From: Acidobacteriota bacterium
GTDB lineage: Bacteria > Acidobacteriota > Terriglobia > Bryobacterales > Bryobacteraceae
Length of the DNA: 64,000 bases
Direction: 5' to 3'
NCBI GenBank assembly: GCA_026393985.1
Contig: JAPKZB010000056.1
Span: forward strand, 1 to 64,000
Shown here: in pieces, positions 1-64,000 of the stretch
Layout of the letters: each line of letters starts with the position of its first letter
How positions within the stretch are numbered: position 1 is the first letter of the stretch
Made by a program: the position numbers and the translations under genes
The notes under the pieces: generated by a model
Databases searched by the model: none
The model's input: only the letters and a program-made list of their open reading frames with translations
What the model was told of the DNA's origin: nothing

Positions 1-89
1 CCCGTGGATCCGGATAGAACCACCGCAGACAATTCCGGCAGGGGCGCTTCCGCAGTCGGGGCATCCCCTTTTTATCGGCTTGCTATCGG

Positions 90-944
90 GTGGTCAACTT
101 TTCGTTGGTAGGGGCGGTCAACTTTTCGTTAGCGCCGAAGGGCCTTGAGAATTACCACCGCCAACTGCACAGCGAGCTGCTTCGCTACATCTATACGCCC
201 TATGTCCGCCAACTGCTTCGCTTTGCACAACAGCGCTGGTCGGAAGCGGCTATTCGCCGCCGGTTGCAGGATGTTTCCGCTCGCCTTTGCACCCTCGAGA
301 CCAAAGCCCTTCAGGTTGGTTCGGATCTAACGGCCTTACTCGAAGAGCAGAAAACGGTAGTCCTTCTTCGCCAGCAATTGGCCATTCTGACCGAAGACGA
401 CGAACAGACCACTGCCCGAATTCGTTTCGTTTCAACCTCCGCGGCCGACGTCGCCGCCGCCGAACGGCTGGAGGCTCTGAAATACTTGAATCAGCTTTTG
501 GCCAGCAAGCAAGCTACGGCCGAGCAGTTTCGAAAGCTAGCCACGCAACTGATCAGCGAGTTGACCCTGGCCAGTCAGAATCTCCGCAGCACCACGCATG
601 CCGCCGCCGAACGCCTCATCGCCATCGAACAAGTCAAGCATCTACTGGCTCAAGAGCAAGCAAAGATGGACGAGTTGCGCCGCAACATCGTGGTTCTGGA
701 ACAGGATCTCGCCCGGGTCCAATCGGAGCAGAAAACGGCCCTAACCGAGGCTGCCAACCGGGTGGCCGAGTTCACGATGGCCAATGACTCACTGGCTACC
801 GTCCAGGCCTGTATCCAACAACTCCGGCAATCTTCCGCTCAGCTCGCAGGCGACATCGCTGCGGCCAACCTCCGCCGAGCCGAAGCCGAGCCTGCCGCCG
901 TCGAGCGTCCTACCGCCCTCGAACAGAACCATCCGCTCCTTTAG
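90..944 (+). CDS. Coiled-coil protein, probably truncated at its N-terminus by the IS end
   Basis: The frame is open for 284 codons from a GTG at 90, but its first ~14 residues (VNFSLVGAVNFSL) are just the translation of the 15-bp direct repeats. The native start is therefore probably lost or lies further right. From about residue 40 the protein is a long helical, heptad-rich stretch full of Leu, Glu, Gln, Arg and Ala with no Cys pairs, membrane segment or catalytic motif, consistent with a coiled coil. I do not recognise a family. It may be the C-terminal remnant of a larger structural protein cut by the insertion. No Shine-Dalgarno precedes the GTG. Confidence 0.5.
   Translation: MVNFSLVGAVNFSLAPKGLENYHRQLHSELLRYIYTPYVRQLLRFAQQRWSEAAIRRRLQDVSARLCTLETKALQVGSDLTALLEEQKTVVLLRQQLAILTEDDEQTTARIRFVSTSAADVAAAERLEALKYLNQLLASKQATAEQFRKLATQLISELTLASQNLRSTTHAAAERLIAIEQVKHLLAQEQAKMDELRRNIVVLEQDLARVQSEQKTALTEAANRVAEFTMANDSLATVQACIQQLRQSSAQLAGDIAAANLRRAEAEPAAVERPTALEQNHPLL
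92..130. repeat. Paired 15-bp direct repeat, probable IS21-family end
   Basis: The 15-mer GGTCAACTTTTCGTT occurs exactly at 92-106 and again at 116-130, a 24-bp period. Multiple short direct repeats of the type 'tGGTCAantTTn' inside the ends are characteristic of IS21-family elements, so I read this as the terminal part of an element whose istA/istB genes lie left of the window. No transposase is visible here. Bases 1-91 hold no convincing gene. The family assignment is inference from repeat style only. Confidence 0.45.
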
Positions 945-945
945 A

Positions 946-985
946 TAGAAGGCGGAAGGCACCGCTAGAAGGCGGAAGGCACTGC
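946..985. repeat. Two tandem copies of a 20-bp unit
   Basis: The unit TAGAAGGCGGAAGGCACYGC is present twice head to tail (946-965 and 966-985), the copies differing only at C963/T983. It starts 2 bases after the stop codon of the coiled-coil gene. It may be a slippage duplication or scar. No coding role is apparent. Confidence 0.8.
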
Positions 986-1041
986 CCAACTACGGTTCCC
1001 GCAAATCCCAAAGTTGCTGATACCGTGAGAATGGCTTTTGT

Positions 1042-2727
1042 TTAGTTGTCTCCTTTCAGGGCCAATGTATCGGTCTCAGCGCTAGGGGCTTTGTCTCCCC
1101 AAACGAGGCTATCGCCCCAGAGCAAGCTGTTGCCACCGGTCCGGGTGATGTCTCCCCAGACGACGCTGTCGCCCCAGAGAACACTGGAGCCGGCGAGGAG
1201 GCGGTTGCCCCAGATATGGCTCCAAGGGACGGTTGTATCCCCCCAGAGAAGACTCTGACCGGTGGAAGTGGTGTTCACGATCTCCACCTTGCGGGAGGTT
1301 GGGTTGTAGCGTGCCGAGGGCGAGGCCGCTGAGCGGGTGGGTTTTTCGGTATTGTTCAGCGCCGCCGTGATATCCAGATATCCGGCGCCGACGGCGAAGA
1401 TATCGTTCTGGATGTTGTACTGGGTGTTGGTGGCGGCGTCGGTGGAGGTACTGTTGCTGGCAAATGCCTTCGTGGCGGTCTTCATCAGGCGGTACTTGAC
1501 CTGGTTGGGCGTCAGAGAGCTGTCTTTGTGGAGCAGCACAGCAGCAGCGCCGGAGACGACGGGGGCGGCCATGCTGGTTCCGCTCATCCAGTAATACTGG
1601 TCGCTCCACTGGTTCGGGCCGTTCTGGATGTAAAAGTTCATGTTGACGCTGTTGTCCATGTAGGAGTTGCGCATCCGGCCGTCGACTGCTTGAGCCGCAA
1701 CGATCCGGTTCCCCGGGGCGACGAGGTCCGGTTTGACAATGCGATCGAGCAGAGTCGGCCCTTTCGAACTGTAGGAGGTGATCTCATCATCGGACCGGGT
1801 AGCTGTCCCCTTGGTGCGCATGGCGCCGACGGTGATGACGAAGGGGGAGTTGCCCGGCGAGGAGATGGTGCCGTATCCGCGGGTGCCGGCGGAGTTATTG
1901 CGGCCCTCGTTGCCGGCGGAGACCACGACGACAATGTTGGCATCCCAGGCACGCCTTACGGCCTGGCAGAGCGGATCGTTGACGTAGCTTTGCCGCACCG
2001 GCTTGCCGAGCGAGAGATTCATGACGCGGATGTTGAATTGATTCTTCAGCTGAATCGTCCGGTCGATAGCAGCGATCACGTCGCTCTCACGGCCCTGGCC
2101 CCAGCGATCGAGGACGGTCATGTTGATGAAGTGAACGCCGGGGGCGATGCCGCGGAAGGACTTGGTGAAGTTGCCGGGATTGAATCCGCGCCCGCCGATG
2201 ATACCGGCAATGTGGGTCCCATGTCCGTAGGTATCCTGCTGGACATATTCCGGGGTGAAGATTTGTGAATAGCGGATGCGGGAGTTCCCGTTCTGGTCAT
2301 TCAGGTCCGTATGGTTGCTCATGCCGCTGTCAAGCACGGCGACACCGACTCCGGCTCCGGTCCAGGGAAGATTGTTGACATTGTCCCCATTAAAAACGGC
2401 CGGCGTGACGTCAAACATCGTTTTTTCGAGCGTGGCTTCTTCGCTGATGGCGGCGACGCCGGGCAGGGCGCGGACGGCGTCGAGTTGGCCGGGGTCCATG
2501 GTGAAGGAGGCGCCCGAGATGATGGGGAGTTCGCGGTAGAGGCTGGCGTGCGCGGTCTTTTGAACAGCGGCGATGCCGGCCTGGAGATTGTGATCCGGAT
2601 GGAATTGGACGATGTAGGAGAGTTGCCGATGGGGACGCGTCGCGGAAGACGAGGCCAAAAAGGGGATAGCCAGCGTAGCCAAAGCGGCAAGCGATCCCGC
2701 GAGAACAGGGCGAGTAAGTTTTGACAT
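1042..2727 (-). CDS. Secreted subtilisin-like serine protease (S8) with C-terminal WGD repeats
   Basis: Subtilase-family endopeptidase, 561 aa from the ATG at 2727. This start gives a classical signal peptide (MSKLTR, then a hydrophobic run to about residue 28); an in-frame ATG at 2787 would add 20 unlikely residues. Residues ~37-105 look like an I9-type propeptide. The catalytic triad is visible: Asp133 in VAVLDSG, His169 in HGTHIAG, Ser385 in SGTSMAAP, with the oxyanion Asn in SAGNEG. Residues 491-545 contain five WGD tripeptides plus one WGN, in units such as SLLWGDSLVWGD; this tail is not needed for catalysis and may aid surface retention or binding. A TATCTT box lies 8 nt before the start. 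Likely exported and used for extracellular proteolysis. Confidence 0.93.
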   Translation of the reverse strand: MSKLTRPVLAGSLAALATLAIPFLASSSATRPHRQLSYIVQFHPDHNLQAGIAAVQKTAHASLYRELPIISGASFTMDPGQLDAVRALPGVAAISEEATLEKTMFDVTPAVFNGDNVNNLPWTGAGVGVAVLDSGMSNHTDLNDQNGNSRIRYSQIFTPEYVQQDTYGHGTHIAGIIGGRGFNPGNFTKSFRGIAPGVHFINMTVLDRWGQGRESDVIAAIDRTIQLKNQFNIRVMNLSLGKPVRQSYVNDPLCQAVRRAWDANIVVVVSAGNEGRNNSAGTRGYGTISSPGNSPFVITVGAMRTKGTATRSDDEITSYSSKGPTLLDRIVKPDLVAPGNRIVAAQAVDGRMRNSYMDNSVNMNFYIQNGPNQWSDQYYWMSGTSMAAPVVSGAAAVLLHKDSSLTPNQVKYRLMKTATKAFASNSTSTDAATNTQYNIQNDIFAVGAGYLDITAALNNTEKPTRSAASPSARYNPTSRKVEIVNTTSTGQSLLWGDTTVPWSHIWGNRLLAGSSVLWGDSVVWGDITRTGGNSLLWGDSLVWGDKAPSAETDTLALKGDN

Positions 2728-2859
2728 GGGCTTGTAAGATAAAAGCAAGGGCCGCGCGCGGATTTCGCACTGGAACGAGTTACTCATTTTCGAGTACTAT
2801 CCCCGCACCTATAGACTCCCTATTCCCAGGCGGCCGGCGGCGGCGAGGCGGCGGGGCGG

Positions 2860-2872
2860 TACAATATCCGGG
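2860..2872 (+). promoter_or_regulatory. -10 box abutting the glycosyltransferase start (leaderless candidate)
   Basis: TACAAT at 2860-2865 is separated by 7 nt from the ATG at 2873. There is no Shine-Dalgarno and no -35-like element 17 nt upstream, so transcription would begin at or beside the start codon. Confidence 0.55.
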
Positions 2873-4447
2873 ATGCTCCGTTTGCGCGCCATCTGTTTGA
2901 TTTCGCTTGGTTTGCTACCCGGCGCCTGGTTTGCCTGGCAGGCGCGGGAGATGCCCGCGGCCGGTTACTACCACGATGACGGCCTTTACTACGTAGGCGC
3001 GCAAGCGCTGGCGCAGACGGGGGAGTACCGGATTACGAGCCTGCCGGAGCAGCCTTACCAGACCAAGTACCCGCCGCTGTGGCCGCTGGTCCTTTCGCTG
3101 GCCTGGCAGATCGAACCGCGGTACCCGGAGAATCTACCGTGGGCGATGGTACTGGCCTGGATGTGGCTGCCGGTGACGCTGTGGGCCTACCGGGCGTGGC
3201 TGCGGCAGGCGGGGGCGGAGGAGACGGCGGGGTGGGTGCTGCCGGGGTTGTGGGCGTTGAATCCGTACGTGATTCTATTCAGCACGACACTGCTTTCTGA
3301 AATGGTGTTTACGGCGCTGCTGCTGGGGACCTTGCTGCTGCTGCGGCGGGAGGAGGCGCGATGGGCGGCGGCGGCCGGGTTGGTGGCGGGGCTTGCGTTT
3401 CTGACCCGTTCGGCGGGGATTGCGCTGCTGCCGGCGCTGGTGGGGTGGCTGTTCCTGCGGGGAGAGTTCCGGCGGGCCGGGGCGTTTGGGGCGGTGTTTG
3501 TTCCGCTGGCGGCGGGGTGGTTCTGGTGGGCGGGCGCGCACCGGCCGGCGGGGACGGACGAGATTACCCTGTACTACACCAATTACTTCGGCTACCACAT
3601 GCTGGTATTTGCCTGGCAGGAGTTTCCGCTCTACGTGTGGCGCAATGTGGACGGGTTGGTGAACGGACTGGGTGCGCTGCTGCTGCCGGCGACGACGACA
3701 TTGATCGTAGAAAAAGTGCTGGCGGTGACGCTGGGGGTGGCGGGCATCCACGGGGTGGTGCGGCGGGTGCGGCGGGAGCCGGCGGGCCTGGTGGCACCCT
3801 ATGCTTACTTCTGCCTGCTCTACGGCCTCATGCTGGTGGTCTGGCACTTTCCGCCGAACGAACGGTTTGTGCTGCCGATGGGGCCGTTGTGGCTGCTGGG
3901 CATCTACACGGAGTTCACGCACGTGGGCGGGGTGGTGGGGAAGGCGTTCCGGAACCCGGACCGGGGGCAGCGGGTGGCGGGCGGGGTGCTGGTGGGGGTG
4001 ATGGTGCTGGTGGCGGCGTGGTGTGGATGGCGGCAGGTGGAATTGCTGGTTGACGGCATGCCCGCGACGCTAGCCGACCATCGGCGGCGGTTTGACGATA
4101 CGGCGGCGACGATGACTTATATCCGCGAGAAACTGCCGGCCGAGGCGACGGTGCTGGCGGAGATGGATCCGACGGTGTACCTGCGCACCAACCGGCGAGG
4201 CGCGCGCAACATTGTAACGACGATCCACTGGTATCACAACGACGATGCCGGCATGGAGCGCGACTACGCCAACGCGGCCGACTACTGCAAGCGGCGGGGA
4301 ATTGGTTATATTCTGCTGAACCGGTGGGACTATGCGCGGGATCTTTCGCCGGCGGCGCACGAGGCGATTCAGCGGCGGCTGGCGGCGGACGGGCGGCTGG
4401 AGTTGGTGTTCTCGTCCGGGCCGGCGGCGCTATACCGCGTGCGGTGA
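2873..4447 (+). CDS. ArnT/PMT-like (GT39-type) membrane glycosyltransferase
   Basis: Integral membrane protein of 524 aa with about ten hydrophobic helices and an acidic pair in the first periplasmic loop (YYHDDGLYY, Asp35-Asp36), followed by a YPPLWP motif. This is the layout of GT-C enzymes that use polyprenyl-phosphate-linked sugars to glycosylate lipids or proteins at the outer face of the inner membrane. The C-terminal ~90 residues are soluble and end in ALYRVR, as in many dolichyl-phosphate-mannose-like family members. The donor and acceptor cannot be read from sequence. Its 3' end overlaps the convergent oxidoreductase gene by 18 bp. Confidence 0.8.
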   Translation: MLRLRAICLISLGLLPGAWFAWQAREMPAAGYYHDDGLYYVGAQALAQTGEYRITSLPEQPYQTKYPPLWPLVLSLAWQIEPRYPENLPWAMVLAWMWLPVTLWAYRAWLRQAGAEETAGWVLPGLWALNPYVILFSTTLLSEMVFTALLLGTLLLLRREEARWAAAAGLVAGLAFLTRSAGIALLPALVGWLFLRGEFRRAGAFGAVFVPLAAGWFWWAGAHRPAGTDEITLYYTNYFGYHMLVFAWQEFPLYVWRNVDGLVNGLGALLLPATTTLIVEKVLAVTLGVAGIHGVVRRVRREPAGLVAPYAYFCLLYGLMLVVWHFPPNERFVLPMGPLWLLGIYTEFTHVGGVVGKAFRNPDRGQRVAGGVLVGVMVLVAAWCGWRQVELLVDGMPATLADHRRRFDDTAATMTYIREKLPAEATVLAEMDPTVYLRTNRRGARNIVTTIHWYHNDDAGMERDYANAADYCKRRGIGYILLNRWDYARDLSPAAHEAIQRRLAADGRLELVFSSGPAALYRVR

Positions 4448-5743
4448 CCCGGATTTGGCGACGGCCAGTTCGACGCCTTTGGTGCAGACGTAGTATTTGG
4501 CGAGCATATTGGGGTTCTCCCAGGCGGGGAGAGCCTGGGGTTGGTCGAGATAGGTGAAGAACTGGCGGGTGACCTCGGCGAAGTGGGCTTCGTGGCCGAC
4601 GCGGTGGTGGTCCGGGATGGTGAGGAGGAGTTCGGAGCCGCGGTCTTCGAGGCCGACGCCGTCGAAGGTGGGCTGGAGTTCGGCGAGTTTAGCGGCGAGG
4701 GCGGCGCGGACGGCGGGGTAGAGCGCGGGGCTATTGGGGACGACGTAGACTTCGGGGCGGTAGTTCTCGGCGGCGCCCTGGCGGACTTCAATGCTGGCCT
4801 GGGAGCCGCGGAAGATGGCTTTGTGGGTATCGCTCACGCCTTCGAGATCCCAGCGGACGTCCATCTGGACGTGGATGCCGCGGAGGGTGTAGGAGACGAA
4901 GTTGTTGCCGAAGTAGTCGAAGTTGCGGTCGCGGAGGTAACCGGCGAGCGAGGCGGGGACGGGGGCGCCGCCGGTGACGCGGCTCCACTGTTCGGGGTTG
5001 AGGACGGTGGGCCAGCGGCGGGCGTCGAGGAGGGCGATGTCGGTGCGGTAGTCGATGGCGAGATCGGGGAAGGCGATCCATTGGGCGAGGTCGACAAGGT
5101 GGGTGCCGACGTCGGAGAGGGCTTCGCCCTGCTCTTCGATGTCGAAGAAGGCGAGGGGGCGGAGCATGGGGACGCCGGCGACGGTTTTGAGCAGGCGGTG
5201 CATGCTGTCCATGTAGATGGCGGGGTGGGCGGGGTCGCCGGGGAGGAGGTGGCCGAAGACGGAGGGGGCGTTGACGAGAGCGCGGTGGAGCATGGAGGTG
5301 ACCTCGTAGCGCTCGGTCATGATGTCGTAGGCGATGACGTTTTGGCGGGCGGCCTCGTCGAGGGAGTGGGCGAGGCGGGGGAGGTCGGCCGAACGGAGGA
5401 TCCAGGGTTTGTCGGCGAGGACGTGGAAGCCATGGGCGACGGACTGTTCGATGCTTTCGATTTTCGAGCGATTGCGGCCGGAGAGGACAACGACGTTGCC
5501 GGCGACCTCGTCGCGGAGCAGGCGGGCGAGGGAGCCGGGTCCGGCATGGACGTCGAGTTCCCAGGAGGTGGGGTTTTCGGGGCGCTGATTGAAGCGGGCG
5601 ACGCGGGCGAGGTGGTCGGTGAGATCGAGACCGAGGGGGGCGTAGACCTTAGCGACGGGGGAGACGCCGGCGTACATCTCTTTTTGGACGAGGGCGGCGT
5701 GGAAGTGGGCGGGATCGAGGGTGATGAGCTGGCGAACAGGCAT
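4430..5743 (-). CDS. Gfo/Idh/MocA-type oxidoreductase
   Basis: A 437-aa protein resembling the putative-oxidoreductase branch with a dedicated C-terminal domain. An N-terminal Rossmann-type half contains the ADKPW segment (counterpart of the family EKP Lys motif), followed by SDVGTHLVDLAQW, which corresponds to the family GxHxxD substrate-side motif. The extreme N-terminus (ITLDPAHFHAALV) replaces the usual GxGxxG with a divergent loop, so cofactor use is less certain. Likely substrate is a sugar or inositol derivative. It directly follows the HNH gene (stop TGA at 5744-5746, ATG at 5743). A CACAAT box sits 8 nt before the ATG and there is no clear Shine-Dalgarno. Confidence 0.8.
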   Translation of the reverse strand: MPVRQLITLDPAHFHAALVQKEMYAGVSPVAKVYAPLGLDLTDHLARVARFNQRPENPTSWELDVHAGPGSLARLLRDEVAGNVVVLSGRNRSKIESIEQSVAHGFHVLADKPWILRSADLPRLAHSLDEAARQNVIAYDIMTERYEVTSMLHRALVNAPSVFGHLLPGDPAHPAIYMDSMHRLLKTVAGVPMLRPLAFFDIEEQGEALSDVGTHLVDLAQWIAFPDLAIDYRTDIALLDARRWPTVLNPEQWSRVTGGAPVPASLAGYLRDRNFDYFGNNFVSYTLRGIHVQMDVRWDLEGVSDTHKAIFRGSQASIEVRQGAAENYRPEVYVVPNSPALYPAVRAALAAKLAELQPTFDGVGLEDRGSELLLTIPDHHRVGHEAHFAEVTRQFFTYLDQPQALPAWENPNMLAKYYVCTKGVELAVAKSGSPHAV

Positions 5744-6103
5744 TCAACACGATTGTGGCATAGGGGTAGCGAGGGCGGAGCGGAGTTGGGAGTAGCGGAG
5801 GAGGAAGGCGGCTTCCGGCAGGCGTTTGCGGCGGAGCCAGGCGGTGACCTCTTCGTTGCACTTGCTGGTATTGCAGGAGGCGCAGGCGGGGACGATGTTG
5901 TCGAGGGTATAGCGGCCGCCGCGGGAGAGGGCAAGAACGCAGTCGCGCTGGAGGGGGATGCCGGTGGCGCCGCAGTAGGCGCAGCCGCCCCAGGCTTGTT
6001 GGAGGGCGGCCCATTGTTCGGGGCTAAGATCGTGTTCGACGCGCTGCATGCGGCGTTGGCGGCGGCGGGCGGCGCGGGCGCGGCGGGTGCGGCTGGGCGG
6101 CAT
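5744..6103 (-). CDS. Small HNH-fold protein, catalytic His replaced
   Basis: A 119-aa protein with a very basic N-terminus (PPSRTRRARAARRRQRR), then the zinc-site cysteines CAYC (41-44) and CASC (74-77), and an HNH beta-beta-alpha core. In typical HNH nucleases the core reads DHxxPLSRGG; here it is RDCVLALSRGG, so the first His (general base) is Cys and the Pro is Ala, while the following DNIVPACASCN is intact. It may be inactive as a nuclease, or act as a DNA-binding or structural protein. Start ATG at 6103; an in-frame ATG at 6139 would add 12 residues. It lies head to head with the ankyrin gene and immediately upstream of the oxidoreductase. Confidence 0.75.
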   Translation of the reverse strand: MPPSRTRRARAARRRQRRMQRVEHDLSPEQWAALQQAWGGCAYCGATGIPLQRDCVLALSRGGRYTLDNIVPACASCNTSKCNEEVTAWLRRKRLPEAAFLLRYSQLRSALATPMPQSC

Positions 6104-6142
6104 GTTTCGGGGGAGCTGACTCCATGATACTAGCGGCATGAT

Positions 6143-6154
6143 GATAATAGCGGC
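6143..6154 (+). promoter_or_regulatory. -10 box abutting the ankyrin-protein start (leaderless candidate)
   Basis: GATAAT at 6143-6148 lies 6 nt before the ATG at 6155. No Shine-Dalgarno is present. The region between the divergent HNH gene and this gene is only about 50 bp. Confidence 0.5.
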
Positions 6155-6886
6155 ATGGAGATTACGGCGGACGGCGCGCGGGGACAGGAGTTGAAGCGGG
6201 TGATTGCGGGCGGGGAGGTGGAGGCGCTGCGGGCGATGCTGGACGCCGAGCCCGCGTTGGCGCGGGCCCGGGTGGTGGGTCCGGGGCGGGAGCGGCGGAC
6301 GCTGCTGCACGTGGCGACGGACTGGCCGGGCCATTTTCCGCGGGTGGCGGAGACGATTGCGCTGCTGATGGAGCGAGGGGCGGACGCCGATGCGCCGATG
6401 GAGGGGGGCAACGCGCCGGAGCGGCCGCTGCACGGGGCGGCGAGCAGCAACGACGTGGCGGCGATTGATGCGCTGCTCGATGGCGGGGCGGCGATGGAGA
6501 GTCCGGGGGCGATTTTCACGAACGGCACGGCGATGTCGGACGCGGTGATTTTCGCGCAGTGGGCAGCGGCGCGGCGGCTGCTTGCGCGGGGGGCGCAGAC
6601 GACATTTACCGAGGCGGCGGGCCTGGGGCAGATGGACCGGCTGCGGGCGCGGTGGGCGGAGGATCCGGCGCCGGGGGTGGAGATGCTGACGGCGGCGCTG
6701 TGGCACGCCTGCCGGGGCGGGCAGGAGGAGGCGGCGCGGTTTCTCGTCGAGCGGGGGGCGAACTTGCACTGGGTGGGTTGGGACGGGATTACGCCGCTTG
6801 ACGGGGCGGTGCAGAGCGGGAACCGGGAGTTGATGGCGTGGCTGCTCGAGCGGGGGGCGCGGCATGGGCGGGGAGGTAGGAGTTGA
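6155..6886 (+). CDS. Ankyrin-repeat protein
   Basis: A 243-aa soluble protein of degenerate ankyrin units. Recognisable pieces are RRTLLHVATDW, LLMERGADADAPM, RPLHGAASSNDVAAIDALLDGGA, ARRLLARGAQT, ARFLVERGANLHWVGWDGITPLDGAVQSGNRELMAWLLERGA. About five to six repeats of the helix-loop-helix type are present, covering nearly the whole chain, so it is probably a protein-interaction scaffold. No signal peptide is seen, implying a cytoplasmic location. The partner is unknown. It is followed 15 bp later by the alkaline phosphatase gene on the same strand. Confidence 0.85.
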   Translation: MEITADGARGQELKRVIAGGEVEALRAMLDAEPALARARVVGPGRERRTLLHVATDWPGHFPRVAETIALLMERGADADAPMEGGNAPERPLHGAASSNDVAAIDALLDGGAAMESPGAIFTNGTAMSDAVIFAQWAAARRLLARGAQTTFTEAAGLGQMDRLRARWAEDPAPGVEMLTAALWHACRGGQEEAARFLVERGANLHWVGWDGITPLDGAVQSGNRELMAWLLERGARHGRGGRS

Positions 6887-6901
6887 TAGGCTGATAGCTG
6901 C

Positions 6902-7993
6902 ATGAAGATCTGTTCTTTGTTTTTGTTGATGACGGGTTTGGCGGCGGCGGGGGAGCCGCGGGCGCGGAACGTGATTTTGTTTTTAGGCGACGCGGGGGGG
7001 ATTCCGACGCTGCACGCGGCGAGCTTGCACGGCTACGGAGCGCCGGGGAAGCTGTTTATTCAGCAGATGCCGCATATGGGCTTGTCGGAGACGTCGCCGG
7101 TGGGGGCGTGGGTATCGGATTCGGCGGCGGGGATGACGGCGATTGTGACGGGGCAGAAGACGAAGAACACGGTGATTTCGCAGTCGGCCGAGGCGGTGCC
7201 GGGCAAGGCGGACGGGGCGCCGCTGAAGACGATTCTGGAGTACGCCGAGGAGCGGGGCCTGTCGACGGGGGTGATTTCGAACATGTCGATGGCGGACGCG
7301 ACGCCGGCGGCCTGCTACGCGCACTGCAACCACCGGCGGAAGTTCGCCGAGATTGTGGCGCAGATTGCCAAGCCGCGGTTTGGCGACGGGGTGGACCTGG
7401 TGATTGGCGGGGGCCGGAAGGGAATTTTGGCGGCGACCGAGAGCGCGGGCTACGACCTGCGGAAGGCGCTGGGGGAGAAGGGCTACGCGTGGCATGACCG
7501 GCCGGAGGAGATTCCGGCGGGGGCGCGGCGCGTGGTGGCGCTGTTCGATGAACGGTTTGATCCGCTGCCGGTGGTGCGGCGGGCGATTGAGATTCTGTCG
7601 CGGAACCCGAAGGGATATTTCCTGATGGTGGAGTGGGACATGCACACCGATAAGCTGCGGCAGGGGCTGGACCAGGCGGTGACGATGGACAAGCTGGTGC
7701 GGCAGACGGCGGGGCAGGTGAACGGGCGGGATACGCTGCTGCTGTTCACGGCGGACCACTCATTTGATTTACGGGTGCGGGGCGGCAAGCCGGGCGAGGC
7801 GCTGCTGCCGGAAAAGCCGGCCGAGGACGGGGCGCGGACGGCGGTGCAGATGTTCAACACGCACACGGCCGAGGAGGTGCTGGTGGCGGCGATGGGGCCG
7901 GGGGCGGCGCGGGTGAAGGGTTATATGCCGAACACGCAGATCTTCCACATTCTGCTGGCGGCGTACGGCTGGAAAGAGACGGGTAAAAAGTAA
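6902..7993 (+). CDS. Secreted alkaline phosphatase
   Basis: Phosphomonoesterase of the PhoA superfamily, 363 aa. A short signal peptide (MKICSLFLLMTGLAAAG) is followed by NVILFLGDAGG (metal-binding Asp30) and VSDSAAGMTA, where Ser74 is the nucleophile. Later metal ligands appear in VEWDMHTDKLRQ and LLFTADHSFDL. The length is shorter than E. coli PhoA (about 470), typical of the compact bacterial branch. Likely periplasmic, releasing phosphate from organic esters. The start ATG follows the ankyrin gene closely; the upstream sequence GATAGCTGC contains no strong Shine-Dalgarno. Confidence 0.92.
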   Translation: MKICSLFLLMTGLAAAGEPRARNVILFLGDAGGIPTLHAASLHGYGAPGKLFIQQMPHMGLSETSPVGAWVSDSAAGMTAIVTGQKTKNTVISQSAEAVPGKADGAPLKTILEYAEERGLSTGVISNMSMADATPAACYAHCNHRRKFAEIVAQIAKPRFGDGVDLVIGGGRKGILAATESAGYDLRKALGEKGYAWHDRPEEIPAGARRVVALFDERFDPLPVVRRAIEILSRNPKGYFLMVEWDMHTDKLRQGLDQAVTMDKLVRQTAGQVNGRDTLLLFTADHSFDLRVRGGKPGEALLPEKPAEDGARTAVQMFNTHTAEEVLVAAMGPGAARVKGYMPNTQIFHILLAAYGWKETGKK

Positions 7994-8000
7994 GGCGCGG

Positions 8001-9347
8001 CTAGCGTTTGTTCAGCTTGCGGGCGGCTTTTTCGACGTTGGCCCAGACGCGGAGGAGGTTGCCGCTCCAGAGTTTGGCGATCTGTTTTTCGGTGTAGCCG
8101 CGGCGGACGAGTTCGAGGGTAACGTTGAAGGCTTCGGCGGCGCTGTCCCAGCCGTCGATGCCGCCGCCGCCGTCGAAGTCCGAGGAGATGCCGACGTGGT
8201 CGATGCCGATGAGTTTGACGGCGTAGTCGATGTGGTTGACCATGTCCTGGACGTTGGCGCGGGGGGCAGGTGGGAAGCGGGCGTCGATTTCGGCCATGCG
8301 CTTTTCATACTCGGCGCGGCGGTCCGGGGGGAGCATACTGAGGAAGCCGCTTGAGCGGCGCGGGGCGGGGGCTCCGGCGTTCGTGACGGGAGCGGGGGGC
8401 GGTTCGACGGCGCAGGGGCGAGGGGCGGTGGGCCGGCGGAAGGTGGGTCCGCCGGCGCGGCCGCCACCGAAGCCGAAGTCGTTACGCAGGGGGGTGAGGG
8501 CGGCGGCGCGTTCTTTGCTATCGACTTTGAGATAGGACGCGAAGCCGACGATCTGGACGACGCCGCCGTTCTTTTTGAGGGCGAGGAGTTGTTCGTCGTC
8601 CATGTTGCGGCTGTGGTCGGCGAGGGCGCGGACGCTCGAATGGGAGGCGATGACGGGGGCTTTCGAGAGGCGGATGGCTTCGAGGTTGGCGCCTTTGGAG
8701 GGGTGGGAGAGATCGACCATCATGCCGAGGCGGTTCATTTCGGCGATGACCTGGCGGCCGAGGGGGGAGAGTCCGTTGTTGTGGAGATAGCCGGAGGCTT
8801 CGCCGGTGTTGGAGTCGGCCAGTTGGCTGTTGCCGTTGTGGGCGAGGGAGAGGTAGCGGCCGCCGCGCTTGTAGAACTCTTCGACGCGTTTGATGTCGAG
8901 GCCGATGGGGTAGCCATTTTCAACGCCGATGACGGCGACGCGTTTGCCTGCGCGGTGGAGGCGGCGGACATCGGCGGGGGTGAGGGCGAGGCCCATGGCG
9001 TTGGGGGCGATGGATTCGGTGAAGCGGTGGACGGCGTCGAACTTTTCGATGGCCTGCTGGTAGGCGAGGTCGTAGGCTTCGGCGGTGGGGAGTCCCTGGC
9101 CGACGTAGACGATGAAGAAGGCGACGTCCATATCGCCGTCGGCCATTTTGGGGAGATTGACCTGGGTGTTGAGGCGCTGGAGGTAGTTGCAGGCGGGGGT
9201 GAAGTTGGCGGCGTCGATGTCGTTGTGGGTATCGAGTTTGAGGACGCGATTGTGAATGGCCTTGGCTTTGGCCAGGAGGGCGGGGCTGGGGGTTTGGGCG
9301 AGGGCGGAGAGGGCAAAGAGCGAGGTTACGGCCAGGAGAGGGCGCAT
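8001..9347 (-). CDS. Membrane dipeptidase (peptidase M19, renal dipeptidase family)
   Basis: Zinc dipeptidase, 448 aa from the ATG at 9347, chosen because it gives a signal peptide (MRPLLAVTSLFALSALAQ) and has AAGGAAATCTCC just upstream on the coding strand (AAGGA as ribosome-binding site). Metal-ligand motifs are LDTHND (His41, Asp43), the His pair region SHSSVRALADHSRN, and GISSDFDGGGG. A proline/arginine-rich linker with GFGGGRAGGP and PPPAPV segments (about residues 285-335) interrupts the conserved barrel and is unusual in length. Probably periplasmic, hydrolysing dipeptides. The gene lies tail to tail with the alkaline phosphatase and downstream of the L,D-transpeptidase. Confidence 0.93.
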   Translation of the reverse strand: MRPLLAVTSLFALSALAQTPSPALLAKAKAIHNRVLKLDTHNDIDAANFTPACNYLQRLNTQVNLPKMADGDMDVAFFIVYVGQGLPTAEAYDLAYQQAIEKFDAVHRFTESIAPNAMGLALTPADVRRLHRAGKRVAVIGVENGYPIGLDIKRVEEFYKRGGRYLSLAHNGNSQLADSNTGEASGYLHNNGLSPLGRQVIAEMNRLGMMVDLSHPSKGANLEAIRLSKAPVIASHSSVRALADHSRNMDDEQLLALKKNGGVVQIVGFASYLKVDSKERAAALTPLRNDFGFGGGRAGGPTFRRPTAPRPCAVEPPPAPVTNAGAPAPRRSSGFLSMLPPDRRAEYEKRMAEIDARFPPAPRANVQDMVNHIDYAVKLIGIDHVGISSDFDGGGGIDGWDSAAEAFNVTLELVRRGYTEKQIAKLWSGNLLRVWANVEKAARKLNKR

Positions 9348-9433
9348 GGAGATTTCCTTCGAGATTCTTATTTGGGGTGACCGAACGGGGGCCGCGGGGG
9401 GTGGGACGGGACTTAGGCAGTATAGCAGTGAGG

Positions 9434-10177
9434 TCAGAGGGTGAGCCATGCGCCGGAGGTGTCGATGATGACGAGGTAGCGGCCGGCCCAGGGGGTGGGG
9501 TTCCAGTCGGGGGGGAGGACCCAGAGGCGGCGGCCTTCGCGGCGGGCTTCGAGGTAGGCGGCGTCGAGGATGCCGTAGCGGTCGAGGAAGCGGTTAAGGG
9601 AGGTGGGGATGCGGATGCAGCCTTTCGAGAGGGGGATGCCGAGGCGGGGTTCGAGGCGATCGGGGTCGGTGGCGTGCATTTGGAGGCGGAGGGCGCTTTC
9701 GCGGCGGTCGCCCCAGGTTTTGTTGGCGCGGACCCAGCCGAAGTCGTAGACGCGCATGCCTTTTTCGCCGTAGCCGCGGATGCCGTATTCGTTTTTGGTG
9801 CCTTCGGCGCGGAAGTCGGGGTGGGCGAGGGAGTGTTCGAAGAGGCCGAGGGGGGAGAGGAAGTATTCGAAGCGGCCGGGGAGTCCGGTGGAGACGGGGC
9901 AGGCACCGAGGAAGCGGAATTGACCGCCGGGGGCGCGCCAATAGAGGAGGAAGAGTTGGGATTTGGGATTGCGGTCGACGAGGGCGACAAACTGATTGGG
10001 GGCGAGTTCGGGATGGGGCTGGAGGTAGGCGGCGTAGAAGTCCTGGACGGCGGGGGAGAGGGCGACGGGGCGATTGATTTCGGCGGCGAAGCGGGCGGCG
10101 TAGGCTTGGGGATCTTCGTTGGCGGAGAGAACGGCGGGGAGGGCGGCGAGAAAGAGGCGGCGGGAGAGGGGGGGCAT
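9434..10177 (-). CDS. L,D-transpeptidase (YkuD family)
   Basis: A 247-aa exported protein with an RR-containing N-terminus (PPLSRRLFLAALPAVLSA). The YkuD catalytic motif is complete: MHATD with His168, and IPLSKGCIRI with Cys187. Members form 3-3 peptidoglycan cross-links or attach proteins to the wall, or simply carry the fold in the periplasm. Residues 41-100 form a preceding domain like those in ErfK/YbiS-type proteins. It sits 86 bp upstream of the dipeptidase gene on the same strand. A TATACC box lies 11 nt before the ATG. Confidence 0.9.
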   Translation of the reverse strand: MPPLSRRLFLAALPAVLSANEDPQAYAARFAAEINRPVALSPAVQDFYAAYLQPHPELAPNQFVALVDRNPKSQLFLLYWRAPGGQFRFLGACPVSTGLPGRFEYFLSPLGLFEHSLAHPDFRAEGTKNEYGIRGYGEKGMRVYDFGWVRANKTWGDRRESALRLQMHATDPDRLEPRLGIPLSKGCIRIPTSLNRFLDRYGILDAAYLEARREGRRLWVLPPDWNPTPWAGRYLVIIDTSGAWLTL

Positions 10178-10230
10178 GTGTTCTCAAGGGTATAGGATTT
10201 GCGGGGAGGGCGGGCGATGCGCGGTGTGGC

Positions 10231-10242
10231 TATACTGATGGC
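10231..10242 (+). promoter_or_regulatory. -10 box abutting the TTG start of the MoxR-type operon
   Basis: TATACT (10231-10236) is followed by 6 nt and then the TTG initiating the first gene. No Shine-Dalgarno or -35 is seen. If real, an operon of nearly 9 kb begins as a leaderless mRNA. Confidence 0.55.
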
Positions 10243-11007
10243 TTGGCCTGGTACACGCAGCAAGACGGGGTACAGCAAGGTCCGTTCGAGGAACGGCAGG
10301 TCCGGGAGTGGGCGGCGGCTGGCGCGCTGCGGCCGGATGCCCTGGTGTGGGGGGATGGTGCGGCCGGATGGCGGACCGTGGCCGAGGTTTGGGGGCCGGG
10401 TGAGGCAGCCGGGCCGCAGCGGCGGTGTGAGCGGTGCGGGACGATGTATCCGGAGCAGTGGGTGGCGCGGTGGGGTGAGATGGAGGTGTGCGCGTACTGC
10501 AAGCCGCGGCACGTGGCAGCGTTGCGGGAGGGCCGGACGTTGGCGACGGCGCACGGGGAGTTTGCGGGATTTGGGGTGCGTTTTGCGGCGCGGATGATTG
10601 ACGGGGTGATTCAGTCGGTGTTGAACTTTGCGCTGCAGATTCCGATGTTGGCGTTTATCAGCGTGGGGGCGGCAGGGGCACGGACGAGTGGTACGGCGCC
10701 GGAGGAGATAGCGGCGAAGATGGCCGGGCTTTACGGGGTGACGTTCCTGCTGCAGATGGGGGTGCAGTGCGCCTATGAGGTTTGGTTTCTGGCCGCGAAG
10801 GGCGGGACGCCGGGGAAGCTGATGCTGCAGTTGCAGGTGCTCGATAGCGACGGGAAGCGACTGGGGCGAAAGCAGGCGCTGGGCCGCTATTTTGGGCAGT
10901 TTCTGACGGGCCTGACGCTGGGGGTGGGGTATCTGCTGCCGTTGTGGGATAGCGAGAAGCGGGCGCTGCATGACATGGTGGCGGACACGCGGGTGATGAA
11001 GCAATGA
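10243..11007 (+). CDS. GYF_2-zinc ribbon-RDD membrane protein
   Basis: A 254-aa protein from TTG at 10243; the start is fixed by the GYF_2 consensus (AWYTQQDGVQQGPFEERQV) beginning at residue 2. Order: GYF_2 domain (1-55), a short treble-clef or zinc ribbon with CERCG and CAYCK pairs (63-86), then an RDD-type membrane domain with about three helices (AARMIDGVIQSVLNF, GGTPGKLMLQLQVL, HDMVADTRVM). RDD proteins often accompany transport or envelope-stress complexes; GYF_2 suggests proline-rich partner binding. First gene of a ten-gene overlapping operon; its stop overlaps the next start by 4 bp. Confidence 0.85.
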   Translation: MAWYTQQDGVQQGPFEERQVREWAAAGALRPDALVWGDGAAGWRTVAEVWGPGEAAGPQRRCERCGTMYPEQWVARWGEMEVCAYCKPRHVAALREGRTLATAHGEFAGFGVRFAARMIDGVIQSVLNFALQIPMLAFISVGAAGARTSGTAPEEIAAKMAGLYGVTFLLQMGVQCAYEVWFLAAKGGTPGKLMLQLQVLDSDGKRLGRKQALGRYFGQFLTGLTLGVGYLLPLWDSEKRALHDMVADTRVMKQ

Positions 11008-11570
11008 CGGCGATGCCGCGGTGCAACGCGTGCGGCCTGGAGGTTCCGGCGGCGGACTGGAACCGGCCGGAGGCGTTGCCGTGCGGCGGGTGTCAGGCGC
11101 CGGTGCAGGTGTGGGTGTTTCCGGCCGGGTGGACGGACGGGAGGGGACGGCCGCCGGCGGCGATCGGCGAGGGGTCGGCCGGATGTTTCCATCACCCGGC
11201 GAACCAGGCCGAGGCGGCGTGCGGACAGTGCGGACGGTTTGTGTGCTCGCTGTGCGCGGACGGCAGCGGGGAGCGGGCGGTTTGCACCGTCTGTTTCGCG
11301 CGGGGGACGGCGGCGGGAGAGGCGCGGTTCCGGCGGCGAGCCGTCTTGTACGATGCGATCGCGTTGCTGATGGCGGCGGTGCCGGTGATGACGGTGCTGA
11401 CGGGACCGCTGGTGGGGATTTTTTCGTGGGTGACCTGGAAGAAGACCCGGCCGGCGGTGCCGCGGACGGGATGGGTGCGTTGGGCGGCGGCGGGGCTGGC
11501 GGTGTTGTGGACGTTGGCGCTAATGGTTGTTATCGGCATGGTGATCCGGCTTTACTGGGGGCGCGGATGA
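11004..11570 (+). CDS. Zinc-ribbon / B-box-type membrane protein
   Basis: A 188-aa protein with an N-terminal CNACG...CGGC zinc ribbon, then a B-box-like cluster CFHHPANQAEAACGQCGRFVC and CADGSGERAVCTVC. The C-terminal half carries two membrane helices (about 112-135 and 152-180) with a basic loop between them. The arrangement is a cytoplasmic metal-binding head on a membrane hairpin. No enzyme motif is present. Translationally coupled by ATGA overlaps at both ends. It may be a regulator or assembly factor of the MoxR/DUF58 system encoded downstream. Confidence 0.78.
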   Translation: MTAMPRCNACGLEVPAADWNRPEALPCGGCQAPVQVWVFPAGWTDGRGRPPAAIGEGSAGCFHHPANQAEAACGQCGRFVCSLCADGSGERAVCTVCFARGTAAGEARFRRRAVLYDAIALLMAAVPVMTVLTGPLVGIFSWVTWKKTRPAVPRTGWVRWAAAGLAVLWTLALMVVIGMVIRLYWGRG

Positions 11571-12430
11571 GCGAGTACCGGATGATGACGGGCTGGTCGC
11601 CGGGTTGGCTGCGTTCGGCGGCGTTATATGACGGAGGGGACCATCTGCTGCAGGTGACCTCGCTGCGGCTGCAGCACGAGTATCAGCGGTTTCCCTATGC
11701 GGAGTTGCGGGCGATTACGGTAACCGAGACGCCGTTGTGGACGGTGGGGCGGGTGGTGCGGCTGGCGGGATTGGCGCTTTTGACGGGGTTGGCGCTGCTG
11801 CCGGCGCAGGTGGGGTTGCGGGTGGGATGGGCGCTGTTGCCGGCGACGCTGCTGGTGCTGCAGATCTGGTCGATGGGACGGGGGAGGCGGTGCGTGGCGC
11901 GGGTGATCAGTCTTTCGGGCGAGTGGCCGTTGCCGGGTTTGGGGACGATGCGGGCGGCGGCGGAGGCGATGCCGCAGATCCTCGAGCGGGTGCAGGCGGC
12001 GCAGGCGGGACTGCCGCGGCCGGAGACGATGCCGGTATTGTTGCCGAGCGCGGTAGTGAAGGCGTACCGGCCTCCGCGGGGGCTGGGATGGGGCACGGCG
12101 GCGATGCTGTTGTTGAGCGCGGCGTTGATTTTGATTTACCGGGCGTGGCCGGCGACGCGGTCGGAGATCTGGAACGCGGCGGTGTTTCTCGTGCCGGGGA
12201 CGCTGACGACGGCGATTGCGTGGTGGCGGACGCTGCGACGGCGGCGGGGGGTGGCGGCGGCGGTGGTGGGTTTGCTGGTGGCGGACCTGGTGGTGTTTTT
12301 GCTGTTTTTGGGGCTGGTGGAGTGGCAGCGGTGGCAGGGAGGGGCGGTGGCGGCAGCGGTGGGCTGGCGGGTGGCGGCGGCGGTGGTAGCGGTGGGGGTG
12401 ACGCAGCAGCGGGGTGAGGAGGGGGCATGA
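11567..12430 (+). CDS. Membrane protein of unknown function in the MoxR-type operon
   Basis: A 287-aa protein from the ATG at 11567, which overlaps the previous stop (ATGA). Residues 1-55 form a PH-like or soluble head (MTGWSPGWLRSAALYDGGDHLLQVTSLRLQHEYQRFPYAEL is the visible stretch at 7-47). Then come two helices, a soluble middle (about 115-170) and four further helices to the C-terminus. The head resembles the membrane-anchored PH-like modules that often precede such helices, but I do not claim a family. It is extremely G-rich near its 3' end (12240-12420). Confidence 0.7.
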   Translation: MSEYRMMTGWSPGWLRSAALYDGGDHLLQVTSLRLQHEYQRFPYAELRAITVTETPLWTVGRVVRLAGLALLTGLALLPAQVGLRVGWALLPATLLVLQIWSMGRGRRCVARVISLSGEWPLPGLGTMRAAAEAMPQILERVQAAQAGLPRPETMPVLLPSAVVKAYRPPRGLGWGTAAMLLLSAALILIYRAWPATRSEIWNAAVFLVPGTLTTAIAWWRTLRRRRGVAAAVVGLLVADLVVFLLFLGLVEWQRWQGGAVAAAVGWRVAAAVVAVGVTQQRGEEGA

Positions 12431-12699
12431 TTGCGCTGGCGCGTTGTCAGCGACATCCGGGGCGGGAGGCGGCGGCGCGGTGCCCGAGTTGCCAGCAGTC
12501 GTTTTGCCGCGAGTGCGTTACCGAGCACGACGGGCGGATGCTGTGTTTGGCCTGTTTTGCGAAACGAAGCCAACGGGAGGCGGTGGGGGGGGCCGGGTGG
12601 GGGCGGGTGGGCTGGGCGGTGGGGGCGGTGGGGGGCGGGGTGGTGGCGTGGCTGTTTTTCCTGGGGGTGGGGGAGTTGATCTGGAGAGCGACGTCGTGA
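12427..12699 (+). CDS. Small B-box zinc-finger membrane protein
   Basis: A 90-aa protein with a compact B-box-like zinc finger (CQRHPGREAAARCPSCQQSFC, then CVTEHDGRMLCLACF; Cys and His spaced as in zf-B_box) followed by one membrane helix (about 62-85). It is the third zinc-binding membrane protein in the first four genes of this operon. The start ATG overlaps the preceding stop and its own TGA overlaps the next GTG by 4 bp, so the product should be made in step with its neighbours. Probably a cytoplasmic metal-dependent adaptor held at the membrane. Confidence 0.78.
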   Translation: MIALARCQRHPGREAAARCPSCQQSFCRECVTEHDGRMLCLACFAKRSQREAVGGAGWGRVGWAVGAVGGGVVAWLFFLGVGELIWRATS

Positions 12700-14150
12700 G
12701 GCGGCCCCCGTGGACGGAGGCGGCGGACGCGGCGGCGGCGCTACTGCGGCGGGTGCCGGCACCGGTATGGGTGGTGTGGGCGGCGTCCACGCTGCCCTAT
12801 GCCTACCTGCTGGGGCGGCTGCTGCTGATGGCGAGTTTTGACGCTTACTACGCCGAACAGGCCGGGGGCTGGGCGCTGCTGGTGGCGGCGGCCTACCTGG
12901 CCAAGCAGGCCGGGGAATCCTACTTTCAAGGCGCGTTGCTCCGGGTGCTGGGGGATACGCCGCCGGCGCCCCGACTGGGGCCACAGTTTACGCTGCAGCC
13001 GACGGCGCTGCTGGTGCTGCCGTTGGCGGCGCTGCTGTTTTTTCCGCTGGCGCCGGCGGTGACCTTTTACCGGACGCTTTCGGTGAGCACGCCGCGGGAG
13101 GCGCTGCACTATGCGATGCAGGGTTGGCTGTTGCAGAGCTGGGAGCTTTCGGTAGCGATGGCCGGGGGGATTCTGTTGTGGGCGAACCTGTTTGTCCTGT
13201 GGTTGCTGGCGCCGATGCTGCTGCGGGCGTTTTTCGGCTGGGAGACGTCGTTTGGCCGGATCAACGACCGGATGTTTAATCTGCCGAGTTTTTGGGTGGT
13301 GACGCTGACGACGTATGTGTGTCTCGATCCGCTGCTGAATGCGATGGCGGCGCGGCGGGTTTTTCTTGAGCGGTCGCGACGGACCGGGACGGATCTGCTG
13401 GCGGCGCTGCGGACGGCGGCGATGGGGGTGGTGCTGGTGGGAGGACTGGCCGGGCCGCTGGCGGCGCAGGAGGCGGGGGAGTTGGAGCGGAGTATTGCGC
13501 AGACGCTGCGGGAGCCGGAGTTTGCATTCCGGCAACCGCGGACGGGGGGCCCGGAGTCGGCGTGGTTCGTGGAGACCCTGACGCGATTGGCGCAATGGAT
13601 TCAAGATTTGCTCGCTTGGCTGTCGCCGGGGAAGGAGGCGAAGGCGGAGGCCGGAGGTGCCCTTGTGAGCCCGGAGTTGACGCAGCAGTTGGTGATTGGA
13701 ATGGCGCTGCTGTTGGTGGCGGGACTCTGTTTTTATCTATACCGGCAGCGGCGGCGGCCGGTGGCCGCGACGGTGACGGCCACGGCGGTGGCGCCGGACC
13801 TGACGAGGGAGGATGTGCGGCCGGATGCGCTGCCGGAGGAGTCGTGGCTTGCGATGGCGGATGCGTTGGCGGGGCGGGGTGAGTACCGACTGGCGCTGCG
13901 GGCGTTGCATCTGGCGGGTTTGCGGCGGTTGAGCGAGCGGGGGCTGGTGACGATTGGCGCGGCCAAGAGCGGGGGCGAGTACGGGCGGGAGGTGGAGCGG
14001 CGGGGGCGTTCGACGCCGCAGGTGCATCGTTTGTTTGAGGCCAACCGGCGGGGCTTTGAAGAGGCCTGGTATGGGTTTCACGAGTTGGGGGAGGGGGGCC
14101 TGAGGCAGGTGCGGGGACGGTGGGAGGAGATCCGGCAGCATGTGGGCTAG
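12696..14150 (+). CDS. DUF4129-domain membrane protein
   Basis: A 484-aa protein from the GTG at 12696 (GTGA overlap with the previous gene). It has about seven membrane helices in residues 20-245, a soluble loop with AAQEAGELERSIAQTLREPEF (about 252-275), a further helix near residue 335, and a C-terminal cytoplasmic domain with YRLALRALHLAGLRRLSERGLVTI and RRGFEEAWYG, the hallmark of DUF4129. Proteins of this kind neighbour MoxR ATPases and DUF58 proteins in many phyla. The domain is often also found with transglutaminase-like proteins, which are absent here. Function unknown; envelope-associated. Confidence 0.85.
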   Translation: MRRPPWTEAADAAAALLRRVPAPVWVVWAASTLPYAYLLGRLLLMASFDAYYAEQAGGWALLVAAAYLAKQAGESYFQGALLRVLGDTPPAPRLGPQFTLQPTALLVLPLAALLFFPLAPAVTFYRTLSVSTPREALHYAMQGWLLQSWELSVAMAGGILLWANLFVLWLLAPMLLRAFFGWETSFGRINDRMFNLPSFWVVTLTTYVCLDPLLNAMAARRVFLERSRRTGTDLLAALRTAAMGVVLVGGLAGPLAAQEAGELERSIAQTLREPEFAFRQPRTGGPESAWFVETLTRLAQWIQDLLAWLSPGKEAKAEAGGALVSPELTQQLVIGMALLLVAGLCFYLYRQRRRPVAATVTATAVAPDLTREDVRPDALPEESWLAMADALAGRGEYRLALRALHLAGLRRLSERGLVTIGAAKSGGEYGREVERRGRSTPQVHRLFEANRRGFEEAWYGFHELGEGGLRQVRGRWEEIRQHVG

Positions 14151-15150
14151 ATGGGTGTTGGGAGGGCTGGCGGTGAGCTTTGGCTGGGCGGTGCTGGACC
14201 TGGCGGGGGTGGCCTACGAGCGGGGGAGTACTTACCCGGCCGGGTCGAGCCTGCGGGCCGACGGGGAGGGGACCAAGCTGCTGCACGACAGCCTGCGGAA
14301 GCTGCCGGGGTGGCGCGTGGAGCGGCACTTCGAGAGCAATGCGAAGATCCCGGCCGAGGCGGGGGCGGTGCTGTTTTTGCGTCAGTCGCCGGAGAAGCTG
14401 CAGGGGTTGGCGGAGACGGTGGAGCGGGTGGCGAGGGGCGGGGGGCGGGTGGTGGTGGGGGTTCCGGCGGAGGAGAGCGTAGTCAAGAAAAGGCAGGCGG
14501 GGAAGCGCACGGCCGAGGATTGGCTGGGGCTGCGCTGGGAGGCGCGGACGGAGAGCAAGGAGGAGGGCCGGTGGTCCCGGGAGACCACGCAGTGGAGGTA
14601 CGCGGCGCAAGATGCGGCGTGGCGGTTGGGGGAGGGGTACGCGGAGAGGGAATTAGGCGAAGGGTCGGTGGTAGTGCTGGACGGCGGCGAGTTGCAGAGC
14701 GAGGCGCTGCGACAGCGGCGGGACGGAGCGCGGCTGCTGCGGCTGCTGGGACCGGGGCGGCGGGTGACGTTTGTCGAGAGCGCGCTGGGGGTGACGGAGC
14801 GGGGCGGGATGGTGAGCCTGATGCGGCGGGTGGGGTGGGGTCCGGCGGTGCTGCTGCTGCTGGCGGCGGCGGCGTTGTATGGGTGGCGCAGCCTAACGCC
14901 GTTGCTGCCGGAGCGGGAGGACAGCGTGACCCGCGAGGAGCCGGGGGGCGGGGCGGCGGCGATGGCGCAGTTGCTGCGGAAGCATGTGGGGACGGGCGAG
15001 CTGCTGGCGACGTGCCGGCAGGAGTGGAGCCGGGCCGAGGGGCTGCTGCCGCGCTGGCAGCGGGAACGGAAGTGGGCGGTGGGGACGGGCGGGGTGGTGG
15101 AGGAGTATCGCCGGATGCAGGAGTTAGTCAGGGAGAAGCCAGGGATATGA
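14140..15150 (+). CDS. DUF4350-domain membrane protein
   Basis: A 336-aa protein overlapping the previous gene by 11 bp and the next by 4. An N-terminal helix (about 4-22) is followed by a DUF4350-like soluble domain: GEGTKLLHDSLRKLPGW, then a region with AGAVLFLRQSPEKLQ and VARGGGRVVVGVPAEE, resembling a Rossmann-like or glutamine-amidotransferase-like fold without catalytic residues. A second helix lies at about 235-250, with a cytoplasmic helical tail. The periplasmic or extracytoplasmic domain is sandwiched between the helices. Typical partner of MoxR ATPase clusters. Confidence 0.82.
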   Translation: MWARWVLGGLAVSFGWAVLDLAGVAYERGSTYPAGSSLRADGEGTKLLHDSLRKLPGWRVERHFESNAKIPAEAGAVLFLRQSPEKLQGLAETVERVARGGGRVVVGVPAEESVVKKRQAGKRTAEDWLGLRWEARTESKEEGRWSRETTQWRYAAQDAAWRLGEGYAERELGEGSVVVLDGGELQSEALRQRRDGARLLRLLGPGRRVTFVESALGVTERGGMVSLMRRVGWGPAVLLLLAAAALYGWRSLTPLLPEREDSVTREEPGGGAAAMAQLLRKHVGTGELLATCRQEWSRAEGLLPRWQRERKWAVGTGGVVEEYRRMQELVREKPGI

Positions 15151-16106
15151 CACTCGAAGCGATGCACGAACGATTGGCGGCGGTACGCGCCGAGATTGGC
15201 GAGGTGGTGATCGGGCAGCGGGAGGCGATTGACCGCGCGCTGGTGGTGACGCTGTGCGGACAGCACGGTCTGCTCGAGGGCGTGCCGGGGGTGGCCAAGA
15301 CGCTGCTGGCCAAGACGATGGCGGCGGTGCTGGGCGGGACGTTCCAGCGGGTGCAGTTTACGCCGGACCTGATGCCGGCCGATATCACGGGCACGAACGT
15401 GTTTAACCTGCAGAAGAACGAATTTACGCTCGCGCCGGGGCCGGTGTTTACGTCGTTTCTGGTGGCCGATGAGATCAACCGGGCGCCGGCGAAGACACAA
15501 TCGGCGCTGCTGCAGGCGATGCAGGAGCGGCAGGTGACGATTGACCGGGAGACCTACCGGCTGCCGGCGGAGTTTACGGTGTTCGCCACGCAGAACCCAA
15601 TTGAGCACGAGGGCACCTATCCGCTGGCGGAGGCGCAGAAGGACCGGTTTCAGTTGAAGATCGACATCGGCTACCTGGACCGGTCCGAGGAGGTGGAACT
15701 GGCGCAGCGGCAGTTGCGCGGGGATGCGCCGGAGGCGCGGCTCGAGCGGGGCGGGGTGCGGCCGGTGCTGGGGGGTGGGCAGTTGGCGGAGCTGCAGGCG
15801 GCGCTGCGGCAGGTGCGGATGCGGGATGAGATGGTGGGGTACGTGGTGGAGATTGTGCGGCGGACGCGGACGGCGGAGACGTTACTGACGGGGGCGGGGC
15901 CGCGGGGGACGCAGGCGTTGCTGGGGGCGGCGCGGGCGCAGGCGGCGCTGGAGGGGCGGGATTTTGTGACGCCGGATGATGTGAAGGGGATGGCGTTGGC
16001 GGCGCTGGCGCACCGTTTGGTGTTGCGGCCGGAGTTTGAGATTGAGGGGCTGACGGCGGCCGAGGTGGTGAAGAAGATTTTGACGGAGGTGGCCGTCCCG
16101 GTATGA
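15147..16106 (+). CDS. MoxR-family AAA+ ATPase
   Basis: A 319-aa ATPase. The Walker A is the family variant GVPGVAKT (residues 45-52), Walker B is FLVADEINRAP (Asp108, Glu109), and a sensor 1-type segment FTVFATQNPIEHEGTYPLAEAQKDRF follows. The C-terminal lid has GPRGTQALLGAARAQA and DFVTPDDV. MoxR ATPases act as chaperones that mature or remodel partner complexes, commonly through VWA/DUF58 partners; the next gene is a DUF58 protein, overlapping by 4 bp. Cytoplasmic. This is the ATP-hydrolysing component of the operon. Confidence 0.95.
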   Translation: MTLEAMHERLAAVRAEIGEVVIGQREAIDRALVVTLCGQHGLLEGVPGVAKTLLAKTMAAVLGGTFQRVQFTPDLMPADITGTNVFNLQKNEFTLAPGPVFTSFLVADEINRAPAKTQSALLQAMQERQVTIDRETYRLPAEFTVFATQNPIEHEGTYPLAEAQKDRFQLKIDIGYLDRSEEVELAQRQLRGDAPEARLERGGVRPVLGGGQLAELQAALRQVRMRDEMVGYVVEIVRRTRTAETLLTGAGPRGTQALLGAARAQAALEGRDFVTPDDVKGMALAALAHRLVLRPEFEIEGLTAAEVVKKILTEVAVPV

Positions 16107-17347
16107 TTACGCCGGCGCCGCGACTGATTGCCCTGGTGGCGTTGACGGCCCTGGCGGCGGCGGTGTCGCCGCTGGCGGGGGCGGTGAGCGTGGGCGGGGT
16201 GGTGTTGGCGGCGGGGTTGGACGCGGCGTGGAGCCGGGGGCGGCGGAGGGGGATCCGGGTGGGGGCGATGGAGCCGCTGCGGTGCCATTTGGGGGTGCCG
16301 GCGGAGCTGGCGATGCCGGTGACGGCGCCGACGGGGGCGCGGCTTTTCTTGGCGCTGCCGGCGGAGTTGGAGTTGGCGGCCGAGACGGGGAACCCGTGGA
16401 CGTTTACGCCGCGGGAGCGGGGGCGATACCGGGTGGAGGCGCTGGCGGTGGAGGTGCGATCGGCGGGGGGACTGTGGGAGTGGCGGGAGAGATTGACGCC
16501 GGAGGTGGAGATCCGGGTGTATCCGCGGGTGCGGGGGGCGCAGGAGATGCAGGCGCTGCGCAGGGCGTTGACGGGGTCGCGGCAGGTGCGGCAGGTAGGA
16601 CGGGGCCGGGAGTTTGAGAAGCTGCGGGAGTACAGCCCGGGCGACAGCTTTCCGGACGTGCACTGGAAGGCGACGGCGCGGCGGGGGAGGCCGATTACAC
16701 GGACCTACCAGATTGAGCGGACACAGGAGATTTATTGCCTGCTGGACTGCGGGAGGCTGCAGGCGCGGCGGCAGGAGGGGCAGACGGTGCTCGATTGGAG
16801 CGTGACGGCGGCGCTGCATCTGGCGATGGCGGCGGGGCGGCAGGGGGACCGGATGGGGTTGCTGGCGTTCAGCGACCGGATTGACGGGTTTGTGAGGGCG
16901 GGGACGGGGGCAGCGCATTTGGCGGCCTGCCAGGAGATGCTGTATCCGCTGCGGCCGGCCGAGGCGGTGACGGACTATGCGGAGGCGGCGACGTATCTGC
17001 GGACGCGGCTGCCGCGGCGGGCGCTGCTGGTGGTGTTGACCTCGCTCGACGATCAGGCGTCGGCGGAGCCGTTTGGGCGGGCGGTGAAGCTGCTGGGCGA
17101 GCGGCATCTGGTGACGGTGGTGGCGGCGCGGGCGCCGGGCGCCGAGCCGTTGTTCAGCGGAGGGCCGGCGGCGGACGAGGCGGCGATCTACGGGGCGCTG
17201 GGCGGGCATCTGGTATGGCGGGGGCTGCGGGAGCTGCAGTTGGAGCTGGGCCATCAGGGGATCCGGCTGGCGTACGAGGATCCGCGGGAGATGGGGCTGC
17301 GGGCGTTGACGATCTACGAGGAGATCCGGCAGAGGCAACTGTTATGA
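16103..17347 (+). CDS. DUF58-domain protein (VWA-like partner of MoxR)
   Basis: A 414-aa protein with two closely spaced N-terminal membrane helices (about 5-45), a beta-rich segment, and the DUF58 signature GREFEKLREYSPGDSFPDVHWKATAR, of which the core is YSPGDSFPDVHW. The C-terminal half looks VWA-like, with IYCLLDCGRL replacing the usual MIDAS DxSxS (only Asp-Cys-Gly is left), so metal binding there may be altered or lost. It is encoded between the ATPase and the SpoIIM-like gene with 4-bp overlaps on both sides. Role: probable membrane-anchored client or adaptor for the MoxR ATPase. Confidence 0.92.
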   Translation: MITPAPRLIALVALTALAAAVSPLAGAVSVGGVVLAAGLDAAWSRGRRRGIRVGAMEPLRCHLGVPAELAMPVTAPTGARLFLALPAELELAAETGNPWTFTPRERGRYRVEALAVEVRSAGGLWEWRERLTPEVEIRVYPRVRGAQEMQALRRALTGSRQVRQVGRGREFEKLREYSPGDSFPDVHWKATARRGRPITRTYQIERTQEIYCLLDCGRLQARRQEGQTVLDWSVTAALHLAMAAGRQGDRMGLLAFSDRIDGFVRAGTGAAHLAACQEMLYPLRPAEAVTDYAEAATYLRTRLPRRALLVVLTSLDDQASAEPFGRAVKLLGERHLVTVVAARAPGAEPLFSGGPAADEAAIYGALGGHLVWRGLRELQLELGHQGIRLAYEDPREMGLRALTIYEEIRQRQLL

Positions 17348-18333
17348 TTCTTGATCTCGAGCGGTTTGTCCGCGAGGGGGAGCCGCGCTGGCAGGAGTTG
17401 GAGGCGATTCTGGGGCGGATGGAGAAGCACCCGTACGCGACGGTGGCGGTGGCGGAGCTGGAGCGGCTGCACGCGCTCTACCAGCGGACCTCGGCGGATC
17501 TGCTGCGGGTGCGGGGGCTGCACACCGAGGCGCGGATGCGGCAGTATCTGGAGAGCCTGGTGAGCCGGGGATACACGGCGATTCACGGGGTGACGGAGCG
17601 GAAGAAGGCGTCGTGGCACGGGTGGTTTTTGCGGGATTTTCCGAGGGCGGTGCGGCGGCAGACGGGGGCGCTGGCGTTGGCGATGGCGCTTTTCTGGGGT
17701 GGCGCGGCGGTGGGGGCGGGCTTGCTGGTGCGGCTGTTTGCCGAGCGGGAGACGCTGTTTCCGTTTGCCGGATTGGCGGTGCGGCCGAGCGAACGGGTGA
17801 AGCAGGAGACGGCGGACCGGGGCCGGCAGGTGGCGGAGCAGACCGGGCGATTTTCGGCGCACCTGATTCAGAACAATACGCGGGTGGCGATTTTTACTTT
17901 CGCGCTGGGGATGACGTACGGGGTGGGGCCGACGGTGTTGCTGTTTTCAAACGGGGTGTATCTGGGCGCGGTGGCGATGGATTATGTCAAAGACGGGCAG
18001 ACGGTGTTTCTGCTGGGATGGTTGCTGCCGCACGGGGTGATTGAGCTGCCGGCGATTATTCTGGCGGGGCAGGCGGCGTTTCTGCTGACCGGGGCGCTGC
18101 TGCCGCGGGGGCGGCGGGCGCCGGTGGGGGAGCGTCTGCGGGCGGTGTTTCCGGACACGCTGGCGATCATGGGCGGGGTGGCGGTGATGCTGGGGTGGGC
18201 GGGGATCGTGGAAGCTTTTTTCTCGCAGTATCACGAACCGGTGGTTCCGTATGCGGTGAAGATTGCCTTTGGGTTGGGGGAGCTGGGGGGCCTGGGGGCG
18301 TTTTTCCGGTGGGCAGGGCGCAATGGGGAGTGA
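17344..18333 (+). CDS. Stage II sporulation protein M-like membrane protein
   Basis: A 329-aa protein from the ATG at 17344. Residues 1-90 form a helical cytoplasmic domain (LERLHALYQRTSADLLRVRGL), followed by about five helices. The family hallmarks are HLIQNNTRVAIFTFALGMTYGVGPTVLLFSNGVYLGA and LLPHGVIELPAIILAGQAAF (shown here as landmarks at about 175-240). SpoIIM-family proteins occur in many non-sporulating bacteria next to RDD and DUF58 genes; this organism gives no sign of sporulation genes here. Overlaps the RDD gene by 11 bp. Confidence 0.88.
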   Translation: MILDLERFVREGEPRWQELEAILGRMEKHPYATVAVAELERLHALYQRTSADLLRVRGLHTEARMRQYLESLVSRGYTAIHGVTERKKASWHGWFLRDFPRAVRRQTGALALAMALFWGGAAVGAGLLVRLFAERETLFPFAGLAVRPSERVKQETADRGRQVAEQTGRFSAHLIQNNTRVAIFTFALGMTYGVGPTVLLFSNGVYLGAVAMDYVKDGQTVFLLGWLLPHGVIELPAIILAGQAAFLLTGALLPRGRRAPVGERLRAVFPDTLAIMGGVAVMLGWAGIVEAFFSQYHEPVVPYAVKIAFGLGELGGLGAFFRWAGRNGE

Positions 18334-19099
18334 AGGGTTAGAGATACGGACGCCGGAAGGGGTGCCGTTTACGATTCCGCTGGCGGGGGCGGGGGCGCGG
18401 ATGGTGGCGCTGGTGGTGGATTTACTGGCGATTTTGGCGATGGAGTCGGCGGTGCTGAGCGCCTTGACGGCGTTTGCGCCCTTGGCGCCGGATGCGATTG
18501 GCGGGGTGGTAACGCTCCTCTATTTCGGGCTGTCGACGGGGTACGGGATGGTGCTGGAGATCTGGTGGAACGGGCAGACGCTGGGGAAGCGGCTGCTGGG
18601 GCTGCGGGTGATGGACCAACGGGCGCGGCCGGCGCGGCCGGGGCAGATGATCGTGCGGAATCTGCTGCGTCCGGTAGACGCGTTGCCGGCGCTGTATTTG
18701 TTGGGGGCGGTGGTTTGCTGGGGGACGCGGCACCGGCAGCGGGTGGGGGATTGGGCGGCGGGAACGGTGGTGGTGCGGACGGGGGAGCCGGTGCGGGCGG
18801 ATTGGAGCCAGCTGCGGCGGGAGAGGTACAACTCCCTGCGGGAGCATGCGGCGCTGGCGGCGCGGCTGCGGCAGCGGACGGGGCCGGAGTTGGCGGGTAT
18901 CGCTCTCGATGCGGTGTTGCGGCGGGAGGAGTTGACGCCGGAGGCACGGGTGGCGGTGTTTGGGGTGGTGGCGGAGCGGCTGCGGGGTTTGGTGGAGTTT
19001 CCGGCCGAGGCGGTGGAGGCGCTTTCCGACGAGCAGTATGTGCGGCGGGCGGTGGAGGTGCTCTATACGGCACCGCGGCAGGGACCAAAGTACGCTTGA
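18323..19099 (+). CDS. RDD-family membrane protein
   Basis: A 258-aa protein, last gene of the overlapping operon. RDD features: an early Arg in GARMVALVVDLLAILA, WWNGQTLGKRLLGLRVMD, and RHRQRVGDWAAGTVVVR. Three to four membrane helices occupy residues 25-150. The C-terminal ~100 residues are soluble and helical (REHAALAARLRQRTGPEL..), as often found in RDD proteins next to SpoIIM-like genes. The ATG at 18323 lies inside the end of the previous gene. A hairpin with a T-rich tail follows 21 bp after the stop. Confidence 0.88.
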   Translation: MGSEGLEIRTPEGVPFTIPLAGAGARMVALVVDLLAILAMESAVLSALTAFAPLAPDAIGGVVTLLYFGLSTGYGMVLEIWWNGQTLGKRLLGLRVMDQRARPARPGQMIVRNLLRPVDALPALYLLGAVVCWGTRHRQRVGDWAAGTVVVRTGEPVRADWSQLRRERYNSLREHAALAARLRQRTGPELAGIALDAVLRREELTPEARVAVFGVVAERLRGLVEFPAEAVEALSDEQYVRRAVEVLYTAPRQGPKYA

Positions 19100-19120
19100 C
19101 CCAGAACGCCGGCACTAAGG

Positions 19121-19148
19121 CGGTGGCCCGAGGTGACCACCGTCTTTT
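19121..19148 (+). terminator. Putative rho-independent terminator of the MoxR-type operon
   Basis: CGGTGG (19121-19126) pairs with CCACCG (19137-19142) across a 10-nt loop and is followed by TCTTTT (19143-19148). The stem is short, so moderate confidence. It lies 21 bp after the last gene of the operon. Confidence 0.45.
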
Positions 19149-19201
19149 GGTACGGGCTGACCATTGTTGCACGCAGATAGGGCGTCGAGAATGGTCATGG
19201 A

Positions 19202-19996
19202 ATGAACCCAGCGATCAGCACCGGGGGGCGAGCCGCGCCGCGGACGTCTATCTATCCGCACCGGAGTGTGCGTTCGGTGCAGTTGACGCGAGCCCGGCGG
19301 AGAGTGGCCTGGATAGTAGCGTTTTGCGCGTTTCTTTTGGTTGGTTATTACGCCGTGCCGCTGATGGCGCTGCATAGCGCCTTGGCGGACCGGTTGCTGG
19401 AGTGGACAGGGATTCCACGGGCGGATTGGGAGCCGGTGGCGGTGTTTCCGGGGCTTGAACCGGGAAGCGGGCCGATCGTGCGGGTGCCGACGTTTGCGGA
19501 GCTTTCCGGCGGCGCCCGGCTGGGGTTGATATTCGGGATTGTGGGGCTGCTGTTGCTGACGGCACGTTTTTTGCTGTTCCGGAATCTGGGCCACTTCTTG
19601 ATTGTGCTGTTGGCGGTTTCGGCGGTAGTGACTGGGTTATTCGATACGTTCCGGCTGGATTCGCGAGTGTTCGGGCAGATTTGGCTGCGGCAGGAGCTGC
19701 TGGTGTGGCTGTTGATGCCGTTTGCCGGCGTTGTGTTATTTTTGCTGCCGCAGCCGCGGCTTGGGGTGGGGCTGGGGTGGATGGTGCTCGCGCAGGTGTA
19801 CGGCTTTCTGTTTTCGGTAGTGCGGTTTGTATTTTGCGTGGGGATGCTGCATTACGCGGGTTTGGTGTTTATGCCGTTGCTGTGGTTTGCGCTGGGCACG
19901 CTGAGTGATCTGCTGTTCCTGCTGTTTTTCTTTTCGGTTTCGATTTACCAGACCTCGGGACGGCTTTGGGGGGGGCGCAACTCGTGGCAGTTGTAG
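19202..19996 (+). CDS. Six-helix membrane protein at the head of an exopolysaccharide-type cluster
   Basis: A 264-aa protein with a basic N-terminal tail (about 35 residues), one helix, a short extracytoplasmic segment (DRLLEWTGIPRADWEPV) and then five helices. It has no recognisable catalytic residues; a Cys in RFVFCVGMLHYAG and nearby His are the only candidates. The start ATG at 19202 is the first in frame after the stop of the preceding operon. The 3' end overlaps the glycosyltransferase start, so the two are translated together. It may supply a membrane partner for polymer synthesis or export. Confidence 0.68.
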   Translation: MNPAISTGGRAAPRTSIYPHRSVRSVQLTRARRRVAWIVAFCAFLLVGYYAVPLMALHSALADRLLEWTGIPRADWEPVAVFPGLEPGSGPIVRVPTFAELSGGARLGLIFGIVGLLLLTARFLLFRNLGHFLIVLLAVSAVVTGLFDTFRLDSRVFGQIWLRQELLVWLLMPFAGVVLFLLPQPRLGVGLGWMVLAQVYGFLFSVVRFVFCVGMLHYAGLVFMPLLWFALGTLSDLLFLLFFFSVSIYQTSGRLWGGRNSWQL

Positions 19997-21339
19997 CGCT
20001 TATCGGGTTGGCGTGGGTGCTGATCGTGCTGAGCATGATGCTGCTGGGCGCCTATGCGCTGCGCCATTATTATTTGAGCTATTCGCGGCTGCGGCTGGAG
20101 CACCCGCAGGAGACCAACGAGTTTGTTGGCTTTGTGATGCCGCGGGTGACGGTGTTTGTGCCGATGCACAACGAAGAGAAGGTCGCGCGGGATATTCTGC
20201 AGGCGCTGGTGAACTGCGACTATGATTGGGACCTGCTCGAAGTGATTCCGGTCAATGACCGTTCGACCGACGGCACGCGGGGCATTGTGGACGATTTTGC
20301 GCGGCGGTATCCGTTCATACGTCCCCACCACCGGACCGAAGGCGGGGGGGGCAAGCCGGCGGCGCTGGTGGAGGCGGCGAGTATGGCGACGGGGGAGATC
20401 TACCTGTTATTTGACGCCGACTACGTGCCGGGGCCGGCGGTTTTGAAGATGCTCACGGCACCGTTTGTGGACCCGGAGATTGGGGCGGTGATGGGGCGGG
20501 TGGTGCCGCACAACATTGGCGACAGTCTGCTTTCGGGGCTTCTTTCGCTTGAGCGCTGCGCGGGATATCAATCATCGCAGCAGGCGCGTTACAACCTGGG
20601 GTTCACGGCGCAGTTTGGGGGCACGGTGGGCGGGGTGCGGGCCTCGGCGCTGCGGGCGGTGGGGGGATGGAACCCGGAGTCGCTGACCGAGGATACGGAC
20701 CTGACGATGGCGCTGCTGCTGAACGGTTGGCGGACGGCGTATGTGAACCGGGCGGAGTGCTATGAGGAGGTGCCGCAGAACTGGGGGGTGCGGCGGCGCC
20801 AGCTCGGTCGCTGGGTGATGGGACACACCGAGTGTCTGCACAACTACTGGCTGGACGTGTTCCGGGCGCGGTTCCTGAGCCGGCGGGAGAAGGCGGATGC
20901 GATTTTCCTGCTGGGGATGTACCTGACGGCGCCGGTGATGGTGATTGGGTGGATGGCGTCGCTGCTGCTGTTCTTCATTTCAGCGGCGCACGCGGTGCCG
21001 GTGCTGCCGGTGGCGATGTTGATTATCGGCTATCTGCTGCTGTCCAACCAGGCGACGTTTGTGGAGATCGGGGTGGCGGCGCTGCTCGATGGCACGCGGG
21101 TGCGGGCGCTGATGATGCCGCTGAGCCTGTTGAACTTTTTCGCCAACACCGGGGCGATTTGCAATGCGCTGCGGAAGTTTTACTGGAACCGTTTTTGGGG
21201 CAGCGGGGGGGATGGATGGTACAAGACGCACCGGACGCGGCTGAGCGGCGAGGGGCCGAGACCGAGAAACGGGGCGGGGGCGGCGCGACGGTCGCTGCGG
21301 GGCCTTTACTACAGCGATAGCGAAGGGGGCAACGGTTGA
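19984..21339 (+). CDS. Processive family-2 glycosyltransferase
   Basis: Membrane glycosyltransferase of about 451 aa with the full processive GT2 set: an early Asp in VIPVNDRSTDGT, the DxD-like FDADY, TEDTDL (catalytic base), and QLGRW, which fits the QxxRW polymer-binding motif. One N-terminal helix and about four C-terminal helices form the transport channel, as in cellulose, PgaC and YaiP-type synthases. I chose the GTG at 19984, preceded by a G-run, over a TTG at 19966; both overlap the upstream gene. The product is likely a beta-linked polysaccharide, with the sugar unknown. Confidence 0.88.
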   Translation: MAVVALIGLAWVLIVLSMMLLGAYALRHYYLSYSRLRLEHPQETNEFVGFVMPRVTVFVPMHNEEKVARDILQALVNCDYDWDLLEVIPVNDRSTDGTRGIVDDFARRYPFIRPHHRTEGGGGKPAALVEAASMATGEIYLLFDADYVPGPAVLKMLTAPFVDPEIGAVMGRVVPHNIGDSLLSGLLSLERCAGYQSSQQARYNLGFTAQFGGTVGGVRASALRAVGGWNPESLTEDTDLTMALLLNGWRTAYVNRAECYEEVPQNWGVRRRQLGRWVMGHTECLHNYWLDVFRARFLSRREKADAIFLLGMYLTAPVMVIGWMASLLLFFISAAHAVPVLPVAMLIIGYLLLSNQATFVEIGVAALLDGTRVRALMMPLSLLNFFANTGAICNALRKFYWNRFWGSGGDGWYKTHRTRLSGEGPRPRNGAGAARRSLRGLYYSDSEGGNG

Positions 21340-21343
21340 TCGA

Positions 21344-22480
21344 ATGGGGTTTCTAATCTTCGGTATCGCGTTTCTCGGCCTTCTGTATCTCCATTTTTTT
21401 CTCGCGCACCGGGCGTGGATGGCCATCCGGGGCCGGCAGTCGCTTGAGGTGGATATGGGGTATGTACGAATGGAGAACTACTTTAGCCATTCGTTTCGCC
21501 GAAAGGTGAAGCAGTGGCTCGAGACGCTGCCGAGGTTGCAGAGCGCGCCGGCGGGGGTGCGGGTGTATGACCACGGGCATGAACGGATTTATGTGACGGG
21601 GGAGGCGCAGTATCCGGGAGGGCGTACGGAGCGGGAGATGGTGGTGAGCGAGGGCGGGTTTAGCTGCGGCGCCAACTGCGACTTCCGCAACGAGGTGATG
21701 GTGCGGGGCGACGGCGAGGTGGGTGAAGGGACGTCGCTGCAGGCGATTGCGGCCGACGGAGCGCTGCGGTTGGGCGAGGGGGTGACGGTGCGGCGCTGGG
21801 CCGATGCGGTGGGGCGGTTGACGATTGGAGCGAACACGACGATCCATTCGCGGGCAACGTCGCGGACGGCGATTGAGTTTTTAGCCGGGGCGAGCGCGCA
21901 GTCGCTGTTTGCGCCCGAGATCGTGACGGAGGGGCGTAACGACCAGGGGGCGGGGCTTTCGTTGTGGCCGAGCGGGATGGTGCAGGTCCCGCACAGCGGA
22001 GGCGGAAGGGAGCAGCAGGAGAGCGGCTACGACGCGGCGAAGCTGTTTTCGATGGGCGGGGGCACGTACCTATACGAGGGCGACCTAGTCGTGAAGGGGC
22101 CGCTGCATTTACGCGCCCCGTTGGTGGTGCGGGGGCACTTTTCCTGCGGCAAGGAGAGTTTGCTGGAGGGGGATGTGAAAGCACACGGGAAGATTACGGT
22201 GGGGCCGGCATCGGTGGTGAAGGGTAATCTGGTGGCGGGCGGGGATCTGATTTTATCGCCGGAGGTATATTTTCGGGCATTGTTGCAGGCCGGCGGGGAG
22301 ATGCGGCTGTCGTTCGGGGTGCGGGGGTTGCGAGACGGGCTGCCGGTGGCGGCGCACGCGACGCGGGTGGTGACGGTGGAGAGCAACGTGGTGATTTACG
22401 GCAAGGTGTCTTCGGCGGAACGGGTGGTGGCCGTGTCGACGCCGATGGCGTGGCTGCAAGCGAGTCAGGCGAGGGCATGA
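21344..22480 (+). CDS. Membrane-anchored bactofilin-like (polymer-forming cytoskeletal) protein
   Basis: A 378-aa protein with one N-terminal membrane helix (about 2-20) and then short beta-helix turns of bactofilin type: VRGDGEVGEGTSLQAIAADGALRLGEGV, LVVKGPLHLRAPLVVRGHFSCGKESLLEGDVKAHGKITV and SVVKGNLVAGGDLIL are the regular repeats. The beta-helix appears in two blocks separated by a non-repetitive stretch (about 185-235). A bactofilin between a GT2 synthase and an outer-membrane barrel suggests a scaffold or periplasmic coupling element for the polysaccharide machine. It starts 4 bp after the GT2 stop and overlaps the next gene by 4 bp. Confidence 0.75.
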   Translation: MGFLIFGIAFLGLLYLHFFLAHRAWMAIRGRQSLEVDMGYVRMENYFSHSFRRKVKQWLETLPRLQSAPAGVRVYDHGHERIYVTGEAQYPGGRTEREMVVSEGGFSCGANCDFRNEVMVRGDGEVGEGTSLQAIAADGALRLGEGVTVRRWADAVGRLTIGANTTIHSRATSRTAIEFLAGASAQSLFAPEIVTEGRNDQGAGLSLWPSGMVQVPHSGGGREQQESGYDAAKLFSMGGGTYLYEGDLVVKGPLHLRAPLVVRGHFSCGKESLLEGDVKAHGKITVGPASVVKGNLVAGGDLILSPEVYFRALLQAGGEMRLSFGVRGLRDGLPVAAHATRVVTVESNVVIYGKVSSAERVVAVSTPMAWLQASQARA

Positions 22481-23310
22481 GTTTCATGAGTTTGCGTATT
22501 TTCGTATGGTGGGTCCTGCTACCCGGCATTTTGGCGGGGCAGACGGGCGGCGCGCCGGTGAGGTTTGAACGGTCGGGTTATGAGAGTCCGCTGCCGGTGC
22601 TGGTGGAGGTAGGCACTTATCACAACGCGGTATCGAACGGTTATGGCTACTGGCGGGGAGCGGACGCGACGTTGTGGTTCCGGAAGATTCCACGTTTTAC
22701 GCCGGTGCTGCAGTTCAACTCGCAGACGCGGCCGGGCGTGACGCAGCAGTCCTATAGTGTGTTTAGCTTCGCCAACTGGTCGCGGAACTTTTATACGACG
22801 CAGGGCGTGAGCTATGCGGCGCCGCGGAATGGGGTTTCGCTGTTTGCGAGCCGGCGGCTGGATTTGCGCGGATTTTACAAGCTGCCGGTGCTGGAGCGGC
22901 GACTGCTGGTGACGGCCGGGGTGTCGCAGTTCCGTTTCGCGGGGCCGGCGCGGGGGCAGATCTACAGTACGGGATTCCTATACTACGGCAAGCGAGTGAT
23001 TGTTGAAGGCAACTACTTTGTCAACCGGAATCAGCCGGGCAATAAGATAGGTCAATCGGGCAGCGTGTCAGTGCAGTACGGACAAGAGGGAAAATACTGG
23101 ATTGGAACGGTACTTGGTGGGGGTAAGGAAGTTTATATGTTTATCGCCCGGACGCCGCTCGAGGTGAACTTAGACAGCGTTTCGACGCAGATTTTCCTAA
23201 GGAAATGGTTGAATCGGCATTATGGCGTGTTTGTGGCGGTGGATCAGCAGACGAAATTCGGAGCGTTTACGCGGGCCGGGGTGATCGGCCGGCTGTTCTT
23301 TGAGTTCTAG
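22477..23310 (+). CDS. YaiO-type outer-membrane beta-barrel protein
   Basis: A 277-aa exported protein from the ATG at 22477 (ATGA overlap; GGCGAGGGC just upstream). A signal peptide (SLRIFVWWVLLPGILAG) is followed by alternating amphipathic strands with aromatic girdle residues, such as FANWSRNFYTTQGVSY and GQIYSTGFLYYGKRVIVEGNYFVN, ending in the C-terminal aromatic IGRLFFEF expected of outer-membrane barrels. In E. coli yaiO neighbours the glycosyltransferase gene yaiP, mirroring the arrangement here. Likely role: outer-membrane exit or anchoring of the polymer made by the GT2 enzyme. Confidence 0.82.
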   Translation: MSFMSLRIFVWWVLLPGILAGQTGGAPVRFERSGYESPLPVLVEVGTYHNAVSNGYGYWRGADATLWFRKIPRFTPVLQFNSQTRPGVTQQSYSVFSFANWSRNFYTTQGVSYAAPRNGVSLFASRRLDLRGFYKLPVLERRLLVTAGVSQFRFAGPARGQIYSTGFLYYGKRVIVEGNYFVNRNQPGNKIGQSGSVSVQYGQEGKYWIGTVLGGGKEVYMFIARTPLEVNLDSVSTQIFLRKWLNRHYGVFVAVDQQTKFGAFTRAGVIGRLFFEF

Positions 23311-23331
23311 TACAAGCTTGCGCGAGGGCCA

Positions 23332-23354
23332 GGTACGAAAGGTCGTTTTGTACC
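23332..23354. promoter_or_regulatory. Inverted repeat between the barrel and lectin genes
   Basis: GGTACGAAA (23332-23340) pairs with TTTTGTACC (23346-23354) around GGTCG, with one G-T wobble. It lies 22 bp after the barrel gene and about 45 bp before the lectin start. It could be a weak terminator or an operator of the PEP-CTERM gene; the sequence does not decide. Confidence 0.45.
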
Positions 23355-23398
23355 ATGCAAAAAGTTTAGCGGTATGGCTAAATTGTCATAGGTCCTTT

Positions 23399-24247
23399 AT
23401 GTTACTCCGAGTTTTAAACCTTTTGACCGGCGCCAGCGGCTTGCTGCTGGCGCATTCTTTTACGTTTTCCGATTTCAGTTCCCCGACGAACCTGAATTTC
23501 GTAGGAGACGCGGCGCTTTCAACGAACCTGTTGCGGCTGACACCCGCGCTTGAAAACCAGAAGGGAGCGGCGTGGTATCAGCCGCTGGTAGGGGTCCAGA
23601 ACGGCTTTAGCACGGATTTCACGTTTCGAATCAGCGACCGAGGCGGGTACAGGCCCGACTGGGAAGCGGGCGTGAACAACGACGGTGCGGACGGCTTTGC
23701 GTTTGTGATTCAGGCGCAAGGATTTAATGAGATCGGGCTCTTTGCGAGCGGGATTGGCTACTACAACCTTGCCAACAGTCTGGCGATTGAGTTCGACACG
23801 TGGGCAAACAAGCCCAGCTACTGCGAACCGAACGGGAACCATGTGGCGTTTCAGAGCCTGGGAACGTTGATGAACCGTCCGGAGCATTGCGCGGGATCGG
23901 AGTTTGACGGGACGTTCACGAACCCGAACCTGGGGATTGCGACGGTGGCCCAGGATCTGTCCGATGGTACGGCGTACAACGCCAGGGTGATCTACGCGCC
24001 GGGGCTGCTGCAGCTATTTTTGACGGATATGTCGACGCCGCTGCTGGCGGCTAACGTTAATCTGGGAACGCTTTTGAATTTGCAAGACGGCAAGAACGCC
24101 TTCATCGGATTCACGTCGTCGACAGGAGGGGCGTGGGAGAAGCACGACATCCTGAACTGGAGCTACAGCGAGGTGCCGGAGCCGGCGACACTCCTGCTGA
24201 CGGGGGTCGGGTTACTGGCTGGAGGGCGGCTGCGACGGCGAGGCTAA
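23399..24247 (+). CDS. PEP-CTERM-anchored L-type lectin-like protein
   Basis: A 282-aa secreted protein from the ATG at 23399, chosen because it begins a signal peptide (MLLRVLNLLTGASGLLLAHS). The body matches bacterial L-type lectins: FTFSDFSSPTNLNFVGDA, LRLTPA, GADGFAFVIQ, LAIEFDTWAN and AFIGFTSSTGGAWEKHDI. The C-terminus is a PEP-CTERM sorting signal: VPEP (about 258-261), a hydrophobic helix and RLRRRG. This signal is normally cut by an exosortase; none is encoded in the window. Being next to the polysaccharide cluster, it may be a carbohydrate-binding matrix protein. It converges on the radical SAM gene with a 4-bp overlap. Confidence 0.88.
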   Translation: MLLRVLNLLTGASGLLLAHSFTFSDFSSPTNLNFVGDAALSTNLLRLTPALENQKGAAWYQPLVGVQNGFSTDFTFRISDRGGYRPDWEAGVNNDGADGFAFVIQAQGFNEIGLFASGIGYYNLANSLAIEFDTWANKPSYCEPNGNHVAFQSLGTLMNRPEHCAGSEFDGTFTNPNLGIATVAQDLSDGTAYNARVIYAPGLLQLFLTDMSTPLLAANVNLGTLLNLQDGKNAFIGFTSSTGGAWEKHDILNWSYSEVPEPATLLLTGVGLLAGGRLRRRG

Positions 24248-25287
24248 GTGCGCTGCGTTGTCTCAATCTTAACCAGCGCTGACTTCTCCGGTTTGGTGAT
24301 GGCCTTCTGGGCGAGGGTTTGTGGTGCGCGCCAGAAATCGATCAGGGACGTCATGTGGACGCAGGAGACGGTGCAGTAAGGCGCGCAGGCTTTCTCGGTA
24401 AGAAACTCGCGGCGGATATCGTCTTTGGTGTAGCCGAGCAGAGGCACGCCAGGGAAGCCGCGCTGCTGGGAGCAGTAGTGCACTAGACCGTCTTCGCAGA
24501 TGTACATGTAGCGGGCGCCGGCGCGGCAGCGCCACTGGCTGGGCTGGCCGAGGGCGATGCGGTCCTGGAACCTGGCGAAACGAGCGAAACTCCGCTTGGC
24601 GAGAACCTTGAACTCCCGATAGACCGACATTTCGGTGTCGCCGAGGGGCTTAAGCTGCCCCTGGCCGTCATGGATGATGCCGACGGTAGCGCTGAAGCCG
24701 AGTTCGAGAGCGCGGCGGCCGATGGTGACCGCGTCGGCGGGGAACTTGACGCCGCCGCCGAGCACCGAATTGATATTGACATGGAACAGGGCGTGCTCGC
24801 GGAGGAGTTGGAGTTTTTTATCGAGGACTTTGAGGCTCTTTTTGGAGACCTCGTCGGGCATCACGTTATCGATGCTGATCTGGAGGTGATCGAGGCCGGC
24901 CTGGTTGAGTCGCTCGATACGGGCGGCGGTCAGGTTGTAGCCGTTGGTGATCATGCCGGCGATGATGCCGTGGTGGTGAATGCGGTTGATGAGCAGATCG
25001 AGATCGGGGTGGAGGAGAGGCTCTCCGCCACTGATCATGATCAGCGTCGTGCCGAGTTTGGCAAGATGATCGATGCGATCGAGCATCACGTTGACGTCAA
25101 CGGGCTTCGATACATCGTCGTACTCGTTGCAGTAGGTACAGGAGAGGTTACAGCGGCGCATGGGGATGATATGCGCCTGCACGATGTGATCCGTGGACCA
25201 GAGGCCTTGGCCGATCATGCGCAACTCTCGCAGGCGTCGGCGGAAGGCCTTGACCGTGCGGCGGATGCGAAACCCTGTGCTGGACAT
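24244..25287 (-). CDS. Radical SAM protein with SPASM-like C-terminus
   Basis: A 347-aa enzyme from the ATG at 25287. The 4Fe-4S site is CNLSCTYC, followed by MISGGEPLL (GGE motif for SAM amine) and MITNGYNL. The C-terminal third has additional cysteines (WRCRAGARYMYIC, HYCSQQ, CAPYCTVSC) typical of SPASM or twitch domains with auxiliary clusters. Such proteins modify peptides or act in heme, cofactor or polysaccharide pathways; the substrate is unknown. An alternative start 15 codons upstream exists, but the chosen ATG lies in the loop of a perfect 16-bp inverted repeat (25267-25323), which suggests control of translation. Confidence 0.85.
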   Translation of the reverse strand: MSSTGFRIRRTVKAFRRRLRELRMIGQGLWSTDHIVQAHIIPMRRCNLSCTYCNEYDDVSKPVDVNVMLDRIDHLAKLGTTLIMISGGEPLLHPDLDLLINRIHHHGIIAGMITNGYNLTAARIERLNQAGLDHLQISIDNVMPDEVSKKSLKVLDKKLQLLREHALFHVNINSVLGGGVKFPADAVTIGRRALELGFSATVGIIHDGQGQLKPLGDTEMSVYREFKVLAKRSFARFARFQDRIALGQPSQWRCRAGARYMYICEDGLVHYCSQQRGFPGVPLLGYTKDDIRREFLTEKACAPYCTVSCVHMTSLIDFWRAPQTLAQKAITKPEKSALVKIETTQRT

Positions 25288-25323
25288 AGAAACGTGAGCT
25301 TTTATTACAGCACAGGGTTTCGC
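25267..25323 (-). promoter_or_regulatory. Perfect 16-bp inverted repeat enclosing the radical SAM start codon
   Basis: On the + strand, GCGAAACCCTGTGCTG (25267-25282) and CAGCACAGGGTTTCGC (25308-25323) are exact reverse complements separated by 25 bp. In the transcript they would form a very stable stem whose loop holds the ATG at 25287. The right arm also carries the start of a TGTAAT -10-like sequence on the minus strand. Either a translational switch, a protein-binding operator, or a mobile miniature-repeat scar. Confidence 0.75.
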
Positions 25324-25378
25324 CTTACGCACTGCGGTGGAGGGCGAATTCCGAAAAAGGATCCCTGAACTGCGAAAG

Positions 25379-26170
25379 TCAGGGTTTGGGCGGTTTCGGC
25401 GCCGGGGGCGTGTTCGAGGGAGGCGTCTCGACCGCGTCGCCGAAGGTGATGGTGGTGGTCGACCGGAACTGCTTGTAGTCCTCGTATTTGACCTGCATTT
25501 TGAGGCCGACGGGGCCGCTATCGAACTGGAGGGTATCGTCGGCTTTGGTCAGGACGGGGAACCAGAATTTACCGTCGATCTGTTCGCGCCAGGTTTCGAA
25601 TTTGGGGAAGCGCTGGTCGTTACCTTTTTTGAGCAGGCCGGTGGCGCGACCGTAGGATTTGACGATTTGGAGGTCGAGGTCGTCAACCCAGACCTGGCCC
25701 TGGAAGTAGCGCTGGCCGGGTTCGAGTTTTTTGGGTTTGACGGCGAAGACGTAGCAGTCGATCTCATCGAGTTTTTCTTTGCCGATGTAGTCGACCTGGT
25801 ATTTGGGGAGTTCGCTGGTGGTAAGAACGAAGGGCTGGACGCTGCGAAGGTCCTGTTCGTCTTCCGGGGAGAGGGAGACGAGTACGAGGGAGGGGGAGGG
25901 GGCACGGACGATGCGTTCGGTGCGTTTTCCTTCGGGCGAGAAGATGATGTCGGAGACGAGGTCGAAGCGACCGCGGGCCTGGCCGCCGGCTTCGAACTCC
26001 TGGATGCGGATGGTTTGGCGGTAGGTGTAGAGTTCGCGGGCCTTCGAGAATTCAGCCTCTTTGGCGGCGAATTTCTGGATGATGCCGGCGATTTCGTCGC
26101 GGGTCGGTTCGGTTTTGCTGGCGGCCAGGGGCAGGCTGGCGGCCAGGAGTATCAGGGCTGTCTTGCGCAT
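25379..26170 (-). CDS. Outer-membrane lipoprotein-sorting-type (LolA-like) secreted protein
   Basis: A 263-aa protein with a signal peptide (RKTALILLAASLPLAAS) and a LolA/LolB-like half-barrel pattern: a helical N-terminus (EIAGIIQKFAAKEAEFSKARELYTYRQTI), repeated beta-strands with lipid-facing residues, and YFQGQVWVDDLDLQIVKSYG, seen in acidobacterial proteins annotated as outer-membrane lipoprotein-sorting proteins. The C-terminus is proline-rich (TPPSNTPPAPKPPKP). Periplasmic, probably binding a hydrophobic ligand or lipoprotein. A GGAG ribosome-binding site lies close before the ATG, unlike many neighbours. Confidence 0.75.
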   Translation of the reverse strand: MRKTALILLAASLPLAASKTEPTRDEIAGIIQKFAAKEAEFSKARELYTYRQTIRIQEFEAGGQARGRFDLVSDIIFSPEGKRTERIVRAPSPSLVLVSLSPEDEQDLRSVQPFVLTTSELPKYQVDYIGKEKLDEIDCYVFAVKPKKLEPGQRYFQGQVWVDDLDLQIVKSYGRATGLLKKGNDQRFPKFETWREQIDGKFWFPVLTKADDTLQFDSGPVGLKMQVKYEDYKQFRSTTTITFGDAVETPPSNTPPAPKPPKP

Positions 26171-26210
26171 ACGCTCTCCGTTAGTTCGGACGGCGGCCAG
26201 GGCAGCTTCG

Positions 26211-27353
26211 TTACGACAGAATCCCCTTGGCGATGGTGATCCGCTGCATGTTGCTGGTGCCTTCGTAGATCCGACCGATCTTTACATCACGATAATACTT
26301 TTCGACGGGGGAGTCTTTGGTGAAGCCGATGCCGCCGAAGATTTCGATGGCCTGGGAGGCGATCTCTTCGGCGACGGTGGAGGCGTAGAGTTTGGCCATG
26401 GCGGCTTCGGTGACGAAGCTTTTGCCGGCTTCGCGAAGGCGGGCGGCGTTATAGACCATCAGGCGGGCGCCTTCGAGCTTGGTGGCCATTTCGGCGAGCT
26501 GGAACTGGACGCCCTGGAATTCGGCGATCGGCTTGCCGAACTGTCGGCGCTGCTTGGAGTAGACGAGGGCATGCTGGTAGGCGCCGCGCGCGAGGCCGAC
26601 GAGCTGGCCGCCAATGGCGATGCGGCCTTCGTTGAGGGTTTCAATGGCGATTTTGTAGCCCTTGCCGGGCTGGCCGAGGACGGCAGAGCGGTGGACGCGG
26701 ACGCCGTTGAGGGCGACTTCGGCGGTAGAGGAGGCGCGGATGCCGAGTTTATCCTCTTTCTTGCCGATGTGGAGGCCGTCGCTTTCGCGGGGGACGAGGA
26801 AGCAGGTGATGCCACGGTAGCCTTCGGCGGGGTTGAGGGTGCCAAAGACGAGGAACAGGCCGGCTTCGTGGGCGCTGCTGATCCAGAGCTTGCGGCCGTC
26901 GAGGATGTAGCTGTCGCCGTCAGGGCGGGCGGTGGTGGCGAGGGCGAAGGCATCGGAGCCGGAGCCGGATTCCGAGAGCGCGTAGGCCCCGACAAGCGAT
27001 TGGTTGAGCTTGGGCAGCCACGCGGCCTGCTGCTGGTCGACGCCATAGCGGAGTAGCGCGTTGATGACGAGGGTGTTCTGCACGTCGACGATGACGGCGA
27101 CGGCGGGATCGACGGCGGCGATCTCTTCCACGCAGAGGACGGAGTGGAAAAACGTGCCGCCGGCGCCACCGTAGAGTTCCGGCACTTCCACGCTCATCAG
27201 GCCGAGCTCGAACAGACCCTTGAGAACCAGGGGGTCGAGGGTGGCGCTTTCGTCCATGGCGCGCACGCGGGGGGCGATCTGCTCGCGCGCGAAGCGGCGC
27301 ACGGAGGCCTGGAGCATGGCTTCTTCGTCGTTGAGAACAGTGAGAGGCGCCAT
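26211..27353 (-). CDS. Acyl-CoA dehydrogenase
   Basis: FAD-dependent acyl-CoA dehydrogenase, 380 aa, from the ATG at 27353 (GAAGGC upstream). Motifs: GAYALSESGSGSDAFAL (FAD/substrate loop), KLWISSAHEAGLFLVF, RRQFGKPIAEFQGVQFQLAEMA (arginine fingerprint), and IEIFGGIGFTKDSPVEKYYRD, where the Glu-Lys-Tyr-Arg-Asp segment of short/medium-chain enzymes is present but the usual catalytic Glu position reads YEGTSNMQ, as in SCAD/GCDH-like proteins. It oxidises acyl-CoA to enoyl-CoA, feeding electrons to ETF. It starts 8 bp after the Wzt-like gene, though a functional link is not obvious. Confidence 0.94.
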   Translation of the reverse strand: MAPLTVLNDEEAMLQASVRRFAREQIAPRVRAMDESATLDPLVLKGLFELGLMSVEVPELYGGAGGTFFHSVLCVEEIAAVDPAVAVIVDVQNTLVINALLRYGVDQQQAAWLPKLNQSLVGAYALSESGSGSDAFALATTARPDGDSYILDGRKLWISSAHEAGLFLVFGTLNPAEGYRGITCFLVPRESDGLHIGKKEDKLGIRASSTAEVALNGVRVHRSAVLGQPGKGYKIAIETLNEGRIAIGGQLVGLARGAYQHALVYSKQRRQFGKPIAEFQGVQFQLAEMATKLEGARLMVYNAARLREAGKSFVTEAAMAKLYASTVAEEIASQAIEIFGGIGFTKDSPVEKYYRDVKIGRIYEGTSNMQRITIAKGILS

Positions 27354-27361
27354 GCCTTCGT

Positions 27362-28096
27362 CTAGGCCGACCGGCTGAGGCGCCCTTCGTAGGCGGCGCC
27401 GACCTCCGCGATGGGGCCGTCCATGACGAGTTGGCCATGGTCGAGCCACAGGGCGCGATCGCAGAGTTCGCGCAAGGTGGGGGAGAAATGGGAGACGCAG
27501 AGGATGGTCCTGCCCTGGTTGCGGATCTCGAAAATCTTCTCGGTGCACTTGGCCTGAAACTTCTGGTCGCCGACGGCGAGGACTTCGTCGATGATCAGAA
27601 TCTGGGGGTCCAGATTGACGGCGACGGAGAAGGCGAGGCGGAGCATCATGCCGCTCGAGTAGGTGCGAAGGGGCTCTTTGATGAAGTCGTCGAGTTCGGA
27701 GAACTCCACAATCGAGTCATAGAGATCGTGAGCTTGGCGGCGGGAGAAGCCAAGGAGCGAGGCGTTGAGGAGGATGTTTTCGCGGCCGGTAAGGTCCGGG
27801 TGGAAGCCGGAGCCGAGATCGAGCAGGGCAGCGGCTCGGCCGTTGACGGTGACGGTTCCAGACGAGGGCGGCGCGAGTCCCGTAACGAGACTGAGCAGCG
27901 TACTCTTGCCGGCGCCGTTGGCGCCGATGACGGCCACGGATTCGCCGTCGGCTACTGAAAAGCTGACATCCTTCAGCGCGAAAAAGAGTTGGGGGTCGGT
28001 CTTGCCCAGAACCTCTTCGAGATAGTGACGAAGAAGTCTCTGGCCTCCCGAACGATGGAAGGTTTTCGTGACGTTCTGCAGCTCAATTACTTTCAT
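27362..28096 (-). CDS. ABC transporter ATPase, Wzt/TagH-type polysaccharide exporter
   Basis: A 244-aa nucleotide-binding subunit. Walker A GANGAGKST, the ABC signature variant YSSGMMLRLAF, Walker B ILIIDEVLAVGD and switch His in LCVSHFS are all present. The long N-terminal extension before the Walker A (RLLRHYLEEVLGKTDPQLFFALKDVSF) and FHPDLTGRENILLNASLLGFSR are typical of O-antigen and teichoic-acid exporters. It lacks the C-terminal carbohydrate-binding domain found in some Wzt proteins. It follows the permease gene with no gap and acts with it at the inner membrane. Confidence 0.93.
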   Translation of the reverse strand: MKVIELQNVTKTFHRSGGQRLLRHYLEEVLGKTDPQLFFALKDVSFSVADGESVAVIGANGAGKSTLLSLVTGLAPPSSGTVTVNGRAAALLDLGSGFHPDLTGRENILLNASLLGFSRRQAHDLYDSIVEFSELDDFIKEPLRTYSSGMMLRLAFSVAVNLDPQILIIDEVLAVGDQKFQAKCTEKIFEIRNQGRTILCVSHFSPTLRELCDRALWLDHGQLVMDGPIAEVGAAYEGRLSRSA

Positions 28097-28861
28097 CTAT
28101 AAATAATCAAAGAAGTGACGTTTCATGCGGTGGAAAACATACAGCCCGAGAGCAAAGACCAGGGTGGAACTGAACGCCAATTTCAGCAGCAGCGTCGCGG
28201 TGGGCGAAGCGCCGTCGATCAGAATGGTGCGGAGAGCGAGAATCAGGGCAGCCAAGGGATTGAACTGGTAGATATTGGCGTAGGTCTGCGGGACGGAGTG
28301 GATGGCATAGAAAACCGGCACCATCCAGAACAGCAGCGTGCAGGCCGATTCAACGACGTAACGGACGTCGCGGATGTAGACGTCGAGGGCTGAGGTCATG
28401 AGGGTGATTCCGCAGACGAAGAGGATTTCGAGCCCCCAGACCACGGGCAGCCAGAGCCAGTGCCAGTTGATGCCGCGGCCGAAGATGATCACCATCGTCA
28501 GCAGCAGACCGATCTGGATGCCCAGGTGCACACAGGAGGACAGGACCGTGGCGATGGGCACGATTTCGCGCGGCACGGGGACGCGTTTAATGAGGCCGGC
28601 GTTGTTGGCCACCGAGATGGTGCCGTTCTGCCAGGCGACCGTAAAAAAATTAAACGGAACGAGGCCGCAGAGGACGAAAATCGGAAAATTCTCTATCTGA
28701 TTGTTGGGAAATACGGCCGTAAAGACAAACGTCAGGGCCGACATCATCACCAGTGGATTCAGAAGAGACCAGAAGACACCGAGAGACATATTGCGGTACC
28801 GGATCTTGAAGTCTTTCACAACCAGATTCTGCAATAAGAAGAGGTAATCGCCTTTCCACAT
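28097..28861 (-). CDS. ABC-2-type polysaccharide export permease (Wzm-type)
   Basis: A 254-aa membrane subunit with the ABC-2 family layout: cytoplasmic start (LVVKDFKIRYRNMSLGVFWSLLNPLVMM), six helices, and a short C-terminal cytoplasmic tail (YVFHRMKRHFFDYL). KIRYR..LGVFWSLLNPL is the classical N-terminal motif of Wzm/TagG/KpsM permeases. It forms the channel for the ATPase encoded directly downstream. No O-antigen glycosyltransferases adjoin the pair, so the exported glycan is unclear; the polysaccharide genes at 19-24 kb are on the other strand. Fewer G/C bases than most neighbours. Confidence 0.92.
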   Translation of the reverse strand: MWKGDYLFLLQNLVVKDFKIRYRNMSLGVFWSLLNPLVMMSALTFVFTAVFPNNQIENFPIFVLCGLVPFNFFTVAWQNGTISVANNAGLIKRVPVPREIVPIATVLSSCVHLGIQIGLLLTMVIIFGRGINWHWLWLPVVWGLEILFVCGITLMTSALDVYIRDVRYVVESACTLLFWMVPVFYAIHSVPQTYANIYQFNPLAALILALRTILIDGASPTATLLLKLAFSSTLVFALGLYVFHRMKRHFFDYL

Positions 28862-28885
28862 GGTTGCTATTTTTGCCGCCGCAGC

Positions 28886-29269
28886 CTAGACAGGATCAAA
28901 CTTGACGATACCACACCATCGGAACACGTTAAACCCAAGCAGGCCGAGGCCGATGGCCACCCAGGCGCGTCGGGGGATGTCGGCGAGTGCAAAGGGGGAT
29001 GCCGGGCGGAGTAGGCCCCGAGCCAGCCAGAAGAGGAGGACGGCCATAACGAGGGGGGAGAGCGGGTGGTAGGCCATCGCCTTTTGCCACTGGCCGTGGC
29101 CGAGGGAGGCCATGGCGCGGGTCATACCGCAGAGCGGGCAGACCAGGCCCGTGAGGGAGCGGAAGGGGCAGAACAAGAGACGGGGACCGTCTTCCGGGGG
29201 ATAGATTGCGCAGAAGGCGAGCGCGCCGGCGGGCAGGGCGAGGGCGGCGATGCGGTCGCGCCAGGTCAT
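28886..29269 (-). CDS. DUF2752 membrane protein
   Basis: A 127-aa protein with three membrane helices and the DUF2752 hallmark CPFRSLTGLVCPLCGMTRA, in which two Cys pairs and the TGxxCPxCGxTRA core are conserved. The ATG at 29269 overlaps the stop of the upstream zinc-ribbon gene by one base (TAATG). Family function is unknown; the cysteines suggest metal or redox chemistry near the membrane. The C-terminus (VFRWCGIVKFDPV) has another Cys. Confidence 0.85.
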   Translation of the reverse strand: MTWRDRIAALALPAGALAFCAIYPPEDGPRLLFCPFRSLTGLVCPLCGMTRAMASLGHGQWQKAMAYHPLSPLVMAVLLFWLARGLLRPASPFALADIPRRAWVAIGLGLLGFNVFRWCGIVKFDPV

Positions 29270-29985
29270 TATGCCTGGGCGCGAGCCTGGTCGATGGTCC
29301 TTTGCTCGAAGCCGAAGACTTCGTCGTAGGCCGCCACGGTGGCCGCGTGCATGACCGGCACGGCGACCAGCAGGCCGACGAAACAGGCCAAAAACCCGAC
29401 GAAGACGACCACCATCTGCAGCAGGAGGAACACCAGGTAGCCACCCCAATCCTTCTTCGCCGCTTCGAGGCTGGTCTCCATGGCGGGCCAGAAGTCCATG
29501 CCCTTGTCAAAGATCAGCAGGAAGGGGAACTGCAGGGCGGCCAAGACGAAGAGGCCGGGGATGAGGCAGAGCAGGAAGCCGACGCTCGAGAAGATCCAAA
29601 CCAGGATCCCCGCCACGATGGCGGGGACCGCGTAGTTGAAGCCCTTGAAGAGATCACCGACCTCCGTGCGCCCGGCATAGGCGCGACGCATGATGGCGTA
29701 TTGGAGGCCGACGGTCATGGGGCCCTGCAGAATCAGGGGCAAGGCACCGCTCACCAGGGAGAAAAGAACGGTGTGGAGAGCGAACATGGGCAGATCGCTC
29801 TTGACGACGTCCCAGCCTTGTCCGATCCACTTGGCGCCATCGGCCTTTGCGCAGCGGATGGCTGGCCGGGGCACGAGGGCGCCCGGGTTGGCGTACTGCG
29901 ACGCGCCGGGAGTCTGGGGCGAGCCGCATGCGGCGCAGAAGGGAGCTCCAACCACTACCTGAGAACCGCATCGGGAACAGAACAT
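29269..29985 (-). CDS. Zinc-ribbon protein with DUF975-like membrane domain
   Basis: A 238-aa protein starting with a double-Cys zinc ribbon (CSRCGSQVVVGAPFCAACG), a linker, and then about five helices. The membrane part (GPMTVGLQYAIMRRAYAGRTEVGDLFKGFN and IPGLFVLAALQFPFLLIFDKGMDFWPAMETSL) resembles DUF975-type and related proteins that pair with membrane insertion or homeostasis functions. It is translationally coupled to the DUF2752 gene. It is the fourth zinc-ribbon membrane protein in this window. Divergent from the amidase operon, with only about 27 bp between starts. Confidence 0.8.
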   Translation of the reverse strand: MFCSRCGSQVVVGAPFCAACGSPQTPGASQYANPGALVPRPAIRCAKADGAKWIGQGWDVVKSDLPMFALHTVLFSLVSGALPLILQGPMTVGLQYAIMRRAYAGRTEVGDLFKGFNYAVPAIVAGILVWIFSSVGFLLCLIPGLFVLAALQFPFLLIFDKGMDFWPAMETSLEAAKKDWGGYLVFLLLQMVVVFVGFLACFVGLLVAVPVMHAATVAAYDEVFGFEQRTIDQARAQA

Positions 29986-30012
29986 GATTATTGAGTGTCG
30001 TTATATCCTAAA

Positions 30013-30204
30013 ATGGCAGTAATGCACAACTGGGAGCTGATAGCGCGAGCCCGCGGAATTGATGTTTCCGCCGAAGAGATGGACCGGCTGACCGGGGTGC
30101 TCGACGCGCTCGAGGCGGCTTGGGCGCCGCTGCGCGAACTGGCGCCGCACGAAACGGAGCCGGCTATCGCCTACCGTCTTTGCCGGCCGGAGCGGGAAGC
30201 GTGA
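30013..30204 (+). CDS. Small GatC/AtzG-like subunit upstream of amidase
   Basis: A 63-aa acidic helical protein (ATG 30013; an in-frame GTG at 29995 is less likely). The segment DRLTGVLDALEAAWAPLRELAPHETEPAIAYRL resembles the short subunits (GatC, AtzG) that clamp amidase-signature enzymes. It overlaps the amidase gene by 4 bp (GTGA), so a two-subunit complex is expected. A TATATC box lies 5 nt before the ATG and there is no Shine-Dalgarno. Full tRNA-dependent transamidation would also need GatB, which is not in the window. Confidence 0.65.
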   Translation: MAVMHNWELIARARGIDVSAEEMDRLTGVLDALEAAWAPLRELAPHETEPAIAYRLCRPEREA

Positions 30205-31586
30205 CGATTCTCGAAGCCGCGGCCCAGCTGCGGGCGAAGCAGACCACGGCGCGACGCCTGACCGAGGCGTGCCTGGCCCGGATCGCGGAGTTTGATCCGC
30301 GGGTGAACTCCTTTATCACCGTGACCGGCGAGCAGGCGCTGGCGCAGGCCGACGCGGCCGACCGGGAGCTGGCCACCGGGCGGGACCGGGGGCCGCTGCA
30401 CGGCATTCCCGTTGCACTGAAGGACGTTTACACAACAGCGGGCATTCGCACCACGGCCGGATCGCTCTTGTTTCGGGACTATGTACCGGAGACCGACAGC
30501 GCGGTGACCGAAAAGCTGGCGGCGGCGGGCGCGGTGATGGTGGGCAAGACCAATCTGCACGAGCTGGCATACGGGGTGACCTCATCGAACCCGCACTTCG
30601 GACCGGTACGGAATCCATGGGATTTGCACTGCGTGCCGGGCGGGTCGTCGGGTGGTTCGGCGGCGGCGGTGGCGGCGCGGATGTGTTTCATGGCCACGGG
30701 GAGCGATACGGGGGCCTCGATCCGGGTGCCAGCGGCGTTCTGCAATGCGGTGGGCTTGAAGCCGACCTACGGGCGGGTGAGCCGCCGGGGTATTCTGCCG
30801 CTCGATTTTTCGCTTGACCACATGGGGCCGATCACGTTGACGGTGCGGGACGCGGCGGCGTGTCTGCAGGCCATGGCGGGAGAGGATCCGCTCGACGACA
30901 CCTCGAGCCCGGAGCCGGTGGAGGACTATATGCCGCCGGCGCAGGTATCGCTGGCCGGGGTGCGGGTGGGGGTGCCGGAGAACTTCTACTTTGACGGCAT
31001 CGACCCGGCGGCGCAGACGACGACGCGGCAGATGGTGCAGTTGGCGGCCGGGCTGGGTGCGCAGGTGGAGGTGATCCGGGTGCCGGACATCATGGCGCTG
31101 AACACGACGGCACGGGTGATTCTGCTGAGCGAGGCATCGGCGGTGATGGAGCGGTTCCGGCACCGGCGGGCGGAGATTGGCGACGACGTGCAGGCGATGT
31201 TCGACCAGGGACGCTTTCTGGCGGCGACGGACTACATCAACGCGCAGCGGGCGCGGCGGGTGTTCCGCGACGAGTTCCTCGAGATTTTCGAGCGGGTGGA
31301 CGTGCTGTTCACGCCGATGAGTCCGACGGCGGCGCAGCCGATTGGGCAGAAGACGGTGCGGATCGGCGGCGTGGACGAGGACTTCCGGCTGGCGGCGACG
31401 CGATTTGCGCGGGCGATCAACCTGCTCGGCTTCCCTGCCCTGTCGCTGCCGTGCGGGTTTGACGCGCGCCGGATGCCGCTAGGGCTGCAGATTATCGCGG
31501 GGCCGTTTGAAGAGAAGCGGCTGCTGGCGGTGGCGGCGGCGCTTGAAGACGAGACGCAATTTTATAAGCAGGAGCCGCCTCTGTAA
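30201..31586 (+). CDS. Amidase-signature enzyme (GatA-like)
   Basis: A 461-aa amidase from the GTG at 30201. The Ser-cisSer-Lys triad is complete: Lys74 in ALKD, Ser149 in PGGSSGGSAAA, and nucleophile Ser173 in GSDTGASIRVPAA. The C-terminal region (FPALSLPCGFDARRMPLGLQIIAGPFEE) is typical of the family. It could be the GatA subunit of Asp/Glu-tRNA amidotransferase or a stand-alone amidase; the tiny partner upstream fits either the GatC or the AtzG/AtzE pattern. Cytoplasmic. Confidence 0.88.
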   Translation: MTILEAAAQLRAKQTTARRLTEACLARIAEFDPRVNSFITVTGEQALAQADAADRELATGRDRGPLHGIPVALKDVYTTAGIRTTAGSLLFRDYVPETDSAVTEKLAAAGAVMVGKTNLHELAYGVTSSNPHFGPVRNPWDLHCVPGGSSGGSAAAVAARMCFMATGSDTGASIRVPAAFCNAVGLKPTYGRVSRRGILPLDFSLDHMGPITLTVRDAAACLQAMAGEDPLDDTSSPEPVEDYMPPAQVSLAGVRVGVPENFYFDGIDPAAQTTTRQMVQLAAGLGAQVEVIRVPDIMALNTTARVILLSEASAVMERFRHRRAEIGDDVQAMFDQGRFLAATDYINAQRARRVFRDEFLEIFERVDVLFTPMSPTAAQPIGQKTVRIGGVDEDFRLAATRFARAINLLGFPALSLPCGFDARRMPLGLQIIAGPFEEKRLLAVAAALEDETQFYKQEPPL

Positions 31587-31587
31587 C

Positions 31588-33270
31588 CGCCCGCTCTGCC
31601 TGCTCTTTGCCCTGACAACGCAGTTGACCGCGCAGCACCGCGATGCCGTGCGGAAGCACTCCTTCCCCGCCCCGGACGACCGGCGGCGGGGTGGGGAGTT
31701 CTTCCGGCCGCAGTGCGGCAACTGCCACGGGATCGACGGCAGGGACGAGGCGATGGTCCGCGTGATCACCCGGGTCATCTTTTCGATGAACGGGCCGGAG
31801 ATCTGGCAGGTCGTGTCCTGTGTGCAGCCGCTGAGCCTGGGCAGGTGGTGGGAGTGCGCGGGGTGCTACGATGGGCGGCCGCCGGAGCTGGCCGGGGTGG
31901 GGCAGCGGCTCTCGCGGGCCGACCGGGAACCGGGCAACCGGCTGACGCACCATGGCTCCTACGCGAGCCTGCACTGCAGCGCCCTGCGGCAGATCACCCG
32001 TCCAACGCCGGGAAGCTGAGGCTGCAATGGGTGTTTCAGGCGCAGTCGCTTGAGAAGTTTGGGGCGATGCCGCTGGTGGTGACGGGGTGATGGATCTGAC
32101 CGAGGCGCCGAATACGATGGTGGCGCCTGCTGCCGCCACCGGGCGCGAGTTCTGGATCGATGAGCCCAAGAACCTGGAGGTAACCGACCCGCGCTGCGGA
32201 AAGGTCAACCGCGGCCTGGCCATCAGCGGCAATGCGCTCTACGCAGGCACGCTGGACGGCAAGCTGATCTCCCTCGATGCGGCAAAGGGGCGGCTGCAGT
32301 GGGAGACGGTGGTGGTTGACTTCCGGCGGCGGCGTGCATTGACGCACGCGCCGCTCGTGATCAGGGACAAGGAGCTGGTGGGTACGGCCGGGGGCGAACT
32401 CGGGATTCGCGCCTCTCTGGCCGCCTACGATACGCAGACCGGCAAGGAGGTCTGGCGGTTCAAGACGATTCCCGAGCCGGGCCATGAGAGCTGGAGCGGC
32501 GAATCTTGGAAGCACGGCGGGGGCCCGATCTGGCTTACGGGTTCCGACGATCCGGGGTTGAACCTGAAGCACTGGGGCGTGGGCAATCCGGGGTCGGACT
32601 GGAACCCGCGGGTGCGGCCGTGCGATAGTCTGCACGCGAGTTCGGCGATGGCGCTCGACGCCGATACGGGCCAACGGAAGTGGCATTTTCAGTTCAGCCC
32701 GCACGATGAGTGGGACTGGGGCGCGGAGCAGACGCCGTTGCTGGTGGACCGGGAGTGGCAGGGGTGGCCTATCCGCGCGGAGGGCCGGGGGCGGAGCCCA
32801 CAGGGTACGCGGACGTTTCCCGGGGTGCAGGGTGGAACGAACTGGTTTGCAACTACAGACCGGAGACGGCCCTGTTCTACTCGTGGGATCAGGAGTTGGC
32901 ACCGGGTAAGCGGTACGTGGGCGGTGGGGTGAAGGCCGAGGTACAGTCGACGCGGCGGGACCGGATGGCGCGGCGCACCGGTTACGGCGCGGTGCGGGCG
33001 CTCCATTCGTTGAGGGGGGCTAAGGTGTCGGAGTACTGGACGACGGACGGGAGCGATGGCGAGGTGCTGACGAAGGCGAGCCGGCGGCTGTTTACGGACA
33101 ACCGGGAGGGGCATTTCTTGGCCTTGGACGCGCTGACGGGGCAGCGGTTGTGGCGCCGTCATCTGGGTGGGCAGATGGTGGCTTCGCCGGTGACGTACGA
33201 GGCGGGCGGATAGCAGATGGTGTCGATTGCCATGGGCCAGGCGTTGTTGCCCTTCGGGCTGCGGGAGTAG
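31588..33270 (+). pseudogene. Decayed cytochrome c-PQQ-dependent dehydrogenase (quinoprotein)
   Basis: Remnant of a secreted PQQ dehydrogenase with an N-terminal heme domain. A hydrophobic leader (LCLLFALTTQLTAQ) and CGNCHG in frame 1 are followed by an unrecognisable stretch. The body then resumes in a second frame (AGKLRLQWVFQAQSLEKFGAMPLVV, ending near 32090), shifts to a third frame (TEAPNTMVAPAAATGREFW through WHFQFSPHDEWDWGAEQTPLLVDREWQG), and returns to frame 1 after about 32830 (CNYRPETALFYSWDQELAPGKRYVGGG). Between REWQG and the PGVQGGTNW motif, roughly 35 expected codons are missing. An in-frame TAG at 33211-33213 cuts the final motif, which ends at the real terminus FGLRE at 33268-33270. 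At least three frame changes, one deletion and one nonsense codon make it non-functional. Confidence 0.88.
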
Positions 33271-33279
33271 GCTGGAACC

Positions 33280-34044
33280 ATGTTGCATGGAAAGACAGCG
33301 ATAGTGACCGGGGCGAGCCGGGGAATTGGGCGGGCGATTGCGGAGCGACTGGGCCGGGAGGAGGCCAACGTGCTGCTGCTGGCACGGGACGCGGCGGCGC
33401 TGGCGGAGGTGGCGGGGAGGATTGGCCCACGGGCGGCGTGGCTGGCGGTGGACCTGCGGGAGGCTACGGCCGCGGCGCAGGGGGTGGCGCGGGCGATGGG
33501 CGCCTTCGGAGGCGTGGATATTGTCGTAAACAACGCGGGGGCCACCAAGCGGGGCGAATTTCTCGAGTTGACCGACGAGGACTGGGCGGATGGCTATGCG
33601 TTGAAGCTGCACGGGGCGGTGCGGTTGACCCGGGCAGCGTGGCCGGAGCTGCAGCGGCGGGGCGGGTCGGTGGTGAACATTGCCGGCACGGGCGGGCGGA
33701 CGCCGGGGGCGGAGTTCACGATTGGCGGGAGCGTGAACGCGGCGGTGCTATCGTTTACGAAGGCGCTGGCGGATTTGGGGGTGCGGGACGGGGTGCAGGT
33801 GAACGCGGTGAACCCGGGGACGGTGCGGACGGGGCGGTTTGAGAAGCGAATGGAGGCGCTGGCGGCGGCGCAGGGTTTGGCGCGGGAGGCGGCCGAGGGG
33901 GCGTTCGTAAGGCAGCAGCGGGTGACGCGGGTGGGCGAGCCGGAGGATATCGCCGGGCTGGTGGCGTTTATCGTGGGACCGGAGGGGCGTTTCCTGCACG
34001 GGGCGCTGATTGATATGGACGGCGGGGCGACCAAGTCGCTATGA
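33280..34044 (+). CDS. Short-chain dehydrogenase/reductase lacking the usual Tyr/Lys
   Basis: A 254-aa SDR with an intact dinucleotide fold: TGASRGIGRAI, the NNAG motif in DIVVNNAG, and the typical C-terminal GRFLHGALIDMDGG. The catalytic YxxxK is absent: where other SDRs read YGASKAA, this one reads GGSVNAAVLSFTKAL, so both Tyr and Lys are missing. It may bind NAD(P) without classical catalysis, or use other residues as some divergent SDRs do. It starts 9 bp after the dehydrogenase pseudogene and overlaps the zincin gene by 4 bp. Confidence 0.85.
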   Translation: MLHGKTAIVTGASRGIGRAIAERLGREEANVLLLARDAAALAEVAGRIGPRAAWLAVDLREATAAAQGVARAMGAFGGVDIVVNNAGATKRGEFLELTDEDWADGYALKLHGAVRLTRAAWPELQRRGGSVVNIAGTGGRTPGAEFTIGGSVNAAVLSFTKALADLGVRDGVQVNAVNPGTVRTGRFEKRMEALAAAQGLAREAAEGAFVRQQRVTRVGEPEDIAGLVAFIVGPEGRFLHGALIDMDGGATKSL

Positions 34045-34436
34045 GCGTGAGGGTGCCGCGCGAGGAGTTTGAGCAGATGGTGGAGCGGGGGCTGGCCGGC
34101 ATTCCGGGCCGGTTTCGCAGCCGGATGCAGAACCTGTACGTGGTGGTGGAGGCGTGGGGGCCGAGCCGGGATCTGCTGGGGCTGTACGAGGGGCGGCCGT
34201 TGACCGAGCGGAGCGTGAGCGACGGGTTCGGGCAGCCGGACCGGATCCGGGTATTTCAGCGGGCGCACGAGGAGATGGCGCGGAGCCGGTCGGAGCTCGA
34301 GCAGATTGTGGCCGATACGGTGTGGCACGAGGTGGGGCACTACTTCGGGCTGGACGAGTTTGCGATTGCGCGGGTGGAGGCGAGGCGGCAGCGGCTACGG
34401 GCGCTGCGCGGGCGGGCATATAATCAGAGTCGATGA
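34041..34436 (+). CDS. Metallopeptidase-fold protein (minimal zincin, DUF1025-type)
   Basis: A 131-aa protein with the zinc motif HEVGHYFGLDE (HExxH plus downstream Asp/Glu) and IRVFQRAHEE, matching the minimal zincin family often called metallopeptidase family or DUF1025. No signal peptide, so cytoplasmic. It is coupled to the SDR by an ATGA overlap. A consensus TATAAT for the next gene lies within its last codons. Peptidase activity in this family is unproven. Confidence 0.85.
   Translation: MSVRVPREEFEQMVERGLAGIPGRFRSRMQNLYVVVEAWGPSRDLLGLYEGRPLTERSVSDGFGQPDRIRVFQRAHEEMARSRSELEQIVADTVWHEVGHYFGLDEFAIARVEARRQRLRALRGRAYNQSR
34419..34432 (+). promoter_or_regulatory. Consensus -10 box 8 nt before the DUF1080 start
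   Basis: TATAAT at 34419-34424 sits inside the end of the zincin gene, 8 nt before the ATG at 34433. There is no -35 match and no Shine-Dalgarno, so a leaderless or near-leaderless promoter is likely. Confidence 0.6.
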
Positions 34437-35071
34437 TGAGAACAATCTCTGTATGCGCGCTGATGCTGGCGGCCGGGCTGAACCTCGCCGCGGCGGACAA
34501 GGTGGAGAAGGGCTTTAAGTCCCTCTGGAACGGCAAGGACTTCACCGACTGGAAGAAGGCGGCCGAGAACGAGGACACCTTTACGATCAAGGACGGGGCG
34601 ATTGTGGCCAAGGGTCCGCGGGCGCACCTGTATTACGTGGGCAAGGTGGGCAAGCACGATTTCAAGGATTTCGAGCTGAAGGTGGATTGCATGACGCTTC
34701 CGGTATCGAACGGCGGCATCTACTTTCACACGGTTTATCAGGAGAAGAGCTGGCCGGATAAGGGGTTTGAGGTGCAGGTGAACAACTCGCACGGCGACTG
34801 GCGGCGGACCGGGGGCCTCTATGCGGTGGCCGATCAGAAAGAGAAGCTGGCCGAGGACGGCAAGTGGTTCACCGAGCACATTATTGTGAAGGGCAACACG
34901 GTGAAAATTTATGTGGACGGCAAGCTGTCTTCCGAGTGGACGCAGCCGGAGGGTTGGGTGCATCCGCAATTTAAAGATCGGAAGCTGTCGAGCGGGACGT
35001 TTGCGCTGCAGGGTCACGACCCGAAGTCGACCGTGATGTACAAGAACATCCGGGTGAAGATCCTGAAGTAA
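34433..35071 (+). CDS. Secreted DUF1080 (3-keto-disaccharide hydrolase) protein
   Basis: A 212-aa protein with signal peptide (SVCALMLAAGLNLAAA) and the concanavalin-like DUF1080 fold: FKSLWNGKDFTDWKKAAEN, DFELKVDCMTLPVSNGGIYFHTVY, GFEVQVNNSHGDWRRTGGLY and HDPKSTVMYKNIRVKIL. Single-domain secreted members are abundant in Planctomycetes, Bacteroidetes and Acidobacteria; some cleave 3-keto-glycosides. An ATG at 34436 is equally possible. Confidence 0.9.
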   Translation: MMRTISVCALMLAAGLNLAAADKVEKGFKSLWNGKDFTDWKKAAENEDTFTIKDGAIVAKGPRAHLYYVGKVGKHDFKDFELKVDCMTLPVSNGGIYFHTVYQEKSWPDKGFEVQVNNSHGDWRRTGGLYAVADQKEKLAEDGKWFTEHIIVKGNTVKIYVDGKLSSEWTQPEGWVHPQFKDRKLSSGTFALQGHDPKSTVMYKNIRVKILK

Positions 35072-35079
35072 GCGGGAGG

Positions 35080-35108
35080 TTGCAATCCGGCCGGAAGGAA
35101 GGTAAACT
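35080..35108 (+). promoter_or_regulatory. Sigma-70-type promoter of rplU-rpmA
   Basis: TTGCAA (35080-35085), a 17-bp spacer and TAAACT (35103-35108) give a good vegetative promoter. The expected start near 35115 leaves a leader of about 95 nt before rplU. This contrasts with the -10-only boxes at many other genes of the window. Confidence 0.7.
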
Positions 35109-35166
35109 GAGATTTTGCGGCGCACGTGTGCGCTTGCGCGGGATGCGCCAGTGTGTTTCCTTCCGG
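35091..35166 (+). promoter_or_regulatory. Structured rplU leader / inverted repeat
   Basis: CCGGAAGGAA (35091-35100) and TTCCTTCCGG (35157-35166) are perfect 10-bp complements; inside lies a hairpin GCGCAC-GT-GTGCGC (35120-35133). The left arm overlaps the promoter spacer, so only part of the structure would be in an RNA starting near 35115. This may be an operator, or with an earlier start a ribosomal-protein leader for L21. No known leader motif is recognised. Confidence 0.4.
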
Positions 35167-35210
35167 TCGCACCGAGTCCCGATGGTAATTCAACGAGAAC
35201 GAGGACAGTC

Positions 35211-35522
35211 ATGTACGCAGTTATTGAGACCGGCAGCAAGCAGTATCGGGTAGCTCCGGGCGAGACCGTCAGAGTAGAGACGCTTCCGGGCAACGTGAAC
35301 GATTCGGTGGAACTGGGTCGCGTGGTGGCTTTTGTCGGCGACGACGGCGCGGTGAAGACCGGGGCCGAGGCGGCGGCGGTGAAGGTTACGGGAACGATTG
35401 TGGATCAGGATCGTGGGCCGAAAGTGATCGTGTTCAAGTTTAAGCGCAAGAAACAGTACAAGCGCACCATCGGCCACCGGCAGAACTACTCGGCCGTCAA
35501 GATCGAAGCCATTCAGGCGTAA
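35211..35522 (+). CDS. rplU: 50S ribosomal protein L21
   Basis: A 103-aa protein from the ATG at 35211, preceded by GAGGACAGTC (good Shine-Dalgarno). L21 signatures are clear: [22 protein letters not shown] at the start and [23 protein letters not shown] near the end. It binds 23S rRNA in the large subunit. Co-transcribed with rpmA 17 bp downstream. The longer in-frame opening upstream is not part of the protein. Confidence 0.98.
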
Positions 35523-35539
35523 GGAAGTCAGAGTAAACC

Positions 35540-35809
35540 ATGGCATCAAAAAAAGGCTTAGGCTCCAGTAAAAACGGTCGCGATTCTAATGCGCAGCGAT
35601 TGGGTGTGAAGCGCTTCGGTGGCGAGGTGGTGCCGGGCGGCTCCATTCTCGTACGGCAGCGTGGGACACCCTACAAGGCCGGCTTGAACGTTGGCCGCGG
35701 CAAGGACGATACTCTATTTGCCTGCATTACCGGCATTGTCGAGTTCCGGGACCGGGGGCGGATGGGTAAGTTTATATCCATCAAGCCGCTTCCGGCGGAA
35801 GCGAATTAA
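35540..35809 (+). CDS. rpmA: 50S ribosomal protein L27
   Basis: An 89-aa protein with [28 protein letters not shown], the highly conserved L27 N-terminus that reaches the peptidyl-transferase centre, and [15 protein letters not shown]. The N-terminus has no cleavable extension of the firmicute type. It follows rplU with GGAAGTCAGAGTAAACC between; a strong terminator follows 21 bp after its stop. Confidence 0.98.
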
Positions 35810-35830
35810 GATTTTCCGCACAGGATAGCG

Positions 35831-35864
35831 AAGAAGCCGCCCTCCGAGGGCGGCTTCTTTTTTT
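35831..35864 (+). terminator. Strong rho-independent terminator after rpmA
   Basis: AAGAAGCCGCCCT (35831-35843) pairs perfectly with AGGGCGGCTTCTT (35847-35859) over a CCG loop, followed by T residues to 35864. A 13-bp GC-rich stem is among the clearest terminators possible. Only 15 nt separate its end from the obg ATG. Confidence 0.95.
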
Positions 35865-35879
35865 GTTGGCTGTTTTTTT

Positions 35880-36929
35880 ATGTTTATTGATGAAGTAAAG
35901 ATTTATGTGAAGGCCGGCGACGGCGGCAACGGCTGCATGGCGTTTCGCCGGGAGAAGTTTGTGCCGCGCGGCGGCCCGAGCGGCGGGGACGGCGGCCGGG
36001 GCGGCAACGTCATTCTGGTGGCGAGCGAGCATCGAAACACGCTGCTCGAACTGCGTTTCAATCCTGAGCACAAAGCCGAGCGGGGACGCCACGGCGAGGG
36101 CTCCAACTGCTCGGGCCGGCACGGGGCGGACCGGGAGGTGGACGTTCCGGTGGGTACGGTGGTCTACGACTGGCACACGGGCGAGCAGATTTACGACCTC
36201 ACGAAGGCCGGGGAGCGGTTCGTAATCGCCAAGGGGGGCCGTGGGGGCCGCGGAAATCAACATTTCGCGACGCCGTCACACCAGGCGCCAACCGAGCACG
36301 AACCCGGTTCGCCGGGCGAGGAGAAGACGCTGCGGCTCGAGCTCAAGATTCTGGCCGACGTGGGGCTGGTGGGGTTTCCGAACGCGGGCAAGTCGACGCT
36401 GATTTCGCGAATTTCGGCGGCGCGGCCGAAGATTGCTGATTATCCGTTTACCACGCTGGAGCCGCAGTTGGGCGTGGTGCCGATGCCGGACGAGCGGAGC
36501 TTCGTGGTGGCCGACATCCCGGGTTTGATTGAGGGCGCGCACGAGGGGCACGGCCTGGGTATTCAGTTTCTGAAGCACATTGAGCGGACGCGGGTGCTCG
36601 TGCACATGGTGGACGTGAGCGATGTGACCGGACGGGACCCGCGCAGCGACTTTGAAATCATCCTGAACGAACTAGCCAGCTTCAGCGAGGAGTTACCGAA
36701 AAAGCCGATGCTGGTGGTGGCGAGCAAGGTGGACGCGGCGCAGGATCCGGAGCGGATTGCGGCCGTAAAAGCGATTGCCGCGGAACACGAGATGCCGTTT
36801 CTGCAGATTTCGAGCGCGACGGGCGAAGGGCTGGAGCAGTTGAAGTTCATGCTGGCCGCGATTGTGCATCCCCCGAAAGAGGAAGAGCAGCCGGAAGAGG
36901 GCGAGTACCGGCCGTTCGAGCGGCTGTAA
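35880..36929 (+). CDS. obg: GTPase Obg (ribosome-associated)
   Basis: A 349-aa Obg/CgtA-family GTPase. The glycine-rich Obg domain (1-158; [19 protein letters not shown]) precedes the G domain with G1 GFPNAGKST (165-173), [11 protein letters not shown] (G2), [12 protein letters not shown] (G3) and ASKVDAA (G4). It lacks the long C-terminal OCT domain of some Gram-positive Obg proteins. Functions in 50S maturation and stress signalling. It follows rpmA as in many bacteria, but here a strong terminator lies between them; no Shine-Dalgarno precedes the ATG (GGCTGTTTTTTT). Its stop abuts the convergent penicillin-binding gene. Confidence 0.97.
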
Positions 36930-38057
36930 TTACTGCGCGGCGACGGCGAAGAACTGTTGGCTTGAGAGGTTGCGGTAGACGCTGCCGGCAACCTCGGCCG
37001 CCACGGGCCCGTTGACGGTGCGACCGCCCGTGAGCAGGACGACCACGACCAGCTTGTTGCGGCCGACTTCGTTGAAGCTGCCGAACCAGCCGAGGTGGGT
37101 GGGGGTGGCGCGGTCGGTACAGGTGCCGGTTTTGCCGAGGATCGGTTCGGACGGGTCGTAGTTGGCGCGGCGGCCGGTGCCGTAGTCGACAGCGGCCATC
37201 ATGCCGGGCTTGACGTCGGGAATCTGATCCTGGATATCGAGATGCCGCTTCACGCGGGGAGCAAAGTTGGCAATCTCCTCTTTCGTGCGGGGGTACTGCA
37301 GATGGTAGAGCGTCCCGCCGTTGGCGATGGCCGACAGGAGGGCGGCCAACTGGAGCGCGGTGAGTTGGATACCTTCACCGAAGCTGGTCATCATACCGAC
37401 GCCGCCGAACTTCGGCGGTTCGGGGGTGAGGACGCCGGGGAACTCGCCTTCGATGTTCAGGCCGGCTTTTTCGCCGAGGCCGAGCAGTTTGGCGTAGGAG
37501 TGCACGCGTTCGAAGCCGAGGTCGGTGCCGACGCGGGCGAAGAAAGGGTTATTCGAATGGGCCAGCGCATCGGTTAAGTTCATCGTCGAGCGGCGGCCGA
37601 GGCGGAGCTGGGTGTTGCGTTCGATGATGCCTTCTTTGAGCCCGGCGATGGCGGTGACAATCTTAACGGTCGAGCAGGGCTGGAAGCCGCTGCCGAGGGC
37701 CAGTTTCTGGTTGACGATGGTGAGGATCCGGCCGGTTTGCGGGTCGGCCACGACAACGCTGCCGTTGTACGGGCCGAGGGCGTCGACGGCGGCGCGGCGG
37801 ACGAGGAGGTCCTCACCGTCAACCACATCGCCGAGGGTGGAATCGGCGTAGGTGGGTTCTCGCCACGGGCCGCCGGCAATCAACCGGGGACCGGCGGGCC
37901 GCTTCTTGGAACGGCTGGCCGCTTGCCTGGCCGCAGGCTTTTTCCCCGGAGCCTTGGCGGCACGCGAGGCAGTAAACTTCTTAGGTTTGGACGCCGGGAC
38001 GGCCGTCAGCAGATTCGCCTGAAACAGAAAGATCAGAAAAATCAGGGTGTTACGCAT
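36930..38057 (-). CDS. Penicillin-binding transpeptidase-domain protein
   Basis: A 375-aa protein with a signal sequence (MRNTLIFLIFLFQANLLTAVPA), a basic Ala/Lys/Arg linker (24-58) and a transpeptidase domain. Active-site motifs: SxxK in CSTVK (Ser129-Lys132), SNN (168-170), KTGT (309-312). It lacks the pedestal/dimerisation domain of high-molecular-weight PBPs, so it may be a lone transpeptidase or class D-like enzyme acting in the periplasm. TTGACT and GATACT upstream form a normal promoter. It ends immediately next to obg on the opposite strand. Confidence 0.88.
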   Translation of the reverse strand: MRNTLIFLIFLFQANLLTAVPASKPKKFTASRAAKAPGKKPAARQAASRSKKRPAGPRLIAGGPWREPTYADSTLGDVVDGEDLLVRRAAVDALGPYNGSVVVADPQTGRILTIVNQKLALGSGFQPCSTVKIVTAIAGLKEGIIERNTQLRLGRRSTMNLTDALAHSNNPFFARVGTDLGFERVHSYAKLLGLGEKAGLNIEGEFPGVLTPEPPKFGGVGMMTSFGEGIQLTALQLAALLSAIANGGTLYHLQYPRTKEEIANFAPRVKRHLDIQDQIPDVKPGMMAAVDYGTGRRANYDPSEPILGKTGTCTDRATPTHLGWFGSFNEVGRNKLVVVVLLTGGRTVNGPVAAEVAGSVYRNLSSQQFFAVAAQ

Positions 38058-38116
38058 TCTGACTGTGCCCCTCGTCAGTGAATTGGATCAGATGGTACTG
38101 GGCCGGCAATGCCGCT

Positions 38117-38146
38117 AGTATCCCGGAAGACCGGGGGCAAAGTCAA
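38117..38146 (-). promoter_or_regulatory. Sigma-70-type promoter of the penicillin-binding gene
   Basis: Read on the minus strand: TTGACT (+ strand 38141-38146), 18-bp spacer, GATACT (+ strand 38117-38122). Predicted start near 38110, leader about 53 nt. Just upstream lies a 10-bp palindrome ATAGCGCTAT (38158-38167) that could be an operator. Confidence 0.6.
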
Positions 38147-38205
38147 CCCAGTGTTCTATAGCGCTATCGGCAGCGGCAGCGGTTTTCTTAAGCCGCCGTC
38201 ACTCG

Positions 38206-38952
38206 TTAAGCAGCCGTCCAGCCACCGTCGATGGTGATGACGCTGCCGTTGACGAAAGCGGCTTCGTCCGAGGCCAGGTAGAGAGCGAGGTGGGCGATCT
38301 CCTCCGGCTTGCCGAGGCGGCCGATGGGCTGGCGGGTGTTGAGTTCGGCGCGCGTTTTCTCGATTTCGTGGGAGTGGTACTTCTGCAGGTAGGCCGCGAC
38401 GAAGGGCGAATCGACGGTACCGGGGCAGATGGCGTTGACGCGGATCTGGGTGGGGTAGTCGACGGCGAGTTGGCGGGTCATGGCGATGACGGCGCCTTTG
38501 GTGGCACAGTAGGCGTAGCGGCGCTTGACGCCAATCAGGCCAGCGACGGAGCCGATGTTGACGATCTTGCCGCCCGAGGCGAGCAGCAGCGGCATCGCAT
38601 GCTTGGTGATGAGAAATGGCCCGGTGACGTTGACCTTCATCAGGCGTTCAAAGTCGGCGAGGCCGGTCTCTTCGACGTTACCGACCAGGCCGATGCCGGC
38701 ATTGTTGACGAGGACGTCCAACCGGGTCAACCCGGCGAAGACGGCCTGGACGGCGGCTTCGTTGGTTACATCGCAGTGGACGGCCTGGCCCGAGAGTTCG
38801 GCGGCGAGGGCTTCGGCGCGGGGAAGATCAATGTCGGCGACGACGACTTTGGCGCCGGCGCTTGCGAGGACGCGGCAGGTGGCTTCGCCGATCCCGCTGG
38901 CGCCACCGGTGACGAGGGCGACCCGTCCGTCTAATCGAAATGGTGTGCTCAT
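38206..38952 (-). CDS. SDR-family oxidoreductase
   Basis: A 248-aa classical SDR from the ATG at 38952. NAD(P) motif TGGASGIGEAT, NNAG in VLVNNAGIG, catalytic Ser (IGSVAG) and YCATK (Tyr/Lys intact), then IRVNAICPGTVDSP. It resembles 3-oxoacyl-ACP reductase or glucose/sugar dehydrogenases; the substrate is unknown. TACAAT lies 9 nt before the ATG. It is divergent from the OPT transporter, with only 35 bp between the two start codons. Confidence 0.9.
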   Translation of the reverse strand: MSTPFRLDGRVALVTGGASGIGEATCRVLASAGAKVVVADIDLPRAEALAAELSGQAVHCDVTNEAAVQAVFAGLTRLDVLVNNAGIGLVGNVEETGLADFERLMKVNVTGPFLITKHAMPLLLASGGKIVNIGSVAGLIGVKRRYAYCATKGAVIAMTRQLAVDYPTQIRVNAICPGTVDSPFVAAYLQKYHSHEIEKTRAELNTRQPIGRLGKPEEIAHLALYLASDEAAFVNGSVITIDGGWTAA

Positions 38953-38987
38953 GCTATCGCGATTGTACTGTATCATCGACCATAACC
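38953..38987. promoter_or_regulatory. Compact divergent promoter region (SDR / OPT transporter)
   Basis: Only 35 bp separate the two ATGs. On the minus strand TACAAT (38962-38967) lies 9 nt before the SDR start; on the plus strand TATCAT (38971-38976) lies 11 nt before the transporter start at 38988. There is no room for -35 elements outside the opposing gene. Confidence 0.5.
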
Positions 38988-41003
38988 ATGAGCCAGAAAA
39001 AGCATCAGCCGTACGTACCCGAGAGTATGAAGATGACCGAATTCACCGTGGCGGCGGTGGGGATCGGGTTGGTGATGAGTATCATCCTGGGCGCGGCGAA
39101 TGCGTATCTGGGCCTGAAAGCGGGCATTACGATTGCGGCGACGTACCCGGCGGCGGTGATTGGCATGGCGCTGCTGCGGGCCAAGCGGGGGACGATTCTT
39201 GAAGAGAACCTGGCGCGGACAGCAGGTTCGATTGGCGAGTCGATTGCGGCGGGGGCGATCTTTACGCTGCCGGCGTTCGTGATCTCGAAGAGCTGGCCGG
39301 CGTTTGATTTTGAACACGCCTATCTCAAGTCGACGGCGCTGATGCTGGTGGGCGGGGTGCTGGGCGTGCTGTTTGTCTCGCTCGTGCGGCGGGCGCTCGT
39401 GGAAGATGACGAACTTCCCTTCCCCGAGTCGGTGGCGGCGGCGGAGATCCACAAGGCCGGACAGACGGCTTCGGGCGCGGCAAAGTATCTGTTCTACAAC
39501 ATGGCGACGGGCGCGGGGATCTACTTTGCCGGGGTGACGAAGCTGTTTGAACCGGACCACACGCTGTTCTTTTCAATCGGCGAACTCGGCCGGGGCGCCC
39601 TGAAGCTGGGCGGTGACCGGACGGTAGCGACGGGCGGCTTTACCGTGGCGGCGGCGCCATCCATCAGCCCGGCCTACATTGGCGTGGGCTATATCATTGG
39701 GCCGCGGCTGGCGGCGTTGAATTTCGCGGGCGGGGTGCTGGCGTGGGGCCTGTTCATTCCGATGCTGATGTACTTCCTGGGGCCGAACCTGGCGCAGTTT
39801 ATTCCGGCCGGGGAGATGGAGGGGGGATGGACGGCGACGGCGAACGCGGTGTGGCGCTACATTGTGCGACCGATTGCGGTGGGCGGCATGCTGGTGGGCG
39901 CGGGCTACACGTTGTTCCGGATGCGGAAGAATCTGCTGGGCGGATTGAGCCGGGCGTTTGCCGAACTGCGCGGCGGGGGGCCGGACCCGGCGACGCTTTC
40001 GCGCACGGAGCAGTATATGAGTTTTAAGGTGGTGTTCGCGCTGATCGGGCTGACGTTTCTGGCCATGGTCGGGGTGTACACGTACTTTGCGGGTGCGCTG
40101 TGGATTGCGGCGATTGCGGCGGTGGTGATGCTGATTACCGGATTTCTGTTTACGACGGTGTCGGGGTCGCTGGTAGGCTTCATCGGCTCGTCGAACAACC
40201 CGATTTCGGGTTTGACGCTGTCGACGCTGTTGATTGCGGCATTGTTGATGGTGTCGCTGGGGGTGAACGGCGCGACCGGGGTGGCGACGGTGCTGGCCGT
40301 GGCGGCCGTGGTGTGCGTGGCGGCGGCGGTGGGCGGCGAACTGCTGCAGGATTTCAAGGCCGGCTACATTCTGGGCGGCACGCCGCGGACGATTCAATGG
40401 GTGGAGTTGCTGTCGGTAGTGGTTTCGGCGCTGGTGATGTTTTTCCCCGTGATGCTGCTGCATCAGGCGAATATCAAGCAGGGGGGCATCGGCTTCGGCG
40501 ACGCCAAGCTGCCGGCGCCGCAGGCGGGACTGATGGCGCTGATTGCGCAGGGCATCGTGGGCGGCGAGATGGCCTGGCCGCTGGTGGTGATGGGCATCTT
40601 CATGGGTATCGGCATGATCATGCTGCAGGTGAAGAGTCCGATGCTGGTGGCCGTGGGCATGTACCTGCCGCTGGCGACGACGTTCGCCATTTTTGTGGGC
40701 GGCTGCATCCGGAGCATTACGGACTACCTGAGCACGCGGGCGGGGCACAACGAGGCGCAGAAGGCGCGGATTGAGAATACGGGCGTACTGGTTTCCTCGG
40801 GGCTGATTGCGGGCGAGGGGCTGATGGGGCTGGTGGTGGCGGCGTTTGCGCTGTTGGAGGTTTCCCTGCCCGAGTTCTCGAAGGCGCCGAGCTACGCGGT
40901 GGGGCTGGCGATTCTGGGCGGGCTGGCGGTGATGATGATCCGGACGGCGCTCGGCAACGCGGGCCGGCCCGAGGATCCGGCGCCGCCGAGCGCCATGGTG
41001 TAG
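38988..41003 (+). CDS. OPT-family oligopeptide/metal-chelate transporter
   Basis: A 671-aa integral membrane transporter with about sixteen helices. The OPT family start is evident (MTEFTVAAVGIGLVMSIILGAANAYLGLKAGITIA) along with the DDELPFPESVAAAEIHKAG motif and GSSNNPISGLTLSTLLIAALL. Family members move oligopeptides or metal-siderophore complexes with protons. TIxxN and GGCIRSITDYL near the C-terminus are also seen. Alone in its unit; a spermidine-synthase-like fusion follows 25 bp later. Confidence 0.92.
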   Translation: MSQKKHQPYVPESMKMTEFTVAAVGIGLVMSIILGAANAYLGLKAGITIAATYPAAVIGMALLRAKRGTILEENLARTAGSIGESIAAGAIFTLPAFVISKSWPAFDFEHAYLKSTALMLVGGVLGVLFVSLVRRALVEDDELPFPESVAAAEIHKAGQTASGAAKYLFYNMATGAGIYFAGVTKLFEPDHTLFFSIGELGRGALKLGGDRTVATGGFTVAAAPSISPAYIGVGYIIGPRLAALNFAGGVLAWGLFIPMLMYFLGPNLAQFIPAGEMEGGWTATANAVWRYIVRPIAVGGMLVGAGYTLFRMRKNLLGGLSRAFAELRGGGPDPATLSRTEQYMSFKVVFALIGLTFLAMVGVYTYFAGALWIAAIAAVVMLITGFLFTTVSGSLVGFIGSSNNPISGLTLSTLLIAALLMVSLGVNGATGVATVLAVAAVVCVAAAVGGELLQDFKAGYILGGTPRTIQWVELLSVVVSALVMFFPVMLLHQANIKQGGIGFGDAKLPAPQAGLMALIAQGIVGGEMAWPLVVMGIFMGIGMIMLQVKSPMLVAVGMYLPLATTFAIFVGGCIRSITDYLSTRAGHNEAQKARIENTGVLVSSGLIAGEGLMGLVVAAFALLEVSLPEFSKAPSYAVGLAILGGLAVMMIRTALGNAGRPEDPAPPSAMV

Positions 41004-41028
41004 GGAACGCGGCTGATACCATATATTC

Positions 41029-43392
41029 TTGTCTCGCATCTCTTCCACTGTTAACTCTGGGCTACCTACGAGCTGGACCCAGGTATACCTGGGCGTTGCT
41101 TTCACCACGATGGCGACGCTGCTGCTCGAGCTATCGATGACGCGGATCTTCTCGGTCGTCTTCTACTACCATTTCGCGTTTCTGGCCATCTCGATTGCGC
41201 TGTTTGGTTTGGGGGCGGGCGGGGTTTTTTCCTACGTCGTCGCGGGGCGCCCGGGGAGCATGTTCAGCAAGCTGGGCTGGCTGTCGGCGGCGAACGCGGT
41301 GATCCCGCTCGGGAGCCTGATTTTCATCCTGACGCGCGGGACGGAGCTATCGAACCTGACGCTGGGGGCGGTTTACTTTTTGAGCGCGCTGCCGTTTTTC
41401 GTGGCCGGGGCGATTGTTTCGCTGGCGATTTCGGAGACGATTGAGCGGGTGGACAAGGTGTACTTCTTCGACCTGCTGGGCGCGGCCGGGGGCTGTCTGC
41501 TGCTGATTCCGCTGCTGAATACGTTCGGCGGGCCGAACACGGTGATTGCGGCGGCGATTCTGTTTGCCACGGGGTCGGCGGTGTGGTTCAACCTGGCGGG
41601 CGAGCGGCAGATGCGGGCCGGGGCGGTGGCGCTGGCGCTGGGTCTGGTGGTGCTGGTGGTGGCCAACGCGAAGTCGCCGATTATCGACGTGAAGTACGCC
41701 AAGGGCCAGACGCTGGACAACGAAGTATTCGTGAAGTGGAACAGCTTTTCGCGGATCGCGGTGGCCAAGGAGCGGGAGAGCGGGCAGATGCAGGTGGTCA
41801 TCGACGCCGATGCGTCGACCGGCATCGCCAACTTCGATCTGGCGAACCTGAGCGAGCGGGACCGGAAAGACCTGACGCTGCAGGGGCCGGCCTTCCCCTA
41901 CAAGATGCGGCCGGGAGCGAAGACTCTCATTGTGGGGCCGGGCGGAGGCTGGGACGTAACGCGGGCGCTGGCGCTGGGCAGCAAGGACATCACCGGCGTC
42001 GAGATCAACCCGATCATCGCCCGGACGGTAATGCAGGAGCGGTTCCTCGATTTTTCGCGGAAGCTGTATCAGCGGCCGGAGGTGCGGATTGAGGTGGAAG
42101 ACGGCCGGGCGTTCATCCGGCGGTCTCCCGAAAAGTACCAGGTGCTGCAGGCGACGCTGGTGGACACGTGGGCGTCGACGGCGGCCGGGGCGTTTGCGCT
42201 GTCGGAGAACAACCTGTACACGACGGACGCGTTTTATGACTATTTGAGCCACCTGACCGACGATGGTGTGCTGACGATTACGCGCTGGGGGTTTGAGCCG
42301 CCGCGGGAGTCGGTACGGCTGTTGACGCTGGGCCGGGAGGCGCTGACGCGGCTGGGCGAGAAGGAGTTTGCGCGGCACGTGATGGTGGTGCGCGAAGGTT
42401 CCACACAAGGCTGGGGCGCCCGCGACACAGTGCTGATTGCGCGGAAGCCGTTTTCGGCGGCCGACGTCGAGCGCGCCAAGCAGATTGCCGAAGAGGCCAA
42501 GCTGCAGGTGGTGTATCTGCCGGGGATGGTATCCGACAGCCCGTTTGCACAGGTGCTGACGCTGCCCGACCTCGCGGCCTACATCGCTGGGTATCCGTTT
42601 GATATTTCAACCGTCGACGACAACCGGCCGTTCTTCTTCTACACCGTGCAGCCGCGTGATTTATGGGGTTTTCTCGTGAGCCCCGAAGGCAAGAGCGCCG
42701 ACTACAAGATCAACAAAGCTGTGCCGCTGCTCTTTTCGCTGGTGGGCATCAGCCTGGTGGCGACGCTCGTGATTCTGGCGCTGCCGCCGGTGGTGCTCGG
42801 CACGAAACTGCCGCGGGAGAAGGGCGTGCTGCGCTTTCTGCTCTACTTCCTGTGCATCGGCGTGGGCTACATTCTGATTCAGGTGGCGCTCATTCAGAAG
42901 TTCGTGCTCTTTCTGGGGCACCCGACCTATGCGCTGACGGTGATCATCTTCTCGATGCTCGTCTTCAGCGGCCTCGGCAGCTTTTTGAGCCGGCGGCTGG
43001 TGGGAGATAACGACGGCAAGCTTGTCGGGGCGCTCGCGCTGGTGAGCTTGTTTGTGCTAATTCTGGCGCTGAGCGCGGCGCCGCTGACTTCGGCGCTGGT
43101 GGGCTGGCCGCTAGCGGCGAAGATGGCGCTGACGATGGCGCTGATCGCGCCGGCGGCGTTCTTCATGGGGATGCCGTTTCCGCAGGGTCTGGCGCGGCTT
43201 GAGAGCTTCCACAAGCCCTCGGTGCGGTGGGCGTGGAGCCTGAACGCGGCGGCGAGCGTGCTGGGTTCGGCCGGGGCGATTTTCCTGGCGATCTACCTGG
43301 GTTTGCGCGAGACGCTGCTGGTGGGCGGGCTGCTGTATCTGGGCGCGGTGGTTGTGGTGCGGAGCAGTTCGCGATATCTTCGGTCAACGTAA
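41029..43392 (+). CDS. Spermidine synthase-like methyltransferase fused to membrane domain
   Basis: A 787-aa protein with about six helices at the N-terminus (TMATLLLELSMTRIFSVVFYYHFAFLAISIALFGLGAGG), a central Rossmann module like aminopropyltransferases (TLIVGPGGGWDVTRALALGSKDITGVEINP, VEDGRAFIRR, and LVDTWASTAAGAFALSENNLYTTDAFYDYL), and five to six C-terminal helices. Membrane-embedded SpeE-like proteins are known in several phyla without an assigned reaction. The start TTG at 41029 is supported by no Shine-Dalgarno; GATACC is 8 nt upstream. It abuts the next SDR gene with no gap. Confidence 0.8.
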   Translation: MSRISSTVNSGLPTSWTQVYLGVAFTTMATLLLELSMTRIFSVVFYYHFAFLAISIALFGLGAGGVFSYVVAGRPGSMFSKLGWLSAANAVIPLGSLIFILTRGTELSNLTLGAVYFLSALPFFVAGAIVSLAISETIERVDKVYFFDLLGAAGGCLLLIPLLNTFGGPNTVIAAAILFATGSAVWFNLAGERQMRAGAVALALGLVVLVVANAKSPIIDVKYAKGQTLDNEVFVKWNSFSRIAVAKERESGQMQVVIDADASTGIANFDLANLSERDRKDLTLQGPAFPYKMRPGAKTLIVGPGGGWDVTRALALGSKDITGVEINPIIARTVMQERFLDFSRKLYQRPEVRIEVEDGRAFIRRSPEKYQVLQATLVDTWASTAAGAFALSENNLYTTDAFYDYLSHLTDDGVLTITRWGFEPPRESVRLLTLGREALTRLGEKEFARHVMVVREGSTQGWGARDTVLIARKPFSAADVERAKQIAEEAKLQVVYLPGMVSDSPFAQVLTLPDLAAYIAGYPFDISTVDDNRPFFFYTVQPRDLWGFLVSPEGKSADYKINKAVPLLFSLVGISLVATLVILALPPVVLGTKLPREKGVLRFLLYFLCIGVGYILIQVALIQKFVLFLGHPTYALTVIIFSMLVFSGLGSFLSRRLVGDNDGKLVGALALVSLFVLILALSAAPLTSALVGWPLAAKMALTMALIAPAAFFMGMPFPQGLARLESFHKPSVRWAWSLNAAASVLGSAGAIFLAIYLGLRETLLVGGLLYLGAVVVVRSSSRYLRST

Positions 43393-44181
43393 ATGTCACT
43401 GGAATCCTTGTTTTCACTGAAGGGCAAAACGGCCCTGGTAGCCGGCGCGAGCCGGGGAATTGGTTTGGCGATTGCGCGGGAGCTGGCCGCGGCGGGGGCG
43501 CATACGGTGCTGGCCTCGCGGTCGATTGACAAGCTGCGGGCCGAGGCGGAGGCGCTCAACGCGGCCGGGTATTCGGCCGAGGCGGCCGAACTCGACATGG
43601 CGAGCCGCGCATCGATTCAGGCCGTGGGCGAGGCGTGGGCGGACAAGGCCGACATCCTCGTGAACGTGGCCGGGCGCAACGTGCGGAAGCCGATGGAGAC
43701 GTACTCGCGCGAGGAGTACGAGACGATCCTGCAGACCAACATCCATAGCATTTTTGAGCTGACGCAGCTGATCGGCAAAGGGATGCGCGCGCGGGGCACG
43801 GGCGGCAAGATTATCAACATTGGCAGTCTGATGTCGACGCACGGGGTGCCGTATTTGAGCGTGTACGCGATTTCAAAAGCGGGCCTGGCGGGGTTGACGC
43901 GGGTGCTGGCGGCCGAGTGGGGTCCGAGCAATATTCAGGTGAACTGCATTGCGCCGGGCTTCATCATCACCGACATCAACCGGGACATGTGGCAGCCGCC
44001 GGAGATGCACGCCTGGCTCCAGGCGACGCAGTCGATTCCGCGGGCCGGCACGCCCGAAGATATCGCGGGCTTGGCGGTGTTTCTGGCCGCGCCGGCGTCG
44101 AACTACGTCACGGGGCAGTGCATCGCCTCTGACGGCGGCTGGACGACAACGGCACGCTGGCCGTTTGAACCGGCGCAGTGA
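43393..44181 (+). CDS. SDR-family oxidoreductase
   Basis: A 262-aa classical SDR: AGASRGIGLAI, VNVAGRN in place of NNAG (Asn to Val at the first position), catalytic Ser in IGSLMS and YAISK (Tyr/Lys intact), and IQVNCIAPGFIITDINRDMW. Resembles gluconate 5-dehydrogenase and 2-dehydro-sugar reductases. It begins the base after the stop of the membrane methyltransferase and overlaps the metal-binding gene by 4 bp, so this is one transcription unit with 44178-44999. Confidence 0.92.
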   Translation: MSLESLFSLKGKTALVAGASRGIGLAIARELAAAGAHTVLASRSIDKLRAEAEALNAAGYSAEAAELDMASRASIQAVGEAWADKADILVNVAGRNVRKPMETYSREEYETILQTNIHSIFELTQLIGKGMRARGTGGKIINIGSLMSTHGVPYLSVYAISKAGLAGLTRVLAAEWGPSNIQVNCIAPGFIITDINRDMWQPPEMHAWLQATQSIPRAGTPEDIAGLAVFLAAPASNYVTGQCIASDGGWTTTARWPFEPAQ

Positions 44182-44999
44182 CGCGGCGGGCGCTGCTCTG
44201 GGCGCTGCCGGCGGCCGGATGGGCACAGGACGTGGAGTTTCTGTGCCCGATGGATCCCGAGGTGCGGGCCAAGGGTCCGGGGCGGTGTCCGCGCTGCGGG
44301 ATGCGGCTGGAGGCGGGGCTGCCGGAGCCGGTGGAGTACCGCGTCGAGATGACGACGCTGCCGGCCGAGCCACGGGCGGGGCGGACGGTGATGCTCGCCT
44401 TCCGCGTGGTGGATCCGCGGACGGGGCGGCCGGTGGTGGCCTTTAACGAGATCCACGAGAAGCTGTTCCATTTGTTTGTGGTGAGCGAGGACCGGACGTT
44501 CTTCGCGCATGAGCATCCGGAGCGGCGGGCGGACGGGTCGTTCGTGCTGCCGGTGGTGCTGCCGCGGGCGGGGATGTACCGGGTGCTGGCGGATTTTTAT
44601 CCGCAGGGCGGGACGCCGCAGCTGATCGCCAAGACGGTGCTCGTGGGCGCGGGGGCGGAGGTGCGGGCGCCGGAGCCGCCCGGGAACATGGAGATCCGGT
44701 TGCGGACGGAGCCGGCCGAGCCGGTGGCCGGGCTGCGGACGATGCTGTTTTTTGATCTCGCGCCGGCCGAGGGGCTGGAGCCGTGGCTGGGCGCGTGGGG
44801 GCATCTGCTCGTGGCGAGCGAGGATCTGCTCGACATGGTGCATGTGCATCCGCGGTGGGAGTACCGGCCGGAGGTGGCGCCGACGGTGCAGTTCAACGTG
44901 ATTTTTCCGCGCGCCGGGCGCTACCGGCTCTGGGTGCAGATGCAGCGGAAAGGCCTTGTGAATACGCGTTGGTTTGACGTGGCGACGCGGGCTTTATAG
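44178..44999 (+). CDS. Exported metal-binding protein with duplicated His motif
   Basis: A 273-aa protein from the GTG at 44178. A short TAT/Sec leader (TRRALLWALPAAGWAQD) is followed by a heavy-metal-binding HMBD-type motif (CPMDPEVRAKGPGRCPRCG; Cys25-x-x-Asp and the CPRC pair). The rest holds two related His blocks: LFHLFVVSEDRTFFAHEHPE (about 94-113) and GHLLVASEDLLDMVHVHPR (about 214-232), both H-L-x-V-x-S-E-D followed by HxHP. This suggests a two-domain periplasmic copper or other metal carrier. I do not recognise a named family. Confidence 0.8.
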   Translation: MTRRALLWALPAAGWAQDVEFLCPMDPEVRAKGPGRCPRCGMRLEAGLPEPVEYRVEMTTLPAEPRAGRTVMLAFRVVDPRTGRPVVAFNEIHEKLFHLFVVSEDRTFFAHEHPERRADGSFVLPVVLPRAGMYRVLADFYPQGGTPQLIAKTVLVGAGAEVRAPEPPGNMEIRLRTEPAEPVAGLRTMLFFDLAPAEGLEPWLGAWGHLLVASEDLLDMVHVHPRWEYRPEVAPTVQFNVIFPRAGRYRLWVQMQRKGLVNTRWFDVATRAL

Positions 45000-45008
45000 A
45001 CTGGCGCG

Positions 45009-46223
45009 ATGGTATCGAGACGGTCCTTTCTTGCGGCGGTAGCCGGGGTGGGCGCGGCGGAGGCCGCGCTGCCGAAGATCAAGATTACGCGGGTGCGGAT
45101 CTACGAGCCGCCGGGGTACAACCCGCTGTTCAACCAGAGCAACATGCTCGTGACGGTGGAGTGCGACAACGGCACGGTGGGCATTGGCGAAGGCGGCGCG
45201 AAGGATACGCTCGAGCAGTGCGCCGGTACGCTGATCGGACAGAATCCGTTCCGCATTGAGGCGCTGTGGCAGGAGATGTACATCGCCTGGTTCTATCCGC
45301 CGGGCCGCGAGAAGATCCACGCGCAGGGGGCGATGGACCTGGCGCTGTGGGACATCAAGGGCAAAACGCTGGGCCTGCCGGTGCACGAACTGCTCGGCGG
45401 GACGGTGCGGAACCATGTAGAGTGCTACGCGACGGGCGGGGCGCCGCGGCCGCCGGGGGCGCCGCCGTTGTCGCTGCGGGACCGGGCGCGGGCGACCATG
45501 GACGCCGGCTACCGGGCGTTTCGCATGGGGGCGGCCGACACGCCGTCGAACACCACGTTCAACACGCACGAACGGGTGCGGAAGGTGGCGCGGGACTGTA
45601 AGGAGGTGCGCGAGGGCGTGGGGCCGGACGGCGACTGGTGCATCGACCTGCATCAGCGCTTCGACTATGCCGACGCGCTGCGGGCGTGCCGTCTGATGGA
45701 GGAGTTTGAGCCGTACTTTGTCGAAGACCCGGTACGCGACGAGCATGCGCATCAGGACATCCCGAAGCTGCGGCAGATGACGTCGGTGCCGTTGACGCAC
45801 GGCGAGGAGTGGGGGCAGCGGTGGGACTTCAATAAGCTCGTTGAGAACCACGACATCGACTACATCCGGGCCACGCTGCCGAACGTGGGCGGGATTACGG
45901 AGATGATGAAGATCGCGGCGCTGTGCGAGACGCACGCGGTGGGGATTATTCCGCACTTCACGGGTCCGGTGGCGACGGCGGCACTGGTGAACTGCCTGTC
46001 GACGTTCCCCGGGACAGTGATCATGGAGTACAACTACGGGGGGCGGCCGATTCCGCATCTGCCCGAATGCCTGGACTTCAAAGACGGCAAGGCGTACCGG
46101 AACGACCGGCCGGGGCTGGGGGTGACGGCGGATTTGTCGAAGTGCAAGCTGATTGGCGAAGTGACGCAGCCGGGGCGGAAGAATGTGTACTTCCGGCCAG
46201 ATGGCTCGCTGACGCACTGGTAG
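45009..46223 (+). CDS. Enolase-superfamily (mandelate racemase/galactonate dehydratase-like) protein, TAT-exported
   Basis: A 404-aa protein with a twin-arginine leader (SRRSFLAAVAGVGA). The MR/MLE fold is clear: GIGEGGAKDTLE, GAMDLALWDIKGKTLGLPVHELLGG, WCIDLHQRFDYADALRACRLMEEFEPYFVEDP (metal Asp and Glu in EDP), HGEEWGQRWDF and GIIPHF. The IDLH replaces the usual IDxN. Likely dehydrates or racemises a sugar acid in the periplasm. An AGGAGAG Shine-Dalgarno precedes the next gene. Confidence 0.9.
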   Translation: MVSRRSFLAAVAGVGAAEAALPKIKITRVRIYEPPGYNPLFNQSNMLVTVECDNGTVGIGEGGAKDTLEQCAGTLIGQNPFRIEALWQEMYIAWFYPPGREKIHAQGAMDLALWDIKGKTLGLPVHELLGGTVRNHVECYATGGAPRPPGAPPLSLRDRARATMDAGYRAFRMGAADTPSNTTFNTHERVRKVARDCKEVREGVGPDGDWCIDLHQRFDYADALRACRLMEEFEPYFVEDPVRDEHAHQDIPKLRQMTSVPLTHGEEWGQRWDFNKLVENHDIDYIRATLPNVGGITEMMKIAALCETHAVGIIPHFTGPVATAALVNCLSTFPGTVIMEYNYGGRPIPHLPECLDFKDGKAYRNDRPGLGVTADLSKCKLIGEVTQPGRKNVYFRPDGSLTHW

Positions 46224-46233
46224 GAGGAGAGCA

Positions 46234-47229
46234 ATGTTGACACGACGGGCCTTGTTGGCCGCGGCGCTGCCGCCGGCGCAGATGAATGACGCGGTGAAGC
46301 CGCTGGCCGAGGCGGTGGCCGCGGGGCAGCTGCGCGCGGCGGTGCTGCGGGTGACGCAGGGCGACGGCGTCTACGAGAGGGCCTTCGGAGCGGCGACCCC
46401 GGCGTCGCCGTTTCTGATTGCGTCGATCACCAAGCCGATGACGGCGGCGGCGGTGATGACGGTGGTGGAAGCGGGCAAGCTGCAATTGGACGCGCCGGCG
46501 GCGAAGCTGCTACCGGGGTTCGATGGGCGGATCACACTGCGGCAGATGCTCTCGCATACTTCCGGGCTGCCGGACATGCTGCCCGAAAACATTGCGCTGC
46601 GGAGGCGGAACGCGCCGCTGCGCGAATGGGCGAAGCTGGCGATGCAGACGCCGCTGCTGTTTGCGCCGGGCGAGAAGGTGAGCTACCAGAGCATGGGAAT
46701 TCTGCTGGCGGCGACGATGGCGGAGCTGGTATCCGGCGTGGCGATGCCGAAGCTGCTCGAGCAGCGGATTTATGGGCCGCTGGGGATGAAGGACACGTAT
46801 CTGGGGCTGGGGCGGTACCGGCTCGAGGAGACGGTGCAGAATCAGACCGAGCACGCGGATCCGGTGGGGGAGAAGCACTGGGATTGGAATAGCCGGTATT
46901 GGCGGACGCTGGCCGCGCCGTGGGGCGGGGCGCACTCGACGGCGGCGGACATTACGAAACTGCTGCGGTACTTTATGAAGCCGGGCCCGGGGCCGTTGCG
47001 GCCGGAGACGGCGCAGCAGATGGTGACGGCGCAGAGTGCGCAGTACGGACTGGGTTGGCGGTTGACGCCGGGGCAGTTCGGGCACGGGGGATCGACGGGG
47101 ACGCTGTGCTGGGCGCATCCGGGGAGGGACGTGACGTTTGTGCTGCTGACGAGTCTGCCGGCGCGGGTGTCGCAGAAGACGATTCTTGATCCGGTGTCGA
47201 AGGCGGTGCAGGGGGTGCTGCTGGGTTAG
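46234..47229 (+). CDS. Serine hydrolase, beta-lactamase family (class C-like)
   Basis: A 331-aa exported protein, short leader TRRALLAAALPPA. SxxK in SITK (Ser64-Lys67), YQS (151-153) as YxN-type motif, and HGGSTG near the C-terminus corresponding to the KTG box. LSHTSGLPDML is typical of the esterase/penicillin-binding subgroup. Probably an esterase, peptidase or wall-modifying enzyme rather than an antibiotic-resistance lactamase. It follows the enolase-superfamily gene by 10 bp with a good ribosome-binding site. Confidence 0.9.
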   Translation: MLTRRALLAAALPPAQMNDAVKPLAEAVAAGQLRAAVLRVTQGDGVYERAFGAATPASPFLIASITKPMTAAAVMTVVEAGKLQLDAPAAKLLPGFDGRITLRQMLSHTSGLPDMLPENIALRRRNAPLREWAKLAMQTPLLFAPGEKVSYQSMGILLAATMAELVSGVAMPKLLEQRIYGPLGMKDTYLGLGRYRLEETVQNQTEHADPVGEKHWDWNSRYWRTLAAPWGGAHSTAADITKLLRYFMKPGPGPLRPETAQQMVTAQSAQYGLGWRLTPGQFGHGGSTGTLCWAHPGRDVTFVLLTSLPARVSQKTILDPVSKAVQGVLLG

Positions 47230-47262
47230 AGGCGCGTCGATCCGCTAGAGTAGAGGGACGTT

Positions 47263-47691
47263 ATGCTAAAGTCTCTCAGCCTTAGCAATTTCACTGTTTT
47301 CCCTAGCGCCGAGTTAACCTTTGGCGACCACCTCAATGTGCTTGTCGGCGAGAACGGTACAGGGAAAACGCACATTCTGAAGGCAGCCTATGCTGGGATT
47401 GCGGTGAGCGCCGACTACAACGCGAGCGGGACAGGCTGGGGCCAGGGAGGGTGGGGTTCCGGAACATGGGGGGGAGGCAAGTCAATTTGGACCGCTGCGC
47501 TCGCACAGAAGCTGGTCGGGGTGTTTCGTCCTGACGAACTGGGGCGACTGGTCACGCGCGCCAGGGGCCGGCGGAAATCTGAACTGAGCTTTCACTTTAA
47601 CAACGAAGCCCTCGACTTTTCCTTTTCGTTCTCGACCCTCGCACGGTCCGAAGTCACACTGAAACACACGCCCACTGAGGTGATTGATTAA
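47263..47691 (+). pseudogene. AAA-15/RecF-like ATPase, N-terminal part before an in-frame TAA
   Basis: N-terminal 142 codons of an ABC/SMC-type ATPase: SLSNFTVFPSAELTFGDHLNVLVGENGTGKT with Walker A at residues 29-36. An insertion rich in Gly and Trp (GTGWGQGGWGSGTWGGG, about 56-72) follows. A TAA at 47689-47691 interrupts the frame; the sequence continues in the same frame as the next entry ([22 protein letters not shown]). The region is visibly poorer in G/C than its neighbours (hand count 29/60 at 47281-47340). No other start-of-gene promoter; AGAGGGACGTT precedes the ATG. Confidence 0.85.
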
Positions 47692-48372
47692 CGTCCTGTC
47701 TATCTACCGACCCGGGAATTGCTTACCATCTATCCGGGGTTTGTCTCGCTTTACGAAACCTCGCACCTTTCCTTCGAAGCGACATGGCGAGACACATGCG
47801 TTTTGCTCGGAGCTCCGCTCGCGAGAGGCCCACGAGAGAAGAGGATCAAGGAACTCCTAGGGCCGTTGGAGACGGCGATGGGAGGCAGCGTGGAACTCGA
47901 TGCCGGCGGACGTTTTTATCTCAAACTCGAGACGGGCAGGATGGAGATGCATCTGGTGGCGGAGGGGCTTCGCAAATTGGCAACGATAGCTCGGCTAATC
48001 GCTACGGGGTCATTGCTCGACAAAGGCTACCTGTTCTGGGACGAACCGGAATCGAACCTCAATCCCCGGATTATCAAGACCGTGGCGCGGGTGATCCTGC
48101 AACTGGCAGAGAGCGGTATTCAGGTCTTTATCGCAACTCACAGTCTCTTCTTGCTAAGGGAACTGCATATCCTGCAAAGTCAGCAGTTTGCAGGTCTGAG
48201 TGCCAGGTACTTTGGATTGGAGCGCACCCAAGCCGGTGTCGGCGTCCGTCAGGGGAATACGGTCGATGACATTGGCAGCATCGCGGCGCTGGACGAGGAC
48301 TTGCAGCAGGCGGACCGGTACATTGACACGGAGATGGGCCTGCCCGCCGAAGCCTCGCCAGAGGAGAGGTGA
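47692..48372 (+). pseudogene. AAA-15/RecF-like ATPase, C-terminal part
   Basis: In-frame continuation of the ATPase beyond the TAA; together they would make 369 aa. It holds the C-terminal ATPase half: [34 protein letters not shown] (Walker B/D-loop), [17 protein letters not shown] (His switch). A re-initiation at a TTG near 47719 is possible, so both halves might still be made. The organisation matches OLD/AAA-15 ATPases that pair with a nuclease in phage-defence cassettes. Directly followed by the nuclease-like gene. Confidence 0.85.
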
Positions 48373-48378
48373 ACCGAC

Positions 48379-48872
48379 GTGCCGACGATCCCGGTCGATG
48401 GGCTGTTGTTCGACATCAAGACCACTTACGATGCACAGAAATACGATGAGTGGGACTACTACCGAAGCGTTCTGCAGCCGCAGAAGTCTTACTCAGCGAT
48501 GGACCTGGTAATCGCAAGAGCTCAGCAGTCTCCCGTGGAGGTTTGGCTGGTGGAAGCGAAAGACTTCCGGATGATTACGAGGCCCCCGGAACGTTCCAAT
48601 CTGAACGGGCTTGCCGAGACGCTTGCCAAGAAGGTCAGCGATACGCTTGCGGGATTACGGGATGCCGCTGGAGCGGCCGCGCAAACCAACGAGCGCAGGC
48701 TGGCAGACACCTGGAGCCTCATACGGGCCACCGTTCGAAACTGTTTCCCTCGAACTTCTCGAGCGGGGTTCTGCAGAAATTACGGCAGGTAGTGGGCCAC
48801 ATCGATCCGCAACCGCAGGTTCTGAACATCGCTAACACGGGACGGGCAGGGGTGCCCTGGAGAGTCTCCTGA
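48379..48872 (+). pseudogene. Frameshifted PD-(D/E)xK nuclease-like partner of the ATPase
   Basis: The gene starts 6 bp after the ATPase. The first frame (48379 to about 48705) encodes VDGLLFDIKTTYDAQKYDEWDYY and AMDLVIA...VEVWLVEAKDFR, the D-x(n)-ExK pattern of restriction-endonuclease-fold nucleases, and then RRLADT. Beyond that the sensible sequence continues in another frame: HLEPHTGHRSKLFPSNFSSGVLQKLRQVVGHIDPQPQVLNIANTGRAGVPWR, ending at 48872. One shift, perhaps with a small deletion, near 48705-48715 breaks it; uncorrected translation would end at 48792 after 137 residues. Confidence 0.75.
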
Positions 48873-48881
48873 AGCGCGGAT

Positions 48882-50117
48882 CTACCAGCCGACGGGCTGG
48901 GTCCAGGCGCGTTTGGTGGGGAACTCGTCGCTGGGGACGGCGGGTTTTCCGGTGGACGTGACGACGGCGCGGACGTAGCGTTCGCCCGGCTTGAGCGTGT
49001 AGGCCGGGGTGAGGCCCTTCACCTCGGCGAGGAGCTCGCCGGCGGTGCCTTGGCGGCGGACGCCCACGAAACGCGTCGTGAACTCCTCTCCCGCCACCGG
49101 CTCAATGCGGAGGCTCAGGCGGCGCTCGGCGGGCGAGTAGGCCACGTCCGTCAGCGTGACGCCGGTTGAGGAGTAGAAGTCGCCGGCGCGGAGGGCGCGG
49201 ACGATGGAGTCGGCGCTGAGATGCGGGGCGCGGACCATTACCCAGGCGCGGCCGGGGAGGGCGCGGGTCTTGTTGCCATGGTGGTCGTGGGTGTCGTCGG
49301 TGGCGAGGCCGTACAGCGGCGGCGCGTCATAGCGGGTGAGGCGGAGGGCGTTGGCGATGTCCCACAGGGCATCCGTACTCGGGCGCTGCGCGTCGCCGGG
49401 GTCGTTGTCGTTGTCGACGCCGTTCCACACCTCGAAGAAGCGCTCCTGCACGACGCTGGCGAGATCTTCGGCGGTGATGCCCCATTTGTAGTTGGGGTGA
49501 TTGACATGGAGCAGCACCTCGCGGCCGGTGCGGGCGGCGTACTCTTCGACCTGTTCGAGATTCCGGACCATGCTTTCGGCGATGGTAGCGCCGCGGCGGA
49601 AACTAAGCGAGGCGGCGAGGTTGGTGGCGTTCATGTGCAGCGAACGGCCGTCGCCGGCCGTGCCGGTGAGTTCGACCGAGGGGATCAGGAGAAACCGCCG
49701 CGGTTCGTCGACCATGGCGCGGACCTCGTCGAGGGTCTTCAGGCGGATCTCCTCGCTGCCGTCGGCGGCCTGGCCGCGAGACTCGACCCAGCGGGGGCCG
49801 AAGCGGGCGCGGTAGGCGGCGACGGCATCGACACCGGCGCGGCGGTTGATGGCGCGAGAGGGCATCCAGCGTTCGGACTGAGCGAACACGTTGTGTTCGG
49901 AGAGCGCGAGGAAGTGGTAGCCGTGGTCACGGTACCAGGCGGCGACCATGTCGGGGAAGCCGTCACCATCGGACCAGAGCGTGTGGGTGTGGAGGTTGCC
50001 TTTCCACCAACGCAGGCCAGCGGCGGGTTCCGGGCGGGGGGCCTGCGCGGCGGCGAAGCCGAGCAGGAGGGCGGCCGCGGCGCAGGCGCCGGCGCGGAGG
50101 AGGAGCAGCGAGGGCAT
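48882..50117 (-). CDS. PHP-domain metallohydrolase (CehA/McbA-like), secreted
   Basis: A 411-aa protein with a signal peptide (SLLLLRAGACAAAALLLGFAAAQ). The PHP metal site is HTHTLWSDG followed by ALSEHN, IPSVELTG, LLHVNHPNYKWG and YGLATDDTHDH. Exported members of this group hydrolyse phosphoesters or act in carbohydrate breakdown. The C-terminus adds a beta-sandwich-like segment (GVTLTDVAYSPAERRLSLRIEPVAG). It converges on the decayed defence cassette with a 9-bp gap and follows the DUF1080 fusion gene closely (4 bp). Confidence 0.85.
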   Translation of the reverse strand: MPSLLLLRAGACAAAALLLGFAAAQAPRPEPAAGLRWWKGNLHTHTLWSDGDGFPDMVAAWYRDHGYHFLALSEHNVFAQSERWMPSRAINRRAGVDAVAAYRARFGPRWVESRGQAADGSEEIRLKTLDEVRAMVDEPRRFLLIPSVELTGTAGDGRSLHMNATNLAASLSFRRGATIAESMVRNLEQVEEYAARTGREVLLHVNHPNYKWGITAEDLASVVQERFFEVWNGVDNDNDPGDAQRPSTDALWDIANALRLTRYDAPPLYGLATDDTHDHHGNKTRALPGRAWVMVRAPHLSADSIVRALRAGDFYSSTGVTLTDVAYSPAERRLSLRIEPVAGEEFTTRFVGVRRQGTAGELLAEVKGLTPAYTLKPGERYVRAVVTSTGKPAVPSDEFPTKRAWTQPVGW

Positions 50118-50129
50118 AGCGCTATTGTT
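50118..50129 (-). promoter_or_regulatory. -10-like box 6 nt before the PHP gene
   Basis: On the minus strand AACAAT (+ strand 50124-50129) is followed by 6 nt and the ATG at 50117. No Shine-Dalgarno. It lies in the last codons of the upstream fusion gene. Confidence 0.4.
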
Positions 50130-51915
50130 TCAGACGGAGGTTGCGGTACTCCACCTTCATGGGCGGGCCGACGTGGACCTGAACGCCGATCAAGCCCTGC
50201 GTGGCGCGGCCGACGAGGTCGTCGTCGATGACCATGCTCATCAGTTGGCCGTTGATCAGGTGGATGAGGGTGTTGCCGCGGGCGATGATGTGGACGCTGT
50301 TCCAGCCGGGGAGGAGGTGCTCTTTGGGGTCGGCGTGCGTGGCGACGATCTGGGGCTTGCGGTGGCCGAGGACGCGGGTGGTTTGGCCGCGGAGGGCGAG
50401 GAAGAGGCGGCCGCGCTCTTCGTAGTTCTGGCCGGTGTAGGCCTGTTTGCCGTCGATGTCGCACTGGTAGCCGCGGAGGGCGTAGGGGCGGTCGGGCAGG
50501 AGGCTGCTGCGGTAGTTGATGCCGGAGTTGCCGCCGGCGGTGATGCGGTAGTCGAGTTTGAGTTCGAAGTCTTTGGGTTGGCCGCCGCGCCAGATGAGGA
50601 AGGTGTTGTTTTTGAGCAGCGTTTCCGGGGTGACTTCGCCGACGATGGCGCCGTCTTCGACGCGCCAGTACTTGGGGTCGCCGTCCCAGCCGGCGAGGGT
50701 CTTGCCGTCAAATTGCGAAACGAAGCCAAGCTCGTCGGCCGGGGAGGGGGCGGGTTCGGGGCGGTCGCTTTGCTTGGGGACGTGGGCGACGGGGGCGGGG
50801 GTGAGGCAGCTTTGCTGGACGCCGACGGCCCAGCGGCGCTGGAAGCCTTTGAGTTTGCCGTCGAGATAGGCGCGGCGGGATTCGTCGCCTTTCAAGTGGA
50901 GATCGAGGAAGGCGGAGACGAAGTGCTGGTTGATGGCGTTGAGGCGGTCTTTGCGCCAGACGGGTTCGTCGAAGCTCTCTTTGGTGGCGAAGTCGAGCGG
51001 AAGGGCGGGCGGGGGGTTGCCGCCGATGTTGTGGCGGGCGCCTTCGTAGACGAGGAGGCAGCGGGGGGAGTTGACGGCCTGGTGGTAGGCCTTGCGGACG
51101 CCTTGTTCAAAGCCGGAGATGTCGTCGTGGTCGCCGGCGAGGAAGAGGGCGGGGACTTTGATGTTGGCGAGGGCGGCGGGCTCCCAGAGGTTGACGGGGG
51201 GCTGGGCGCCCCAGGGGGCGATGGCGACGACGGCCTTCAGATTCGGGTTGGGTTCGTTTCGCAATTTGGCACCGGGCGGGGTGCGGGTGGGGAGGGCGCC
51301 GGCGGAGATGAGGGCGCCGTAGCCGCCCATGGAGTAGCCGATGATGGCGACGCGGGCGGGGTCGATGTTGGGTTGGGAGGCCGAGAGGGATTCGATGGTG
51401 AAGTGCTGATCGTTCGAGCGGTTGGCGAGGGTGGAGGGGAAGGGCTTGACGTTGCCGAAGACGGAGTCGGTATGGTCGATGGCGGCGACGACGTAGCCTT
51501 TCGAGGCGAGGTTTTCGGTGAGGTAGGACAGGAACGTGCGGGAGCCGGGGTAGCCGTGGGAGACGATGACGAGGGGGAAGCGCTGGTTGGGAAGCGGGGC
51601 GGCGTCGCGGAGGGCTTTGCCGTCGATGGTGAAGGGCCGGGGGTTGCGGCCGGGGAGGGTGCTTTCATAGACCGTGCGGGCTTCGGCGCCGGCGGGGAGG
51701 AGGGCCGGGTACCAGAGTTCGACTTTGAGGGGGCGGTCGAGGAGGGGGGCCTGGTTGGTTTCCTTGTTGAAAGCGAGGACGTCGGGTTGGGCGGGGTTGA
51801 CGAGGTCGAGGGTGCGGACGCCGACGGGGTGGGGACCCCAGGCGGCGAGTTCCGGACTATCGACGCCAGGGACGCTGAAGAAGGCTTGGAGGAGGGCGAG
51901 CAGGAGGACGGACAT
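50122..51915 (-). CDS. Alpha/beta-hydrolase fused to a DUF1080 domain
   Basis: A 597-aa secreted fusion. The N-terminal ~390 residues form a PAF-acetylhydrolase/dienelactone hydrolase-like domain with the nucleophile elbow GYSMGGYGA, an oxyanion loop VIVSHGYPG, and His in EGARHNIGG. A Pro/Ser-rich linker (about 378-392) leads to a DUF1080 domain (FVSQFDGKTLAGWDGDPKYWRVEDG, DFELKLDYRITAGGNSGINYRS, VEYRNLRLKQ). This fusion could cleave an ester and a keto-glycoside in the same substrate. TAAGCT sits 6 nt before the ATG. Confidence 0.88.
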   Translation of the reverse strand: MSVLLLALLQAFFSVPGVDSPELAAWGPHPVGVRTLDLVNPAQPDVLAFNKETNQAPLLDRPLKVELWYPALLPAGAEARTVYESTLPGRNPRPFTIDGKALRDAAPLPNQRFPLVIVSHGYPGSRTFLSYLTENLASKGYVVAAIDHTDSVFGNVKPFPSTLANRSNDQHFTIESLSASQPNIDPARVAIIGYSMGGYGALISAGALPTRTPPGAKLRNEPNPNLKAVVAIAPWGAQPPVNLWEPAALANIKVPALFLAGDHDDISGFEQGVRKAYHQAVNSPRCLLVYEGARHNIGGNPPPALPLDFATKESFDEPVWRKDRLNAINQHFVSAFLDLHLKGDESRRAYLDGKLKGFQRRWAVGVQQSCLTPAPVAHVPKQSDRPEPAPSPADELGFVSQFDGKTLAGWDGDPKYWRVEDGAIVGEVTPETLLKNNTFLIWRGGQPKDFELKLDYRITAGGNSGINYRSSLLPDRPYALRGYQCDIDGKQAYTGQNYEERGRLFLALRGQTTRVLGHRKPQIVATHADPKEHLLPGWNSVHIIARGNTLIHLINGQLMSMVIDDDLVGRATQGLIGVQVHVGPPMKVEYRNLRLKQ

Positions 51916-51927
51916 CCCGTTAGCTTA
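51916..51927 (-). promoter_or_regulatory. -10-like box 6 nt before the hydrolase-DUF1080 gene
   Basis: TAAGCT on the minus strand (+ strand 51922-51927), 6 nt, then ATG at 51915. No Shine-Dalgarno nearby. Same layout as the other leaderless candidates. Confidence 0.4.
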
Positions 51928-51942
51928 CCCGATGGGCGGGGG

Positions 51943-52650
51943 TCAGTAGCCGAGGAACAGGAGTAAGAGGGCGACGTAATAGGCCGGGCCGATGACGTAG
52001 GCGGAGACCTGCCAGGCGATCAGCATGCCGAAGATCTGATAGGCGCCCATGGTCATCTGCCATTCGCGGAGCTTGGCGGCCATGGACTCGGGCAGGACGA
52101 GGCCGATGGCGGTGAAGCCGTCGAGCGGGGGCAGGGGGATCAGGTTGAAGACGCCGAGCAGGATGTTGAGCGCGAACATGATGCTGAGCAGGGTGGCGAT
52201 GGCTTCGGTCGCGGCGGGAGCGCTATCGGCGGCCTGGATGATGTCGGTGAAGCGCATGGTTGTGCCGGGGCGGAAGAGGCCGGCGAGGAGGCCCACGCGG
52301 ATGAGGACAGCGGCGATGGCGGCGAGGATGAAGTTGGCGACGGGGCCGGCGAGGGACATCCAGGCGGCGCGGCGGGGGTAGCGCATGGCCCAGTAGGGAT
52401 CGTAGGGGGCGCTGGCCCAGCCCATCATCCAGCCGTTCATGAAGAAGGTGAGCCAGGGGAAGACGAGCATGCCGAAGGGCTCGCGCTGCATGTGGGGCAG
52501 GGGGCTGAGGGTGACCTGGCCGAAGTGGTAGGCGGTTTTGTCGCCGCCGCGGAGGGCCATCCAGGCGTGGGCGGCTTCGTGGGCGGTGGCCGAAAGCAGG
52601 AAGACGACGAACCAGATGACGCCGACGGCGATGAGCTGAGGATCAAACAT
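51943..52650 (-). CDS. Site-2-protease-family membrane protein (M50)
   Basis: A 235-aa membrane protein with the zinc motif HEAAHAWMALRGGD in the first helix region (HExxH) and NLIPLPPLDGF corresponding to the LDG motif that supplies the third ligand. Six helices are predicted by eye. It resembles the compact M50 group seen next to unrelated genes rather than RseP (no PDZ). Start ATG at 52650, overlapping the MFS gene by 8 bp. Intramembrane proteolysis of unknown substrate. Confidence 0.9.
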   Translation of the reverse strand: MFDPQLIAVGVIWFVVFLLSATAHEAAHAWMALRGGDKTAYHFGQVTLSPLPHMQREPFGMLVFPWLTFFMNGWMMGWASAPYDPYWAMRYPRRAAWMSLAGPVANFILAAIAAVLIRVGLLAGLFRPGTTMRFTDIIQAADSAPAATEAIATLLSIMFALNILLGVFNLIPLPPLDGFTAIGLVLPESMAAKLREWQMTMGAYQIFGMLIAWQVSAYVIGPAYYVALLLLFLGY

Positions 52651-53830
52651 TTTGTTCGCCCAGGATAGCAGGGCGGCGGCGGTGGACGAGCAGCCAGACG
52701 GCCATGCCGGCCAGCGGGAAGCAGGCGGCGAGCAGGAAGCTGGTGGCGTAGAGCTTTTGATCGAACAGGCGGCCGACCAGGGGCATGACGAGGGCGACGA
52801 GGCCGGACCAGGCGCCGGAGCTGAGGCCGGCGATGAAGCCCGCGTGTTTGGGGCCGAAGATGCTGGCGCCGTAGGCGACGCCGCCGATGAGGAAGCCGGC
52901 GGCAACGAACATCGAGAAGGAGAGGAGGGCGAGAGGAGCAGTGACGCCGGGCAGGTAGGGCACGGCGGCGAGCGGGAGGCTCAGGAGGGTGAGCAGGAGG
53001 AAGAGGTTGCGGAAGGAGCCGCGGGCGCGGTCCGTCCACCAGCCCCAGAAGAAGTAGCCGATCTCCCAGCCGAGCGGGGGCAGCCAGAGGAGGCCGGCGA
53101 TTTGGACCTGGCTGAGGCCGAGCGAGCGGAGGTAGAGCGCGCCGTAGTAGAGGATGAAGCCGATGGGGAGGGAGCCGAAGGCGTAGATGAGCATGAAGCT
53201 CCACAGGAGGGGGTCGGAGAAGCGGGGGCGTTCCGCGGGCGCGGGGATTTCGGCGGGGAGGCGCATGGAGGGCCGCCGGCTGACGTACTGCCAGAGGAGG
53301 ATCCAGACGAGGCCGATGAGGCCGGTGAACCAGAAGGCGCCGCGCCAGCCCCAGGCCTGGTAGACGGGGTTGATGATGACCGGGGTGATGAGGGCGCCGA
53401 GCGAGCCGCCGCTGTAGGCGACGGCGGTACCTTTGGCGCGATGTTCGACGGGGAGCGTCTGGACGGCGGTGCGGAGGCCGCCGGGGAAGGTGGCGCCTTC
53501 GCCGAAGCCAAGGGCGAAGCGGGCGGCAAAGAGCGAAACGAACCCAAGGGCAAAGGCATGGGAGACGCTCGCGAGGGTCCAGAAGGCGACGGCGGCGGTC
53601 ATGGCGAGGGGAAGGCCATAACGGTCGAGCCAGCGGCCCCAGGCGATGTTCGATGCCATGTAGGAGAGGCTGAAGCCGCTGACGACGTAGCCGTACTCTT
53701 CATTGGACAGCCGGAGCTGTTCGAGCATGGCGGGGGCGAGGATGGCGAGGGTGTTGCGGTCGATGTAGCTGATCAGGCTGACCAGGGTCATCGTCAAAGT
53801 GGGGATCCAGTCGTTCCTAGGGCGCAACAA
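52643..53830 (-). CDS. MFS transporter (ACS-type organic anion family)
   Basis: A 395-aa transporter with twelve helices. The first loop holds GRWLDRYGLPLAM (MFS loop 2-3 motif, with Asp and Arg), and YIDRNTLAILAP is the N-terminal motif of the anion:cation symporter group (hexuronate, sialic-acid-like). The TTG start at 53830 follows GTATCC; an ATG start 13 codons inside would remove the first residues. Translationally coupled to the M50 gene. Likely imports a sugar acid. Confidence 0.88.
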   Translation of the reverse strand: MLRPRNDWIPTLTMTLVSLISYIDRNTLAILAPAMLEQLRLSNEEYGYVVSGFSLSYMASNIAWGRWLDRYGLPLAMTAAVAFWTLASVSHAFALGFVSLFAARFALGFGEGATFPGGLRTAVQTLPVEHRAKGTAVAYSGGSLGALITPVIINPVYQAWGWRGAFWFTGLIGLVWILLWQYVSRRPSMRLPAEIPAPAERPRFSDPLLWSFMLIYAFGSLPIGFILYYGALYLRSLGLSQVQIAGLLWLPPLGWEIGYFFWGWWTDRARGSFRNLFLLLTLLSLPLAAVPYLPGVTAPLALLSFSMFVAAGFLIGGVAYGASIFGPKHAGFIAGLSSGAWSGLVALVMPLVGRLFDQKLYATSFLLAACFPLAGMAVWLLVHRRRPAILGEQNV

Positions 53831-53901
53831 CTTAGGATACGAAACAACCGGTTCGTCGGAAAGGGCGAGGGGTTTCGGGGGAGGCCGGGCATGATCGAAT
53901 C

Positions 53902-54591
53902 ATGAAGACCTCACATACGACATGGGCATTGATGGCGGTGGCAGCGGGAATGCTGGCGCAGGAGCCGGTACGGTTCGACGATAAGGTCCGGGAGCAGTTT
54001 TTCGCCGGGCTGGGGGGCGATGGGGCGGCGCTGGCGGAGGCGATGAAGATATCGGCGGCGACGCTGGCGGCGGAGCCGTCACACGCCGAGGCCATGGTTT
54101 GGCATGGGAGCGGGCTGTTCTTTCAGTCCGGGGCGCTGTTTCAGAAAGGAGACATGCAGGCGGCGATGGCGATGATGCAGAAGGGGACGGGGATGATGGA
54201 CAAGGCGGCGGAGTTGGCGCCGAAGAACGTGGGGGTCCGGATTCCACGCGGGTCGGCGTATCTGGCCGCGAGTAAGGGGATGCCGCCGCAGATGGGCACT
54301 CCGTTGCTGGTCATGGGGGTGAAGGACTATGAAGATTGCTGGGAGATGCAAAAGGGCGATCTGAGCGGGTTTAGCGAGCATTCGCTGGGCGAACTGCTGT
54401 TTGGCATTGCCGAGGGCAACGGGCGGCTGGGGAAGACGGAGAAGGCGAAGGAGTACTTCACGTTGATCCAGACGAAACTGCCGGGAACGGCCTATGCCAA
54501 GCGCGCGGAGAAGTGGCTGGCGGAAGGGAAGTTGAGTTCGCGGGACTCCAACTGCATGGGTTGCCACATGGGAAGCCCGAAGGTGAAGTAA
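53902..54591 (+). CDS. Exported helical (TPR-like) protein with C-terminal CxxCH
   Basis: A 229-aa protein with a signal peptide (KTSHTTWALMAVAAGMLA). The body is helical, with paired-helix repeats such as TLAAEPSHAEAMVWHGSGLFFQSGALFQKGD and NGRLGKTEKAKEYFTLIQTKLPGTAYAKRAEKW, resembling TPR units. The extreme C-terminus contains NCMGCHMG, a heme c attachment motif (CxxCH), only seven residues from the end. Either a mono-heme periplasmic protein or a metal-binding tail. It lies 1 bp before the sensor-kinase gene, suggesting it is part of that signalling unit. Confidence 0.75.
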   Translation: MKTSHTTWALMAVAAGMLAQEPVRFDDKVREQFFAGLGGDGAALAEAMKISAATLAAEPSHAEAMVWHGSGLFFQSGALFQKGDMQAAMAMMQKGTGMMDKAAELAPKNVGVRIPRGSAYLAASKGMPPQMGTPLLVMGVKDYEDCWEMQKGDLSGFSEHSLGELLFGIAEGNGRLGKTEKAKEYFTLIQTKLPGTAYAKRAEKWLAEGKLSSRDSNCMGCHMGSPKVK

Positions 54592-54592
54592 C

Positions 54593-55627
54593 TTGAGGAA
54601 GGTGAGAGTTCCAAGGCCGGTTCTCGCGATTCTGTTCATCACGCTGGGGGTGATGGGCATCAACCTGTTCTTCGCCCGGGGGACGGGATGGCGGGAGATG
54701 GCCGATATCTTCCTGGTCACATTGATCTATAGCACTTCGATTAGCCTGCTCTGCTATCAGGCGGGGAGCCGGTTCTGGCGGCGGGGCGGGAAGCATGGCC
54801 TGGCGCTGAACATCGGGGTGATGGCGGGCGCCGTGGTGCTGGGTTCGTTTATGGGTTATGCGATCTCGGTCGGGTTGGGGCTGGTGCGGCCGAGGTCGTT
54901 TTGGGGCGGCTACTGGGCGACTTTGCAGTTCGCGGCGTTCATCTCGGCCACGTTCGGACTGACGGTGATGGTCTATGAGTATTACCGGGGGAGATCCGAC
55001 TGGGCGGAGTTTGAGCGGGAGCGGGCGTTGAAGCTGGCAAGCGAGGCGCAGCTGGCTTCGCTGGCATCACGGGTTCATCCGCACTTCCTGTTCAACACGC
55101 TGAATACGATCAGCGCGTTGATCCACGAGGACCCGCAGAAGGCGGACGAACAGTTGCAGCGGCTGTCGAAGCTGCTGCGCTTTTCGCTGGACGCGCCGGA
55201 GGCGAACCTGGTGCCGCTCGACCGGGAGTTGCAGGTGGTAGCAGATTATCTGGAGATCGAACGGACGCGGTTCGCCGAGCGGCTGCGCTACCGGGTGGAG
55301 GCTTCGGCGGAGGCGCGGGAGTGTTCGGTGCCGCCGTTCGCGGTGCAGACACTGGTGGAGAACTCGGTGAAGCATCACGTGGCCAAGCGCCGGGAGGGCG
55401 GCGAGGTGGTGGTGCGGGCGGAGCGGCGGGGAGGGGCGCTGGTGGTGACGGTGACCGATGACGGGCCGGGGATTCCGGCGGGGGCGGCGCTGCCGGGGCA
55501 CGGGTTGGAGATTTTGCGGGGACGGCTGGATGCGCTGTTCCCGAAGGATGCGAAGCTGGAGATTGCCGGCGCGGAAGTGACGATTACCTTACCTGCCCAT
55601 GTCGATTCGAGCGTACGTATTGGATGA
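54593..55627 (+). CDS. LytS/YehU-type sensor histidine kinase
   Basis: A 344-aa kinase with four helices in residues 10-130 and no extracytoplasmic sensor domain of note. The phosphoacceptor motif is RVHPHFLFNTLN (His164 by alignment with the family NPHF), followed by the HATPase parts LVENSVKHHVAKR (N box) and VTDDGPGIP (G1), then GHGLEILRGRLDALF. It acts on the LytTR regulator whose gene overlaps its end by 29 bp. Start TTG at 54593; a GTG three codons later is possible. Confidence 0.9.
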   Translation: MRKVRVPRPVLAILFITLGVMGINLFFARGTGWREMADIFLVTLIYSTSISLLCYQAGSRFWRRGGKHGLALNIGVMAGAVVLGSFMGYAISVGLGLVRPRSFWGGYWATLQFAAFISATFGLTVMVYEYYRGRSDWAEFERERALKLASEAQLASLASRVHPHFLFNTLNTISALIHEDPQKADEQLQRLSKLLRFSLDAPEANLVPLDRELQVVADYLEIERTRFAERLRYRVEASAEARECSVPPFAVQTLVENSVKHHVAKRREGGEVVVRAERRGGALVVTVTDDGPGIPAGAALPGHGLEILRGRLDALFPKDAKLEIAGAEVTITLPAHVDSSVRIG

Positions 55628-56351
55628 TGAACCGCTGGCCGTGAAGCGGCTGGTGCGATTGCTGGGGGCGACCGGGAAGGTCACCGTGGTGGGCTTTTCG
55701 TCGGACCCGGAGGCGGCGATTGCAGAGATCGCGGAGCTGCGGCCGGAGGTGCTGTTTCTCGATATCGAGATGCCGGGGCTGACGGGATTCGACGTGCTGC
55801 AGCGGCTGAGCGGGGAGCCGTTAGTGGTGTTCACGACGGCCTACGACCAGTACGCGCTGCAGGCGTTTGCGGTGAACTCGGTGGACTATCTGCTGAAGCC
55901 GGTGGAACCGGCGGGGTTGGACCGGGCGCTGGCGAAATTGGGCCGGACGCTGGGCGGACAGGAGGCGGCGCCGGACTTGCAAAAGATCATTGCGGCGCTG
56001 ACGAAGCCGGCGGCGTATCCGGCGCGGCTGCCGAGCCGGACGGGGGAGCGGGTGGAGTTCGTGGACCTTGCGCGGGTGACGCACTTCTACGGCGAGGACA
56101 AGCTGACGTTTGCGGCGACGGCGGCGAAGGACTTCGTGGTGGACCATTCGATTGCGGAGCTAGAGGGGAAGCTGGACCCGGCGCGGTGGTTCCGGATTCA
56201 CCGGTCGACGCTGGTGCAGTTGGATTATGTGCAGGAGTTGCACGGGTGGATTGGGAACCGGCTGCTGATCCGGTTGAAGGATGAAAAGAAGACGGAGTTG
56301 CAGGTGGCGCGGGAGCGGGTGGCGGAGTTGAAGGCGAAGCTGGGGTTATAG
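55599..56351 (+). CDS. LytTR-family response regulator
   Basis: A 250-aa regulator. Receiver domain: acidic pocket DDEP (residues 9-12), phospho-acceptor Asp55 in FLDIEMPG, Thr/Ala in FTTAYD and Lys in LLKPVE. A LytTR DNA-binding domain follows (EFVDLARVTHFYGEDKLTF, WFRIHRSTLVQLDYV, ELQVARERV). Overlaps the kinase gene by 29 bp. Typical targets control envelope, autolysis or exopolysaccharide genes; the direct repeats it would bind are not evident nearby. Confidence 0.94.
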   Translation: MSIRAYVLDDEPLAVKRLVRLLGATGKVTVVGFSSDPEAAIAEIAELRPEVLFLDIEMPGLTGFDVLQRLSGEPLVVFTTAYDQYALQAFAVNSVDYLLKPVEPAGLDRALAKLGRTLGGQEAAPDLQKIIAALTKPAAYPARLPSRTGERVEFVDLARVTHFYGEDKLTFAATAAKDFVVDHSIAELEGKLDPARWFRIHRSTLVQLDYVQELHGWIGNRLLIRLKDEKKTELQVARERVAELKAKLGL

Positions 56352-56361
56352 AATCGGGCAG
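56349..56361 (+). promoter_or_regulatory. -10 box 7 nt before the hydrolase gene
   Basis: TAGAAT at 56349-56354, overlapping the stop codon of the response regulator, lies 7 nt before the ATG at 56362. No Shine-Dalgarno is seen. Confidence 0.5.
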
Positions 56362-57495
56362 ATGATTCTCTACGCTCTTTTTCTGCTGCTGACGTGGGAT
56401 GTGACGAAGCTGTTCGAGACGCCGCGGGTTTTTCCGGCCGAGACAGCGGAGCCGGGGGTGAAGGCGCTGTACTACGAGTCGGTGCCGTGGCGGGGCAAGC
56501 CGACGCGGGTGTTTGCCTACTACGGCGCGCCGGCGGGGAAGAAGCTACCGGCGATGGTGCTGATCCACGGCGGCGGAGGGACGGCGTTTGCCGAGTGGGT
56601 GCGGATGTGGAACGCGCGGGGCTACGCCGCGATTGCGATGGACACGGGGGGCATGACGCCGGAGCGGGCGGCGGCGGATAAGCTATGGAACCCGGCGCGG
56701 GCGCACCACGAAGGGGGCGGGCCGGCGGGGTGGGGCGGGTTCAACGCCGTCGACGAACCGAAGGAAGACCAGTGGACTTACCACGCCGTGGCGGCGGCCG
56801 TACGCGGGCATTCGCTGCTGCGGAGCATGCCGGAGGTGGACCCGGAGCGGATCGGGGTGACGGGGATTTCCTGGGGCGGCTACCTGACGAACATCGTGGC
56901 GGGGATTGACGGACGGTTCCGGTTCGCGGCGCCGGTGTACGGATGCGGGTATCTGGGCGAGGATTCGGCGTGGCTCAAGAACTTCGCGGAGATGGGTCCG
57001 GAGCGGGCGGCGAAGTGGCTGGGGTGGTGGGACCCGTCGGCGCACCTGGCGGGGGCGAAGATGCCGATGCTGTGGGTGACGGGGACGAACGACTTTGCCT
57101 ATCCGCTGCCGTCGCTGCGGAAATCGTACCGGCTGCCGGCGGGGCCGCGGACGCTGGCGGTGCGGGTGCGGATGAAGCACGGGCACCCGGACGGGGCGAA
57201 GCCGGAGGAGATTTTCGCGTTTGCCGGGGCGATGCTGCGCAAGGAGCCGGCGCTGGCGCGGGTGGTGGCGGCGGAGCGGGACCGGGTGAAGTTTCGGGGC
57301 CGGATTGTGAAGGCGGAGCTGAACTACACGAAGGCGGGGGGCAAGTGGCAGGAGCGGGAGTGGGTCAGCGTGCCGGCGGAGATCCGCGGGAAGACGGCGC
57401 GGGCGGCGGTTCCGGAGGGGGCGACGGCGTGGTACTTCAATCTGTTTGATGCGCAGGGCCGGGTGGTAAGTTCGGAGCACTTCGAACGAAAGTAA
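56362..57495 (+). CDS. Alpha/beta hydrolase (acetyl-xylan-esterase-like)
   Basis: A 377-aa exported hydrolase with a leader ([13 protein letters not shown]). The catalytic elbow is GISWGGYLT (Ser nucleophile), preceded by oxyanion segment [11 protein letters not shown], with a downstream Asp in [10 protein letters not shown] and His in KHGHPDG. Resembles AXE1/dipeptidyl-peptidase-like esterases acting on carbohydrate esters. Its C-terminal domain ([25 protein letters not shown]) is a small beta-sandwich. It overlaps the convergent MFS gene by 59 bp. Confidence 0.85.
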
Positions 57496-58717
57496 CGAGG
57501 GCGAGGGTGGCGAGCAGGGGGACGGCCGAGGCGGCGAGCAGGACCGGGGCGAAGGAGTAGCGGTCCGAGACGATGCCGGTGAGCAGGGTGGCGGCGATGG
57601 TGCCGATGCCGGCGCCGGTGCCGCTGAGGCCGCTGACGGAGGCGACGCTCGGCGAGGGGTAGAGATCGCCGGGGAGGGCGAGGACGATGGTGGAGAAGGC
57701 GGCGTAGGAGAGCGTGGCGAGGGCGAAGAAGCCGATCATCGAAACGTAGGAGTCGAACAGGACGGCACCGGCTAGCGTGGACATGCCAAGGCCGGAGACG
57801 ATGGCGACGAGGCGGCGGGAGCGGAGGGTGGTCCAGCCGCGGCGGATGAGGATGCTGGAGATGCCGCCGCCGGCGAAGTTGCCGATATCGGCGGCGAGGA
57901 AGGGGATCCAGAAGGCGAGGAGGCTCTGTTCGGGCTGGTAGCCTTTGGCGACGAGATAGATGGCGAACCAGTCGGTGATGAGGTACCAGACGGGGTCGGT
58001 GAGGGCTTTGGACAGGACGATGCCCCAGGTTTGGGGGAGGCGGAGGAGGATGCCGTAGGGGAGGGGCGGGGCGTCGGTGGCCGCGGTGCTGGAACGGTTC
58101 GTGAGGATGTCGGCGCGTTCGGCGGGGGAGAGGCGGGGGTGGGATTCGGGGGGGTGGTAGAGCCAGCGGAACAGGGGGATCCAGAGCAGGCCGAGGCAGC
58201 CGGTGACGAAGAAGGCGGGGCGCCAGTCGTTGAAGACGTGATAGACGCTGTAGACGAGCAGGGGGGCGATGGCGCCGCCGAGAGCGGAGCCGGAGTCGTA
58301 GAGGGCGACGGCCCAGCCGGTTTCGCGGCGGGGGAACCATTGGGCGACGGTTTTGGCGGCGCCGGGCCAGTTGGCCGATTCGCCGGCGCCGAGCAGGAAG
58401 CGGCAGGCGGCGAGGCTGGCGAGACCCTGGGCGAAGCCGGTGGCCATGGCGGAGAAGGAGTAGAAGGCGACGGCGAGGGGGAGGCCGCGGCGGAGGCCGA
58501 TGCGGTCGAGAAAGCGGCCGGAGAGCGACTGGCCGACGGCGTAGGCGACGCGGAAGGCGACGATGAGGAGGGCGAAGGTGGTGTTGTCCCACTGGAACTC
58601 GGCCTTGATGTAGGGGGCGAGGACGGAGAGGGTCTGGCGGTCGATGTAATTGATGACCGTTGACAGGAAGAGAGCGGCTCCGATGTACCAGCGGAGGCGG
58701 AGGATAGGCTGCGGCAT
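57437..58717 (-). CDS. MFS transporter (ACS-type, hexuronate transporter-like)
   Basis: A 426-aa, twelve-helix transporter. The first helix ends with [15 protein letters not shown] and the first cytoplasmic loop has [12 protein letters not shown]. Paralogue of the transporter at 52643-53830 (same N-terminal NYIDRxTLxVLAP pattern), with [20 protein letters not shown] typical of ExuT/GarP relatives. Likely imports sugar acids. Its start is only 8 bp from that of the divergent VCBS/UnbV gene. Confidence 0.9.
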
Positions 58718-58725
58718 CTGCTCGT

Positions 58726-60315
58726 GTGAAGATAGCGCATATGTGGATGGTGTTGGTTCTCGCCTCGCTGGTGGACGTTTCGGCGGGGAGCGGGTTGACG
58801 GCGAAACTGGAGAACGGGGTGACGCCGGAGAAGCATCTGCCGGAGACGATGGTGGGCGGGGTGGCGCTGTTGGACTATGACCGGGACGGGAAGCTGGACG
58901 TGTTTTTGGCCAATGGCGCGCCGCAGCCGAGCCTGCGCAAGGACGGGCCGCGGTATTGGAACCGGCTGTACCGGAACACGGGGGGCGGCAAGTTTGTCGA
59001 CGTGACGGAGCGGGCGGGTTTGCAGGGGGTGGGGTTCGACGTGGGGGCGGCGGCGGGGGATTTTGACAACGACGGGTTTCCGGATCTGTTCGTGGCCGGG
59101 GTGCGGAACAATACGCTCTATCGGAACCGGGGGGACGGCACGTTTGCCGAGGTGACGGCGCGGGCGGGGCTGCGGGGGACAGGCAAGTGGGCGGTGGCAG
59201 GGGGATGGTTCGATATGGACGCGGACGGGGACCTGGATCTGTTCGTGGTGAACTACGTGCAGTGGGACCCGGCGCGGGAGTTGGCGTGCGGGGAGAAGGT
59301 ACGGACCTACTGCCATCCGAAGCACTACGCGCCGGAGCCGAATACGCTCTACCGGAACAACGGGGACGGGACGTTTACCGACGTTTCGGCCGAGAGCGGG
59401 ATTGCGGCGCACGCGGGCAAGGGGATGGGCCTGGCGTTTGGCGACGCGGACGGGGACGGGCGGCTGGACGTGCTGGTGACCAACGACACGGTGCCGAATT
59501 CGCTGTTCCGCAACGAGGGGGGCGGACGGTTTCGCGAGATGGGGGGGCCGGCGGGGGTGGCGTTCAACGACGACGGGCGGGCGCTGTCGGCGATGGGGGT
59601 GGACTTTCGGGACTGGGACAACGACGGGCGGGAGGACCTGTTCATTACGGCGTTGACGAACGAGACGTTTCCGCTGTTCCGCAACGCGGGCCAGGGGCAG
59701 TTCAGCGACCGGACGTACGCGAGTCAGGTGGCGCGGGCGACGCTGCCTTTGAGCGGGTGGAGCGCGGGGATTTTTGATTTTGACAATGACGGATGGAAGG
59801 ATCTGTTCGCGGCGTGCGCGGATGTGCAGGACAATACGGAGGCGTATTCGGAGCGGCGGTCGCGGCAGGCGAATCTGCTGCTGCGGAACGGGGGAGACGG
59901 GCGGTTTGCGGGCGAGGCGGTGGGGCGGGCGGCGATGCACCGGGGGGCGGCGTTTGGGGATGTGGACGGGGATGGGCGCGTGGATGTGGTGGTGACGCGG
60001 ATTGGGGAGGCTCCGTTGTTGCTGAAGAACTCCGGGGGCGCGGGGCGGCATTGGCTGGGGGTGCGTTTGCGGGGGACGCGGAGCAACCGGGAGGGGATAG
60101 GGGCGGTGGTGACGGTGACGGACGGCAAGGAGCGGCGGCAGTGGAACCGGGTGACGACGGCGGTGGGGTATGCGAGCGCGAGTGAGGCGGTGGCGCATTT
60201 TGGATTGGGGGCCGAGGGGGAGGTGAGCGCGGTGGAGGTACGGTGGCCTTCGGGGGTGGTGCAGAGGTTGGGGGCGACGCGGGGGGATCGTTACTTGGAG
60301 CTGGTGGAGCCCTGA
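58726..60315 (+). CDS. VCBS/FG-GAP repeat protein with ASPIC/UnbV domain
   Basis: A 529-aa exported protein. A short leader ([15 protein letters not shown] after GTG-KIAH) is followed by FG-GAP/VCBS calcium-binding repeats with DxDxDG cores: [77 protein letters not shown], seven in all. The C-terminus is ASPIC/UnbV ([23 protein letters not shown] and [10 protein letters not shown]). These CRTAC1-like proteins are secreted and probably bind surfaces or glycans. It overlaps the convergent TPR gene by 25 bp. Confidence 0.93.
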
Positions 60316-61022
60316 AGGGCGAGGGCGGAGTGGCGGGCGGCCTGGGTGGGGTCGCCGAGGCGGTGGTAGACGCGGCTGAGGAGGCCGTGGGCTTCGGCGT
60401 AGGCGGGCGCGAGGGAGACGGCGTTGCGGAGGGCTTCGGCGGCGGGGGCCCACTGCTCCTGCTGGGCGAGGGCGCGGCCGAGCTGGTAGTGATAGGGGGC
60501 CAGACGCTGGTAGGCCGGGGGCGCGGCGCGGAGGAGGGCGAGCGCATCGGCGAGGCGGCCCTGGCGGGTGAGAAACGCGGCGAGGCTGAGACGGGGGTCG
60601 GGGTCGGCGGGGGATTCTGAGAGCTTCAGGGCTTGGCGGAAGGCGGCTTCGGCGGAGTTCTGGCCGAGCGCGTCGAGGGCCTGGCCGCGGGCGGTGAGGC
60701 CGCGGGCGGAGGGGGGAGCGGGGTCGCGGTCGAGGGCGGCGAGGGAGTCGGCGAAGCGGTCGAGTCCGTAGAGGGCGCGGGCCCAGAAGTAGCAGGCGTC
60801 GGGTTCACGGGGGTTGGCGCGGCAGGCGCGGGCGAGGAGGGGTTCGGCGCGGCGGGTATCGCCGAGGGCGGCATAGACGATGCCGAGGGATTTGGCGCAG
60901 AAGGGGCCGGGGTCCGTTTGGACGGCGGCTTCGAGGAGCTGGCGGGCGGGTTCGAGTTGGCCCTGGCGGAAGAGGGCGGCTCCCTGTTCGCAGGGGGTGA
61001 GGAGGAGGAGGAGGGCGATCAT
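60291..61022 (-). CDS. TPR-repeat protein
   Basis: A 243-aa protein of tetratricopeptide units: [118 protein letters not shown] very short hydrophobic start (IALLLLLTPC) may be a lipoprotein signal (LTPC). Start ATG overlaps the helicase stop by 4 bp, so it is translated after the helicase. Role unknown; scaffolding. Confidence 0.85.
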   Translation of the reverse strand: MIALLLLLTPCEQGAALFRQGQLEPARQLLEAAVQTDPGPFCAKSLGIVYAALGDTRRAEPLLARACRANPREPDACYFWARALYGLDRFADSLAALDRDPAPPSARGLTARGQALDALGQNSAEAAFRQALKLSESPADPDPRLSLAAFLTRQGRLADALALLRAAPPAYQRLAPYHYQLGRALAQQEQWAPAAEALRNAVSLAPAYAEAHGLLSRVYHRLGDPTQAARHSALALQGSTSSK

Positions 61023-63541
61023 TTGGGGAAGCCCGGGAGGTGGCGGAGGAAGCGGCTGGGTTCCTGCAGGCGGCCGAAGGCGTTCTGGCGGTGCCAGGTG
61101 AAGAGCAGCCGGCGGCGGGCGCGGCTGGCGCCGACGTAGAAGAGGCGATGTTCTTCGGCGAGGCGGCCCTCTTTTTGGGCGAGCCAGGCGGGGAACTCGT
61201 TGTCGGTGGCGGCGGCGAGGATGACGGTGGGGAATTCGAGGCCTTTGGCCTGGTGGACGGTGAGGAGGAGGACGCGGTCTTCCTGGTGGAGGTAGCGGTC
61301 GGCGTCGTTGCCGAGGGAGGCGATTTGGAGCACCTCTTCGATGGCCTGTTCGGGGGGGAGGGAGGGATCGTCGTAGCGCTCGAACATAGCGCAGAGGTCG
61401 ACGAGGTTCTGGACGCGGACTTCGCCGTTGTCCTGCTTGCGGTACCAGTCGACGAGGCCGGAGGCGGCGAGGATTTCGCCGAGGGTTTCGTGGGGGCGGC
61501 GGCCGAGGGCGGCGGTGCGCCAGTCGGCGAGTTGGCGGGCGAGGGGGGCGAAGTGGCTGCCGTGGGCAGCGATGGCTTCGCGGCGCTGGAGGGCGTGTTC
61601 GCGCAGGGGGACGATGAGGCGGGCGGTGAGCTGGGCGGTGGCGAGGACATCGCCGAGGGCCTGGTGGGCGTTGACGAGGGGGATGCCTTTGGTGGCGCAG
61701 ATGTCGCCGAGGCGGTAGGAGGGGAGGGTTTGGAAGCGGCGGGTGATTTCGAGGGTGTCGAACCAGCGGGTGGGGAGGCAGTTGGGGAGCATCTCACGGC
61801 GGAGGGCGGCTTCGACGGTGCGGATATCGAAGACGACGTTGTGGCCGACCAGGACGCAGCCGGCGATGAAGCGGGAGAAGGCTTCGAGGGCTTCGAGGGG
61901 GGCGACGCCGTGCTGTTTGAGATGGGCGTCGGAGTAGCCGTGGATGGTTTCACTGAGGCCGACGGGGCCGCGGGGGCGGACGAGGAGTTGGAGACGAGCC
62001 TGTTCGCCATCGGCGCCGGTGCGGATGGCGGCGAGGTCGACGATTTCGTTGTTGGCGGTGTCGATGCCGGTGGTTTCGGTATCGAAGACGACGACGCGGT
62101 TTTCGGCCCAGGCATCGAGGAGAGGCTGGTAGGGGTCGCCGTGGAGGTGGGTGGGGTGGTCGGCGAAGTCGGTGAGGCGGAGGCAGAGGTTGCGGGGGAG
62201 GGTGCGGATTTTTTCGAGGGTAGCCGGGCCGATGCCTTTGGGGGGGCGTTGGAGGACGCGGCGGAGGCTGTTGCCGTCGTAGGGGTTGCGGATGAGGCGG
62301 AGGTGGGCGACGGCGTCGCGGACTTCGGCGCGGTGGAAGAAGCGGAACTGTTCGGCGAGGAAGTGGGGGATGCCGGCTTCGACGAAGGCTTCCGAGATGT
62401 TCATGGCAGCGTTGTTGCTGCGGGTGAGGATGGCGATGTCGCGCCAGGCGCACTGGTCTTCGGCGCGGAGGGAGATGGCACGGCGGGCGAGCCAGTGGGC
62501 TTCGGTGGCGGCGGTTTGGGCTTCGTGGTACTCGACGGGGGGGCCGGGTTCGGCCGAGTGGCATTCGAGGGTGCCGGTGATGGCGCCGGGGCAGGACTGG
62601 ATGATGGCGCGGCAGACGTCGAGGATGTGTTCGGTGGAGCGGTAGTTGCGGACGAAGTGGATTTCGCGGACGGGGGCGAACTCGGCGCGGAAGATATCGA
62701 GGATTCTGCGGGGGTTCGAGTGGCGCCATTCGTAAATCGTTTGGTCGACATCGCCGAAGAAGGCCAAGTGGCGGGTGGGGCGGGCGAGGGAGGAGAGGAT
62801 GGCGTATTCGGGGAGGTTGGTGTCCTGGACCTCGTCGACCTGGATCCAGCGGAGGCGGTCCTGCCAGCGGGCGAGGGCGAAGCTGTTTTCGCTGAACAGG
62901 AGGCGGACCATGGAGATGAGGTCGGCGAAGTCGACGGCGTGGTTGCCGCGGATGTCGCGTTCGTACTCTTCGAGGATTTTGGCGATGGGGAAGGGCTGGT
63001 TGCGGCTCGTGTTTTTGAGATTGATGCGGTCGAGTTTGGCGCGGAAGTGTTCTTCGTAGTCGGTGTGGATGAGGCCGAGTTTGGCGTCCTGGGTGACGCC
63101 GGAGAGGAGGCCGGCGAAGCGGTCCTGGTCGTGGTGGTCGATTTCGAGGTTGCGGTTGGCGCAGACGCGGAGGGCGGCTTCGCGGCAGTCGTCGTCGTCC
63201 CAGATGACGAAGTCGCGGTCGATGCCGAGGACTTCGCTTTCGGCGCGGCAGATGATGGCGCAGAGGCCGTGGAAGGTACGGGCCTGGATGTTCTGGGCGA
63301 CGGCGCCGAGGTCGGCCTGGAGGCGTTCGCGGATTTCTTTCGAGGCGCGGTTGGTGAACGAGACGCAGAGGATGTGTTCCGGGGCGACGCCGGAGGCGAT
63401 GGCCTGGGCGGCGCGGGCGACGAGGGTGCGGGTTTTGCCGGTGCCGACGGGGGCCATGACGAGGACGGGGTCGAAGACGGCTTCGGCGGCGGCGAGTTGT
63501 TCCGGGTTCAGACCATCGAGCAGCGCGGATTTCACAGTCAC
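61019..63541 (-). CDS. UvrD/Rep-type helicase with inserted DnaQ-like exonuclease
   Basis: An 840-aa SF1A helicase. Motif I APVGTGKT (30-37), motif II DEVQD (236-240), motif III DVDQTIYEW, RNYRS (299-302), V TVHQAKGLEF (761-770), VI FYVGASRARRR (801-811). Between helicase parts, residues ~483-645 form a complete DEDDh 3'-5' exonuclease: Asp487/Glu489 in FDTETTG, Asp572 in GHNVVFD, His626 and Asp631 in NAHQALGD. Fused unwinding and proofreading-type nuclease activities suggest repair or degradation of 3' ends. Start GTG at 63541; a GTG two codons later has TAGCCT 6 nt upstream. Confidence 0.93.
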   Translation of the reverse strand: MTVKSALLDGLNPEQLAAAEAVFDPVLVMAPVGTGKTRTLVARAAQAIASGVAPEHILCVSFTNRASKEIRERLQADLGAVAQNIQARTFHGLCAIICRAESEVLGIDRDFVIWDDDDCREAALRVCANRNLEIDHHDQDRFAGLLSGVTQDAKLGLIHTDYEEHFRAKLDRINLKNTSRNQPFPIAKILEEYERDIRGNHAVDFADLISMVRLLFSENSFALARWQDRLRWIQVDEVQDTNLPEYAILSSLARPTRHLAFFGDVDQTIYEWRHSNPRRILDIFRAEFAPVREIHFVRNYRSTEHILDVCRAIIQSCPGAITGTLECHSAEPGPPVEYHEAQTAATEAHWLARRAISLRAEDQCAWRDIAILTRSNNAAMNISEAFVEAGIPHFLAEQFRFFHRAEVRDAVAHLRLIRNPYDGNSLRRVLQRPPKGIGPATLEKIRTLPRNLCLRLTDFADHPTHLHGDPYQPLLDAWAENRVVVFDTETTGIDTANNEIVDLAAIRTGADGEQARLQLLVRPRGPVGLSETIHGYSDAHLKQHGVAPLEALEAFSRFIAGCVLVGHNVVFDIRTVEAALRREMLPNCLPTRWFDTLEITRRFQTLPSYRLGDICATKGIPLVNAHQALGDVLATAQLTARLIVPLREHALQRREAIAAHGSHFAPLARQLADWRTAALGRRPHETLGEILAASGLVDWYRKQDNGEVRVQNLVDLCAMFERYDDPSLPPEQAIEEVLQIASLGNDADRYLHQEDRVLLLTVHQAKGLEFPTVILAAATDNEFPAWLAQKEGRLAEEHRLFYVGASRARRRLLFTWHRQNAFGRLQEPSRFLRHLPGFPK

Positions 63542-63575
63542 AGGCTAGCAGGAGAGCATCAGAGACGGGGAAGCG

Positions 63576-63902
63576 ATGATTGAGATTCTGGCGCTGTTTT
63601 CATTTGTGCTGATGCTAGGGCTGGTGCTGCTGGCCAAGGATTGGGCGGCGGCGTACCGGACGCGGCGGCGGCGGCGGTATCTGGACGCGCTGATGGGTCG
63701 GCTGGAGGGGCGGCCGCTGGGGGAGGCGAACGCGGCGTTGGGGGAGCCGACGGAGCTGGCGGCGGGCAGCGAGGGGCGGCTGCTGTCGGTTTGGAAGGAT
63801 CCGGCGGCGGGGGGGATTCCGGAGGCGGCGGAGTTGGTGATTGTGACGATTGTGTCGGACGCGGAGGGGCGGATTACGAAGGCGGCGTGGGAGTCGCGTT
63901 AG
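63576..63902 (+). CDS. Small membrane-anchored protein, BamE/SmpA-like tail
   Basis: A 108-aa protein with an N-terminal helix (EILALFSFVLMLGLVLLA), a basic cluster (RTRRRRR), and a soluble domain with GRLEGRPLGEANAALGEPTEL, RLLSVWKDP and VIVTIVSDAEGRITKAAW. The pattern Gly-x-Pro, then Trp in a strand, then a GxI-x-x strand resembles SmpA/BamE-type folds, but I only suggest it. GGGGA precedes the ATG. Its end overlaps the next (minus-strand) gene by 4 bp. Confidence 0.65.
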   Translation: MIEILALFSFVLMLGLVLLAKDWAAAYRTRRRRRYLDALMGRLEGRPLGEANAALGEPTELAAGSEGRLLSVWKDPAAGGIPEAAELVIVTIVSDAEGRITKAAWESR

Positions 63903-64000
63903 CTGTCTTCGACGGTGGGGTCGAAGTCTTCGAGGTCGGCGGCGTGGGCGGAGAACTGCTTGAGCGCTTTGCCGGCGGCGGTGGGGGAGAAGCCGGCGTA
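63899..64000 (-). CDS. C-terminal end of a gene continuing beyond the window
   Basis: An open minus-strand frame of 33 codons ending in TAA (63899-63901). It encodes YAGFSPTAAGKALKQFSA and then an acidic tail DLEDFDPTVEDS. Overlap with the plus-strand gene end and the absence of stops fit a real C-terminus. Too short to identify. Confidence 0.45.
   Translation of the reverse strand, partial: YAGFSPTAAGKALKQFSAHAADLEDFDPTVEDS

Follow-up and report, generated by a model that had tools for sequence, protein, structure and literature searches.

Between two convergent host genes, the window (the whole stretch of 64,000 nucleotides that was analyzed, in which positions are counted from the first letter) carries an insert of 1,652 bp. 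In it, the genes for an ATPase and a nuclease adjoin on one strand, and both are broken. The features are as follows.

46234 to 47229, plus strand: left host gene, open, a serine hydrolase of the beta-lactamase family (PF00144, E = 1.7e-52)
47230 to 48881: whole insert (57.9% GC), a stretch missing in the same-genus genomes G010, G016, and G009
47230 to 47262, plus strand: left end of the insert, in which a 10-base stretch common to the two same-genus cassettes begins at 47244, next to the ATPase start
47263 to 47691, plus strand: N-terminal piece of the HEC-02 ATPase with Walker A, ending at an in-frame TAA (PDLC04146 columns 1-124, E = 4e-37)
47428 to 47496, plus strand: Gly/Trp-rich loop insertion downstream of Walker A (window translation, alignment with relatives, comparison of loop lengths)
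47692 to 48372, plus strand: C-terminal ATPase piece with EGLRK, Walker B, and H-loop (PDLC04146 columns 129-342, E = 3.5e-104)
48379 to 48711, plus strand: N-terminal part of the HEC-02 nuclease, likely of the PD-(D/E)xK kind, with D...ExK (PDLC04145, E = 1e-16)
48702 to 48872, plus strand: C-terminal part of the nuclease, in another frame, after an internal deletion (profile of 69 relatives, DNA alignment)
48882 to 50117, minus strand: right host gene, convergent, an open reading frame with counterparts in G010, G016, G009, G001, and G017

The right host gene, for which a Pfam search returned no significant match, is one that we take to be PHP-like. The block of lower GC noticed by an earlier, sequence-only reading was exact (29/60 at 47281-47340 versus 40/60 at 47101-47160); as 8 of 591 other overlapping segments of the insert's size (1,652 bp) in the 64-kb window are as low or lower, the low GC of the insert is unusual, though not unique. 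An Rfam search over 45000-51000 gave no match. The 10-base stretch at the left edge occurs once in the window, is common to three cassettes, and was absent from all five cassette-free loci tested; it may be the tail of the donor's hydrolase gene or the cassette's own leader. An inverted pair near the insert ends (15 nt, 80%; 47231-47245 and 48876-48890) was rejected as a terminal repeat because its right arm enters the host gene and because 12 other pairs of 10-17 nt lie within the same 1.8 kb.

The open ATPase pieces (47263-47688 and 47692-48369) match the two parts of one PADLOC ATPase profile, PDLC04146 (344 columns), and profile searches of the own genome returned them as a single match with one internal TAA, at 47689-47691, which bears out the in-frame stop that had been claimed for this gene. 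Walker A and ATHS, also named before, are both found in the window translation, and a TTG at 47719 could serve as start of the C-terminal piece. No second ATPase copy was found in the own genome except for one weak match of 33%. The Pfam and PADLOC matches are to ATPases of the AAA_15/AAA_21 type. Of the former label "OLD/AAA-15-like," this part stood, whereas the OLD part was rejected, as a Pfam search of the three pieces, taken to E = 1, showed no TOPRIM and as the nuclease is a separate protein. An ATPase of this type is shared with OLD, Gabija GajA, and PARIS AriA-AriB, but in these, a TOPRIM domain is fused or supplied by a partner; the partner in the window has D...ExK instead. The stretch after Walker A, which the sequence-only reading had found unusual, is indeed so: the spacing from Walker A to VFRP is 50 residues in the window ATPase versus 33-42 in 45 relatives, and Gly plus Trp make up 32% of it versus at most 15% in 58 fitted rows (79 ATPases were given to the comparison, of which 21 had no motif fit and 13 had implausible lengths of 98-244 from a wrong match). 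It is an insertion in a variable loop, found in no relative examined.

The nuclease gene starts at 48379, directly behind the end of the ATPase stop codon at 48372. Its first part (48385-48711) covers positions 3-105 of the profile of 69 relatives (E = 5e-23) and its second part (48702-48869) positions 115-168 (E = 1.6e-6), the two lying in different frames, and when the DNA is aligned with the copies of two same-genus genomes, gaps of 14, 5, and 18 columns open up ahead of the second half. The frameshift reported earlier was thus found again; judged from these alignments, the lesion is an internal deletion with loss of frame. The D...ExK motif is present in the N-terminal part (AMDLV ... WLVEAKD), and its residues are close to invariant in the relatives (D42 and E59 in 69/69; K61 in 68/69), as is K85 (69/69). 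The nuclease partner had no Pfam match, no second copy of it was found in the own genome, and no solved structure was related to it by sequence up to E = 1.

PADLOC assigned the window pair to HEC-02, a candidate antiviral system, both genes matching its models (in which the labels A and B occur in both orders); the intact nuclease protein of the same-genus genome G013 matched PDLC04145 with E = 1.4e-35. In PMC12988326, HEC is spelled out as "Hma-embedded candidate," with a 2024 preprint by Payne et al. cited for it, and PMC11411939 discusses HEC-05 and HEC-06. A literature search found no work describing HEC-02, its full-text match being an unrelated nano-silver study. The window pair is almost certainly HEC-02: it shares with this system the matching models, the adjacency, and the single strand, and it differs from it in that both genes are broken, the ATPase by the TAA and the nuclease by deletion and frame loss, and in that there is no Hma cluster around the cassette, the neighbors being the serine hydrolase and an unrelated convergent gene. 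The missing Hma embedding is no bar to membership, because the neighbors of most relatives are not Hma genes either. The cassette is ordinary in kind, a very probably dead representative of a candidate system already known.

To collect relatives, we scanned species genomes with an ATPase alignment of seven rows, made up of five plasmid proteins, the G013 protein, and the C-terminal window piece. At least 541 ATPase relatives were confirmed, of which the best 80 (47-82% identity) were kept. Among these best 80 of at least 541, a full-length nuclease lay directly behind the ATPase on the same strand in 69, which supplies the intact homologs and the conserved pairing that the sequence-only reading had proposed to look for; the nuclease was broken in six (L058, which is the G006 assembly, L060, L090, L097, L107, and L129) and absent in two (L087 and L111), and three loci ended with the contig (L070, L076, and L105). 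The gap between the two genes was between -14 and +26 in 66 of the 68 cases measured, with start codons picked by script. As intact relatives exist in other bacteria, the window copy looks like an ordinary inactivated defense locus.

Incomplete loci are a plasmid HEC-02 ATPase without nuclease (L053) and the Desulforhopalus locus L111 (from 7063), in which another frame instead of a nuclease follows the ATPase; by its reading, this frame is presumably a DUF499/HmaC-type ATPase. HEC-02 pairs also occur on three contigs of the IMG/VR viral collection (L138, L139, and L140; ATPase 50% identical to the G013 protein), which may be phage-borne or host sequence, with a full-length nuclease in L138 and L140 and a frame stopping at 6253 in L139, of which the stored sequence ends at 6361.

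By profile counts, HEC-02 is rare in the phylum to which the window belongs. PDLC04145 matched 2 of 396 own-phylum genomes at E ≤ 1e-5 and none of 14 controls, the nuclease profile of the relatives 4 of 399 class genomes, and the ATPase profile 7 of 396 own-phylum genomes at E ≤ 1e-20. Only strong ATPase matches were used, because the model is unspecific at weak scores (E ≤ 0.001: 50 of 61 relatives and 12 of 14 control genomes). Full-length matches to it in this comparison came from G000, G013, and G006 only, with G003 matching in two pieces. In the latter genome, an HEC-02 ATPase relic lies elsewhere (L026, 8031-8707; profile positions 1-50 and 60-167, in different frames). Plasmid searches by nuclease returned the same two records each, and E. 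coli genomes gave no match with one Pseudomonas pair as the sole query.

The defense-island neighborhood envisaged by the sequence-only reading was encountered around some relatives, next to HmaB/HmaC and BREX genes, but not around most. When proteins flanking 78 loci were scanned (all of the 80 but L058 and L083; 74 proteins from the upstream and 71 from the downstream side, obtained by greedy ORF choice within 800 bases and cut to 330 residues), HmaB was matched by 8, HmaC by 6, and HmaA by 1 of 145, counts that refer to the first 25 of 112 matching families and have no control set beside them. Two more distant plasmid relatives adjoin BREX genes, one by pglX and the other between brxC and pglX. 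Such neighbors would agree with the name "Hma-embedded," even though most neighbors are not defense genes among the families listed.

Is the window copy really dead? With the genome assembled in 96 contigs, each of the lesions might stem from an error of assembly or sequencing, in which case the system would be intact and active. However, the two lesions differ in type and hit neighboring genes, whereas both flanking genes are open, and HEC-02 genes are also broken in records without MAG in their title, namely, the nucleases of L097 (Phormidium) and L129 (Acanthopleuribacter) and the ATPase of L083 (Thiohalocapsa), which makes this explanation highly improbable. (In L083, Thiohalocapsa halophila, the ATPase has an in-frame TAA at codon 5, 5998-6013, and the nuclease is open.) It is still harder to believe that the fragments are expressed and working, for example, a C-terminal ATPase piece started internally at the possible TTG together with the truncated nuclease, whose N-terminal part keeps the catalytic residues. 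Walker A and Walker B would then be on separate polypeptides, the nuclease would be without the C-terminal elements of the modeled fold, and among the best 80 of at least 541 relatives, 79 have the ATPase in one unbroken frame (one of these, L058, with an internal run of N). With the two Walker motifs on different pieces and the C-terminal part of the nuclease lost, the window copy can hardly be functional, and we consider it very probably inactive.

What an intact pair might do was approached with predicted folds, both models being built for relative L059 and not for the broken window proteins. The nuclease model (69-row alignment; mean pLDDT 93.3) had FokI as its best Foldseek match in the PDB (E = 0.024; none below 0.001), and with VIA-align, it matched BstEII (Z 7.0; 4.8 Å over 131 residues), AF1548 (6.8), and FokI (6.7), all below 8, followed in lower rows by BsmI, Can2, CdiA-CT, HamA, Shedu, McrBC, and Hjc. 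With the same model, a Z of ∼5 is also reached by unrelated folds, acetyl-CoA carboxylase among them; the fold alone would therefore not suffice, and it is the invariant D...ExK together with the fold matches that supports the assignment. The HEC-02 nuclease is thus likely a PD-(D/E)xK enzyme, which by its model weakly resembles restriction-type nucleases, in line with the class that had been read from the window. The ATPase model (pLDDT 90.9), which shows no long coiled coil, matched SMC and Rad50 heads with Z values up to 21.1 (SMC head; 3.6 Å over 275) and a retron or Septu PtuA with a Z of 19.7 (4.5 Å over 308 residues). As modeled, the fold is clearly nearest to Rad50/SMC heads and PtuA.

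With Septu, HEC-02 shares an ABC-type ATPase, which matches the PtuA fold over ∼300 residues, and a separate nuclease gene. PtuB is an HNH nuclease, whereas the partner in the window and its relatives carries D...ExK; PtuA models are mostly longer than 400 aa, whereas the ATPases of HEC-02 relatives have 342-368 aa; and by sequence, the window ATPase matches PtuA models, among the matches listed, only over the first 40-55 residues. With Rad50-Mre11, HEC-02 shares the fold of the ATPase head and the pairing of ATPase and nuclease, and with SMC heads the head fold; it differs from Rad50 and SMC in that its ATPase model lacks the long coiled coil, and from Mre11, a phosphoesterase, in the kind of nuclease. 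By analogy, we somewhat favor the view that HEC-02 works as an ATP-gated nuclease. The ATPase, a putative Rad50/PtuA-like ABC head without long coiled coil, would form ATP-dependent dimers or oligomers, recognize some nucleic acid structure related to phage, and control its partner, the PD-(D/E)xK nuclease, in the way suggested by Rad50-Mre11 and Septu; the released nuclease would then cut nucleic acid of the phage or of the cell. Since Septu, according to PMC13096335, cleaves the variable loop of tRNA-Tyr, both DNA and tRNA are possible targets. This structural reading of both proteins can be tested at the bench.

To assess how the cassette came to its site, 18 genomes were searched, and the seven of the same genus that were most alike in the hydrolase were examined (left out were G018, G005, G002, G004, G015, G003, G014, and G007, with a more distant hydrolase, and G011). 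In G010, G016, and G009, the flanks meet directly at 47229|48882, without any base in between. In G010, whose flanks are 97.2 and 97.5% identical to those of the window, and in G016, the stop codons of the hydrolase and the right gene abut; in G009, the stop codon of the right gene is changed, and its frame runs on into the hydrolase end. Behind this hydrolase, G013 and G006 carry the cassette; G006 lacks the right neighbor, has the following gene in its place, and shows an in-frame TAG in its nuclease. G001 and G017 hold ∼3.5 kb of different sequence there (two genes in G001; L152, 6069-9538), which gives the junction the look of a small insertion hotspot. Elsewhere in the window, a 2.5-kb block (53845-56332) is missing in G010 and G016 and lies inside a continuous match in G009; by ORF reading, its genes encode a TPR-like protein, a histidine kinase, and a LytTR-type regulator.

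An unrooted hydrolase tree of 11 sequences, without G009 (motif filter), pairs the window and G010 on the one hand and G013 and G006 on the other, both with a support of 1.0. Differences from G013 at the three codon positions number 48/35/85 and 57/28/123 in the two ATPase pieces and 48/34/71 in the N-terminal part of the nuclease, a third-position excess that would be as in genes long under selection; dS is saturated, so that no dN/dS is given.

Two histories compete for these data. The cassette might be ancestral to the window, G010, G016, G009, G001, G017, G013, and G006 and have been lost by deletion from those lines that now lack it, leaving in the window a vertically inherited, dying remnant. 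G013 and G006 indeed hold it at the same site and with the common left edge, and the cassette has diverged little further than the sequence beside it (DNA identity to G013 of ∼70% for the ATPase versus ∼78% for the hydrolase and 71-73% over the first part of the right gene). Yet the sister of the window in the tree, G010, is empty, and G010, G016, and G009 share one junction point, so that several independent losses must have ended at the same base; we regard vertical descent as unlikely. A gain in the window lineage takes one event, and import after the split from G010 is accordingly the likely course. The cassette would have reached this lineage by recombination with a relative carrying a same-site copy. 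The donor was not found, the window and G013 cassettes being only ∼70% identical. Afterward, the nonsense codon in the ATPase and the frame-breaking deletion in the nuclease would have ended its function. Overall, the locus is with good probability an inactivated HEC-02 copy that was imported by recombination with a relative and then killed by two lesions. The horizontally acquired, now inactive defense-type pair suspected from the letters alone is supported by the PADLOC system, by the intact pairs, and by the empty site in three same-genus genomes. The useful part is this exact comparison of empty and filled site, as for a little-studied defense candidate, empty, filled, and otherwise-filled versions exist within one genus; the cassette itself is an ordinary dead defense locus.

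A wider reading is tentative and rather doubtful: HEC-02 might be an ATP-gated machine of the Septu/Rad50 type, with a PD-(D/E)xK nuclease having taken the place of the HNH partner, this nuclease might be costly and usually lost first, and the cassette might persist in the genus through breakage and re-import by recombination at one fixed gap between convergent genes. Among the best 80 of at least 541 loci, six broken and two absent nucleases stand against one broken ATPase, but these counts are no fair test because the loci were found and ranked by their ATPase, which hides broken ATPases. In the reverse search, by nuclease first in the 399 class genomes, two of the four positive genomes had a broken nuclease, and one of these also a broken ATPase; these are too few, and loss of the nuclease first is not claimed.
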